A DNA stretch of 64,000 nucleotides, taken from Plasmodium relictum (taxonomy: Eukaryota > Apicomplexa > Aconoidasida > Haemosporida > Plasmodiidae). The notes beneath the pieces were generated by a model, which saw only the letters and a list, made by a program, of their open reading frames with translations, had not been told where the DNA came from and searched no databases. The stretch is from the NCBI RefSeq assembly GCF_900005765.1, contig NC_041685.1, positions 1,178,001-1,242,000 on the forward strand, read 5' to 3'. Positions 1 through 64,000 of this stretch are shown piece by piece. The stretch's first letter is position 1, and every line of letters starts with the position of its first letter. The translations under genes were made by a program, and so were the position numbers.

Positions 1-934
1 TTCTTTCTTCTTTTAAAAATTTTATTTTAGATGTAGAGAGGGATTCATAAATATATGAACTGTTAAATATTGGACTAAAAAAAATATTTCCATTAAAATT
101 TTTTTTTTTTTCTTCTAAATTATCTTTTTGCTTTTTTTTTTTATATTTTACTTTTTTATAATATATTTTATTTGTACTTTTTATTCTATGTTTATAATAA
201 TTTGTTTTTTTTTTCTCTAATTTAAACGTTTTACTCTTTATTGATTTTTTTTTTTTAAAGTTATATTTCGGATGTATTGTAGTATAACTTTTTTCATAAA
301 ATTCATTATATAAAACTCCATTTTTTTGAAGAATAGAATTATAAGTATTTTTTTTAAATGGATAAAGATTTTCATTGAATGTACTGTAGCTTTTATCAAA
401 GATATCTTTGTATGAATTTAAACTATTACCACTTTTCATTCCTAAAAGCGTGTATAAATTTTCGTTTTTTAAAAATGAATAGTTATTTTCACTTACACTT
501 TTGAAGTATTTATTTTTTCCCCTTTCTGTACATTTATTTTCTCTAAGATTTTCATTGTTAGGTTTTTCATTTGTCTTAGCACTATTTTTTGATGAATTTG
601 ATAAATAATCTCTTTTTAAATAAATATTAGAAAAGTCAAAAGAACTACAACCATATAAAATATTTTTAGATATACTATTTATATTATTTAGAGAGTTGAA
701 AAATGTATGATTTTCTTCTTCTAAATCTTCATAATTATATTTTGATATCTTTTGTTTTATATTATTATGAATATTTGAATCACTTATTGATTTTATTGTA
801 TCGTTAAATATATCATTATTATTCAAAGAATTTACCTTATATTTTTCTCTATGCTGAATAATTTTTATTATATTTATATATTTATTTTTATTTTCGCTTC
901 TGTTGTTTATATGTTCTGAAATATCTCCAGACAT
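1..934 (-). CDS. conserved-looking protein of unknown function, 5' part only
   Basis: I followed an open frame from the ATG at 934 leftwards without a stop to the window edge (311 codons), so this is the N-terminal part of a longer protein. It starts MSGDISEHINNRSENK and is hydrophilic, rich in Asn, Lys, Ser and Tyr, with Lys runs near residues 230-280. No signal peptide, membrane segment or known domain is visible. The ATG at 934 is the first in frame after an AT-rich leader, which supports it as the start. Lack of stops over 930 bases in sequence this AT-rich is strong evidence of coding. Function is not recognised; later exons may lie outside the window. Confidence 0.8.
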   Translation of the reverse strand, partial: MSGDISEHINNRSENKNKYINIIKIIQHREKYKVNSLNNNDIFNDTIKSISDSNIHNNIKQKISKYNYEDLEEENHTFFNSLNNINSISKNILYGCSSFDFSNIYLKRDYLSNSSKNSAKTNEKPNNENLRENKCTERGKNKYFKSVSENNYSFLKNENLYTLLGMKSGNSLNSYKDIFDKSYSTFNENLYPFKKNTYNSILQKNGVLYNEFYEKSYTTIHPKYNFKKKKSIKSKTFKLEKKKTNYYKHRIKSTNKIYYKKVKYKKKKQKDNLEEKKKNFNGNIFFSPIFNSSYIYESLSTSKIKFLKEER

Positions 935-1219
935 TTTTTCTCTTAGTAATAAATAAAAATTTGTTTTTTAAAAATATAAAAATAGAAAATGTCTTATTAT
1001 TTCTAAAATATGCAATTGAAAATTTCTCATAAACAACGAACAAATTAAAGCTAATTACTTATAATTTATATTGATGAAAACTAAAAAAAAAAAATTTATT
1101 CTTTTTAAGTATGTTTTTTTTGAAAGTTTTTTAATTAAAAATAAAATGAATATTTGTGAATCAAATTTTTGCATATATATATTGTTACATACAACTTTTT
1201 TTTTGTTTTGTATATATAT

Positions 1220-1256
<37 letters not shown>

Positions 1257-1851
1257 TATATAAGCGAACATATGTATAATGATATATAGAATAACATATG
1301 CACAATATTTTTAAAATATTTTTGAAGAGCATAAAAAAAGGAGATCATAAGAATTCGTTTAACGTTTATTTTATCTTTTTTTTTAGTTTCATAAATTTAC
1401 AAACGAAAATAAAAATCTTTATAATTTCTAGAAAAAATTACTGAAATAAAGCTACTATGAAAATAGATAAAAATATTAATTTTTTTTTTTTTTATACATA
1501 CAATTAACTATTTTTATAAATTTTATATTATTTTTCTAATTTTTTCTTTTTTTATTGTGAAACATACACATTTTATTTTTATATATATTATAATGCATGT
1601 TACTTAAAATTATATAATTTTTAATTATGAATTATAAAAAATTTTAAATATTTCGAAAAGATATTTATAATTTAAGAATCTTAATTAAAATAACAAAAAT
1701 TAGGTAAGTAAAATTGCCTATTTAAAAAAAAAAAAAAAAGTGTCTTTTATTCTACATAAAAATATAAAATTTATATTCATGATTGTTATGTGTGTGTTTT
1801 TAATAAAAAAATATTTAAAAAAAATATATATAAAAAAAAAAAAAAAAAAAA
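935..1851. other. intergenic, AT-rich, with a TAGA microsatellite
   Basis: This gap lies between two minus-strand genes. It holds the presumed 5' region of the left gene and the 3' region of the RRM gene. A perfect tetranucleotide array, (TAGA)n, spans roughly 1220-1254, followed by homopolymer A runs near 1725 and 1830. I see no coding exon here; short hydrophobic ORFs read through the tetranucleotide repeat and are not credible. Confidence 0.7.
1220..1254. repeat. (TAGA)n microsatellite
   Basis: Eight to nine perfect copies of TAGA lie directly after a short (TA)n tract. It is the only clean tetranucleotide array of this type in the left 10 kb and should be length-polymorphic. Confidence 0.9.
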
Positions 1852-2430
1852 TTAATTAGACCAAGAAATTTTTATGGGATGTTGTGGAGTAATTTTAAAG
1901 TTTTGTAATCCATTCATAGCAATTTCTCCGCTCTGATAAGAAGTAAAATCAATAAATGCAACATTTCTACCTGGGATATATCTAGCTTCAAAATATCCAG
2001 GATATTGATTAAATAAAATTTCTAATGCATTTTTATTTATTTCATTAGGCAAGTTTTGAACAAATAATGTATATAAATTCGTTTTATTTTCATAATTATT
2101 TAAGGATTTATAGTTTTTCGTTGGTTTATATGTTCCTTCTAATTTTTCAATTATTCTTGATTTTGTTTTTGCATAATTAATGTTTATATTTTTGTTCAGA
2201 AATAATTTTCCTTTTAAGTTTTTACAAGCTAAAGTAGATGATGCTATATTATTAAAAACAATAAAAGCTTGTCCTCTAGATTTATTTGATTTTTTTAAAA
2301 CTATATCTATTATATTTCCATATGGACAAAAAAACTCATATAATAAAAATTTCAAATCGTTTACATTTATTTTATCTTCTAGATTATTTACATATAAGGT
2401 TTGATTTGGAGGAATATCGAAATTTTCCAT
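1852..2430 (-). CDS. U2 snRNP B''/U1A-type protein, two RRM domains
   Basis: This 192-residue protein has two RNA-recognition motifs. RRM1 (about residues 9-90) begins with RNP2 LYVNNL and has RNP1 RGQAFIVF. RRM2 (about 118-190) has RNP2 LFVQNLP and a degenerate RNP1 around NVAFIDF. The N-terminal IPPNQTLYVNNL, the short linker and the two-RRM layout at about 190-230 residues are typical of the U1A/U2B''/SNF family, which binds the U1 or U2 snRNA stem-loop in the spliceosome. The small size favours U2B'', but sequence inspection alone does not settle U1A versus U2B''. It is a single exon, 101 bases downstream of kish on the same strand. The ATG follows an A-rich leader and no upstream in-frame extension is seen. 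Confidence 0.88.
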   Translation of the reverse strand: MENFDIPPNQTLYVNNLEDKINVNDLKFLLYEFFCPYGNIIDIVLKKSNKSRGQAFIVFNNIASSTLACKNLKGKLFLNKNININYAKTKSRIIEKLEGTYKPTKNYKSLNNYENKTNLYTLFVQNLPNEINKNALEILFNQYPGYFEARYIPGRNVAFIDFTSYQSGEIAMNGLQNFKITPQHPIKISWSN

Positions 2431-2531
2431 TATTAAAAAAAAAAAGAAAAAAAGATAAAAATTAAAAACAAGCTACTTTTTACTTCTTTTTTTGATTTAT
2501 AATACATATATATATATATATATATATAAGA

Positions 2532-2750
2532 TTATCGTAAAAATAAATTAACAAAGGCTAAAATGACACAAGCTATTGATACATAAATTGATAATCTGTC
2601 ACCAATAATAGCAAATTTTCCTAAAGTACCTAAAAATCCACTTTTCTTATTATCAAAAACATTAGGAAATTTTGGTTTTAAGTAAGTACATGTACATATA
2701 CATAATATTATAACTGTTATCATAGATTCTAAATTAAATAATGCTGACAT
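2532..2750 (-). CDS. protein kish (TMEM167 family)
   Basis: This 72-residue protein has the full length and pattern of kish/TMEM167. It has an N-terminal MSALFNLESM, a first hydrophobic segment with ICTCTYL (about residues 10-24), a central basic/Gly stretch around KKSGFLGTLGKFAIIGDRLS, and a second membrane segment near the C-terminus (YVSIACVILAFVNLF). Kish proteins are small Golgi membrane proteins of the early secretory pathway. It is a single exon in the same orientation as the RRM gene downstream. Length and motifs are conserved end to end, so the start is secure. Confidence 0.92.
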   Translation of the reverse strand: MSALFNLESMITVIILCICTCTYLKPKFPNVFDNKKSGFLGTLGKFAIIGDRLSIYVSIACVILAFVNLFLR

Positions 2751-4169
2751 CCTTTTTTTTTTTTTTCTCTTTTATATTTTTTTTTTCCAAGATTTTTAAC
2801 TACTGAAAATTGTTATATAAAAATAATTTCTTTTTTCATTATAATGAATTTATTTAAAACATTCTATAAATAAAAAAAAAAATATATTTCAATAATGTTT
2901 TGTTAGTTTTAATAAAAAAAGAAAAAAAGAGAATTTCAAAAAAATATATTAGTAAAAAAAAAAAAAAAAAAGTAACATGAAAAATGAAGAAAAAATAAAA
3001 AATAAATTATTTTTAAACTTCATTTAAAATAGAAAAAAAAAAAAAATGAAATAAAATAGAATAAAAATATATTATTTATGGCTTCGTAATGATTTAAAAA
3101 AAAAAATATTAAATCGATAATTTTTTAAAACAATATTTTCTTTATTAAATATAAATTTTTTTTAAAACTTTAAAGCTTAAGTTTATTTGAGAAGATACAA
3201 AACAATTTGAATTAAACACATATAATAAATATTATCCCTTGGAAAAAAGCAAAATATATTATATCATCATATTTAAAATTATTGTTTTCCTATTTTACAC
3301 AATAGAAAATATTTTATTATTTTATTTTAATCAATTACATAATAAATAAGAGTACTATTATTAATTCAAAAAAAAAAAAAAAAAAAAAAAAAATGAAGCA
3401 GGAATGTTATAAAAAGTAAAGTAAAAAGCATATTTGTATATATAAAGATATAATTATGTTTTAAATGGTTTTGAATACATTTAATTCAAAAGTTTTAAAA
3501 ATTAAAAAAAAAATTAAATTTTATTGAAAATAAAAAAAAGGATATTTAAGGTACTTGTGTAATAATAAAATTTATTAAATTAATAAATTGTATTCAGATA
3601 AAAATAATTTATAGAAATAATTAAATTCTAATTTTAATAGAAAGAATACAATTACGTGTGTGGTAGAGTTAACAGAAATATATTTTTTATACATTATATT
3701 TAAAGAAGATTAGAACAAAAAAAGCTACATTAAATTATATTTAAAAAAATTAAGAAGAATAAAAAAAAAAAACATAAATAATTTTATATGAACATATAGA
3801 AAATGAATTTCTTTGAAAATAAATAATTTTAAATAACTATAAAATTAAAAAACTGAAAAAAGATAAAATTATTAATAGAGAAGTGGTACTTTTAATAATT
3901 TTTAAATTAAATAAGCAATAAAATTAAGTATAATTTATTTTCTATCAACAAAATAAATAGAATGAATTATAGGTAATATACCATATTTTTATTATATTAA
4001 ATGCTACAAATTTGTTCATTTTTATGTATATATACAAAATAGAAGAAAATATGATATTATAAAAAATTGTGTTTTTGTATTTTATATATATATATTTAAT
4101 ACAAAAAAAGAAAGAAAAAAAAAAGTAAGAAATATATGAAGTATATATAATTTATAAATATGATTTTTG
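2751..4169. other. intergenic between kish and VPS33
   Basis: These 1.4 kb of AT-rich DNA hold poly-A tracts (for example about 3370-3393) and no credible exon on either strand. They contain the 5' flank of kish and the 3' flank of VPS33. Confidence 0.7.
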
Positions 4170-7100
4170 TCATAAGTTCATTGATTGTAAAATTTTTTTT
4201 GAACTGATAATTTCAGTAGTAAAGATTAAGTAATTATAGTTTTCACTTTTTTCATTTAATTTTCTAATAGAAGCAATTTCAGCATATGATATGCCTCCAA
4301 TATAAAAAAGTATGACATTTTTTTTTTTGCTAATTTTTTTTTGTTTTACTTCGAAGTTTTCATATCCAACAGAATTTTGAATTATATCTAATGTTGGCCC
4401 ATTCAGAAAATTAAATATTTCAGGAATAATTTGTAAATTATTTTTTAAAACACTCATATATTCAATTAATCGAACTGATAATGGAGCATATCCATTACAC
4501 ACATAAGAAATATCATTTATCTCGTTAGATAATAAATTAAAATGATTTTTTAAATTATTCCATATAAATTTGTTCTTCGATTGATATTTTAAAATATTAC
4601 AAGTATGCAAATTATTCAATCTGGTTAATTCATTTATGCCATATTGTTCTATAATATCTTTTTTTAAATCATTCATATAATTTTCGTTAAAACCATTTGT
4701 TATAATAGAAAATAAGCAAAATATTCTATATACCTCATATATATCTTCCCCTGTGTATATTAATGATTGAATTTTTTTTACTATATCTAATAAATTGCTT
4801 TTATTGGTATTACTATTTAATTGTATTATTTCATCTTCTAGCTTTAATTTATTAAAGCTTTGTTCTCTTTTTATTGTATTTAAAATGAATGAAGCTATAT
4901 TTACATGAGTTGACAATGAATTATGCTCATAATGTTTTACTTTGAATTTTCTCATATATTCATTAATTTGTTCAATATCTTTTAATTTGTCTTTTTCTTC
5001 ATATGTTTTTTGAATTTCGCTCGCTTTTTTATGCAAAAATCTTCCAATGTCATTTTGACTTAAGTCTTTTATATCATCATATAAAACATCTACAGAACTT
5101 TTTAATTTTATTCTAACTTTCATACTATTTACATCTTCAAAGCTTTTTTCTTTTTTTTTTGATATACTTTTTTCATCATTAAAAATAATATACCTTGGTA
5201 TTTCTATTTGTAAATTATCAATGCAAAATAAATGATCAATCAATCCTTCATATGTGAATGGAATACAGAAAGGAGTAATCATATCAATTTTTCTATCAAT
5301 AATAATACAGGAGTCTATGTTACAACATGTGTTTAATAAAAAATTAAAATTAGTAATTCCTATTTTTTCTAATAGATAATTTTTCTCTTTTTTACATTCT
5401 TTTTCCATTTTTTTTCTGTCTTTTTTTTTCATAAAATATTTTGTATTATCCATTTTGGTCATAAAATTATGTGTAATTGTTGCAAATCCTTTTATTTTTT
5501 TTTTAATTTTTTTTTTTTCTTCTTTTTCTGTTACTTCTTTCATTTCTTCTTTCTGTCTTTTTTTCTTTTTTTTTAATTTGTTCTTATTAATATAATTATA
5601 ATTTTTTTCCTTCGATTTATATATTTTTTTAATGTTTTTATCACTACAAGTATTATTTTTTGAAGAAATATTATTTGTATATTCAATCATGTTATCATTC
5701 AAATATTTATGTTCTTGAGATTTTGCATTTTTGTTCTCTTTTTTTTTTTTTTCACAATATTTTTGTAATTCATTTTTCTTTTTTTTTTCCTTATTTATAT
5801 TAGTATATTCTATTTTGGAATTTCTTTTTTCTGAACAATTCATATTTTCTGTTTTATTTATATCATTATTAAAATCAGTTTCATTGATATTGTTATCATT
5901 ATCGCACGTATTGATAGATTTATCATGAGTGTTATATGTTATTTGATAACTATTATTACTATCTAAGTAATAAAGACTATTTTTACTTACATTAATAACA
6001 TTATATTTCGCATTTTTTTTTCTTTCGTCTTCTTTATCTTCTTCTTTTTTTAGCTTTTCTTTTATTTCTTGCTGTTCCCTCTCTTCTCCATATTCTCTTA
6101 CATCTTTCTTCTCGTATTCATTTTTTTGATAAAGATAATTCTCTTCTACTTTTTTTTCTACTTCATTTTTTAATATTTCATCTTCTATATAATCTTTATC
6201 TTCATCCAATTTCTTCTTCTCTTCTTTCTCTTTTTCTTTTTCATTATCTTCTTTTTTTTCTTTTTCATTATCTTTTTTTTCTTCTTCGTCTTTTTCTTCC
6301 ACTTCATTCTGCTCCTCTCCTTCTTCTTCTTTTTCTTTTTCTTTTTCTTCTTCTTTTTCTTTTTCTTCTTCTTTTTCTTTTTCTTCTTTTTCTTTTTCTT
6401 CTTCTCCCACTTTTTCCTCATCTTCTCCCTCTTCTTCTTCCTCCCCTTCTTCTTCGTCTTCTCTCTCTTTTTCCTCTTCCTCTTCCTTTTCCTCTTCTTT
6501 CTTCTTCTCTTCTCCCTCTTCTTCTTCCTCCTCTTCATCATCTTCTTCTTCATCTTCTTCTTCCTCTTCTTTCTTCTCTTCTCCATCTTCTTCTTCCTCC
6601 TCTTCATCATCTTCTTCCTCATCTTCTTCTTCTTCCTCATCTTCTTCTTCTTCTTCCTCATCTTCTTCTTCTTCTTCTTCTTCTTCTTCTTCTTCTTCTT
6701 CTTCTTCTTCTTCTTCTTCTTCTTCTTCTTCTTCTTCTTCTTCATATTCCTCCTTTTCTTTCCCTCCTTCATTATCTTCTCCCTTAAGACGATGTTTTTG
6801 CCTTTTACCTTGTTCTTGTTTTTTATTATCTTTTTCTATTTCTATTTCTTCCTTAACTTTTTCTTTGTTTTCTTCTTTTTCTTTTTTTATATTCTCATAT
6901 ATTTTTATATTTCTACTATTTTTATTTTCTTCCCAATTTTCTTCACTTGAGGAAGTTAACTTTATATTAATTTCATTTATACTTTTTTTTTTTTTTTTAA
7001 TGAATTTTTTATGTGACTGTTCTGACATAAAAATTTTATGTATGGCATATTTAACCGGAACAACTGATTCATTAGATTTTTTAAAATTATTTAAATCTTG

Positions 7101-7814
7101 AATATTTTGTAAGTTATTTAAAATATCAAAAAAATCATCTTCAAAATTATTTGGTGATTGAATACTAAAATTGTTAGAAACAATTTCTTTTCTTAATTGT
7201 ATTAAGTGCTCACATACAAACTGAGATAAATATCCTAATGATTTTATATTTTTAAAAACTCCATTAAAAAGAAATTGAAGAAACATTAAACTGAAAGAGC
7301 AAAATATTAAATTAGTGAAGTCATTATCAACATAATATTCTTTAAATATACTTTTTATTTCTAAACTGTATACATCATTATATAAAGGTATAAAATAAAG
7401 AGGAAATATAATTATTTTAATGAAAACATCAGGTATGTTATATTTAAAGATTTCTTGCTCACATAAATAAGTCATATAAGGAATAAATATAAAGGAATAT
7501 TTCTTATTAGTTGTTTTTACTTTTTCTATTTTTTCAATGATTTTAAAAATGTTTTCAATTTCATAAAAATAGGGACGTATAATAAATAAAATATTAGGTA
7601 TGTTTTCTAATTTTTTTACATTGACGTCTTTTTCATTACACACTAAAAAAATTGATTCTATTTGTTCTTTGTTTAAGTCTTCTTCATTTAATAAAACATT
7701 TAAAATAATATGTAAAGATTTTTCAAAAAATATACATTTTTTTCCTTTGAATTTTTTTAATATATTTAATAATATAATCCTTTCCTCTTCTTTTAATTCG
7801 TTTAATTTATTCAT
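4170..7814 (-). CDS. VPS33: vacuolar protein sorting-associated protein 33 (Sec1/Munc18 family)
   Basis: This 1214-residue single-exon gene encodes a Sec1/Munc18 protein interrupted by an unusually long insert. The N-terminal SM part covers about residues 1-240. Residues about 310-590 are dominated by Glu/Lys, with an almost pure Glu run near 355-385 encoded by a GAA array. A Lys/Asn-rich stretch follows to about 810. The C-terminal SM part (about 820-1214) includes the diagnostic IDRKIDMITPFCIPFTYEGL block near residue 834 and a conserved end with FYIGGISYAEI. That block (ID..VD..TP...TYEGL) identifies the VPS33 branch. VPS33 is the SNARE-binding subunit of the HOPS/CORVET tethering complexes at endolysosomal membranes. 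Ordinary VPS33 is about 600 residues, so roughly half of this protein is insertion. Confidence 0.9.
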   Translation of the reverse strand: MNKLNELKEEERIILLNILKKFKGKKCIFFEKSLHIILNVLLNEEDLNKEQIESIFLVCNEKDVNVKKLENIPNILFIIRPYFYEIENIFKIIEKIEKVKTTNKKYSFIFIPYMTYLCEQEIFKYNIPDVFIKIIIFPLYFIPLYNDVYSLEIKSIFKEYYVDNDFTNLIFCSFSLMFLQFLFNGVFKNIKSLGYLSQFVCEHLIQLRKEIVSNNFSIQSPNNFEDDFFDILNNLQNIQDLNNFKKSNESVVPVKYAIHKIFMSEQSHKKFIKKKKKSINEINIKLTSSSEENWEENKNSRNIKIYENIKKEKEENKEKVKEEIEIEKDNKKQEQGKRQKHRLKGEDNEGGKEKEEYEEEEEEEEEEEEEEEEEEEEEEEEEEEDEEEEEEDEEEEEDEEEDDEEEEEEDGEEKKEEEEEDEEEDDEEEEEEEGEEKKKEEEKEEEEEKEREDEEEGEEEEEGEDEEKVGEEEKEKEEKEKEEEKEKEEEKEKEKEEEGEEQNEVEEKDEEEKKDNEKEKKEDNEKEKEKEEKKKLDEDKDYIEDEILKNEVEKKVEENYLYQKNEYEKKDVREYGEEREQQEIKEKLKKEEDKEDERKKNAKYNVINVSKNSLYYLDSNNSYQITYNTHDKSINTCDNDNNINETDFNNDINKTENMNCSEKRNSKIEYTNINKEKKKKNELQKYCEKKKKENKNAKSQEHKYLNDNMIEYTNNISSKNNTCSDKNIKKIYKSKEKNYNYINKNKLKKKKKRQKEEMKEVTEKEEKKKIKKKIKGFATITHNFMTKMDNTKYFMKKKDRKKMEKECKKEKNYLLEKIGITNFNFLLNTCCNIDSCIIIDRKIDMITPFCIPFTYEGLIDHLFCIDNLQIEIPRYIIFNDEKSISKKKEKSFEDVNSMKVRIKLKSSVDVLYDDIKDLSQNDIGRFLHKKASEIQKTYEEKDKLKDIEQINEYMRKFKVKHYEHNSLSTHVNIASFILNTIKREQSFNKLKLEDEIIQLNSNTNKSNLLDIVKKIQSLIYTGEDIYEVYRIFCLFSIITNGFNENYMNDLKKDIIEQYGINELTRLNNLHTCNILKYQSKNKFIWNNLKNHFNLLSNEINDISYVCNGYAPLSVRLIEYMSVLKNNLQIIPEIFNFLNGPTLDIIQNSVGYENFEVKQKKISKKKNVILFYIGGISYAEIASIRKLNEKSENYNYLIFTTEIISSKKILQSMNL
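6656..6745 (-). repeat. GAA trinucleotide array coding poly-Glu in VPS33
   Basis: Almost pure TTC repeats on the plus strand (GAA on the coding strand) encode the central poly-Glu run. Flanking imperfect copies extend the Glu-rich zone over roughly 6200-6780. The antisense and shifted frames give long Lys- or Ser/Phe-rich ORFs that are shadows. Confidence 0.95.
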
Positions 7815-8404
7815 TTTTTTTTCTTTTTTTCAATACATACATGTATTATATATATACTTTTATATATATGTATGTTTCAAATAAAAGATTTGTTTAAAAC
7901 TAAAAATACTCTTTTATAAGGATATTTTTACTTTTAATTTTCGAGGTTAGTTACTCATTTCTTATTTTTTTATATGCTTTTGAATTTTCATTTTGTTATT
8001 ATTTTTTATTGTACAAATAATATTTTTATTCGTCACTCATTTTTAATTTTACTTTATTTTTGTAATTGTTATATATAATTTCATAAAAATTAGCAATAAT
8101 ATTTTTAAAAAAATGTGTAAAAAATTAAGTATTTAATTTTAATTAAATACATAGTTATTGAATAAATAAAACTAATTTTCATTTATAATAACTAAAAAAA
8201 TAAAAAAAAAAAAAAAAAGTGAAAATTTTTTTTTTATTAATGTAAATTATGAAATCTGAAGAAATGTTCCTAATAAAAATAATTTTAATAGAATACTTAA
8301 AATTTCCATTTTTTTTTTTTTAATATTATATTTACTTAGCAAAATTTCCTGGTACAAATAATAACATAACAGTTTTTTTTAATATTTATTTTATATATTT
8401 TATA
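7815..8404. promoter_or_regulatory. divergent promoter region between VPS33 and PIG-P
   Basis: These 590 bases separate two outward-facing genes (VPS33 minus, PIG-P plus), so both 5' flanks must lie here. The DNA is AT-rich with T and A tracts and (TA)n near 7848-7870. No specific motif can be assigned; the regulatory role is inferred from layout alone. Confidence 0.45.
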
Positions 8405-9138
8405 ATGTCATTAATAAAGGAAGGCTATGCTTTTTTTACTTTATATTTATCACAAATATTATGGGGTAGATAAAAAATAAATAAAATAAAACTCAAAAAA
8501 ACGAAAATGAATAAAAAAAAAAATTCTTTATATTTAAAATTCAACTTGGATTTTTATTTAAAAGTATATTTTTTTTCTTTAATTTTCATTGTAGCATTAT
8601 ATTTAATATGGGCTTATGTATTTGATGATATTTTAAATTTACTCTGTTTTCCATTTCCATCAAAGTAAATATCTTAATTTAATAAAAAGAAAGTTACAAA
8701 ATAATAGTATATATATAAATATATATATATATATTTTAATTATGTAGGTATTGGGCAGCTATTATCCCAACAGCTATTATTTTTTCTGTTTTTTGTTTTT
8801 TTTTATTTATATCTATATTTTCGTTAGTTAAAACAGAACCAATTAATTCACTAAATTTAGTTGAAGGTATATTATAAGTTAATAACAATTTATTTAGTAA
8901 AAAAATAGATATGAATAATTGCTTTATATATTTATCAGTACAACACTTTAATACATTTTTACATATATCTATTTAAAAAGAAGTGAAATATAATTTATAT
9001 ATATATATTTTTTTTTTCAAAGATGAATATTCTGTTTTTGAGGATAAAGTTTCAGAAAATTCTATAAATTATATGAATGATATAAGAATTGAACAAATAA
9101 ATAAATTGCTATATGAAACTTCTTTATACTTTGAATAA
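8405..9138 (+). CDS. PIGP: PIG-P, GPI-GlcNAc transferase subunit P (four exons)
   Basis: I assembled four exons with GT..AG introns: 8405-8465, 8595-8664, 8748-8866 and 9023-9138. They join in frame to 121 codons plus a TAA stop. Exon 1 gives MSLIKEGYAFFTLYLSQILW. Exon 2 begins the second hydrophobic stretch with LYLIWAYVFDDIL. Exon 3 completes the family signature PSKYWAAIIPTAII across the 8664/8748 junction. The C-terminus is hydrophilic (about residues 83-121). Two membrane segments (about residues 8-32 and 45-73) flank a loop, as in PIG-P. PIG-P is a small subunit of the ER complex that transfers GlcNAc to phosphatidylinositol, the first step of GPI-anchor synthesis. Introns are 83-156 bases with T-rich acceptors. 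A start at the first ATG is supported by family alignment from YAF onwards. Confidence 0.88.
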
Positions 9139-10126
9139 TCTTAAAAGAAAAATTTACTTACAATTTTTATTTTATGTTTTCTTGTATATTTTATTATTAA
9201 GTGTAAATATAATACTAGACATAAAGTAATTGAGAAAATAATTTTAAAATGTTTTACATTATTATTTAATTGAATAAGTCTATTTTAGTAATTATATTTA
9301 CAACTTAAAAAAAATATAACATAAATATATACAATATTTTCTTATATTTAAAAATAATATTGTATAAACATAAATTGAAGAAATAAAAATAAATTATTTG
9401 GCATTTTTTTTACTTTTAATAAAAAAAATGTGAAGAGAAGATTATATATATGTTTATATAAAGTTATGAATTATATGAAATGAAAAAAAATAAAAAATTT
9501 CAAAGTGCATCTCATATGCATTTACTAATAAAAAAAATGAATTTTTAATATATTTTTTTTTTAATTATTATTAATAGTTTATTTTTTTAAGGTTTTATTA
9601 AAAAATATGTAAATACATATACACATTTATTAAATTATAATCTGTTAAGATTCTCACAATTTTTTTTATTTAATATTTTGAGTAATTAATAATATATTAA
9701 TTAGAGTCTATAGATAAGTTAGAGTTTTATAATTAATAGTCAAAAAAAGCAACATATATAAAAAAATAAATAAATAAATAAATATATATATATATATATA
9801 TATATGAAACATATAATTATAATTATAAAAATGATTATTTATTATGAATTATGAAAAAGGGAGATAAAAGAATATTCACATATAAGTATGTACTGTTATA
9901 TTTAAAAATATATTAAAGTATTAACAAAAAGTTATTTTTAAGTTTTTATATAAATATAGTAAAAAAATATTTAGAAAAAAGTAGGAAGAAAAAATCACTG
10001 AAAAAAAAAAAATATAAGACATTAAAAAATAATTAAAAAGAATAACTATTAAATTTTTTAAAAAATTGAAATAAATTAAAAAAATATATATGTAAAATAA
10101 TTAACAAATACAGAATCATTTTGTAA
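9139..10126. other. AT-rich intergenic DNA
   Basis: There is no coding signal on either strand. It contains a short (AAAT)n/(TA)n tract near 9760-9805. It separates the last core gene from the first pseudogene. Confidence 0.65.
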
Positions 10127-10712
10127 TTAATTTTCATTAGATAATTTACTATTTTCTTGATTATAAATGATAAAATTAGAACTTTTTTTTTTTAATCCTT
10201 GTGTTATCATAGTAAATTAAAATTTAGTACTTGTTGCACTTTTTGTTGATGTTTCAATATATGAAATACCTAATTATTCTGCCTTATTTTTTCCTTCATT
10301 TGTTGTTATTACAATTTTTTCTTTTTCAATTAGCTTTATTATTTATTAATAATTTACAAGTATCTTTATTAGTGTATTTATTTATTTCATTTATTTATTT
10401 ATTTATCAGTATGTAAAGAAGATTTACAATTCAACACCTTAAATGATTATTATCCCATTGTCTCCTTTGTAATATGTTGATATAATTAATTGGAATATTT
10501 CTTGTTCTGTTGTATTCTATATATATAATTTTACAATTTTTTCGTTCACTCTCATTGTTCTAAATTTGTAATATAACATTTTGTTGCTATATAACTTGCA
10601 GTAAAATTATTATATATAAAGAAAATTAATAATATACATTAAATTATTACCTCTCTACTATTTATTAATATTATTTTATACAAATTATCATATTATATAT
10701 ATTTTCATTCAT
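10127..10712 (-). pseudogene. Rab1A-like small GTPase pseudogene
   Basis: Reading the minus strand, a whole Rab protein is recognisable through stops and frameshifts, in order and with near-correct spacing. The order is an N-terminal YDNLYKIILI (from 10692); a ruined P-loop ending in a stop where GKS should be; FTASYIAT (switch I area, about 10605); KIVKLYI followed by a TAG exactly at the Trp of the WDTAGQE box; STYYKGDNGIIII; a KDTCKLL strand; the GISYIETSTKSAT block (G5, ETSAK equivalent); and a C-terminal FTMITQGL ending at a stop at 10127. I see no gap where an intron would sit. The tail lacks prenylation cysteines. The KIVKL, DTCKLL and FTMITQ matches favour Rab1A over other Rabs. It cannot make a functional GTPase. 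Confidence 0.85.
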
Positions 10713-11730
10713 TTTCAGTTTTTTTAAATTTATAAATATAAAAAAATAAAAACTTGAATAGTATTCAAAATTATATAAAATTAGAGCTTTTTAATATATA
10801 CCTTTTTTAATCAAAAAAGAAAAAAAAAAAAAGAAAAAAAAATATACAGTAAATTAAATTAAAATAGAATTATATTAAATGAAAACAAAAAAACAGAAAT
10901 AAAAGAAAAAAATAAAATAATTTGTATTCTCTCTTATATTTGCTATATCAAAAAATAAATCATGCTGTATATTCTTATCTCATTTTCAATGAAAAAATTA
11001 AATGAGATAAAATAATATCGCACCAGATATATATAATAGATTTTATATATGCAAAAAATAATAAAAAAAATAAAAAATAAAAAATGAAAAAAGTAAACAA
11101 AACAAGGAACATAAAAGGAATATATGAGTTTATATCTAATATATATATAATAAAAAAGAAAAAAAATAAATAATAAATAATAAATAATGAGAATAATCAA
11201 TTCAATTATATATTTAAAACTATTTGTAAATTTTTAATCATTTAAATTAACCTAAAAAAATACTAAACATTTTTTTTTTTCGAATATTTTATTATGAAAG
11301 AATTAATTTGTAAATTTAATGAAATTTTTTTAAAACTTACATGGTTTTAAGTTAAATTTTTTGCATGATTAAATTTATATGAATTTTTACATAAATATTT
11401 GAAATATATGTAAATGTGTAATTTTATGTAACGAAAAAAAGTATTTTCAATGCATTTAAAGTAAATATATTATTATATATACATATTCATTAGAGAGATG
11501 TGAGACAGAAAGAAAGAAAGATAAAAGTTAAAATATTTTGTATTTTCAATTTAAAAAAATGCACCATTTTTTTTTTTTTAATTAACTAATATATATTCAT
11601 TTTTAATAAATTTAATGAATTCGTGGAAATATAATATATATGTTTTCAAAATTAAATCTTTTGAATTTTATGTGAGTGGAAATATAGGATAATAATTGTA
11701 TAATTACAAATGTATTACTTCCATATATTT
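10713..11730. other. AT-rich DNA between two relics
   Basis: I see no credible exon. Short hydrophobic Tyr/Ile/Phe ORFs in this stretch have the composition expected of AT-rich noise. Confidence 0.6.
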
Positions 11731-12759
11731 TTAATCAAGGCAAAAATTAAAATTTTTTTTTCTTTTAGGAATAGTAAATGAGTTATAGACACATTTTTCA
11801 CCTTTAATCAATTCTTTACAATAATCTTAAAAAAATTAAATAAAATTATTTTTTTTTTCATTTTATATTATTACAATTTAAAGTATGCACACCCCTTTTA
11901 AGTTGATATATAAAAAGATTCACATAAAAACAAAATATTTCCTTAAAAAGATTTCATATTTCTTTCGAAGATGCTAGTAACATTAAATTACCTCTATTAT
12001 AAATGTTGCATTGATCATGATCATTTTCCGATATATCGTCTCTTAAAAAAAAAGCATATTGTTGTATTTGTTCTGATTAAATTATTTTAAATTATCTTTT
12101 TTTTAAATTTTTATCATATTTCAAAATATAATTAAAACGAATTTTAAACTTCCTTAAGGGAGGTTTCAGAATTCAGGAGAAAACAACATGCGATTTATAT
12201 ATCTATTTATCGAAAGATGTATTAAAAACTAAAAAGTTATTCTTTTAAATATTTGTTTTTAGTAATTTAACATAAATTTTTTTAATGAAATATATTTCTC
12301 TTTTAACAAAGGGAAATTTTACAAAAGTTATGATTAATAAAACTATTAATATTATAAAATTTCTTTTATCATATGAGTTAATATATTATTTCATAATTTT
12401 TTCTTTCTTTTTTTTGCTATGTGTTACTACAAATATTTTTTCCTTCTTTAGGATAGATTTATGTTTTTCATTTTGAGGGATTTTTTATTTCATTATTTTA
12501 AATATTTCTATATAATAGTTAAATTTTAAATAAATATTGAAAATTTTTTTTTTTTTAAATTAATCTCAAAGTTCCTATAATTTTGATGCTTTTATCTCCC
12601 TAAATGTAAACATGATCTCATCCCTTATTTATGTTTTCTTCCAGATCATTGTTAGTTTTATTATTTAAATTTTTATATTTTAATATGTTATTTCATTAGG
12701 ATTAAGTATAAAAGTTTCTTTTGAGTTTCAAAATTGTGTATATAGAAAGAAGCAGACAT
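11731..12759 (-). pseudogene. unidentified decayed protein-coding gene
   Basis: Several stretches on the minus strand read as normal protein broken by isolated stops and frameshifts. They run from MSASFYIHNFETQKK (12759 down), then TNNDLEENINKG, DHVYI and GDKSIKIIGTLRL, with TGA and TAG between the pieces. Next come EKHKSILKKEKIFVVTHSK, a membrane-like segment near 12340, RDDISENDHDQCNIYNRGN and LMLLASSKEI (11942-12025), and DYCKELIKGEKCVYNSFTIP (11764-11825) ending at a stop at 11731. Three of the stops (before DHV, after VYI, after KEI) are one transition away from TGG, as expected for neutral decay of Trp codons. The family is not recognised. The relic lies on the same strand as the Rab pseudogene, about 1 kb upstream of it. 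Confidence 0.6.
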
Positions 12760-15700
12760 TTATTAATATTTTAGTATAACAAAAAAAAAAAAAAAAAAAA
12801 AAAACATGTAGTATATTTTAAAAATGCGCAAGCTATTTATTTGGAAAATTAAAAAAATAAAAAAAAATAAAAATTATTTATATAAACATATAAATTTAAA
12901 AAGTGGTAATATATGAAAATAAATTTAAAAAAGCTTCTTCTGTTTAGTATAAAAATAAATGAATAATTAGTCTTTGTAAGTAAAAATTTCTATTTTATTT
13001 TTATTTTTTTTTATTGTTTATATGTAAAGCATTCATATACTAAGAAAGATAATTTATGCAACTAAAAGTTTATTATTTTAAATGAATTTTGTATTTTCTT
13101 AATAAATGGTAGGTCATTATTAGCAATTTAAATAAAATAATTTATTTTTATTCTAAGATTATTATTTTTTTATGTATATTTTTTTGCGAATTAAAAAAAA
13201 ATATGTATTATTTTCTATAATTATATATTTAAAAATTTTTTTTTTAATATTCTATCAATCCTTTTTTATTTTTTTGAAGAATTAAATATTTTACTGCTTC
13301 AATTTAGAAAAAATATTTTTAAAAATAAATCTAAAAAAAAAAATGATGTATATTTTATAACAGTTTTAAAATAATATATAAATATATATATGTTCATTGA
13401 AACATTTCTTTATATATTAAAAAAGAATATTATAAATTTTTACTAAATATAAGTTTGTTTTTTTTGAATTTTTCTTTTTCTTTCGAAGTATTATATTGAT
13501 TTAGATATAAAATAAGTTGATGCAACAAAAAAAGTGTTAAAAAATATGTAAACTTTTGTGATATACACAGATAAAAAAAAAAAAACTTTATTTTCATTGT
13601 AATTGAAAAAATACTATAAATGCATAGAAAATATAGCAAATATTTCAACAATTACATAAGTAAAAAAAATATGAGAAAATATACCCTCAAAAGTTATAAA
13701 GGATAAAAAGAAGAAAAAAAAAATACCATTAAAAAAAAAGAAAGTTTATTCTGCAGGGAGTAAGAAAAAGATCTATATAATGAAATGTTATACAAGAGTA
13801 AAATGTAATATAAAAAATTATTTAAAAATAAATTAAATGTAGTGTGTTTAAATGAAAATTTTATATATGAGAAATAATATGAAACAAGTTAAGTGAATTC
13901 TATTTATATAAATCATTACAACAATAAAGGATACTTATAATTTTAGATTGTTATAATGAATATTAAAACATGTTAAAAAGAAATTATATAGGTTACATAT
14001 AAAAATATATCTTTTTTTTTTTTAATATATTAGCGTATATAATAACTGAAAATATTACAAAAGGCATTTTTACATCAGTCATATTTATACTGTAGAATTA
14101 TAAAATAATGAGACATAATAAAAAGTTGTTTTTATTTATTGTAAATACTATTTTACTATGATTTGTAAAAAATTTTTGTTTATCGTTAAATTGTTAAGAA
14201 AGAGTGTGTATCAAAAAATAAAATATTACGGTAAATTCTAAGCATAAAAATATTACGAAGCTTTTTATATGAAAATAAGGCAGTTATAAAAAAAATTGTT
14301 ATAATAATTTGCTATTAAACATTTTAGATATATTTATTTTCTATGTTATATTTAGCATAATTTTTAAAAATATATTGATATAAAAAGGTTTCTTTTTTTT
14401 TTATATATTTTAAATTATTTCATATTAATTATGATTTTTTAATAAGAATTAAATAAAATTTTGTAAATATGAATACTAAATTTAAAAATACATTAAAAAA
14501 AACATATATTAAATTCATTTGGTAAAAAGAAATAAATACTAAAATTGAGATATTCTTAAAGCATAAACATGCATATAGTTCTTTTTTTTATTTAATATTT
14601 TGTATAAGAATAGTATAAAATAACATTTATATAAATTTATATTAACAACGTATTTACTTTATTATGTATACTGTTTCCTTTTTATTTTTCAATAACCTTT
14701 TTTTTTGAATGTTTCATGCTTTTTAATAGGTTAAGTACATTAGCTATTACTTCTTTTTTTATGAATGCATATATTTGTTTATGTTATTTAAAGAGTTATT
14801 AACTTTTCTTTTTTTTTTTTGCTTAAAATTTATCTCATGTTTTTGCGTTTGTATATATAATTTTTTTTTTATATTTGTTCAGTATTATATATATAGTAAA
14901 AAAATTAATTTAAAATTAAATATACACATAAAAAAAAAATATGTTTTTAAATATAATTTTTTAAGTTTATATTTTTTATATTTTAATAAAGTTTATTAAG
15001 TGTAACTGAAGCGTGTGTAAGGTATATATATGTTCTTATTATCCAAAAATTATGTAAATAAAAATATTATTGAAATATTTTAATATTTCTAAAAAATACC
15101 AGGTTTAAATTATTTTAAAAATTTGCTTTAACATGTTTAATATATCAAGCATCAAATGAGTATATCCTTTATATAATTAATATAAGCATTATATGAAAAA
15201 AGGAAATTAATAAAGGGGAGAAGAATAATTAATAATATTATTTTTTTAATGTTCACAAAAATATATCAGCTTATTAATAATAAATTTAATAATAAACTTT
15301 TTTTAAAAAGGAATTATTTTTTTTTAAAATTTAATATAAAATAAAAATACGACATACATAGGTAATATTTTTTCATAAACATATTTTTTCGAAAAAATTT
15401 AAAGGCAATTTACATAAATATTATAACCATTTTAGTGAAATAATTTTTACATAAAAAATAATTCCTTAATTTTATCATTAGATATTAAATAAATTAAAAT
15501 TTAAAAGGAAAATTAATCTTGTGCTTCAGTTAATTTTTAATGAAATGAAAAATATATATAATGAAAATTATATATATATCTAACAAATTATCATTTTTTT
15601 TTTTTTCAAAAATTTATATAAATTTATTTGACTATATTTATTCAATGACTAATTTTGACATGCAGTTAGTAATATATGTGAAGAGTATTATTTTATTATT

Positions 15701-16543
15701 ATGTTTATGTAATTTAATATTTTTACACGAAACCAATTACGTAACACATACATTTAATATAATTAATCATATTTGAAAATTGAATGATTAATTTATATAA
15801 AACATAAAATAAATATAACAATAAAAAAAGAATAAAAAAAAATTATTCAAAAGTATTAATATTTCGAAAATACTTGTATTACTGAATGAATTATTAAAAT
15901 ATTAAATTTAATCAGAATATAAATATATTAAAAATGAATCGAATTATATATAAAAAAAAAAAAAATTAAAATTTTTTTAAAATATATAGTAACTTTATAT
16001 ATTAAAATAGAATTAAATATATATTTGAATCAATGAGTATATAATAGTAATAATAATATATATATATATACATATAATTTTTGACTAAATTTTGTTTAGT
16101 CATTTATTTTATGATAAAATATTAAAGATATTTATATATTATGATAATTTAAAAATTTAGTCTTTTTATTAAAGACAAAATACAATTGTCGTGCTATATT
16201 TATTTTTATAGAAAAATATTTAATTTTTTATATCAATATAGAATAATTTTTTAAATGAATGAAATTAAAATTGAAAAAATGCAAAAGTTTAGCAATTTAA
16301 ATATACTATAATTTATTATATATTTAATTTATCATTAATTAAATAAAAAAATAAGTGTTAAGAATTACAATATATATTATATATATACATTTTAACAAAA
16401 GTTTGTGAAATAAAAAATCGTTAATCTTTTGATTTTCTAAAATTAATTGAAGATATATTTTTTAAATATTTGGTTATTTTTATATATTGTTATGCTTCGA
16501 TAATATAATTTTTCTTTTCTTTTTTATTTAAAAAAAAAAAATA
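12760..16543. other. gene-free AT-rich DNA
   Basis: These 3.8 kb contain poly-A tracts (for example 12781-12803) and short low-complexity ORFs only. I found no convincing exon, RNA gene or repeat family member. Confidence 0.55.
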
Positions 16544-17634
16544 ATGAAATCTTATTTAAAAAATTACAAAAATAAAAAAAAATTTGAGTATGTAGAGAGA
16601 TATCAAAGTTATTTGAAAGATTTAATAGTATCCAAAAGTAAAAATTGTTGAAATTTTTTTTTTACAGTCTTAAATGAATTGACATATTAAACTGTTTTTA
16701 TTAATATTATATTTCTTTTTGGTGATTTTATTAAGAATTACATTTTAGTATAAGATAATACATTGAATATGTATTATTTCATATATAATTTTTTAATTTT
16801 TTTTTTTAAAATTGCAAATGACATTTTTTTGGAGTCTCCTATTAAAGAAAAATGGATTTTTATGATTTAAAAAATTGATGCATATCATTATTCTTAGTAT
16901 ATAAAAAAAAATAAAATAAAATCTTTGAAATATAATAAAGAAACCGTATTGAGAAAATGAAGGTTAAATTTTTCTTTACCCTAAGAAGAAAAAAAAATTG
17001 AATAAAATAAAGAAAAAACAAAACATGGTATTTATATGAAGGGGATATATATATAATAAAAAAAAAAAAAAAATATAAGATGATTCATATAAGGTTATTA
17101 TTTATAAAATAATTATGAAAAATGTACTAAAATATTAATGTGTTTATGAAGTTATATAAAAGAGGAGGATAGTATTTAATGAGTTTGGACCGAAAAAATT
17201 ATCATGAACTAATTAAAAAATATATATATTATTTAAATTTCTTTTAAAAAAAAAAATGCAAAATGATTTCAAATTATCCTAAATTTCAAAATATTTTATT
17301 CTTTTTAGAAAATGAAACATAGTAACTTATCATGTTTGTGTATAAATTTAAAAGAATCGCAACATTATTTGCGCATGTATGTATATAGGCTTTTATTTCC
17401 AATTTTCATATAATATATATATTAGTTAAACAGTTATAAATATTCATTTTTTTAATTTTTGAATTCCAATTTTATGTTAAAACGTTGAAATTATTTATGT
17501 AGGTTATTATGATATATATTTTTTCAAATATAAATAATACATAAATTTTTTTCTATGAATAAAGAATATATTTAATTGGTGTGCGAGATAAAAAAAAAAA
17601 TTATAAAGATTCGGTTGTTTATTTTGATTCTTGA
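16544..17634 (+). pseudogene. cluster of coding-like fragments, unidentified
   Basis: Four plus-strand fragments look more like protein than the surrounding DNA. They are MKSYLKNYKNKKKFEYVERY onward from 16544; MSLDRKNYHELIKKY from 17179; KMKHSNLSCLCINLKESQHY from 17309, which follows a T-rich CTTTTTAG acceptor and ends at a GTATGT donor (17377); and NYKDSVVYFDS followed by TGA near 17634. They cannot be joined into one open frame: fragment 1 would need a 30-base intron and fragment 2 lacks a donor. A decayed multi-exon gene would explain this, but chance is possible. No family is recognised. Confidence 0.3.
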
Positions 17635-20600
17635 AATCCTAATGAAATTTAAATTTTGAAATTTCTTATATAAAAAATAACCATAATATATGAATTAAAA
17701 TGCTTCACTACATGCGTGTTTTTATTAAAAAAAATATATTTTAGCATTCTTAATTTCTCATAATTTTTTTATAAAAATTAATGCTATATAATAAAAAGTA
17801 AATAATTTGATTTTAATATAATGTGCATGTTTTCTAATTTTTTTTTTTTTTATCATTTTACCAAAAACATTATTAATAATTAATTTATGGATATTTTTTC
17901 TGAATTCATAATCTTAATTTTCATTGAAGTGTTGCAATCTTAACGACATATATATATTTATAAAATCATGTTAAGTGAATAAAATATCCTATAATTTATT
18001 TATGTTTTTTTTTTTTTTTAATTTGAAAGTAATATTCATTCCATATTTAATATTTATAAGGATATGCAGAATTTATGTTATTAAATAATATTGCTTTTAG
18101 TAAATATCATTTCTTATAGCTCTTATTTAGCATAATAATTAAAAAAATTCTGAAAAATATATTCACTATATTTCATATTTATGTATATTTAATTGTTAAA
18201 TATGCACATATAAAACAGTGGTAAAATAAATAACTTATATATTTATTTTAAATAAAAAATAGTATATTAAAAAAAGAAACATAAATATGAAAAGTGCTTT
18301 ATTTTGCATATACACGAAATAAATTGTAATGGAAAATTTTTTTCAAATAATATTTTCACCAGTTGTATAATTTTTTATTGTTTTTGGATTTACATATTAT
18401 TTTTTTTTTTTTCAATATAATATTTTTTTCAATAGTTTTGGTAAATATTTCCCTTTATTGGAATACGTTTCCTTTTTTTTATCATATTTTTATTTAATTT
18501 ATTTTTTCTCTTATACTAGAATATAATTTTTATGTAAATCATAATTTTATTATTATTTTTCTCTTTTTTATAATTTAATTTTCTTTTTTATTTATTATAA
18601 TTTTATTAATTTTTAAGTGTAATTTCAATTGCTATTTTCATAAAAATTACAACTAAAATATGACATTACAATTTCAACAGAAATATCTTTCAAATTTTTA
18701 TATATATATTTCATGTAATAATATTCTTTTTTAAAATGGATTAATTTGGTTGGCGTGTTTAAATTATTATCAATGCAACACAAAAAAATACATTTGAAAG
18801 TAGCAAAAAACAAATAAAAAAAAAAAAAAAATTTTTTTAAATTAATAAAAGGGATAAAATTTGATTAATTCAATTAGAGGAAGATATTAAGTAATTTTAG
18901 AAAATATTAACCAGCTTCATATACTTATTTTTAGACTATTTCTAATGCATTAAAAAAATATGACTAATTTGCTAAATAATCATTCTAAGAAAAATGGAAA
19001 TAGTAATGCAAAAACTTAAATTATAGTAATAATAATTATTGTTTTTAAGAATTTTTATTTTTCTTATTTTTCCTTCTTCTTTTTCTCTTTCTTTTATTTT
19101 TCTTTTTATTTTTTTTATATTATTTTTTTTTTTTTCTTTTTATTTTTCTCTTTTTATTTTTTTTATATTATTTTTCCTTTTCTATTTCTTTTTCTTTTTT
19201 TTTCCTTTTTTTTTATTTAATTTTTTTTTCTTTTTATGGTCAAAAAATTGTAAAAATCATGTAATATTAATATATATATTTAGTTTACTAATTTTAGATA
19301 AAATTTTGGTTAATATTTCATATTAAAATTATTTAAAAAATTAAAGGAAATATATTCATTTTTGAATATATGAAAGTGCAAAATAATTAAAAATACATAT
19401 TTTTTTTTTTTCTCGTTGCATGGGAAGAATTATAAATATGAATAATTGATATTTACAAAAAGTTGCATTTTTTTCAAAGGCACTCAATGTTTTTTTTTTT
19501 GTTTAAGTTTTATATAGTAAATTTTTTATATAAAAGTAAAAAATTATATACTTTTCATTGTTAAGAATAAGAGAAATTACAAATATTAATTAAAAAAAAA
19601 TTAATTTTTAAAATTATAAAGATATATAATTATTTTTGAATGATATTTTTATGAACTTGCTATACAATAACTATATTATTAAAAAATAGAAAGAGTTGCA
19701 TTTAAAAATATTAAAAATATTTAAGAATTTGATTAAAAAAAAATAAAATAAAATAAAACATTATGTAAAAAATATAAAGAAAAAGTAAAAAATGTGTGAA
19801 AAAAAAAAAAATAAAATATAGAGTTATGGAGTACGTATGTTTTTTTTATCAAAAATCAGAATATTACCCTTTTTTATTAAATAACTAAAAATTAAGGAAT
19901 ATATTAAAATTTGATTAATCATTTTTAAATAGAAAAATCAGTGAATATTTTTATAAAGAATAAAATTAAGGATAATTTTGTTTAGAATATGGGAAAAAAT
20001 GAATGAAAGATATAACAAATATTTCTCTATAACATATATATAATATAGAAAATATATGAATGTAATATTATATAAAATAACTATTTTATATTACATATAA
20101 TAGGTATATTATATATAATGTTAAATAAATATAATTAAGATATACAGAAACGTATAATTAAAAAAATTATTTGAATAATTTCAATAACATGAATATTACA
20201 AATTAGAAGAAATAAATATAAATAATAAAAGTAAATTATATAAATTTCTAAAATTTCAATAAGAGTTATAATGAGAAGTAAAATTATAATAGAATAAAGG
20301 ATATAATAAGAAGAATAATTACATATATGATAAATATTAAAAATAAAAGTGCTTTAAATAAGAAATAAACATTATACAAGTTATAAATGATGGTGTAATT
20401 AAAGTATCTAAATTAATATAATTAATAAAAATTAATAGAGCAAAAACAAAATAGATAAATAAAGTATTATTGTTTATAAATTATTTTATGTATACTGAAG
20501 ATAAAAATGAGAATATGAGAAACGGTAATTATCATATAGAGAAAAGATTAAATAAAATAAAAAAATATATTTTAAAGGAGAAAATTATAATAAAAAATAC

Positions 20601-21944
20601 TAATAAAGAATATAATGAAACGTTAAGAAATAAAAAATAAAAAAATAAAATAATGATTTTTATCGTGTTATAAATTAAATTAATATATTAGAATAAAAAT
20701 ATTTGAAGATTATATGAAAAATCAATAAAATTTTGAAGAAATAAGATGGAAGAAGATAATAATTATTTTTGAATATCATTATAGTTTGATGTTTAATCTT
20801 TTTATTTTAATAGAAATGCAATCACATATTTTACATAAAAAATTAAAAAAAAAAATTTTTAAGTTTTGTTTGAATATATCGTTTCTATTACATAATAATG
20901 TATATATTTTTGAAATTTTTTTTTTTCTTTTTAAAACTATTTTTTGAAAATTTAAGCTTTTTTTTTTTCGTTTTATTTTTTTTATATTATGTGATGTAAA
21001 ATATTTGAAACTATTGTAAAAAAAGTGTTACTTTTACTATTTGAAATTATTAATAATAGTAGTATTTCAAATTATAAAAAAATATGATTGTTTTTCTTAG
21101 AAGAATAGACGAATGATTATTTTCAAATGCAATTGTCTATTAAATAATTCTGTATTGGTTATATAATATAATAAATGCAGGGAACAAAATATTAGTAAAA
21201 ATATTAAGATTCATTTTAATTTCTTTAAATTTTTTTTATTTATATTAAAATTTCATATAATTCTCTTAGGTATTACAAAATAAAAATAATATATAACATA
21301 AGTAAAAATAGAATTTTTAGCAAATAAATTTATTAGCTCTTGAGTTACAAAAAAAAAAAAATATTATGATCAAAAAGAAAAATACAGTGTATTGGCTGAT
21401 TTTATATCTAAAAAAAAAAAAAATATAAAAAAATAAATAATAAAAAATTATAAAAATAAAAAGAAAATGATATAAAAAATAAAAAAAATTATAAGGTAAA
21501 AATAAAAAAAGAAAAAAGGAAAAAAGAGAAAATAAACAAGAAAAAAGCAGAAAATGAGAATTGGATAAAGAAAAAAAAAAAAAGAGAGATAATATCATAT
21601 AAATTGAATCACGTTGCATTAGTGCATTATAAACATGTTTATAATAAATGTATTTCTTTTGCATGCATTAAAAATTTCAAATTGTAAGTTATCAAAGAGT
21701 AGGAAAATTTCCTATTTTTATAATTAGCATATTATTTCGAAATTACTTTAAACACGGTGTTAGAGATAATAAATTGGTCTTTAATATTTAAGAAATATGA
21801 AATGCATGTGTTAATGAAATATTATTTAAAAATATTCTTTAAAAAAAAGGAGAGAAAAAAAAGAAGAATTTACAATGTTTTTATGCTATTGTTTTAATCT
21901 CTTGAAAAGTGTTCATATATATAATATATATACATATATATATA

Positions 21945-21991
<47 letters not shown>

Positions 21992-22326
21992 GTATATATA
22001 AATATTATATACATATATAAATTTATATACATGATATATTTTTTTCATTAAAAAATAAGATATTAAAATAAAATTACAAGTAAAAACGGAACTAAATTAT
22101 GTTGAATAGATAATTGTAAAAATTAAAAAAAAATTAAAAAATTACGTTATATAATTATAAAAAAAAAAGTAAATAAAATATAGTTATGTTTTATATAAAA
22201 ATAAAAAAAAATAAAGAGTATTTTATTAAATATATTAATTAAAAAAAAAATAATAAATAAAATATAAACTTAATTTCTTTCTTTTTAGAATATTACTAAA
22301 AAAAAAAATAAAAAAAAAATAAAAAT
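17635..22326. other. gene-free AT-rich DNA upstream of the 22.3 kb gene
   Basis: These 4.7 kb contain a T/C-rich tract at 19060-19240 (giving a spurious Phe-rich ORF), A-rich tracts near 21350-21590, and a long (TA)n microsatellite at about 21949-21988. The last 500 bases must include the promoter and leader of the downstream gene; a possible acceptor-like TTTCTTTTTAG sits near 22288, so a leader intron is possible. Confidence 0.55.
21949..21988. repeat. (TA)n microsatellite
   Basis: About 20 TA dinucleotide repeats within a broader TATA-rich stretch (21915-22020), a few hundred bases upstream of the intact gene at 22327. Confidence 0.9.
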
Positions 22327-24048
22327 ATGGGCAATAACGAAAATAATGCAGGTAATAATATGGTGCCTCAAAATTTTCAAATAAAAAAAAATTCCATGCA
22401 ACAAAAAAATGAAGCTAATAAAAAACCTTGGTATTTACAATTAGATAAAAATGATGTAACTTATTTTTTTGATTTGAGTGAAGAAGAAATTATTAGTGGA
22501 GGAAAAAGAAAAAAGCCTATAGATAATATTAAGAATAAAAAATTTGATAAGGAATTAAAAGAAAATTCATATAAAAAAATTGCTGTTGTAAAAAAGGAAC
22601 ATGGTAGTGAAAATGAAAATGAAGAAAAAAAAAAAGGTTTTGAAGAAAATGAGGAAAATAAAAAAGAAAAAAATAATGTTAAAATAAAAGAAATTGATAA
22701 TAATAATAATAATAATGAATCATTAATTTCAACATATTGTTATTATAGAGAAATAAATAGTATTAAGAATAACATATTGACAAATTCAAATATTTCAAAA
22801 TCACATAACCTATTTTTATACTTAAATATGTTTGCTAAATATTTGAACTGTGGTAAAAAAACCTCAGTAGATAAATTTTTAAGAAATTTTAATAAAAAAA
22901 GATTTAACAATAATAATAATAAAGGATTATTTAATAATTATAAGACTGATATATATGAAATTGGTATTTATGAAAAGAATATTTTTACATTTAAATTATT
23001 AAAAAAAAATAGAAAAATTGGAAATAAGATATATTACTTAAATGAAGAATTATTGGGTTTAGAGATTGACAGTTTTTTAGCAAAATTTTATCCAATAAAA
23101 TATATAGTTAAAGATAACCCTCTCATAAAGAATTATCAAAAACAAGTACACACTAATCTCTCTAGAGAAAAACCATTAACATTTGGTTTAGTAATAGACT
23201 TTGATTACATTCGAGAATGTTTTGAACAAAATGAAGAAAGATCATTGGAATTATTGGATTTTATAGTAATATTAGATAAAATTTCTGAAGTTTTTAGAGA
23301 AAATTGTTCAATTATTTATTTACATATATCAATATTCAATGAAAATGGTATTTCTGAAAGCATAAACATATATAGAAATACCTATGAATACTTATTCGAT
23401 GGATTAAAGTGTACAATGAAATTATTTGAAGAAAGAAATATAAATTTAATAACTAGAGTCCATCCTTTACATTCATATAGGAAAATAATTACTGATTCCG
23501 AAAATGACAATCCAATGATAAAAGATGTAAACAAATTATTTGAAAATAAAGAAATTGATAACATTCTATTAATAACTAATGAAATAAATGTAATATCATA
23601 TTGCTATAAAATACGTCATAGAATAAAATATAAAGAAAAAAATAAGCAAAATGATTATGCTATATCATATAAAAAGCCTGTTCTTGTTCTTTCTTTTCTT
23701 AATAATTTACCAATTAAAAATAATAAAATTCATCCTTATTTAAAACTGGATAAATTCTGTTATCTAACTTTTATTATTGAAAGTATATATCTTAGGTGTC
23801 AAGCAAAAAATATTGAAAAGATTGAAATGCAGAACAAAGAAAATATAGATTTAATTGAAAAATATATTCTAAAATATAATATAAAAAATAGAAAGTTAAA
23901 AAAGAAAATTAATGTTATATTATTAGATGATATAATGTATAAAATTAATTTTAAAAATCAAAATACAATAATAAAAGTTTCGAGTTTGCTAAAGAGGATT
24001 TTTTTGCCATTGTATTATCCAATACACTATTATATAAAGGAAAATTAA
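22327..24048 (+). CDS. conserved-looking protein of unknown function, possible NYN/PIN-like fold
   Basis: This intact 573-residue single-exon gene is the only clearly functional one within a roughly 25 kb gene-poor stretch. Residues 1-140 are low-complexity (Asn, Lys, Glu). Residues about 140-270 are moderately hydrophilic. Residues about 280-500 look globular, with FGLVIDFDYIRECF near 285-298, HISIFNENG near 338 and DNILLITNEINVISY near 409-423, then a basic C-terminus. An Asp at the end of a first buried strand plus a later ILLITN strand resembles the arrangement in PIN/NYN nuclease folds, but I cannot confirm the acidic triad, so this is a suggestion only. There is no signal peptide or membrane segment. 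The first ATG follows an A-rich leader and gives the longest frame. Confidence 0.85.
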   Translation: MGNNENNAGNNMVPQNFQIKKNSMQQKNEANKKPWYLQLDKNDVTYFFDLSEEEIISGGKRKKPIDNIKNKKFDKELKENSYKKIAVVKKEHGSENENEEKKKGFEENEENKKEKNNVKIKEIDNNNNNNESLISTYCYYREINSIKNNILTNSNISKSHNLFLYLNMFAKYLNCGKKTSVDKFLRNFNKKRFNNNNNKGLFNNYKTDIYEIGIYEKNIFTFKLLKKNRKIGNKIYYLNEELLGLEIDSFLAKFYPIKYIVKDNPLIKNYQKQVHTNLSREKPLTFGLVIDFDYIRECFEQNEERSLELLDFIVILDKISEVFRENCSIIYLHISIFNENGISESINIYRNTYEYLFDGLKCTMKLFEERNINLITRVHPLHSYRKIITDSENDNPMIKDVNKLFENKEIDNILLITNEINVISYCYKIRHRIKYKEKNKQNDYAISYKKPVLVLSFLNNLPIKNNKIHPYLKLDKFCYLTFIIESIYLRCQAKNIEKIEMQNKENIDLIEKYILKYNIKNRKLKKKINVILLDDIMYKINFKNQNTIIKVSSLLKRIFLPLYYPIHYYIKEN

Positions 24049-27000
24049 AAAAAAAAGGAAAGGATAAAATAAACATAAAAAAATGAGAAATAAATAAATA
24101 TAAAAATATAAAAAATGAAAATTTAAGTAAAAATAAAGTATTGGAAATAAAAAAAAAAAAAAAACTTTAATATTTTAACATTTTTTATTATACTTTCATT
24201 ATATTTATATGTATATATTTATGAATTTATATACAATACAAAATTTCACATTTACATTTAATTTGCAATTTTTATAAATTTAAATAAATATAGTTTTCCT
24301 TCTCCATTTATACATAAAACAAATTTTTATTTTAAAAAATTTGTATTATTAAAAGGAAACTACAAGATATTAAAATTATTTAATTATATAATTATATAAT
24401 TTTTTATATCGTATTTGATTTTTTTTTTTTATATTAATTTTTTATAAACTTAATTAAAGGATATAATAATATCAAAAAATAAAAAAAATCTTAAAAAAAT
24501 TAATTTTTTGAGGGGTGATCTAAATTATTTTTAAATAAGGGGATCTAAAAATATTTCATATGACTTTTTATAAGATACAATATATAATAAACAAATTAGA
24601 AAAAAAATAAAAAAAAAAATAAAAAAAATTCATGAAATATGTTATAATTTTGTTAATAACATATATATTATTTGAAAATATTGTAAAAGTTTATTTAAAA
24701 GGATAATAAGAATAATGCTAGTGAACAAAGCATAGCTCTGAAAAAAATAGTAATTTCATTTTAAGAGGTATAATGATATAAAAAAAAACAAAATGCCACA
24801 GATAAGTAAATAAAGTATAAAAGATAAATTAAGTGAAAATAAAATGAACTAAATATTTTAAAATTAAAGATTTATTGATAAGAAGCAATATATAATAAAT
24901 GAAGTGAATTATGTTTTAATCACCAAAATAGATAAGTGTTATATCTAAGTGTATACATGGATAATAATAATAAAAAAAAAAAAAGGAAAAAGAAATATCC
25001 TTAATTGTATAGTTGAAATATATATATATATATATATATATGTATACTTTTGTTATATATAAATTATAATAAGTGTAATTAAAACACTTTTTAAATAATG
25101 AAAATGATATTTATACTATTGAAATATACAATATTAGCATGAGCTTTTGTTATTAAATTAAAGCAACTTACATTAATTTAATACGGTTATTTTTACCATT
25201 GGATTATCAAATGTCATTAAAAAATGGAGATCAATACGAAAGAAAAGGTGAGTTGCTCTTTTAAAAGGATAAAGAAATACAAAAACATTTAACCTTTAGA
25301 AAAATATTTTTAAAATTAAGAATAAATAAAAGTGAGGGGAGAAATGAAATAATTATTAATTCATATGAATAAATATATATATTTATATAGTATTTAATTT
25401 TTTTTTTTTTTGCTTTTTTACTTAATCGAATGAGAAATAGAGGTAGTAAATATTATTGAAAAGGAAAAGGAAATATTTTAAATGATTAAATATACATAAT
25501 AGGTTTTGAACGAAAATTTTTATAAGCATGTTCGAGCAATTATAAACTATTTAGAAATATATATTCTTTAATTTTTTTTAGATAATACCTTATTAAAAAA
25601 AAAAAAATAAAAAAAATATACGAAGAGGATGCACACTTTTTAAAATAACTAAGTTTTAATTAGTAAAATATAAAAAGTAATATAAAATAAAATATAATAA
25701 TTGAAATAATATATTGAATAATATAATAAAAAATATTAATGAAGAATTCTAGTATTAGTTTACCTTACTAATTAAAAATTAAGTACAAAATACTAGTTAT
25801 GATTTATGCTATATAAAATTACTAATACAGATATTAATGATATAAAAGAAAAAAAAAAGAAAAGAAAAAAAGGGCGAAACATTAATGTTATTAAAAAATA
25901 TAAGATGAAACTCAATTATATAAATTAAAGCTATATTTGGAATATCTTGAAGGTAAAAGTACACTACTATTACAAAAGTATAGATACTTATATTTTTCTT
26001 ATAATAATAAAATTATGTATTATTTAAAATTAAAAAAAAGAAAATAAACATGAGGAAATTTACTAAAAATCTTTAATATGAATAATTTTAATAATAAAGA
26101 ATTATAAAAACCAATATTATTATATAATCGCCCCCTAAAAAACTATCAAATATGAGATAAAAAAATACAATATTGAATATATAAATTTACATTTAAAATT
26201 AGATGCTGGATTTATCAAATTTTTTATTTGATCTTAAAATATTTTGTTATAATATAGTAAATATCTTCTGTTCTTTTAAAAAAGAACATATTGGTATATG
26301 ATAAAGAGTAGCTTTATTATTATGAACTAATTTTATTTTCATAATTAAAAAATGATTATTATTAAGTATATTTAAAAAATAAAGGGATTTTTTATAAAAA
26401 TATAAAAATTAAATGAAAAAGATAGTTATATATTAAATATAAAACAATAAAATAAGTGAAAATCATTTATACTTCTATGTTTGTGCATCATGCTTATACC
26501 CTTTTATTTTTAAATTTCCCTTATGGATTTTTATATTACTTTTTTTTTGGATAATATAATAAAAGAGATTATTAAAATACCATACATAAAGTTTAAATAG
26601 AGTTAAAAATTAATATTTAATAAAAAAAATAAAATAAGAATAAGTGATACATATAAATATTCAGAAAAAAAAAAAAAAAAAAGTACTAAAATAATTTGTA
26701 TCCTTATCTTTAACTTACACAATATACATTTTTTAAGTAAGATTAAATGTAGATTTTATAATTCTAAAACTAGTCAAAATAAGGTATTTAAAGAACTTAT
26801 AATATTTTAAAATTGTTTTTGCCTATTACCTTTTGCTTTTTTCATATTTTATTTCATTTTTTTTTTTTTTATAAGTATATTATTATTAGTTATTAAAGAT
26901 TATATTATCATTGATTAATTTTATTTATTAATTATATATTGTATTAAATAGTTGATTATTTTCCTACAAAGAGAAAAAAAAAAAATGAAGTGGAATTAAT

Positions 27001-30000
27001 GTTATTTTTTATAGATCATAAAATTCTTTTTTTTTTTTTCTTCATTTTTCATTTATTATATTAAAATACATATCTTATTAACTTTTATAATTTAAATTTA
27101 TAATTGATTTTCTTTTTACTAATTTTTTTTTTTTTTATATTATGCTATATATTACCATTTATTTATTTTATTTTACTTTTTATTATATATATATGTATAT
27201 AAATTATTTTTAAAAAAGAGAGCAAATATTTTTTTTTTATTGAATTATTATTTTTATGGAGATAATTTTAAATAATTATTAAATAGAATGAAAAAGAAAA
27301 AATTATTAGACAATTTTTTTTGAAATGACTGTTTCTTTTTTTGATATTTCTAGATATAAAAATATAAAAGATGATAATTTTTATAAAATTGCGATCATAT
27401 TAGTAAATTTTTTTTTCTAAAATTCTACAAAATAATATGTTCTATTTTTAATATAGACGATTATTTAATTTATTAAGTTATCTATATGTTGATATATTTA
27501 ATAAATTGTTTTCTTTTTATTTTCCTGAAATTTAATGATTTATTAATTTTTCTCTAATTTTAAAATATAATGGATAAAGAAATATATAATGTATATTATG
27601 CATATATTTATATATATGAATTAATGTTTCTATTTTTCGCAAATTTATCTTTTTTAAAATTATCTTTATCTTTTTTAAGACTAAATAATCTACATTTTCG
27701 TTCAAAGAAAAATACTGAATATTTATAAAAAGTTTTTCTTGTAATTTAAAAATAAAAAAAATTTATTTATATTACAGTTCTAGTAAATATAAAAAGTGTT
27801 TAATACATTGAATAATCAAAAAAATTACAGACTTATGCCTATGATTATATATATTCTTTTAAATTAGCACAAAAGGAGAAATTAAAAATAAATATTAAAA
27901 AATTAGATGTATTATTTATTTAATATTTTTTATATACTAATTAAAAATAGATTAGCTATATAAGTCATGAATTTTTTAAAAATACAATCATTATAAAATG
28001 ACTTTTATTGATAATTAATAGTGAAAAACAAGTAAAGCCTATTATAACATATGTGACGATAAGTGGTAATATAGAGATATATATACGTTATTAGTTCTAA
28101 TATTTAAAGGAATATAAAAAAGATTTATAACACGAAAATTGTAAACTTTAGAATATTAAATAAAATTAAAGAATGTAAATTATTTTATAGTTAAAATTTC
28201 AATGTTTTTTAATATAATTATATTTCTTAATTTCCTTTTTTCTTTAATATTATTACAATAATATTATTGTTTACGAATATTAGCTACTTAGTGTATTTTT
28301 ACTTTTATGACTTCTCTACATTATAACAATAAATATATATATATATATATATATATAAAATAAAGAGTAAAAAATTTAAGATAAAAAAAAAAAAATAAAT
28401 AAATAAATAAATAATAAATTAAGATAATATAAAAATGAAGTTTAAAGAAAAAAAGGGAAAAGTATTAAACATAATGTATAAGAAAAATGAATATTATAAA
28501 ATACAAATATGGGTAATAATGAGAATTCTGATCATATAATAAATTATAAAATAATAATAATAGAAAAAATTGACTTCATATTTTTAGATACATAAAAGAA
28601 CTTTTTCTATAAATTTTAATTCCAGTTATATTAACTTTTTTTTATTTCTGTTTTTTTTTTTTTTTAAATGCATTCATGTATTTATATATATGTTTTCTAT
28701 ACTAATATGTATATATATCTTATTGTATTTTTTTTTAATTATTGGATAAATTCATTTTAAAAATATTAAATTATCAGAAGTTATTAATACTATTGGAGGT
28801 CATTCTTTTTTTTTAAAATAAATCATATTTTTAATAATAATACATGAAAAAAAAAAATAAATAAAATAAAAAAAAAAAATATTATATAAAATTTATCTTT
28901 CTAAAATATGATAATTTTAAAATATATTTTATTCATTTTTATTTAAAATACTTCTATCTAATTTAAAATAATTTTTATTAAAAATCATAAAATAAAATAA
29001 TGCACCAATGTTTTTTGAATATTATAAATACATAACAATCTAAATAATGCAACATATATTTTTATATATATATTTTTTAATGATTAATTTTTATTGTTTT
29101 ATGTATTTTTGAATATTTACTGATTTTAATTTATTATTAAATCAAAATTTTTAAGCAAAAAATAATTACCATGAAATTATTACTTTAAAAAATATATGAA
29201 ATTCTTAAATTATGTAATTAATGTCTAATATTTTTTCTATATAATATATATATAATAGAATAATTTTAAATAATAATAAGCTATGTATTATTACAATTAA
29301 AACAAGTGTGTCAATTATTTGTAATTATGCATATATAAATATATATATATATATATATAAATTAAAAATAATTATTTTGTAAAAAATATTTTTTTATTAT
29401 TAATTTAATTTATTCATAAAAAAGAAAAAAAAAAATTAGGTCAAATGAAATTAATTTAAAAGAAAAATTCAGTAAACCATTTAAAACATTAATAATGACG
29501 AATTTTTTAAGTGTACATTATATTTAATATTTATTAAAAAAAATATAAATAAAACATTGAATTTTTAATTTTTTTTTTTTTTATCATTTTATATAATAAA
29601 AAATTTTATTTTTATTTTTTTTATTTTTTTTTGCATTTAAAATAATATTTTCTGCTTTTATATTTTATAAATTGAATTGAAAATAAAATTGCACATAAAA
29701 AATAATTTAAGAGAAAAAATTAAAATTTTAAATTGTTAAGAAAAAAAAAAAACAGAAAATAAAATTGAAGGATATGAAAAATATGACAAAATGAGGTTGA
29801 AATTGTTCCAATATATAAACTATTAAACTTAATATTATTAATATTTAGAAATACTTAATCGGGAAATTAAAAGGGTTTCATTTTTCTCTCAAGTTGTTGA
29901 AATATGAGAATATATCTTATAAAATAAATGTTTTAACTAAAATAGTATATGGAAGTATAAAAGATATTTATATATTAAGAAAAAAGAAAAATTTTTTTTT

Positions 30001-33000
30001 TACTCATTAAAATTTTTGGGGGCATATATATATATACACAAAAGAAGAAATAACAACTTTTATACAAGAGCTAAAATAGGCATTTTTTTATGAGGAGTAT
30101 CACGTATATATATCTTACTAATTAAGTGTAAAAAATATTATAAAATATTAAAAATTTTATTAATTGAAAGATTTATCTTTACAAAGTTAAAAAATATTTG
30201 ACAATATATACAACTTTTTTAAAAATATTTGCAATAATATTTCAGTAGTTTTTACAGATTTTTATAAATATTGAAAAATTATATATCATATATAAGCATA
30301 TTTTATATGGTAAATTATTTTTTGCTCTTTAATAATTTTGTTACATGAGCATAAAAAAAAAAAAAAGGAAAAAAAAAGAAATATTAAGAAAACTTTGTTC
30401 TATTTAAAAATTCAAAAATGGTGGTTAAGCTTAAAGGATAGTTAATGAATAACATAAATTTATTTTATCAAAATAAAATGTATTAAAAGAAATAATATTA
30501 AAATAAAACAAAATAATGATAATAACGTATTTTTAAGGTTAAATGATTTATGTATAAATGTAAAAAGAGTAATTTGTCTGATGCTACAAAGTAAAAAAAT
30601 AAACATATATATATATATATATATATATTTATTTATTTATTTATTTATTTGTATATTTATTGGTTCTATCTTATCCATAATTTTGTTCATAAAAATAGAG
30701 AAAAATAAACATATATTAATAATAACATAAAGATAATTAAGTTTTATTTATACAATACTACAAACAATTTCTTAAATATTTTAAATATTGAAAATAATTC
30801 AAAAATAAAGAAATACATCGAATTATTTACTCTAAAACATAAAAAGACATATTATTATGTTATATTTTAAATTTTAAAAAAAAATGTTCAATATATTTTA
30901 TTTTTAGATGGATTATTTTTTTCTTTTTTTTTCTATTGAAATATATAGACAAAATTAAAAATATATATTTAAAAATGATGTTTTTATTTTATTAATTCTT
31001 TGATAAGTTTTATGAATAAGAATAATTATTTATTCATGTATTAAATGAATTAATGAAACTTTTTTTTTTTAAATGTAATTATATAGAATCAATTTTTTTA
31101 TAAAAGTATGTTTTTCACAAAAATGTGAATTCTAGATAGCATCACAAATTTATTAAATATAAAATTAAAGATAATAGATGTATATATATATATATATAAA
31201 CAAAAAGTATTATGAACTAATTTTGTTTATCAACTAAAATTCTAAATCCTTATAAAGTTAATAAAGTTTACATTTGAATAAACATGAAGTATAAGACATA
31301 TTTGTTTTATACAAATTGCACTTATGAATATTTTTTTTTTGTTAAAAGTGAGAATTATTAAAACTCTTTTTATTAATAAAAAAATACTTTATTTAGTTAT
31401 ATAAATAATTATCTCACATGAATATATATTTTCAATTTAAAATTTTAAATTTTATTAAGTTTAATTATTAAAAATATGAATATGTTTTTATATGTATAAT
31501 TATTGCAGAAAAATCAAGGATTGTTTAAATAACTTATTAAAGTAATAAATATTTTGTTATTATAATTAAGATATATTTTTATTATTAATTTACAATTAAG
31601 TTAAAAATATATATAATAAAATATACTCCTATTTAAATATTTTTTAACTTTCATATATATTATAAATAAATTTTACTATAATGAAATATTGATTTTAATT
31701 TTTTTTTTTTTCTTTTTTATTATTGTAAGGAACATAAATTATTTCTAAATTATATATAAATTTTATTAATAAGATTAAATCTTTTAAGTTTTTTTTTAAA
31801 TTATAAGGAAAATGCTTCATATATAAATAAAATTTCAACCAGATAAATTATTTATTTAAAATTTACATAATATATCTAAATTTTTTTTTTTCTTATTTGT
31901 AATTTAAAAAAATTTTTTTTATTACTATATATATAATCAATGTCTAAGCTAAAATAATTATGAAACAGAAAATTTTCTAATTTTGTGAACAGAATATATA
32001 ATATGTTTTATGAAATGAATTTTTTTTTTTTAAATAAAATTACATAAAAGTATTTAATAAATATAAAAACAAATATAGTTTAAGAATTAAGTATATATAT
32101 AATAAGAAATAGAAATATTAATATTAATATAAAAGTTTAGAAAATGTAAAATATGTATATTTAAAGGAAGGAGCATTTGGCTAATTACATGGTGTTAGCA
32201 CAATTATTAAATACTAACCTTACAGAAGAAAGAAATACAAGAGAAAAGACAAAAAATCTTAAAATGTTATATGAAAATATTGATTTAGATAATATTTTTT
32301 TAATGAATATTAATAAGTGTAACAAAATACTTTTATGAATCAAATCATAATATAAAATATATTTAAATAGAAAAAATGTATAAAATATTTTACAACAAAT
32401 TAATTGTTTTAAGTTTTCTCGATAATCTTTCAATAAATAATAAAAAAAAAAAAAATAAAATAAATGAACATTCAGTAATAAATGAATTTTTTTATATGTT
32501 TTATCTTTTTAAAAGTTCATATTCTAAATATCAAAAGATTTAAAAAAAAAATGTAAAAATTATCATAATAGAACAATTTTTTTTCGTAGTGAAGATAGAA
32601 AAAAAAATAAAAATGTGCATATTATAATATTTTTTATGTAAAGTTAATTTAAAAAATTAAAAAAAGTAATATAGAAATAAAAAAAAATTAAAATATTAAT
32701 GATAAAATTACTTTTTAAGAAAAAATTATATAAGTCATCATAAAATTTAAAAACTTTGGTTGTAGATATATATGGTATACATAATACTTAAATGACAACA
32801 TTAAGAATAATAAATGATATAATTTTTTTTTTTTATCTTGTTTCCTTTAATAAAAAAATAAAAAAGAATTCATTTTTATGTTTTATTATACTTCTATACA
32901 TTATAACATTTTCTTTTCTTTTTGTTATTTTCTTTTCATTTTATTTGTAACTACATACTTTTTTATGGTTCTATAAAAATAACTTAAGCAAACAAAAATA

Positions 33001-34429
33001 TAGTACCTATAAATTGAAACATTGAATATTTGATACAGAAATCTTAATGAGATGAGAATTTGTTTTAAAATTTTTATTATTTACTAATTTTACAAATAAT
33101 AAAAAAAGATTATTCAATTTTTATTTACTTTAAATACTTTTTTTTTTTCTTTTATATTTTTCTTTACATACTATATAAAAAAATATATGTGATAAAACAT
33201 TTTTTCTATTTCTTTTGATATATATTTTATTTATCATATAACTTTTTTTAAATAATATTTCTTTTGTACTTGATTAAAGATAATAAAAAATTTCAGTTGA
33301 ATTATAATTTAAGAATAGAAATTTATCTTGTAAACATTTTCGTATTCTATGCAATTAAAATGAAAAAATAAAATGTTTTTGTATTTACAACATTAAGGCA
33401 AAAAAAATGTTAAATATGTTTTATAATTTGAAAAAGGAAATAATTTTGTGTAGTTTTATTAAGTTATAAATATACAATTAAATAGCATTATCCTTTACTA
33501 ATACATAATTATTTATTGTTAGAAGTTTTAAATATTTTACTACATAAGATATGAGCTTATGATTAAGTAAATACACCTATAAAAAATTTTTTTTGTTTAT
33601 TCATATTCTATTATAATATATAAAAGTAATAAATTTGTGATAAGAATTATGTTTTTTGAGTTAAAATATTTTTTTCATTTTCATATTAACAATTATTCTT
33701 AGATTTTTTCTTATATATTCATGTATATTTTTACGTATATTTTTTTTTTTTTAGAATAATTTAAATTATTTTAAACTCTTATGACCCATTTTAGTTTTAA
33801 AATATTACTTCTTTTTATAATTTTTTCTTTTGAAGTCTCACTTTAAGAACATTTAATAAAAAAAAAATATTTTAATAATAAAAAATTTTTAAACTAAAAA
33901 AAGAGTATTAAGAAGAAAAAATATATTTTTTATATAAAAAAAAATTTATATTTGTATTTAAGTTTAAAAGTCTTAATGCATTCCAGTATTTGTTATTTAA
34001 AATAAATAAGAAATAAAAATAAAATAAAATAAAATACATATATAGAGTATAATTTTAACGATATAAAGGAAATTTTTTTTTTTTTATTATTGTTGTTTCA
34101 GAATAATTTATCTTACTCTTCTTGTATTCATCCATTAACATTTTTATATTTATTTCATTTTTTTCTGTTTAATATTTTAATATTGATATAATATTAAAAG
34201 ATAAATTATTGAATAATAAAATATTTGTTTGTAATCATTTGTCTGTACTCAATTTTTTAATTCAAATAATATGAATTTTTATTTAGTTAGTTAAATCAAG
34301 TATAATTTAATAACTGTAAATTATTTGTTATACATTATATTTTAGTATACAAATATACATATATAATTATTAAAAAAAAAATAAACAAACAAAAATGAAG
34401 AATGATTTTCAATTTTAAAATATTTAATA
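24049..34429. other. 10 kb gene desert
   Basis: No convincing exon, RNA gene or retroelement piece was found on either strand. Features are homopolymer tracts, (TA)n near 25020-25040, 28333-28357 and 30605-30628 (the last followed by an ATTT array to about 30650), and a C-terminal-Cys ORF at 32185-32433 (minus, 82 codons, hydrophobic) that I do not trust. A Plasmodium centromere (about 2 kb, almost pure AT) could be hidden here, but no stretch stands out by eye. Confidence 0.5.
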
Positions 34430-34600
34430 GGGGGGCCCGGAGCCCCGGTTAGGGTAGTAGAACCAATTGCGACAGTTCCCAAACGGCATTGGCTCGAACC
34501 CCGGACCCTTGCCGACCTAAATTTTGAATTGAGTTACCGATAAAGATTGATACCTGCAATGTTCCAAACAAGGTATCATCCTCAAGGTTTTAACTTACAT
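34417..34600 (-). ncRNA. GC-rich structured RNA candidate with Pol III type-2 promoter elements
   Basis: An abrupt GC-rich island (34430-34585) stands in very AT-rich DNA and has no open frame. On the minus strand it contains GGTTCGAGCC (34500-34491), a perfect B-box, and about 30 bases before it TCGGTAACTCA (34540-34530), an acceptable A-box. A TTTT run at 34420-34417 would terminate Pol III just past the G-run. Visible structure includes an 8-bp stem TGATACCT/AGGTATCA (34548-34578) with an inner TGTT/AACA pairing, a CCAAT..ATTGG stem (34462-34492), and GGGGC/GCCCC near the other end. It does not fold as a tRNA: the bases flanking the B-box loop do not pair. It could be a GC-rich ncRNA of the RUF6 kind or a tRNA-derived SINE-like unit. 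Strand and ends are predicted. Confidence 0.5.
34548..34578. other. perfect 8-bp hairpin within the GC-rich island
   Basis: TGATACCT at 34548-34555 and AGGTATCA at 34571-34578 are exact reverse complements around a 15-base loop. TGTT and AACA inside the loop can extend the pairing. It lies at the predicted 5' end of the minus-strand transcript. Confidence 0.85.
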
Positions 34601-36224
34601 CATTATACAAATTATATATATATATATATATAATACTTTTTTGTATTTTTATAAGATTAAATAAAAAAAAGTAAATTTTTTTTAAAAAAAAACATTTTTT
34701 TTTTTTTTTATTAAATCATTATCTAATTGGTTTCATTTTCTGTATCATTATTTTTTACCCTCTTTTTAAGTTATAAAGTTCTTTTCCTTTTTCAATAAAA
34801 ATTTTTTTTATTAAAATAAATAGTTTTACTCATTTTGAAAACGAAAAAAATCAACAATAAAAGTTTGAGAAGTGGTAAGTTTTATAGTTTCTTTTTAGAA
34901 AGATTCAAAATGATGTGTGAATTTTAACTTGAACTATGTTATTAATATATTTTAAAACAATTTTAATGTAAGCATAAAAATTATAAAATTAACACAAATT
35001 TTTCTTTTATATTTGTACATAATTTATGATATGAATTTCATATTTTCATATCATTGCAAATATATAGATAGGCAATTTTTATAATAAAATAATATATCAA
35101 AAATATAATATAAATATATATCACAAAAAAATTTTGAGAAAAATATAGCATTTTCAGCAAAAGTTACACTATTTGAATAATATTTCTAACTATTTTAAGT
35201 ATCTAATATTATATTATGAAAAAGTTATCTATTTACATTGTAATAAATAGGATGAAAATGAATTCACAGTTCATAATATAGATACAATATTTAAATTTAC
35301 TTTAATTAAATTTAAAAATTATAGTTTATAGAAATATTTGCTTTTCCTTATTAAATGAAAGCAAATACTATTTTATATAATAAAGATATCATTTAAAAAA
35401 ATAATACAATAAATATTTCGAAGAAAATTTGGTGCTAATTAAAAATGAAAGTCGATAACGAAAAAATATGAGTAATATATAATAATTAAAAAACTGACAT
35501 TCCCATAATTATAGTATTATATATATATACATATTAATTTATAGTTATTTAAATCAATATTTATATGAAAAATGTTTAAAATTTTAAATAAAATTACATC
35601 ATTTTAAAGAATTTTAAAATAACTTTTCTCTTTTTTATGTCTGCACATAACTAGTATAAAGAAAAAAAAATTAAATAAAAAATTTTCATTAAAACTACTT
35701 GCATAAAAAAATAAATGAATTAACTATAAAAAATATAAAAAAATTAGAAAAGATAAATATAAAGAAATTTTTAAATAACAAATGTTGCTAAGACGTGAAC
35801 CACATAATAATTATTTTTTTTAAATGGAAAATTAATTTTATTAAAATATATGGATGATTAGAACTAATATTGCATAATAATTATTAATTAATATTTCTAA
35901 TACTTTATTTAATTCAATTAAATTTTTTTTTAGTTCTTTTAATATTTTTAAGTGGACAATTTTATTAATAATCCATGTTCGCATCATTTCACTTATATGT
36001 ATTCATATTTTTATAGTAATAATTATACGGTGATTTTCTAATAAATTTTATTTTTTTAAAAGTAAAGATATGTGATTTTTTTTTTTCTGATTAAAATTTG
36101 GGATATATTTCTTTTAAAAATCGACTCAAATTTATTTTAATTTAATGTTTGCTTAGATAAAAATTCCTTATATTGATTAAAAAAAAAAATAAAACGGTAA
36201 TTTCACGTGTGAATTACTGAAAAC
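34601..36224. other. AT-rich DNA, no feature seen
   Basis: No exon or repeat is recognised between the GC-rich island and the small two-exon candidate gene. Confidence 0.55.
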
Positions 36225-36619
36225 ATGGAGTGTTTTAAACTAAAAAATACTGTAAAATATTATTTTTATTGTTTATAAGAAAAATATTATAAAATTAGAG
36301 AAGAACTTTTCTTTCTCTTACATAAATATCCATTAAGAAATAAAGATTTATTTAGAAAATTAATGAAAAAAAATTTGTTATATTTATTCATATATGTTTA
36401 TATGCATATACTTTTTTTTTTTGCTTGCTTTTTTCTTATGTGCAGGAACAATGTAACCTCATCCAAAAAAGTGTTGTAGTTGAAAACAGTGATCATATGT
36501 TTGGTTTAATTTATTATCTTATATCATTTTTCGTTATGGCATTCTTTGAAATTCTTATGAGCATAAGAAAAAGGAGAGAACCTTCAAGAAACAGAAGAAA
36601 ATTTAGATATATTGGTTAG
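36225..36619 (+). CDS. candidate two-exon small membrane protein
   Basis: Exon 2 (36446-36619) follows a long T-rich tract ending TGTGCAG, a strong acceptor. It encodes 57 residues with ordinary composition: EQCNLIQKSVVVENSDHMFG, a membrane segment (LIYYLISFFVMAFFEIL) and a very basic end (RKRREPSRNRRKF). A plausible exon 1 is 36225-36251 (MECFKLKNT), ending at a GTAAAA donor and joining in phase 0 to give 66 residues. The positive residues after the membrane segment suggest a cytoplasmic tail. Exon 2 GC content is higher than in its surroundings. It may be the 3' end of a larger decayed subtelomeric gene rather than a complete one; no family is recognised. Confidence 0.45.
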
Positions 36620-39600
36620 GATCCGATTGATTAAAACATAAGATACCTTTTATTTAATACAAAAGTTAAAGAATGATTTAATATATAATATTAATTTTGA
36701 GATTTATTTTTAAAAAAATTTCTTTATTGTGTAAAAATGTTTATAAAAAAAAAAAAGCAAAAAAAAAAGAAAAATCAAGAAAAGAAAATATTTATTTATT
36801 TAACTAACTTATTATAAATATCGGGAAATTTTAATTCGAAAATAAAAATTTTATAGAGGAATTTCATTCGTTTGTAATTGTAAGATGAACTTAATTTATA
36901 ATTTTAAACATATATTAAAGCTAAAAATAAAAAAAGAAGTAAACGAGAATAAAAAGAATTGCTAAAAAAGGAGTTAAATGGAATTGAAATTTAAAGGAAT
37001 ATATCGAATAACTTGTAAAATGCCCTTATCGATTTCTAAAGAATTATTTTATAATTAATAAATGATAGTAACAAATGTGTTTTTGTTGTAAAATTATCAT
37101 AAGAAGCTTCAAAAAAAAAAGAAATTTTTTTTTAATTTTTAAAAAGTATTAAAACTTTTTTAATTAATTTATGTATTTATGTTTATGTGTTCTGTAAGAA
37201 AATTTATAAAAATTTTATAAAGATATTTTTGATAAATGATAAATACTTCTTAATAAGAGAACGGGGATACTTCCCATAAAAAATGAAGTAAAAGGTTTAT
37301 AAAAGTTTTTTCTTTTAGAATTATTAATAAAAAAAAGAAATAATTGACGTTAATATGATTTGGAAATAAAAAATATGTATTTTCATTAAGTATGAAAGAA
37401 ATAAAGGAACAGTTTATATTTTAAGTGCTTATAGAAGAAAATCAATATTTCTTTTAAAAATTATCATAGTTGATGAGCGGTTGATATTTTGATGTATTAA
37501 AATTAAAAAAATTATAATTATTTGTAAAAAGTAATTTAAATTTTAAAGAATTATTTTTTATAATTGTAATAATTTCCCCTTTATTTAAGCATTTTTCTAA
37601 GGTATTTATCATGAGAAAAATCATAAGCAAAGTAGTAAAATTAGTATTTTTTTTTTTCCATTCACGAAAAATCAGAGTTATCAAGAAATAAAAATAAATT
37701 GACTATTTTTTTTATTTTTTATTTTATTCTTTATTAATTTGTTTTTTAGTTATTATGATGTTTTAAAGGACATATTTTCTTCTTCACACATTATAGGGAA
37801 TGGAATAGATAAATTTTTTATTTTTATATAAATAAGTAAAAATAAAGTATTTTAGTATAATAAAGAAAGCTACTTAGCAAGTGCATAAGTTTAGAGATAA
37901 GAGAACAGTGAACAAATAGTAAAAAAGTTAACATTAAATGAAGTATTTAATATTTATGTACTATATTTTATATGTATATATTTAAACAAATACTAAGGCA
38001 TAGGAAAAAGGGTTTTTTAATTGAATATATTTGTTAATTTATATAATGTAGTAAAAATGAAAAAAGTAAATATAAAATGATACATTTGTGGAAATGGAAC
38101 TGAAACATAATGATTCTATTTTCATAAGGGTGCTACAAAGGTAGTAAAAATAATGATAGTATAATTTAATTCATAATTTAAATAATGGAAATAAATATTA
38201 ATATTAAAAATGATAATTATGAAGTAGTGGTAGGATACTTATTTTAGTATTAATAATAATAGTAATTAAGTTAATAGAAGGTGATTCTTTATAATGTAAA
38301 TTACACAATAAAGAGAAAATTATGATAAATGAAAAAAATATGAGGTAATTATAGTATTGGAAACTATTTTAATGATAATAATAATTGTTAAGGTGTAATT
38401 TATGTTATTATAATTAATATCAATTAAAGGAAATAAGAATATGTCAATTTCGTATATATGTATATAATTGTGTAATATAATTAATTATATAGTGAATAGT
38501 ATATAAGTAAAAAATAAGAAAAAAAAAAAAAAAATAAAGATATGAAAAGTGTAATATATAAAAAATAGGAATAATAAAAAGGTTTTAAGAAATTTTATGT
38601 ATTATTCTAGGGAATAAAAATAAGTATGATACATTTTAATTTATTGAAGTAAACTCTACATTCTTTTCTGAATAAAAAAATATAAAAAGAAGCTTGTAAA
38701 CTATGAATATTACATAAACTCTTTTTTCAAATAATAATTACAGATCATACATAATTATAAAAATAATAATTTTATCAGTAAAATATATTAACATTCATTT
38801 TTTTTTTCTTATCCCCTAAAATATAGTATATAAAAATTTAATAATAAAGGTTTGCATTAGTGTAAGAAGATAAAATTATTTTTTTACAGCATGTATATCT
38901 TTGAGAATAAATATCTCCCACTTTGAATAAAGATATTTAGTAAAAACTCATTTGACTGAAATTTTTTTTTCTTTTTTTCTATGTTTAATAATGGAAACAT
39001 GTAAATTAAGAAAACTCTGAATAAATATTATGCATCAATATTTTTTGTTTTTTTTTGTAATTTTTCATTACACAAATTTATCTTCAAATAAATGTAGATT
39101 ACTATAGTTAAGAAATGAAAAATATATTTTTGAATATTTTAATACATAAATTTTTCTATTGCAAATAAGTGTTCTTTAAGTAATTTTCTATCTTCCGCTT
39201 TTTAATTAAAATATATTAAAAATGTTAATATAAGAAAAAACAATTAAAGCTTATTAAACAGAATAAACAATTTCTATTCACTATATGAATTAAATATAAT
39301 TGGAAAATAAGATTTAAATTAGAAAGAAAATTAATATTTTCGATTGATATAATATTTGAAGATAGTAATTCGATTTTATCGTGTACTATCGAAAAAAGTA
39401 TATTTGAGTATTTAATCGAATAATTTGGGAACACTTTGTGTTATACTATTTATAAATAAATAATATTGTTGACCTATTCGACACTATATTGATCAATGAA
39501 TGGCAAATATATGCCCGCTATATACTATAATTAAGAGAAATACTAAAAAAAATTTCATATATGTAACACATGTGATATATAAAATATTTTTAGAAATTTT

Positions 39601-39692
39601 TTTTTTTTTTATACTTTGCATGTATTATCGATTCAAAATTTAAAGTACTATATATATAAATTGGAGATAAACCCTATTAAAGAATTCGATTA
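36620..39692. other. AT-rich DNA, no clear gene
   Basis: Minus-strand ORFs at 37454-37684 and 39225-39434 (70-76 codons) have no recognisable motif or splice partners. I see no retroelement piece here. Possible old gene remnants cannot be separated from chance. Confidence 0.45.
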
Positions 39693-39953
39693 ATGAATAA
39701 AAAGAAAAAAATAAGAACTAATAGTTTTGTAGTAAAAACTATTAAGAATGGAGTTCAAAAGAAAAGCATTAAACTTATTTATTTTATATTATATAGGAGA
39801 TTATACAAAGAGTGTACACAATTATCTATAATAAGCAGTTTTATAATAAATAAAATCATTAGAGACATCTCTAGATGCAATTTATTATTTTGCTTGATCA
39901 ATAACAAATCAATTGAACACAAAATTAATAAATCAAATATCAACACAATTTAA
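39693..39953 (+). pseudogene. coding-like relic, member of a decayed family
   Basis: This 86-codon open frame includes LYKECTQLSIISSFIINKI. A clearly related stretch occurs at 54.35-54.54 kb (LYKENIITIISDFIINK), with the same spacing and matching codons. Two divergent copies sharing a reading frame suggest remnants of a multicopy gene. No signal peptide, splice sites or known domain are visible. The ORF is basic and lacks a leader typical of exported proteins. Confidence 0.35.
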
Positions 39954-40828
39954 AAAATGTGAAAGATATTATCTTTAATAAATATTTCATATTTTCCAAC
40001 TTATAATAATGATATGATATTTATAAAATATTGTGATTTCTCTTAATTTTTTTATGGAATGAATATTTTACAAAATATTTATGTGAATTTTAATATTCAA
40101 ATGAATAATTTTTGTGTGCATTTATAGATAATATTTTCTAATACATAAATGGAGAATTTTTAAACATATATTTCAAATTTTACTGATTATAATAAAATAA
40201 TACAAGTTTAATAAAACATGCTTAATGACTTTAAATATTTGTAAGAAAAAATGAAAATATATTTTGAATTTATTAATTAAATAACTTAATATTTACAAAA
40301 GAGGTATATGGGGGTCATTTATAAATTGTCGTAGGAAATATATAGTATAATTATTTATAAATAAACTTAATCACTTGTCATTCAACATTTATTATAATGT
40401 TTACAATTAAAGGATAATATTGTATTACTAAGTAAAATTAAGTTATATTTATATAGAGTGCATGAGTTTTTAGATTGAATTAATTCATATTTCCCTGAAT
40501 ACTATATAAATATTGAATGTGAAAAAATTATATATAGCATAGAAGTATAATTAATAAAATACTTTTGTTTTAGCAAAGGATTGTCAAAAAGAAAAGGAAA
40601 AAAAATATTTTTTAAATTGAGAAATAAGGATTATTACAAATATGCATATAATGATATATACGAAATATGCTAATTATGGAAGATAATATTTTTTATTTAC
40701 ACATTATAAATAATGTTATATTAAAATAAATTTATTTAATTTTGTTATTAAGCTTTTAGAACTAAATAAATGGTAAATAATGTTATTAACTCTAATTATT
40801 ACATTAAAATATTTATTTTTTCAAAGAA

Positions 40829-41214
40829 TTTAATTGCAATCGAAAAATACTGGCAAATAGATTTCTCATTGATTTGATTGTTGCATAAATTAAAGAAGTG
40901 GTAATGCATAGTAAATTAACTATTATCGCTTTGATATAACAAAATTTCATTAAAATATTATCAAAGATTTTAAAGCAATAATTAAAAAAAAGTTACAAAA
41001 ATAATTATAAATTATATTTCATGATACCAATATAGCATTTAATGATGAAGCTTATTCAATCATCTTAAAAGGTATCTACAAAAAGATAAAGTTCTGTATA
41101 GAACATTCTATAAGAGTGATTAATTGATACATAAAACGTTTAGATAATTTTGAAATAAAAGTGTCTGAATTTGTGAAATTAAAATTGAAAATATTCTTCA
41201 TATTTAATTTATAA
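40829..41214 (+). pseudogene. unidentified coding relic
   Basis: This plus-strand stretch reads as protein with isolated breaks. Segments are FNCNRKILANRFLIDLIVA, a stop, IKEVVMHSKLTIIALI, a stop and QNFIKILSKILKQ. A frame change follows, then NIAFNDEAYSIILKGIYKK, KFCIEHSIRVIN, a TGA, and YIKRLDNFEIKVSEFVKLK up to a TAA at 41214. One of the stops (TGA after RVIN) fits a former Trp. No family can be named. The long runs between stops make chance unlikely but not excluded. Confidence 0.4.
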
Positions 41215-42681
41215 TCTTTTTATTTTTTAGGATATTTTAATAATTTATTTTTTTTATTTTAACATAGGATACACATATAAAGAAAAAAAAATAATAATAG
41301 ATATTTTAAAATTTTATATTTTATTAATATGCAAGTTTTATTTTATCTAAACTATTTTTTTTTTTCAACTATAAAAAAATTTAGATTATCTAAATGTGTA
41401 ATTTTTTAAATTTAGGAGTAGTTAGATATCAGTAAATCTTTATATAATACATTTTGAATAAATTGCTTTATTTTTGTGAAATTGTAGCTATAAATAAGGA
41501 ATGATGCAAACACATATTCTCCTAAATGGCGAGAAATTACTAAAACAACAATAATTAAAAATAAAATTAAAATTTGCGTAAAGATGAGTATATTAATATA
41601 AAAATAAAGAATATCCAGTTCACGTAACATGAAAAAAAAATTAAAAAATTTATATTTGGTAAATAAAATAGATAATATAATATGTAATTAATGCAAAATA
41701 AATAAATTTATTTTATTGCACGTATAATATTTATTTATTAATTTTATTTTTTTTTTAATTAACAGTACAAATAATTATTTTTAAAATTAATTTTTACTAT
41801 AAATTTTTATGTTATAAATAAAAAAAAAAAAGTTTTCCATTCTATGTAAATATATCTTTTAATTATTATATATTTTTTTAATATTTACAATATTATGAAG
41901 CAAATATTTCATCATTTTTCTTATGAGAAAACTTAAATAATTTTTTTAATATCTATTTAAATATATAAGGCATATAATGTAAATAATGTATGTTTTGAAT
42001 TATTTCTGTAAACATATTAAGATATATTAATTTTTATTAAAACTCCTTAAATTTTATTAAATTTTTGTTTTCTTTAGTGTTTTCATTAGTTTGCTTAAAT
42101 TTAAAAATAAACTATTTATATTTAAAAAATCATTAATTCTTTACTCTTATATGTAATACAATTTTCAATTTTTTTTTTATCAAATAAATTTTTTTCTTTA
42201 ATATATGAGTAAAATTAAAAATAAAAGCACAAATTTAAAAAAAAATAAATTTATTAATTTAAATATATAAATTATTTAAGTTTATACATACTGATATTTT
42301 ATTATTTTAATCAAAATAAAAAGTGAAAGGTTTAAAAAAACATTTTTTTTTAAATTAAAAAAAAATTATATGAATTTTTTTTTTTTTTTTACATTAAAAT
42401 TATAAAATAAAGCCCTTTTTTACAATGAAATTTTAAATTAATAAACATATTAATTTTTTATATAAATATCACATGTAAAAAATAATATATCATTATTTAT
42501 CAAATCTTCAATTTATAATTATATATTAAAAATATGAGAATTTTATTTTAATATAATAAAAAATGAGTTGTAAGTAAAAAATTATATTAAGTTTATTTTT
42601 ATGTTGAGAAATTTTATGAATATTTAATGGAACTATAAAGCATCTTAAAATATATATTATTCTTTAAATGCATTAAATGAT
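41215..42681. other. AT-rich DNA, no feature seen
   Basis: A 72-codon hydrophobic minus-strand ORF at 41412-41630 is the only open stretch and has no supporting features. Otherwise there are homopolymers and AT-rich spacer up to the first LTR. Confidence 0.5.
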
Positions 42682-43266
42682 TGATTTATTGATTGTTCGT
42701 TCAATGACTTTGCTAGGATATTGAACAAAAAAATTAATAAAGAGCATGTTGAAATGTCTCTAATTATTTTATTTATTGTAAAAATAAATTTATGCTACTA
42801 ATATGTAAAATTTATAAGCATAATTTACATAACTGAACAATTATTATTTCAAAAGAATTTATTTCATTTAATAAAAAAAAGTATATACTCTTACTTTTTT
42901 AATAAAAATTAAAATGCTCATTAAAATTGTTATGTAAAAATAATTTAATTAAAGAAATAAATTTATAGTTACTACAATATTTCAAGTGTGCATACAAATT
43001 CAATGCTAATAGAAACAGAAGAATCATTTTTGCTTTTCTTTTTAATTTAGAATTTAACTTTTATTGTTTAAAAATCAATTAGATTCCAAAACAAAAATTT
43101 TACCGAAGACATTTCAAAAACTGTCATCTAATCCTTCACAAAAAAAAATATAATTCTTTTTTTTTTTTTTTTTTGAAACAAGCGAAGATGCATAGCTAAC
43201 TTGCTTTTTTCCGTATGAACAATTAACTTTTATTTTATAAAAGGTTAATAATACCTTTTATTAACA
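42682..43266 (-). repeat. solo LTR1 (diverged)
   Basis: It begins with the LTR1 tail in reverse (TGATTTATTGATTG, then a TTCAATGACTTTGCTAGGAT block and TTAATAAAGAGCATG). It ends with the inverted LTR head (AAAGGTTAATAATACC...TTATTAACA). At about 585 bases it is close to the 621- and 654-base LTRs of the full element, so it is a near-complete solo LTR. It is more diverged, particularly in the CTAGT-rich head. No matching target duplication was found. Confidence 0.8.
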
Positions 43267-46200
43267 AATAATGTAAAGATTATCATATATATACAATGTA
43301 AAGTACGCAATATTTATTTTCTGGTAGATTATATGAATCATCTCAATAACATATTATACACAAAATTAATTATGAATTGACTATTGAGCTTTTTAAAGTT
43401 ATGTATTTGCAGATTTACACTAGTACTGTTTTTTCTACGAAACTTATAATATACTAAACATGTGTTGGTAAAAACAAAAAATTTGTATTTAAAGTAAGGC
43501 TACAAATAAAACAAAAAATAAATTAATATTGAAAATATTTAAATTTTTCAAAAAATGATAATTAAAAATATATAAAAAAAAATATGATACAGTTTTTATT
43601 CTAATATTGTTATGAATGGATTTCATAATAGATTGGGAAATATTTTAAAAGTTATTTTCTTTTTTTGTTTTATTACTGAAAAAATGAGAAAAGAGAATAA
43701 ATTTATATATAAAATACGTAAATTATGTAATTCTCAATTTATTCTTACAACCAAAAGAAAAGATATAGATGCAATCAATAATTGTTTAATAAATAAAATA
43801 TATATCTTAGATAATTCTACATTATATATTAAAAAAGCATAAACGTTCAATAGATAAAATAGGATATATATAAATTGATATTCAAAATACATATTTTCAT
43901 AGATGTGCTCAGTTATTCCCTCTTTGAAATTTTATCATAAGATTTACGGATATACGAACTTACTATTGTTCCTATAAAAATAATTATTATTTTCAATATA
44001 TATATGAGTAAAATTATGAAAATAATATAAGAATGTAAGTGTTTTGTAATAAAATTATTATATTATTTAGTTTTATAAAAATATTGTTGGATAAAGAATG
44101 ATTGTAAAAACACAACATTTTATGTAAATCTCATCATTTAAATAAAGTAATGAAAGTAATATTTGAAATGGTTCTAAATTTATTATTTTTAATTATTATA
44201 TTTATCTTAATGAAGTTATAAATCATTCGAATATTTCTATTTTTTAAAATAATAATAAAATAACTTGTCTCTAACTTCAATGCAAGTTCTTTAATTTGTG
44301 TCGATATGCCTTGTAAGAACTTCGAATATGAAACAATATAAAATTTGTTTTTTTGTGATATTTAGAAAATAACAAAAAATGTAATAAACATAGAAACAAA
44401 GGGAGAAATTTTATAAATAAATAAAACAAATATAAAGGAAATAAACAATAATAATGTATCACATGAAAAAAAGTTAACACAATAATAAAAAATAAAGTTT
44501 AATGAGGAATGTAATGTTGTAACAATATATTAAATTCAAATTCAAAAAAAAAGTTTTATGTACATTTTTTTTAGATTATCTAGATAATATTGGATTCAAT
44601 GATACTTAATATTTTCATTGAATTTACCATAATTATAAAAGTTGCAAAATCGAAAAAAAAAAAATAACAAAATGTGTTGTAATCAAATACAATAGTTTTC
44701 TTATTTGATAATTAAAATATATAGTAGTACAATAGTGCAAAATATTTTATATTTTTTAAAAACGTAAGTATGGGCATAAATACCAAAAAAAAAAAAAAGG
44801 AATATGTGTGGTAGTTATCATAAGTCTTATACCATGATATAATGGTTAAAGTCATGAATCATAAATTTAATGATTCTGAAAATATTGATCGATGTAGATA
44901 TCATAATAATTATGAATATTACTATCAATATTATTATAATAAATATTATATATAATTCTTTATGATTAACAATAATGGTAATATATACTGGATAGTAAAG
45001 TTCATAATGAAAAATACCAAAACTATCAACTTAAGGTATGTAAAAATATTCAAAAAAGTGGAAATATAGAAAATAAATTAAACCCATTGACATATATTAA
45101 AATTTTATACTATAACTGTTAAGGATACATGAGCAAGTTTAAATTAAAGAAATGGGATAAATATGAAAATGTGTAAACATTTGTGAATCAAAATAGAAAT
45201 TAAAAAAAAAGTAACATCAGAAAAATAAATTGATACTCTCATTAGTATAAAAAAAAATGAAATTTAAACAAAATATAGATATAAAATAAAAAAAAAGATA
45301 AAGCTACATTTATACGAAATGTACTCTTCTTATAGAACTTGAAATAAAGTGAATATATATAAAAATATGTAAAGAGGGAAATAGTTATAGAGAAAACTAT
45401 TTTTACACGTACTAATAAAATATTTTATTGTTTCTTAATAAAATATTGTAACATATGCTTTTGGCGTGACAGAGAAAAAAAAGAAAAAAGTTTTCCATTA
45501 AATTTTTTTTTTTAAATAAAGGAAATGAATAATAAAAAACAATGGATAAAAGTGAAACATAAAAATATAAAAAAAAATTTTGAATATATTGGAAAGTGAT
45601 AATACAGTTTTAATATTATTATAAATAATAGGATGGAATGCAAACAAGACTTAATGTGATATACTTGTTCTAAATAAAATAAAATAAAATAAATTATTAT
45701 ATAAGTAAATTTTACCTTAACTAGATTTTTAATTTTTTTTGTGATCATTATTGTTATAAAATGATAATATTACCGAAAATTTTAAAGATGAAAAAACAAT
45801 AAAAATAAAATTATGTAGCAATTCGAAGTACTAATATTAATAAAGAAAAAAAAAATTGTATTCATGCGTCATTTTTAATATATATAAGTGAATTTTATTT
45901 TGTAGTAATAATATTTTCTCATTTTTTATTTTTGTTGATTAAAATGGGGATCATGATGTGATAAGATAATACTACTTAAAGCTTTGATATATAAAACTAA
46001 AAGTGATGATTTATGCTATAATTTTCAATGGTGAAAATAATGATTATAATAATAATCACATAAAAACATTAATTACAATAAGCACGTTATAATTACTGTA
46101 GTGATTGTAATTTTTATATAGTAGAAATGTTAATAAAAATTATAACATTAACTTTCATTCAATATTCACTATAATAATAATTACAGCTATTCAATAATAT

Positions 46201-46703
46201 AATGTTACACTTAAGTTACAGTAATGATGTGAATAATATTATATAATTTGTGAATTTTATGACTATTATAATTTCTATAAAATTTTAATGTATCCTATCA
46301 TAAAAAATATACTCTTAACCAAAGAGAAATGTAAAAGAGGAATAAAGCGAAATGAAAAATATCATTTTATTTCAAAAATATGCTTCATGCTTTATTTATA
46401 TTTTTATATATTTTATTTATTATTTTTTTTTATTATATCACAATTATGAGTAAGTATGAAAATATAATAATTAAAAGCTTATTGAAAAGAATGTGTGTTC
46501 TTAAAAAAGGAAAGTTTAATAAAATAACAAATATTCTCTTGGAAGAACTAGCATACATAAATAATGCAATGATTTAAGGTTCTAATATTAGTTAATTGAC
46601 TATTTAATGACTTTCAGCAAATAGTATATAATCAATTTAATAAAGTGCATATGAAGCTATCTTTATATAATTTACTAATCACCTTTAAGAGAAAATATGT
46701 ATC
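43267..46703. other. AT-rich DNA with scattered weak ORFs
   Basis: Plus-strand ORFs at 43612-43842 (76 codons, with IYKIRKLCNSQFILTTKRKD) and 46380-46577 (65 codons, with LLKRMCVLKKGKFNKITNI) look somewhat protein-like and basic, resembling fragments of decayed genes. Neither has an identifiable domain. The rest is spacer with poly-A tracts. Confidence 0.4.
44842..45032 (+). pseudogene. short coding-like relic rich in Tyr/Asn
   Basis: From the ATG at 44842 the frame reads MVKVMNHKFNDSENIDRCRY and then a Tyr/Asn/His-rich stretch to a TAA. After this stop the same frame reads FFMINNNGNIYWIVKFIMKN. Normal codon mixture and a single stop suggest a broken exon. No family is recognised, and chance is possible in DNA of this composition. 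Confidence 0.25.
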
Positions 46704-46835
46704 TGGTTAATAAAAGAAATTATTAACCTTATATGAAATAGTGGTTAATTTATACAGAAAAAAACGAATTAGCCATGTGTATTTACTCGTTTAAAAAAAA
46801 ATATATCACTTTTTTTTATATATATTTTTGTAAGT
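46704..46835 (+). repeat. truncated LTR1, head only
   Basis: It starts TGGTTAATAAAAGAAATTAT and continues through a TTAGCCATGTGTATTTACTC block and a poly-A/T stretch, matching the first 130 or so bases of LTR1 in the sense orientation. It is diverged and ends without the LTR body. Confidence 0.6.
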
Positions 46836-46898
46836 TGTTACGTTAAAAATACTTTTATTATCTTTTTTTTTTTTTTTTTGTTACAAAATTGTTTGTAA

Positions 46899-47507
46899 CG
46901 TTTTATTAATTGGCTGTTTAATGAGTTTTCTAGGGTATTAAAGAGACAAGTTAATAAAGAGCATGTATATAAAGATCTACTGACATTCTTTTAACTAGAA
47001 TAATTAAAATTTTGAAGTTACAGTGAAATTTAATGAGGTTAAGTTATTTAAGTATATTATTCCTTAAGCGTTGGATACATATACACCATATAACAAAACT
47101 CTTAAATAAAAGAATAAGCATATCATGCATAATAAAAATGTATTTTCATATAACATCTTTGTAACATTTCATATGAATTTATTTAATTAATCACATATAC
47201 CTTTTCTTTGAAAAAGCCTTCTTTTCTATAAACATTTTTTAATTGTGTATATATTTCATAACAAAAATGTACCCTTACAAAATGTAACAATTATTTTGTA
47301 AATAAAAGTCACAAAATAGTTATAAAAAAAAAGACACAAATATATATATAAATATTAAGAAAAATATGTATTTTCCATTAAAACACTTTAGAAAAATGAA
47401 AGGTTATGATCCCATATGAGTTTTAATTTTCATACGATTTGAGCTTTTCGATAAGTACGTATTCCTTGTTAGCATTTATACATGTTAATATATACCTTTA
47501 TTAACCA
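46899..47507 (-). repeat. solo LTR1 (diverged)
   Basis: It starts with a degraded LTR1 tail (TTTATTAATTGGCTGTTTAA, then TTAATAAAGAGCATG at about 46950) and ends in TTTATTAACCA at 47507. The length (609) suits a complete solo LTR. The middle is heavily diverged. Confidence 0.6.
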
Positions 47508-47821
47508 TTAATGTTATTTCGAAATATATAAGTCGAATACAACACAAAAATTGTACTTTTTCATACATTAATTTTTATATTTCGATTAAAAATTAATATC
47601 TAAATTCAAAAACGCCATCCAAAGAAAAAAAAAAATTTATTATAATTTTTTTTTTCTATAATTACAAAGATATATAAAAATAAAGAAAACAAAAAAAAAA
47701 AAATAACTTTATATTTTTTTTTTTTTTATAACTAGCGTAAATGCATGACTGACATGTATTTTCCTGACTAGTAAGCTAATTTTATATATTACAAGAGGTT
47801 AATAACATCTTTTATTAACTA
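47508..47821 (-). repeat. truncated LTR1, head half
   Basis: It joins directly to the solo LTR on its left. It begins inside the LTR body (TGTTATTTCGAAATATA) and continues through the ATAACTAGCG head block and the AGAGGTTAATAACATC to TTATTAACTA end. The tail half is missing, so two LTR copies are fused here. Confidence 0.65.
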
Positions 47822-48118
47822 ATATCCAATTAGTAAATCATAACCCTATGTAATTAAACTATTTAATATGAAATCATTATTTTATTTCTCATAAGTTTTA
47901 GAACCAAATAATAAAATATATTTTTATCTCTATATATTTTATTATTATCTTAAATTCCGATTATTAAAGAAAATTTTATATAATTTAATAAAAAAAATTC
48001 TAAAGAAAATTCATAAAATATTCACATGCATATTCTCAAAAATCGTTAAGATATTACTATAAAAAAAATTTATGATTTATCAAACATCATAATTTTATAA
48101 TATGCATTACTCTTTTCT

Positions 48119-48739
48119 TGATTTATTAATTGTCCGCTTAATGACTTTGCTAGAATATTAAACAAACAAATTAATAAAGAGCATGTATAATTAAGTATAT
48201 GTTTATATATATATATATATATATTTGTTTTTATTATATATATAATGGTTTCTTATGATGCATAATATTTAATTTGAGTTAAATTTTACTGCATCTTTTA
48301 ATAGACATATTAAACTGTTATAAATGAGTTTTTATTTACAATAAATTAGCATCTTCTTTTAATTCAAAAAAAAAAATATACAAATAACAATTAATAAAGT
48401 CAAAACTTTAATTTATTCAGTGCTATTTTAAAAGTATACATTGAATATAACATAAACATTATTCGTTTTATATCTTAAGTTTTTATAAGTAAAAGTTAAT
48501 TCTTTATTTAGTTAGAAAAAAAACGTCAACTCCCCCCCAAAAAAAAAAAAAAAGTAATTTTAATTTTTTTTTTTAATTACAAAGATGATTATAAATAAAA
48601 ATAAACAAACAAAAAAAAAATAACTTTATATTTTTTTTTTTTTTTATAACTAGCGTCAGTGTATGGATAACTTGTACATACACGACTAGTAAACTAGCTT
48701 AGTGTACTACAAAAGGTTAATAACATATTTTATTAACCA
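48119..48739 (-). repeat. 3' LTR (LTR1 family) of the full element
   Basis: These 621 bases run from TGATTTATTAATTG to TTTATTAACCA on the plus strand. In the sense direction the LTR begins TGGTTAATAAAA and ends CCAATTAATAAATCA-like. It contains the CTAGT-rich head block, a TATAAAG box in the AT-rich section, a (TA)n tract near 48207-48223, and the shared AATAAAGAGCATG tail block. Confidence 0.9.
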
Positions 48740-48771
48740 TACTCCATCACTTCTGGAAGTAATGATATTAC

Positions 48772-51700
48772 TTATATTTTGCTCTCTTTGGCTTGTTTTA
48801 TAACTTCTAACCATTTTTGTATTTCTTTACTAATTTTTTTATCCTTATTACTCAAATCTTCTAATTGCGAAAAGTTATTTCTATCACAAATATCGAAATA
48901 ACCTCTCGGTTTTAATACATTTGTAATATCTAATTTTCTCTTACGATGGTCAATTACTTGTATTAAATTTCTCATTCGTTTTTCATAAATTTGATTAATT
49001 TTACTATTTAATAGTTTTATCCTTGAGAAAGGAATCTGTATTTCTTTGCCTCTATAATAAATGGGTATGTTTTTTAGATTCCCATTTTTGATATCTGTTA
49101 CTCTATGCGAGAATGACCAATGTGGTTTATATTGTCCATTTTCACTATAATGTTTCATTTGATTCTTCTCATATTCAGATAATTCATAAAATATAATATC
49201 TCTCACTTTAATCTCTTTATCTTTAATTAAAGGTTTTTCCTTTATTTTAATTAAATCTTCACTCGCACTTTTCCATCTATCGTTTAAATAAATAATTCTC
49301 ATTTGCTTAGTTGTTTCTGGTGTTATTTTTTAAAAACCTGAGCATATGTAATATATTCCGTGTACCAAAAAGTAAAGTATTTCTCGAATAGCATCATGAA
49401 GGGTGCTATTATATATTAAAATGGCATTTCTAACTATTTGTTCAAAAGGCAATTCCTCTTTTTCATATAACGTTTTAAGTATATAGTAGAGACTTTTATG
49501 AGAACTTTCATTTATATCGTTCCCTTGTGAACAATACGCATTACGCACTAGTATGATGTAATTTTATCTGTAATTCATTAATAATATAATCTTTAAATTC
49601 TTGACTCATATATATTGAACCTCGATCTGTTATAATACTTTTGGAACATCCAAATATAGGGATCCATGTACTTCTTATAATATTTACTGCATCCTTAGAT
49701 TTAAGAGCTTTATCTATCACATTTGTTAACATAAAACGTAAATAATGGTCAATTGCTACTTGTATATAGTATTATTTATCTTCTCAAGTTCTAAGACCTA
49801 CAATATCTAAAGATACCATATCAAATATACTAGGTTTTGATAATGCTTGATTTACATCTGGTTTTAGTTTTTTATTACACATTATTTGACATATTAGACA
49901 ATTTGAAACATAATCTTCAATTTCTTTGCTAATATTAGGCCACTAAAAGTGTTTCTGAATTTTCTTTAATGTTTTGTTCACCCTGCAATGTCCTACAAAC
50001 TTACTACTATGAAATCAATACATTAAATGGTTTCTATATTTTTCTGGTATATATAATTTTCCTGTTTTGTAATGAACTGGGAATTCATTTCTCCATACTA
50101 CATCTCTTGGTATATCATTCTGATTTTCTCGTACTTCATCAGCAATTTCTTGACAAGACGGGATATTATATATATCTTCATATTCTTCTGAAGGTTTATT
50201 ACAACATAATACCATATAATTTGGAAGATCGGTATCATCTTCTATTGATCTAGTGATCCAATCAGATAAACTATTTTGTACTCCTTCAATGTGTTCAAAT
50301 TCTAAATTAAATTCCGATAATCTCAGCTTCCATCGATACAATTTTCCGGTATTAATTGAATCCATTCCAATTAAACTTTTACAATCTGTTTTTATTAATG
50401 CTTTAGATCCTTTAATATAATAATCGAATGTTTCACAAGCTACTACTATGGCAAATAATTCTTTTTCAACTGTACTCCATCTCCTTTGAACATCGTTTAA
50501 CTTCTTAGATGTAAAGTGGATGAACTTAGTTTCACCGGTATCATTATTTATCTGAGTCAATACAGCTCCTATAGCATAATCTGAGGCATCAGTATAAATA
50601 GTATACTGTTTTCCCAACTAGAGAAATGACAGATAAGTTATTTCAGCCATTTTATTCTTAATTTACTCAAATACTTGTGAATGTTCTTCATTCCATTCGA
50701 ACTTTTTCTTTTTAGTCAACAAAGGAACTAATTTAGAAGTCCAATTTGAAAAGCTTCTTATATAATTCCTATAATAATTAGTAGCTCCTAAAAACGATCT
50801 TAATTGTTTCTTTGATTTAGGTCTTTCTGCTTTAATAATTGTTTCTATTTTATCTAATGAAGGTTCTATTCCTTCTCTATCTATTATTTGTCCTAAATAG
50901 GTAATAGAGGTTTTATATAATTCTCATTTTTCAATATTTATTCCAAGATTATTGTCCATCAACAATTTATAAATTTTTTTTAAAACATTATGATGTTCAT
51001 TTATAGTTTTTGTTAAAGTGATAATGTTATCAATATATACAACTACACAATTCTCTTGAATTAATTCCATAAAAATGTTTTCCACTATTTGAAATTGTGG
51101 ACTTGTTTTCAAATCAAATGGTAACACATTAAACACAAATGTACAACGTTTGGGAACTATAAAACTTGTATATTGCTTACTATTTTCTTCTAATGCAATA
51201 TTCCAAAAACCATTTTTGAGATATATTTTTGAAAACCATTTAGTGCCGTGAAATGTTTGAAATATATGTTTCATATGAGGAATAACATATAAATAATATA
51301 ATATAAATTTATTCAAATAGCGATAATATATAGTGTTTCTACATTGCCCATCTTTCTTTCTTACCATTACAATAGGTGAAATCCATTCAGCATTAACAAC
51401 TTATAGCACTCAATTGTAACATTTCTTCACTTAATGGTCTAGGGTTAAAGTGATGAGCTTTTCCTTGTACCTTAATAGAAACTTTGTATTTATCGTTGAG
51501 TTTCATATTTTTATTTTCCCAAAGTTTAACATTCGTTTCTAGTAAATTTTTCATTTTATCTTTATTCTTCTGATCATTTAAATCAGATTTTTCTATAAAA
51601 TTTTGTATAGTTTCTTGATTTGATTTTTCCACTTTTTCTTCTGTATTTTCAGCTTTAACTTCCATAAAATATGCATTCTTTTCATACTATTCTAGGATAT

Positions 51701-52195
51701 TAAGTCTTAATTGTCTCATTATCGTTATGCTAAGTAAAATTAGAGGTTTATTTTCCTATATGATTACAAACCTTATTCTAATAAAGATGAAATTGTTAAA
51801 TCAGTCTTTATATTTAATTCTTTTGCAGTATAAGTTGATGTAGTACTTACATCTGCTCCTGATCCTAGTAAGATATTTACTACATTTCCATTAACTTATA
51901 CTAATCGTCTTCTATACTTCTCAAAATCTTGATTGTCTTCACAGTATTCAATTATATTAACACAAGATATATTTTCTTCTGACTTTTCTGAATAATCATT
52001 GTCTTCAGACTCCTGATTCATCTCGCTCACTAATTTTATGAACTCTATTTCATTTTCTAGTAAATTATTCATCACTTTCCTTAGCTTGTTTTTCTTTGTA
52101 TCTTTCTTTTGCTCTCTCCTTTTGTTTTGTGATATATTCCATTTGTTTATCAAGATATTTTTGCATTTGACGGATTCTCTGTGGATTATTTTCAT
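48772..52195 (-). pseudogene. pol: pol (protease-RT-RNase H-integrase) of the Ty3/gypsy element, broken
   Basis: The pol frame overlaps the gag end by about 130 bases. The protease core (about 51895-51800) reads LLGSGAD, so the catalytic Asp of the DSG motif is Gly, and a stop precedes it. RT (about 51665-50700) carries VMVRKKDGQCR and LPFDLKTSP. Its first catalytic Asp is Tyr (KIYLKNGFW) and its YxDD box is YIDN. RNase H (50617-50200) is the best-preserved part, with YTDAS, VEKELFAIV and KTDCKSL. Integrase (about 50010-49330) retains an HHCC-type finger ending CLICQ, then VSLDIVG, IITDRGS and NESSHKSL as the DDE positions. A final domain (49302-48772) has the KPHWSFSHRV block of integrase C-termini. 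At least eight stops and several frameshifts are visible. Confidence 0.9.
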
Positions 52196-53100
52196 TTTTA
52201 AACGTCTTAACGTGTATATGATATATGTTATCAGTTATTATGCCTTTAATTCCATCTTCTTTATCTCTTATGACTTTGTTTTGACATATTTTTCCCAAAT
52301 GTCCTATCATATTACAGTTTCTATATCTCTCTTTTCTATATTCACAATTTTTTTTTAAATGTCCATCTTTAACACAACAATAGCATTTAATGGTAAGTTT
52401 ATTTTTATATTTTGCTATATCCCTATTATAATTTTGATTTACAACACATACTATAGCATCAGGTTCTACTTATCTCTTGGAGGTTCTTTTTATATTTATT
52501 GATACAGATGATAAGGCCTCCATAAATGTTTTCCCTCTTGGATAATAACCAGGTATCTGAACTAGATTTTCTTTTGGAACACGCCTCCTAGAATATCTCC
52601 ATAAATCATTTGTAGTAATACCATTGACCTCATTGAAACATAGGCAACTATTGCCATATATCAAACAATCTTTGATAAATGAATTTGTAGCTTCCTTTAA
52701 ACTTGAGTCACGCTTAGCAGTTACAAATTTTACTCTGTTCTATTCTCTCATCATTGTCCATAAGGATTTGTTTGGCTAGTTTAATTTTCAACTGCAACAT
52801 ATGCTTTATTTCCTTGTCTTTACACAACTTGGATATTTTTCTGGCATGAGTTCTTGATAACAGTGATTTCAATATTAAACAGGTTTCAATCTTTGTTAAT
52901 ATTTGCATCCTTGTCTTATTTTTGAATGTTTCAAACCTTAAATAATCATCTATTTCTTCCTCTTCAAATTCTGTTATTCCATATGGAGTTTTTATTTTAG
53001 TAAACTCCTCAGTTTCCTTTACTTAAAATATATATGTTTCATTGAGATTTACTATTTCTTCAAATGTCTCTAATCCAAGCCTTTTGATATCTTCTTTCAT
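52065..53100 (-). pseudogene. gag: gag of the Ty3/gypsy element (broken)
   Basis: The likely start is the ATG at 53100, 67 bases inside the 5' LTR (MKEDIKRLGLETFEEIVNLN). A TAA interrupts at 53025-53023, then the same frame continues to about 52735, where a frameshift occurs. After a second stop near 52470 the nucleocapsid follows. The first zinc knuckle is intact (CYCCVKDGHLKKNC, CX2CX4HX4C). The second (RNCNMIGHLGKIC) has Tyr where the first Cys should be. The protein ends in a Lys/Glu/Gln-rich tail at 52065. Gag would form the particle shell and bind the element RNA. The acidic N-terminal part has no other recognisable domain. Confidence 0.85.
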
Positions 53101-53167
53101 CTTGGGTTTGCCAATCTAGTGGGGTTCTGTTTGCGCTGGTCTCGAATTTCCTAATGTTGTCGCCAAT
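53101..53167 (-). promoter_or_regulatory. candidate tRNA primer-binding site and leader of the retrotransposon
   Basis: Immediately inside the 5' LTR the sense strand reads AT then TGGCGACAACATTAGGAA. A TGG within a few bases of the LTR end is the standard complement of the CCA end of a primer tRNA. The rest of this 67-base leader to the gag ATG is comparatively GC-rich. Which tRNA would pair is not determined. Confidence 0.5.
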
Positions 53168-53821
53168 TGATTTATTAATTGTCCGCTTAATGACTTTGCT
53201 AGAATATTAAACAAACAAATTAATAAAGAGCATGCATAAATAAATGTTCGTTTTTAAATATATATATATATATATATTTGTTTTTTATTATATATGTGAT
53301 TTCTTATGATGCATAATATTTAATTTGAATTAAATTTTATTGTATCTTTTAATAGACCTATTAATTGTTATAAATGAGTTTTTATTTACAAAGAATTACC
53401 TATTCTTTTAATTAAAAACATACAGACAAACTATAACAATTAATAAAATCAAGACTTTATATTATTCAATGTTGTTTCAAAAATATACATTTAATATAAT
53501 ATAAACATAATTCTTTTATCTCTTAAGTTTTAATAAGTAAAAATTAATTCTTTATTTAATTTTTAAAACATAAACGTCAACAATACAAAAAAAAAACAAT
53601 AATTTTAAATAAAAAAAAAAAAAAAAATTATTTAATTTATTATTAATTTTTTTTTTTTTTAATTACAAAGATGTATACAAACAAAAATAAACAAACAAAA
53701 AAAAATAACTTTATATTTTTTTTTTTTATAACTAGTGTCAGTGCATGGCTAACTTGTAACTACACAACTAGTAAACTAACTTAATGCACTATAAAAGGTT
53801 AATGACATCTTTTATTAGCCA
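53168..53821 (-). repeat. 5' LTR (LTR1 family) of the full element
   Basis: These 654 bases are directly alignable with the left LTR over their full length. The 33-base length difference appears to lie mainly in homopolymers and the (TA)n tract. The same TG..CA termini are present. In the sense direction it ends immediately before the candidate primer-binding site at 53167. Confidence 0.9.
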
Positions 53822-53861
53822 ATACTCTAGAAAAGTCATTAAACAGGAAATTAATAAATCA
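53822..53861 (+). repeat. LTR1 tail fragment in opposite orientation
   Basis: This 40-base piece (ACTCTAGAAAAGTCATTAAA to ATTAATAAATCA) matches the sense-plus tail of LTR1. It directly abuts the 5' LTR of the full element, suggesting insertion into, or recombination with, an older LTR1 copy. Confidence 0.7.
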
Positions 53862-54642
53862 CAGACTTAAATGCTACATAATAAAAAGAAATATATTAAA
53901 ATTATCAGATTAAAATGAAAATATATTTTTAAATTATTTTTTTAAATATAAAAATTTAAAATGATTTGTGTATGGTTATCTATTAAAAGACACTTTTGAC
54001 ATTGTAGAAATATTAACATAATAAAAAAAATTACTCAAAAAATATGCTAGTACGTGCAAGATATTAGAAAGTTGTACATATAAAGATATATATAGTAAGA
54101 TTTGCACATAAACGTATGTAAACAAATATACTCATCTAATTATATATATGCAAAGAAAAGTATAATAAAATAGTTATATTGAGATATGTACGTATTAATT
54201 TATATATATAAAAAAAAATAATAATGATGAGTTGTATTTTTTTTATATATAATGTTAGTGTGTGAATAATTTAAGTTTTAGAGATAACAGATAATAGCTT
54301 TTCATAAAAACTATAGAATAAGGTGATTAAAAATTAGATATAAATTAAATTTATCTTATATAGAACAATTATATAAAGAGAATATAATTACTATAATAAG
54401 TGATTTTATAATAAATAAAAAGAGTAAAAATCTCTTTGCATTCTCTTTAATTATTCTACTATTTTAAAATACTATAAAAGTATTCAAAAGAACAATTAAT
54501 CAGTGCATGACGGTTCTTATAATACAAAAAAATTGTTGAATAAAGAACTAATATATAGTATTATGATAGTTTATAATTTTTAAATATTTTAAAAATTATA
54601 GTAAACTTTTTCAAGTACATATTTTTGCATTGTTAGATTTGG
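53862..54642. other. spacer between retroelement pieces
   Basis: AT-rich DNA. It contains the coding-like relic at 54354-54539; otherwise no feature is seen. Confidence 0.5.
54354..54539 (+). pseudogene. coding-like relic related to the 39.7 kb relic
   Basis: The frame reads SYIEQLYKENIITIISDFII, then NKKSKNLFAFSLIILLF, a TAA and a further coding-like stretch to TGA at 54539. It matches the relic at 39693-39953 over about 50 bases, both in DNA and frame (LYKE....IIS.FIINK). The shared frame argues that both derive from a multicopy gene; identity unknown. Confidence 0.35.
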
Positions 54643-54679
54643 TTTATTGATTGCCGGCTCAATAACTTTGCTATAGAAT
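54643..54679 (-). repeat. duplicated 37-base LTR1 tail block
   Basis: GTTTATTGATTGCCGGCTCA through CTTTGCTATAGAAT repeats the first 37-38 plus-strand bases of the LTR1 that follows it at 54680 (TGATTTACTAATTGTCTGCT...). It is a tandem partial duplication of the LTR end or the scar of an older copy. Confidence 0.7.
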
Positions 54680-54761
54680 TGATTTACTAATTGTCTGCTT
54701 AATGACTTTACTAGAATATTAAACAAACAAATTAATAAAGAGCATGTATAATTAAGTATAT

Positions 54762-54764
<3 letters not shown>

Positions 54765-54811
<47 letters not shown>
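54765..54811. repeat. (TA)n microsatellite inside LTR1
   Basis: About 23 TA units at the position where the other LTR1 copies carry 8-10, so this tract has expanded in this copy. Confidence 0.9.
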
Positions 54812-54816
<5 letters not shown>

Positions 54817-55195
54817 TTTATTATATATATATAATGTTTTCTTATAATGCATAATATTTAATTTGAATTAAATTTTATTGCGTTTTTTAATAGACCTATT
54901 AATTGTTATAAATAAGTTTTTATTTACAAAGAATCAATTTGTTCTTTTAATTAAAAACATACAAACAAATTATAACAATTAATAAAGTCAAAAATTTAAT
55001 TTATTCAATGTTATTTCAAAAATATACATTGAATATTACATAAACATTATTCGTTTTTTATATCTTAAATTTTTAAGAGTATAATTTAATTCTTTATTTA
55101 ATTTGAAGAAACAAAAACAAACTTCCATAATCCCCCAAAAAAAAAAAAATAATTTTATTTTTTTTTTTTTTTTTAATTACAAAGATGCATATAAG

Positions 55196-55691
55196 TGGTC
55201 AATGAATAAATCCATTTCCATTAATTAATATGTATTTTAAATATTTAAAATTTAAATAATTATGTCTTCTTTAGGAAAATATTGCATGCTAAAAAATTAA
55301 GCTATTAGAACTTTGACTAACTTAGTGTGTCTAATTATATATATTTTTTTAAGACATATCTCGGTTATAATTATATTATGTCTTTTTTTTCTTTTTTCTT
55401 TTTTTTTTCTTTTGCATGTTTTATTTTTTTTTAAAAAAAAATTTATATTTTTTTTTGAAAAGAAAACAAAAAAGATTTTAAAAAAGAGGAGAAATTGAAT
55501 GGGAAAAGATTAGCAAGTGGATTGCTTTTATTTTTTTTGAACTTTTAAAAATTTTTTAGTGATTTAATTAATTTTGTATTATAAATAAGATCTATAATAA
55601 TAAATTATAAAGGAGTCCTAAATTTTGTTCTTTATTAACTTGGATATTCATTACTTTTATTCGATTCTTTGAATATCCAATTAATAAATCA
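55196..55691 (+). repeat. solo LTR2 inserted in LTR1
   Basis: It starts TGGTCAATGAATAAATCC and ends TATCCAATTAATAAATCA, with TG..CA termini. The flanking bases ATAAG (55191-55195) and ATAAA (55692-55696) form a 5-bp target duplication with one mismatch. It is shorter than the other LTR2 copies because about 60 bases after the first 40 are deleted. The terminal 14 bases are shared with LTR1, so the two families are related. Confidence 0.85.
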
Positions 55692-55875
55692 ATAAATAAA
55701 ATAAACAAACAAAAAAAAAATAACTTTATATTTTTTTTTTTAACTAGAGTCAATGTATGGCTAATTTGTACATATACGACTAGTAAACTAGCTTAGTGTA
55801 CTACAAAAGGTTAATAACATATTTTATTAACCACTTACATAAAAACTTAATGAGTGAAAAAGTATAATGTTAATG

Positions 55876-56210
55876 TTATATTCAATGTGTATATTTCGAA
55901 ATAACATTGAATGAACTAGAGCTTAATTTTTGTTATTTGCTATAAATTTAGTGTATGTTTTTTTAATTAAAAGAATATACTTATTCTTTGTAAATAAAAA
56001 CTCATTTTTAAATGTAAGCATATATCTGTTAGGCAATACAGAATAATTTAATGTATAATATAAATATTATATATTATAAAAAGCCATTATATATATATAA
56101 TAAAATAAGTATATATATATAAAAATCCGTATATTTAGTTATACACGTTCTTTATTAATTTGTTTGTTTAATACTTTAGCAAAGTTATTAAACAGACAAT
56201 TAATAAATCA
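55876..56210 (+). repeat. truncated LTR1, tail half, sense-plus
   Basis: It begins in the LTR body (TATTTCGAAATAACATTGAA) and ends with the standard tail (TTTGTTTGTTTAATACTTTA ... CAATTAATAAATCA). The head is missing. Confidence 0.75.
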
Positions 56211-56636
56211 TATATATATGTTATTAGTGCACGTAAGATACTAGAAAAAAGCATATATAAAAATATTTATACTAAGATATGTGCGGTAATTTTTTATTAT
56301 AGAAATGGATATACTCCTGTAGAAAGATATACGCTATAAAAATAGAAATAAAAACCACTAAAATGTAATAATTTTTATAAAAAAAAATTAATTTTTTTTT
56401 TTTTCTTTGGAAAAATAATTTCTCTTTCATGAAATTTTTTTTTTAATGCAAATTTTATATAAACGAAACTAATGAATAAAAAAAAAATATTTATGACAAA
56501 AAACTAGAATTAATATTTTAAAACATATAAATTAATTAGAAAAGATTTTATTTATTTCATATTAATAATAATTTTTTAAAAAAAAATAATTACATATAAT
56601 AAACTTTATGATAAATAAAGTTAGAGATTTCTCTAT

Positions 56637-56701
56637 TGCTCTTTATTAATTTGCCTGTTTAAAATACTTCGACACTATTCAAATGATCAATTAATTAATC
56701 A
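56637..56701 (+). repeat. LTR1 tail fragment, sense-plus
   Basis: These 65 bases (GCTCTTTATTAATTTGCCTG ... CAATTAATTAATCA) match the last part of LTR1 with several changes. Confidence 0.65.
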
Positions 56702-56938
56702 ATAGATCATCAATAATATTGAAATAATAATACTTTATTGTAATATATATATCATTTATCTTCACATAGCCTGTATCGCCGTAAAAAAAAATACTTCAAT
56801 AAATGTAAACTCTATTATCTTTGATATTTCTATTATATTCTCAGTTAATGTGATATGGACTTATATTATGCGATGAATTCTTGATAATAAATATTTTCTT
56901 TAATTCCCATATATATATAATCACATATTGGTTAATAA

Positions 56939-57071
56939 AATATGTTATTAACCTTTTGTAATACATTAAGCTAGTTTACTAGTCGTGTATGTACAGGTTA
57001 GCCATGCACTGACTCTAGTTAAAAAAAAAAAATATAAAGTTATTTTTTTTTTGTTTGTTTATTTTATTTAT
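56939..57071 (+). repeat. LTR1 head joined to reverse LTR2
   Basis: It starts TGGTTAATAAAATATGTT and runs 133 bases to the exact point where LTR2 begins, carrying the same GACTCTAGTTAAAA variant and the same junction sequence as the composite at 55.7-55.8 kb, in reverse. A 19-base LTR1 tail remnant (57596-57614) lies beyond the LTR2. Confidence 0.8.
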
Positions 57072-57595
57072 TGATTTATTAATTGGATATTCAAATACTT
57101 GGATAGAAGTAACGAATATCCAAGTTAATGAAGAGAAAGTTTTAGGACTCCTTTATAATTTTGTATTATAATTTCTATATATAATACAAAATTAATTAAA
57201 TCACTTTAAGAAAAATAAAAGTCTATAAAAGTTAAATAAAAATAAAAGCAATCCACTTGCTATCCTTTTCTTTTTCAATCTCTCTCCAAAAAAAAAAAAA
57301 AAATTCAAAAAAAAAAAAAATATAAAAAAAAATTTTGTAAAAATAAAAAAAAAAAGACATAATATAATAATAACCAAGATGTGTCTTAAAGAAAAAGCAG
57401 TAATTAGACACATTAAGTTCGTTAAGATTCTAGTATCTTGACTTTTTGCATGGAATATACTCTTAGAGAAGACATAATTAAGTTTTAAACAATTATTTGA
57501 TATTATGAAATTAACTACGAACATATGTATAAGTTTTATTAAGACAAACCTTAAACTGTATATTAATTAAGGGCAATGAGTTTATTCACTGACCA
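57072..57595 (-). repeat. solo LTR2, reverse orientation
   Basis: These 524 bases begin TGATTTATTAATTGGATATT and end TTCACTGACCA, the reverse complement of the LTR2 termini. It includes the block ATTAGACACATTAAGTTCGT shared with the 58.8 kb copy. It lies inside an LTR1 whose body is deleted. ORFs of about 100 codons across it are LTR sequence, not genes. Confidence 0.85.
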
Positions 57596-58111
57596 GCCGG
57601 AAATTAATAAATCACATATATAAATATATATTCCTTTGATTTGTTGCATGCTACTTCATATAAGGATTGGATTATTTCATCTAAACATATTTCCATTGTT
57701 AGGTTGTATTTATATTATAGAGTTTGCCAAATTATAGGATTGTATTGTATATTCTAAGATTTTCTATGATTTGGTAAACCCTACAATATAACTACAAGTA
57801 ATAAATAAGATAATATTTTCTAATATATCAGAATTTCGATTATTATTGATGGATTTTTCTAAATGTAGCACCTTAATATTTGTTCCCATAATTAAGAACT
57901 TGGACAGCTTAATTCTTAACTATATGCTGCAAGTTTGTACTCTTATCCATGGATAAAGTTGTTATATATTGTAAGCTTTAAATAACGAATAATTATGTAT
58001 TATACATGTCTTTTGATACTTTTTGAATATATACTATACTTCAAAATTAATAAGTAGAATGAAATTATTTCACAAGGATAATTCATTAGATTTAGATAAT
58101 TTATCTAATGT
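57596..58111. other. spacer between head-to-head LTR2 copies, with hairpin
   Basis: It begins with the 19-base LTR1 tail remnant. The remainder is somewhat less AT-rich than typical spacer and contains the 34-bp imperfect inverted repeat described separately. No coding frame is seen. Confidence 0.55.
57704..57797. other. 34-bp imperfect inverted repeat (hairpin)
   Basis: Arm 1 is 57704-57737 (TTGTATTTATATTATAGAGT...) and arm 2 is 57764-57797. The reverse complement of arm 2 matches arm 1 at 29 of 34 positions, with a 26-base loop. Four of the five mismatches are transitions. Confidence 0.85.
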
Positions 58112-59233
58112 TGGTCAATGATTAAATTCATTGCCCTTAATTAATTGGTTAATAAAAGCTATTATTAACCTTTTTCAGTACAATATGCTATGTTACTGTA
58201 CGTGTATATACAAGTACCCATTCTCTGACTGATTAACAAAGGATATTATCATTTTTGTAGTACACTAAGCTAGTTTGTTGTATGTGTATATACAAACTAA
58301 TATGTACTGACACTAATAAAAAAAAAAAAAAATATATATATATACACTTTTTTTTTTTGTGTTTGTTTATTTTTGTTTTTTTGAAATATTTTAAAAAAAA
58401 AAAATAAATAATTTTTTTTTTTTTTTGTGAGAAATTTTTAGCAAATAAAAATTTATTTATCTTTTATAAAAATAAAAGATAAAATTAATAATGTTTTTGT
58501 GATAATCAATGTATATTTTGAAATAACATTGAATAAGATAAATTTTTGACTTTATTAATTGTTATAGTTTGTATGTATGTTTTTTAATTAAAAGAATAAA
58601 TAATTCTTTGTAAATAAAAACTCATTTATAACAATTAACAAGTCTATTAAAATCGTAATAAAATTTTACTCAGTCATAAATGCTCTTTATTAATTTGTTT
58701 GTTTAATACTCTAGCAAAGTCATTAAACGGCCAATTAATAAATCATTAATATACAGTTTAGGGTTTGTCTTAATAAAACTTATGTATATGTTCGTAGTTA
58801 ATTTTATAATATCAAATAAGTATTTAAAACTTAATTATGTCTTCTCTAGGAGTATATTCCATGCAAAAAGTCAAGATACTAGAATCTTGACGAACTTAAT
58901 GTGTCTAATTACTGTTTTTTCTTTAAGACACATCTCGGTTATTATTATATTGTCTTTTTTTTTTATTTTTACAAAATTTTTTTTTATATTTTTTTTGGGA
59001 TGGATTCTTTTTTTTTTGGAGAGAGATTGAAAAAGAAAAGGATAGCAAATGGATTGCTTTTATTTTTATTTAACTTTTATAGACTTTTATTTTTCTTAAA
59101 GTGATTTAATTAATTTTGTATTATATATAGAAATTATAATACCAAATTATAAAAGAGTCCTAAAACTTGCTCTTTATTAACTTGGATATTCATTACTTCT
59201 ATCCAAGTCTTTGAATATCCAATTAATAAATCA
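58112..59233 (+). repeat. LTR2 interrupted by nested LTR1
   Basis: LTR2 runs 58112-58145 and 58751-59233 (517 bases combined, with the usual TGGTCAATGA start and CCAATTAATAAATCA end). The flanks AATGT (58107-58111) and AATAT (59234-59238) are a probable 5-bp target duplication with one change. The interrupting segment is a complete LTR1. Confidence 0.9.
58146..58745 (+). repeat. solo LTR1 nested in LTR2, with TTAAT target duplication
   Basis: This complete 600-base LTR1 runs from TGGTTAATAAAAGC to CCAATTAATAAATCA. It is bounded by an exact 5-bp duplication TTAAT (58141-58145 and 58746-58750), the clearest insertion footprint in the window. Its head is unusual: a block of about 70 bases (58160-58230) is repeated in diverged form at 58242-58314. 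Confidence 0.93.
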
Positions 59234-61413
59234 AATATCTTAATCTTTATTATACTCCAGCTTTTGTGGGTACTCAATTGTACGTTTCGTCAAAAACAGC
59301 TATATATACACATATATTTAAGTTTATTCATTTATAAATTCTTTATATTATTTATTGAAGATGAAATTCATAAATAAGATAAACATATCCTAGAGTTACC
59401 AAGGAATAACTAGTGCATTGAATATGCTACGATTTTATGATAAATTCATAAGTTAAATTTAATTGTTAGTATAATATTACAATTATACAATATTTTTTAT
59501 TCATCATTCACATATTATAAAATAATCATTGACATAATTTATAAAATCAAGACTTTTCAATAAAATTATTACAATATTTTTACTTGTAAAACTCTAGTAC
59601 CAACTCGATTATGTTCAGAAATAAAATATATGTACAAAAAGAAAAAAAAATTCATAAAAATAATAGATTATTTCAATTTTTAAAAAACATTGTTTTCAGA
59701 TAAGTTGCATGACTTTTAATAAAGTGTTTATTATATTTAAATGTTACAATTTTTAAATAAATTACCAATTCATATTTTATGTCTTTACCTAAATCATTTA
59801 CTTTGTTTAATTTACTCCGTAAAATAAATTTAAGTATAAAAGATAATAATTAATTTATTAGTAAGTAATCCTTGTTGCTTCTTTACAATTATATAATATT
59901 CACTTATTTCAGTGTACTATCTAAAAAAAATATATTAATATAGTATGTCAATTTTTAAAGTATTTTAAGTAATAAGTTTTTTATATCATAGTAAATATAA
60001 GCAAGGATTTATAGGAATAGATGAAAGAAGAATATTATAATAAAATACTTTAACACTTAAGTAACATTTTAAGTTTAATTTCAAATAATAGTTAAATAAA
60101 TAAAAGTATAAATAGTAACTTACAGTTTTGGTAGAAATATAAATTTATTGATAACTTATATAAATAGCACTTATTTTTTTAATAAAAATAAAATTTCTTA
60201 ATTACAATGATAAATTATATGCTATTTTCTGAGGGCAAAGAAACGTTCACTTATCTTTTTAATAAAATTAATTTTTTCTTTTTTTTCTATTTTATTTATA
60301 TATTCAACTGTTCAAGTATGAAACTTTTGGAATTTCTTTTTATTTAAACAAAAATCATAATTAACATTTTACATCTCATAAAAATTGATACATATTGTAT
60401 TTCTGGGTTAAACACTTTTTTATTTTGGAATAAAACATTTAATATAACATATATGAGAAAGCAAAAAAATGAAATAATTCATTTGCAATATTATAGAAAT
60501 CATTTTTACATGTTTTTCACAATTCACAAAATCTTTCATCATCATGAAAAGCTATATTCAAAAAAATGTTTTTTTTTTCAAGATGAGAAGTAAATTAACG
60601 TTACACTATAAAATTGGAAAATTATTATAAAAATTAAAAATATTTCTAATGAAAATTTTTTAATACATATGATGAATTGCAATACATGTAGTTAATAATA
60701 ATCTTAAATTTATTTTAAATAATAGTAAAATAAATAAAATTTATTTATAAAGAATTTATAATTCTGTAATGAGGTTAGATATCCTTAAATAGTGTAATGA
60801 TAATATGAAAATTTTGATAATCATAGAAAAAAAAAATAAATAAGGATGATAAATTAATAAGAGTGTTTCGTCAATTAAAAATTAAAGGAAATCAAATTAT
60901 AATGAATCTTTCTCTTTTGTATATAAATAAAATTTTTAATATAATAAAATATTTTTATGCAAAAAAATAATTGTTTATTTTGATTGTATAGATATAATAA
61001 TAGTTATTATAAAATCCTTGATAAATTATTTTTTATGGTTATAATAGTGAAAATTAAGATACTAATAATAATAATTATAATACTCTATGAAAAGAATTTT
61101 AGTTGTATTTACGGAGATAACAATAGTTTTTATAATTAAATGATATAATATTACAATTAATATATATATGTATATATAAGAAAAATATTGCTTTTATTAA
61201 AAAAAATTAAAGTGATAATTTAAATCAATATTTTAAACTATATGAACAAATAAAAGTAATATCGTGTTACAAATTTTCTTTATATATATATAAAGAAAAT
61301 ATACAAAATAAAATATTTGTTAAATGAATTAAAGTAAAAAGATTGTATAGTGTTATTGCATTCATTCATCATCTTATTGTTACCAAATAGCATACGTTCA
61401 ACGATCAGTTGTG
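59234..61413. other. AT-rich DNA right of the retroelement cluster
   Basis: No intact exon. A mildly GC-richer stretch at 59255-59640 may be old coding sequence (minus-strand NIIELVLEFYK near 59610), but this is too weak to call. Confidence 0.45.
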
Positions 61414-62034
61414 TTATTCCCCGAGAATAGATGAGACATCATCAAATATTCCAATATTTGATTCCTCTGTATTATAAGGTATATGGATATCTTCTCCTTC
61501 TCCTTCTCCTTCTCCTTCTTCTTCTTCTACTACTTCTTCTCCATCTGATGTTAGTTCAGGTGAATGCGTATTTATTTGTGTTCTTCTCAATGCTCTACTA
61601 GAGGAATTACCCTATAATATAAAATAATAATAATTTGAAAAAATGAATTTTTTATATCAATAAATTTTATTTCAGATTATTAAAAAAAGTGTAAGAAATG
61701 AAAAATTCTATAAATATAAATTTTATCTTACTCTACGATATGCTAAATGAAGAACTATAGGTACCAACATAGCCATATTCATGAAATTACTATCAAAAAA
61801 TACACCTGATCCATGACCTTGGCCAGAGTTTTCAAAATTTGATAGAGAATTTTGTGAATGCGCGTTACTTTCTAAGAGGATTTGTGGTTCTAATAGAACA
61901 TGTATATGATCAGAATTATCAGGGATATAAATAAGTTCCGATAATTCATCTAATGTATCTGTTACAGGAAGTGGTACTTCAGATTCATTTTGGTCTGAAG
62001 AGGTGCTGTTACCTTCTGTTTGTTCAGGATACAT
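61414..62034 (-). CDS. two-exon membrane protein with acidic tail, possibly a subtelomeric family member
   Basis: Exon 1 is 62034-61732 (101 codons, starting MYPEQTEGNSTSSDQNESEV). The donor is GTAAGA. The intron is 120 bases with acceptor TATTATAG. Exon 2 is 61611-61414 (65 codons and TAA). The frame joins in phase 0 to give 166 residues. Residues 1-75 are acidic and Ser/Asn-rich without a signal peptide. A short hydrophobic segment (FMNMAMLVPIVLHLAY, about residues 84-99) is followed by RR. The exon-2 tail is basic, then strongly acidic, with a Gly-Glu repeat (EEEEGEGEGEGED), ending in DDVSSILGE. An intron right after the membrane segment is common in Plasmodium surface and exported families. 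I cannot name the family (STP1- or SURFIN-like C-terminus is a guess). It may be a truncated copy. Confidence 0.7.
61488..61527 (-). repeat. GGAGAA/GAAGAA repeat coding the Glu-Gly tail
   Basis: TTCTCC/TTC repeats on the plus strand encode alternating Gly-Glu and then Glu residues in exon 2 of the acidic-tail gene. Such tracts vary in length between copies of Plasmodium gene families. Confidence 0.85.
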
Positions 62035-64000
62035 ATTTAATTATTATATTTAAAAAAAAAAAAGACAGTATTTTTAATGTAAAAACTAATTTTAGTTCAT
62101 AAAATATATAATTTTATAATAATATTCAAATAGAATTATTGTTTAAAATTATTTAAAAATAGGCAGTAAAATAATAATTAATATTATAAAATAAGTAAAA
62201 ATGAAAAATAATTAGATATTCTAAAATAAAGAATAATATTTATTATTTATTTTAATATTATTCATTATAAAAAACTCTAGATAATAAATTAAATATATTC
62301 ATTAAAATATTAAATTTCTTTTTTAAGCTTTAAACAGCCATTATTTCAATTAATGAATTTTCTATTTAATTTTTTCAGTATTCTTCATAATACAAACAAT
62401 TTAAACTATAAAGAAATATATATAATTTAAAAGATTACATAATTTTTTATTGATACTTTTCAAAAATACAACTAATTTTTGAAAAAAATAATTTTTGATG
62501 AATTTTCTATATTTATCAGAAATTTTAATTTTTATTTGAAAATATAAAAATTTTTTATTATTATTTTATTTTACCGAATTATAATAAAAGAATAAATTTT
62601 AATTTTTTTTAGGAAATATAAAATTGAGACAAATGCTTATACAACCATAAAGTAGTATCGTTTTATTATTTTTTTTGGTTGTTTCAAAATTAATTCAAAT
62701 GTAATATGAATTTTCGGAAGAAAAAAAGTTTTTAGAAACATGCAATTAATTCTATTTATTTTTTTTTTCTATGCTTTTGAGAAGTTTTAATATATATTAA
62801 TTATACAAAAATTATATAAACGATTATTTAATTGTGCACTTGATAATTAGGTATATTTTTTTTTTTTGCTTTCATTATTTTTATTTTGAGATTTAAAAAA
62901 TTTTTTTTTACCCTTTTTTTTTAATTAATTTAATTTTTATTTCATTTATATATTATTTTTTTTTTTTTTTATATATATTAGTTTTTCAACATTATAGTTT
63001 TAGTTATTTAGAATATCTTAGCTAATATCAAAATAATTTTTTCTTTAATTTTTGGGTATTTTTATTTATAAAGAAACTTAAAATGAGCATGCATGCTAAA
63101 TAATGGATGGAAGTGAAAAAAAAAATAACTTGCTATATTAAAAGCAAAAAAAACATAAAAATTGTGATATATTTTTAATTGTAAATAATATTATTTTTTT
63201 TTAGAAAATAATAGGAATATTTTTTTTTTTAATTTACTTTTTACTTTTAATTTATATATAAGATCAATTAAATATTTTTTTTTCTGTTTAGGAAAAATAC
63301 ATAATTTTATATACTATTTTAAATACATATATTAAATACTATTTAATTTTTTTTTTTATGAATTATTGAATATATATCAAGGATGAAATTTTTAATTATT
63401 ACAAAATAAGTTAATACTACAATATAAGTACTATTGAATTTCCTAATCAACTATCAAGTAACTATGATAATATATTTGACTATTATAATATATATATATA
63501 TATTCATGGCATTTTTTTTATTGTTATTTATCTTCACCTATTAGAAGGCATTATTCCTTTTTTTAAATTTTCTTTTTTTCCAATTATTTTTGGGTATTTT
63601 ATTTATTTATAAAAAAAGAAAATTTTTTGGGTAATGAATATTATTCTTAAAAATGTTTTTTCCTAATTAAAAACTTTAAATTTTATTTAATACATAGAGA
63701 ATTTTTTTTCATTAAGTAATATTAGATTTGATCTTTTACTTTTTTTTTTTTGTTATGAGCATAAAATTCAAAGTTATTCATTTAATGCATATGGCTAATG
63801 TAAAAGTAAATCTTTTTAATTTTTTTACTTTAAATTGAATTTGAAGGTGCTATTATTATTCTATAAATATATAGTATATATAAATAGTAAGCAGCTAAAT
63901 GAGATATTAATCTTTTTAGATACACGAGATTATTCTATTAATTAAAAGTAAATAACACTTCATAAAAATTTCTTAAGAGAAAATTAACTAATCATCTAGC
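62035..64000. other. AT-rich DNA to the right edge
   Basis: This holds the 5' flank of the acidic-tail gene and spacer with homopolymer and (TA)n tracts. No gene, LTR piece or telomeric repeat is seen up to the end of the window. Confidence 0.6.

Follow-up and report, generated by a model that had tools for sequence, protein, structure and literature searches.

What does a short GC-rich island encode when it stands in an otherwise AT-rich stretch of a malaria parasite genome, and from which strand would it be read? The island lies in a window of 64,000 nucleotides from Plasmodium relictum (contig C7:1178001-1242000; positions without a contig name are those of the window). The initial annotation had described it as an isolated, structured element transcribed by RNA polymerase III (Pol III) from the minus strand, possibly an avian counterpart of RUF6 or a SINE-like unit. 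Immune evasion in Plasmodium falciparum has been linked to GC-rich Pol III RNAs, and the candidate bears on counterparts outside Laverania. RUF6 is presented, in the available portion of its description, as a 135-nt RNA with more than 50% GC and with A and B boxes, conserved only in Laverania (PMC9670795), and a second source, likewise available in part, has it conserved throughout Laverania (PMC6974570); in the open-licence literature, we found no paper joining RUF6 with P. relictum. According to the analyses below, a Pol III-type noncoding RNA gene is still the best reading: we consider it close to an even chance that the island is a plus-strand, structured small-RNA gene of no known family, present in two copies. 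Its main rival is a decayed tRNA-like relic, and the other chief alternative is a gene on the minus strand.

Composition and duplication of the island

A 91-nt scan of the window placed its top GC peak at the island (63%, start 34428; runner-up 46%), where it had been reported. The GC-rich core (34430-34520, 63% GC), a candidate 5' domain with an internal promoter on the plus strand and a fold that lacks conservation between copies, exceeds the 50% GC that characterizes RUF6. The island has no long reading frame, in keeping with the annotation: no stop-to-stop frame of at least 100 amino acids in the window's ORF list overlaps it. It is solitary, surrounded by a gene desert, with the end of contig C7 ~75 kb away. 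From the ORF that stops at 24048 to the one that starts at 48772, a single frame (32185-32508) is listed; this stretch of ~24 kb (24049-48771), seemingly long for Plasmodium, separates the last core ORF from a retrotransposon zone, and spliced genes are possible there.

The search of the own genome (22.60 Mb, 514 contigs; copy counts are lower bounds) with 34425-34600 as query retrieved one further place, C14:110402-110578, 88% identical. A pattern of 33 places allowing up to three mismatches found the C7 and C14 places only, and its reversed control found 0. The duplicated segment extends over 34254-34716 (~460 bp, ~85% identical; by BLAST, 34251-34721 at 85.5%). The query 34200-34800 yielded the two copies plus 62 other matches, all of them short, AT-rich and without the GC core, and no duplicate of 34800-39800 was found at E 1e-20. 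Because the AT-rich flanks are common to the C7 and C14 copies, the pair represents a segmental duplication, not contamination or two insertions. The island is therefore isolated within the C7 desert but has a second copy on the large contig C14, and the proposal of a SINE-like unit is not borne out, as the two copies found share their flanks and do not form a family of many dispersed copies with independent flanks.

An origin of the segment from a Ty3/Gypsy long terminal repeat (LTR) was also considered and rejected, as it showed no match to three LTR-like repeats from the window; in the accessible part of one report, the LTRs of P. gallinaceum measure 459 and 469 bp, a length resembling that of the segment, and those of the most complete P. 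relictum element 253 and 257 (PMC5880244). As a separate observation, a broken Ty3/Gypsy element with reverse transcriptase and RNase H pieces lies at 48118-53581 between a pair of direct LTR-like repeats that share 86% identity, further related fragments reach up to ~59 kb, and an inverted repeat with 497 aligned bases at 94% identity lies at 57071-59234 (57071-57567 versus 59234-58745).

Divergence between the copies and likeness to known RNA families

Conservation is unevenly distributed along the duplicated segment. In the better-kept block (34413-34706), changes affected 6/204 AT sites versus 13/122 in the left flank (34254-34412; p=0.006) and 18/90 GC sites versus 7/14 (p=0.038), the left flank also carrying two alignment gaps; these and the following conservation p-values are descriptive, because regions and block limits were picked after the alignment had been viewed. 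The most conserved part comprises the hairpin described below and the AT stretch to the right of the core (9/178 changed, p=0.005), with 34601-34706 little altered (4/106). The GC core by itself is not clearly more conserved than the flank at the sequence level: overall, both diverged equally (15/101 versus 20/136, p=1.0), and 13/58 of its GC sites changed versus 7/14 in the left flank (p=0.051). From C7 to C14, the differences in the block run 18 GC-to-AT versus 2 AT-to-GC, whereas the left flank is balanced at 7 versus 7 (p=0.017), which probably reflects GC loss from the C14 core or else GC retention in the C7 core. Conservation begins ~17 nt before the GC core and runs on downstream, and so fits what is expected of an internal promoter; the conservation to the right of the core would equally suit a promoter lying upstream of a gene on the minus strand.

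Searches for known families yielded nothing credible at the island, in agreement with the initial view that it is neither a tRNA nor a signal recognition particle (SRP) RNA. ARAGORN detected no tRNA at the island and Rfam gave no match there at cut-off; at E 10, 34300-34700 returned eight chance-level rows (E 0.64-9.4) and no tRNA covariance match, and at E 5 the surroundings of the C7 copy (33900-36500) had no match. RF01585 and RF01583, tried as RUF6 accessions, are actually snoR07 and snoR01. Elsewhere in the genome, the SRP RNA model matched C13:1243505 (E 5.9e-15, 64.2 bits, under the cut-off of 70), and the RNase MRP model weakly matched C2:403415 (E 5.4e-4, 23.7 bits, cut-off 50). The latter locus (L052, C2:403415-403676, plus strand), in which MRP-like conserved boxes can be recognised, may encode an RNase MRP RNA that scores short of the Rfam cut-off, a call that is tentative because, at E up to 10, sub-cut-off matches also arise in control genomes (13/14 for the MRP model, 10/14 for the SRP model).

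Pairwise comparison with tRNAs brings in the main rival. The plus strand of the C7 core aligns over its full length with nuclear tRNA-Leu(TAA) with a score of 32, which 0/60 plain shuffles and, against 39 nuclear tRNAs, 6/1000 dinucleotide shuffles equalled; this likeness, the equal divergence of GC core and flank, and the excess of GC-to-AT changes in the block would suit a non-functional relic that began as a GC-rich Pol III sequence, tRNA-like or otherwise and perhaps derived from tRNA-Leu, and that was duplicated and is drifting AT-ward. On the other side, the C14 copy has no tRNA likeness (380/1000 shuffles as good on plus, 567/1000 on minus), no tRNA covariance match appeared even at E 10, and conservation is seen in the hairpin as well as in the AT portion of the block. 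We regard the relic as unlikely, while giving it real weight. Against apicoplast tRNAs, the C7 core was unremarkable (137/1000 shuffles as good on plus, 763/1000 on minus).

Promoter boxes, folding and strand

Box matrices were derived from this genome's own nuclear tRNAs (28 distinct ones), with a second set from 39 distinct tRNAs; the 39 were taken as nuclear by removing, from the fetched loci, those on contig C514, which we take to be apicoplast (66 tRNA matches were listed in all). On the plus strand, the A-box candidate TAGGGTAGTAG (34450-34460) scores 5.5, below all 28 tRNAs (9.2-15.8), is weaker than every tRNA with the 39-tRNA matrix too, and drops to -2.4 in the C14 copy. The B-box candidate GGCTCGAACCC (34491-34501; AGTTCGAACCT in the C14 copy) scores 11.0 with the first matrix (tRNA minimum 13.1) and 11.1 with the second (minimum 10.4). 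Together, at a gap of 30 that is close to the 32-44 of the 28 tRNAs, they total 16.5, a score that no other A/B pair in the window reaches on plus or minus, and the plus strand has the A and B boxes at workable spacing that type 2 Pol III promoters combine. In ten sources free of tRNA loci (124,735 bases; L059 repeats part of the window), only two pairs reached a B box of at least 10.4 with an A box above 5: that of the C7 island and a second A/B pair near snoR16 on C14.

The minus-strand boxes of the initial annotation fared unevenly. Its B box, GGTTCGAGCC, is present (34490-34500; reported as 34500-34491) and is the same near-palindrome as the plus B box, with one late C being T in the C14 copy; as the core (TTCGAG/TTCGAA) reads almost alike on both strands, it cannot fix the strand. 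The A-box-like element TAACTCAATTC does occur at 34536-34526, at a gap of 25, but is weak, scoring -0.9 with the 28-tRNA matrix and 0.6 with the 39-tRNA matrix. The minus pair totals 10.1, and in the C14 copy the same (plus) orientation reaches 10.4 versus 3.5 for the opposite. Dinucleotide shuffles of the C7 island were as good in 3 of 500 cases for the plus pair (0.006) and in 18 for the minus pair (0.036); for the C14 copy, the counts were 12/500 in the same orientation and 83/500 in the opposite one. The TTTT proposed as minus-strand terminator is found beyond the boxes, at 34420-34417 (AAAA on plus), just within the conserved block. Downstream of the plus B box, a TTTT at 34522-34525, present in both copies 20 nt past the box, is a possible weak terminator, and a T6 run at 34637-34642, identical in both copies, is a possible main terminator on read-through; the evidence from such runs is weak because they are common in so AT-rich a genome.

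As for structure, the claimed perfect 8-bp stem exists: 34548-34555 pairs with 34571-34578, as the upper stem of a hairpin at 34530-34597. The stretch 34530-34603 is exceptionally stable (z -2.98 on plus, -2.44 on minus), but the fold of 34425-34600 is ordinary (z -1.61 on minus, -0.69 on plus). In the plus fold of the C7 hairpin, 6/6 substitutions are unpaired (permutation p 0.0018), versus 4/6 in the minus fold (p 0.089), these two being among six structure-conservation tests run. No conservation of the core fold was found in the plus folds (p 0.25 and 0.45), and consensus folding of the two copies gave no signal in five tests, with 8.8% to 45.6% of simulated divergences as good; an alifold-derived p of 0.0015 was circular and was set aside.

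A minus-strand Pol III gene, spanning ~34600 to 34417 and preceded by a conserved region at 34601-34706, would explain why conservation stops right at the minus TTTT and why that upstream region changed so little; the minus strand also folds better over 34428-34641 in C7 (z -2.9 versus -2.25), has the better C7 core energy (-37.0 versus -29.9 kcal/mol), and matches the tRNA-Lys T arm at 16/17 positions (29/1000 shuffles as good). Opposed to this are the low scores of the minus A box and of the minus pair in both copies, the 12/15 substitutions that fall on pairs in the minus C7 core fold (p 0.95), unexceptional core z values for either strand (plus 0.49, minus -0.6 in C7; plus -1.36, minus -0.51 in C14), the better plus fold of C14 (-29.5 versus -23.8 kcal/mol), and an orientation opposite to that of snoR16. 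We judge a minus-strand gene rather improbable. Box scores, tRNA likeness, hairpin conservation and snoR16 orientation lean to plus; the minus strand is probably wrong, and the candidate gene probably lies on the plus strand.

The C14 neighbourhood supplies that orientation. The copy is flanked by a cyclin-like gene (assigned by eye from the sequence; Pfam had no match for the exon tested) and an exon of a NIF-type phosphatase (Pfam E 3.7e-6). Rfam identified plasmodium snoR16, a C/D box snoRNA, near the copy (93.1 bits, cut-off 70; L003 4263-4387, minus, corresponding to plus in the window), and the C14 copy lies ~0.5 kb upstream of it in that same orientation. Between them is the second A/B pair (A 6.6, just under the lowest of the 39 tRNAs at 7.2; B GGATCGAATCC 13.7, within the tRNA range; gap 43), and a long T run directly follows snoR16. 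TTTT runs occur between the second B box and snoR16, and therefore Pol III would have to read through them for both to form one transcription unit. As an observation in its own right, snoR16 with its upstream A/B pair and following T run (L003 4263-4640, C14, minus) may be a Pol III-transcribed snoRNA. The second C14 unit has two other short, AT-rich matches to its first 46 bases and no likeness to the island (18.0, where shuffles average 18.9). Across the snoR07 and snoR01 loci of 3 kb, a single B-like site exceeded 7 (L057, 7.2; A -4.8).

The plus-strand gene that we prefer would be read by Pol III from an internal promoter made up of the A box at 34450 and the B box at 34491, with an RNA start near 34428-34432. 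The RNA may end at the TTTT of 34522-34525, giving ~95 nt, or on read-through at the T6 of 34637-34642, giving ~210 nt that would comprise the GC-rich domain and the hairpin; the first of these might terminate the RNA ahead of the conserved hairpin. Segmental duplication links the two copies, the C14 one lying in line with snoR16 in an apparent small-RNA locus. Since this relative sits with a snoRNA, a role as a nuclear or nucleolar structured RNA may tentatively be suggested.

Comparison with known systems

Box H/ACA snoRNAs have two hairpin domains, an H box (ANANNA) in the hinge and an ACA near the 3' end. By eye, the C7 island has, on the plus strand, a GC-rich 5' hairpin, a hinge, a 3' hairpin (34530-34597) with an internal loop, and an ACA (34597-34599) ~16 nt below the upper stem, and its C14 copy has a snoRNA neighbour, as a pseudouridylation guide might. 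Unlike these snoRNAs, the hinge shows by eye no ANANNA H box in either copy, the ACA is AUA in C14 with an altered pocket, and Rfam gave no match, all of which make an H/ACA-like snoRNA improbable. With tRNA-Leu-like Pol III genes, the island shares the near-tRNA box gap of 30 and, in C7, a weak full-length likeness to tRNA-Leu(TAA), yet it differs from tRNA-derived genes in matching no tRNA model and in its dissimilar C14 copy.

Like RUF6 of P. falciparum, the island is short, GC-rich in an AT-rich genome, of similar size range and equipped with Pol III-type A/B boxes, and its C7 copy lies near a contig end, but membership in that family of activators of variant surface genes is very improbable: RUF6 has 15 copies tied to var genes, versus at least two here, one of them between the cyclin-like and NIF phosphatase genes and beside snoR16; the available part of its description confines its conservation to Laverania (PMC9670795); and no RUF6 row appeared in Rfam at E 10, its presence in Rfam not being established. 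The comparison draws on descriptions of RUF6, and kinship is unsupported. A speculation that we hold quite doubtful is an independent parallel to RUF6: an avian-Plasmodium Pol III RNA gene outside Laverania, born beside snoR16 in a Pol III cluster and copied to the gene desert ~75 kb from the contig end, with the C7 copy keeping its GC-rich form.

In ring-stage P. falciparum treated with MgCl2, four snoRNAs fell along with tRNAs and RUF6, as stated in the accessible part of one study (PMC11208047), and Pol III snoRNAs in Plasmodium are therefore plausible. A possible parallel on our side is the C14 locus. Yeast snR52 is the type of a Pol III-transcribed snoRNA with A/B boxes in its leader. The island differs from it in being no recognised snoRNA and the C14 unit in being putative, but at the C14 locus, too, snoR16 is preceded by A/B boxes and directly followed by a T run, an arrangement hinting that in Plasmodium a C/D snoRNA might be driven by a Pol III promoter.
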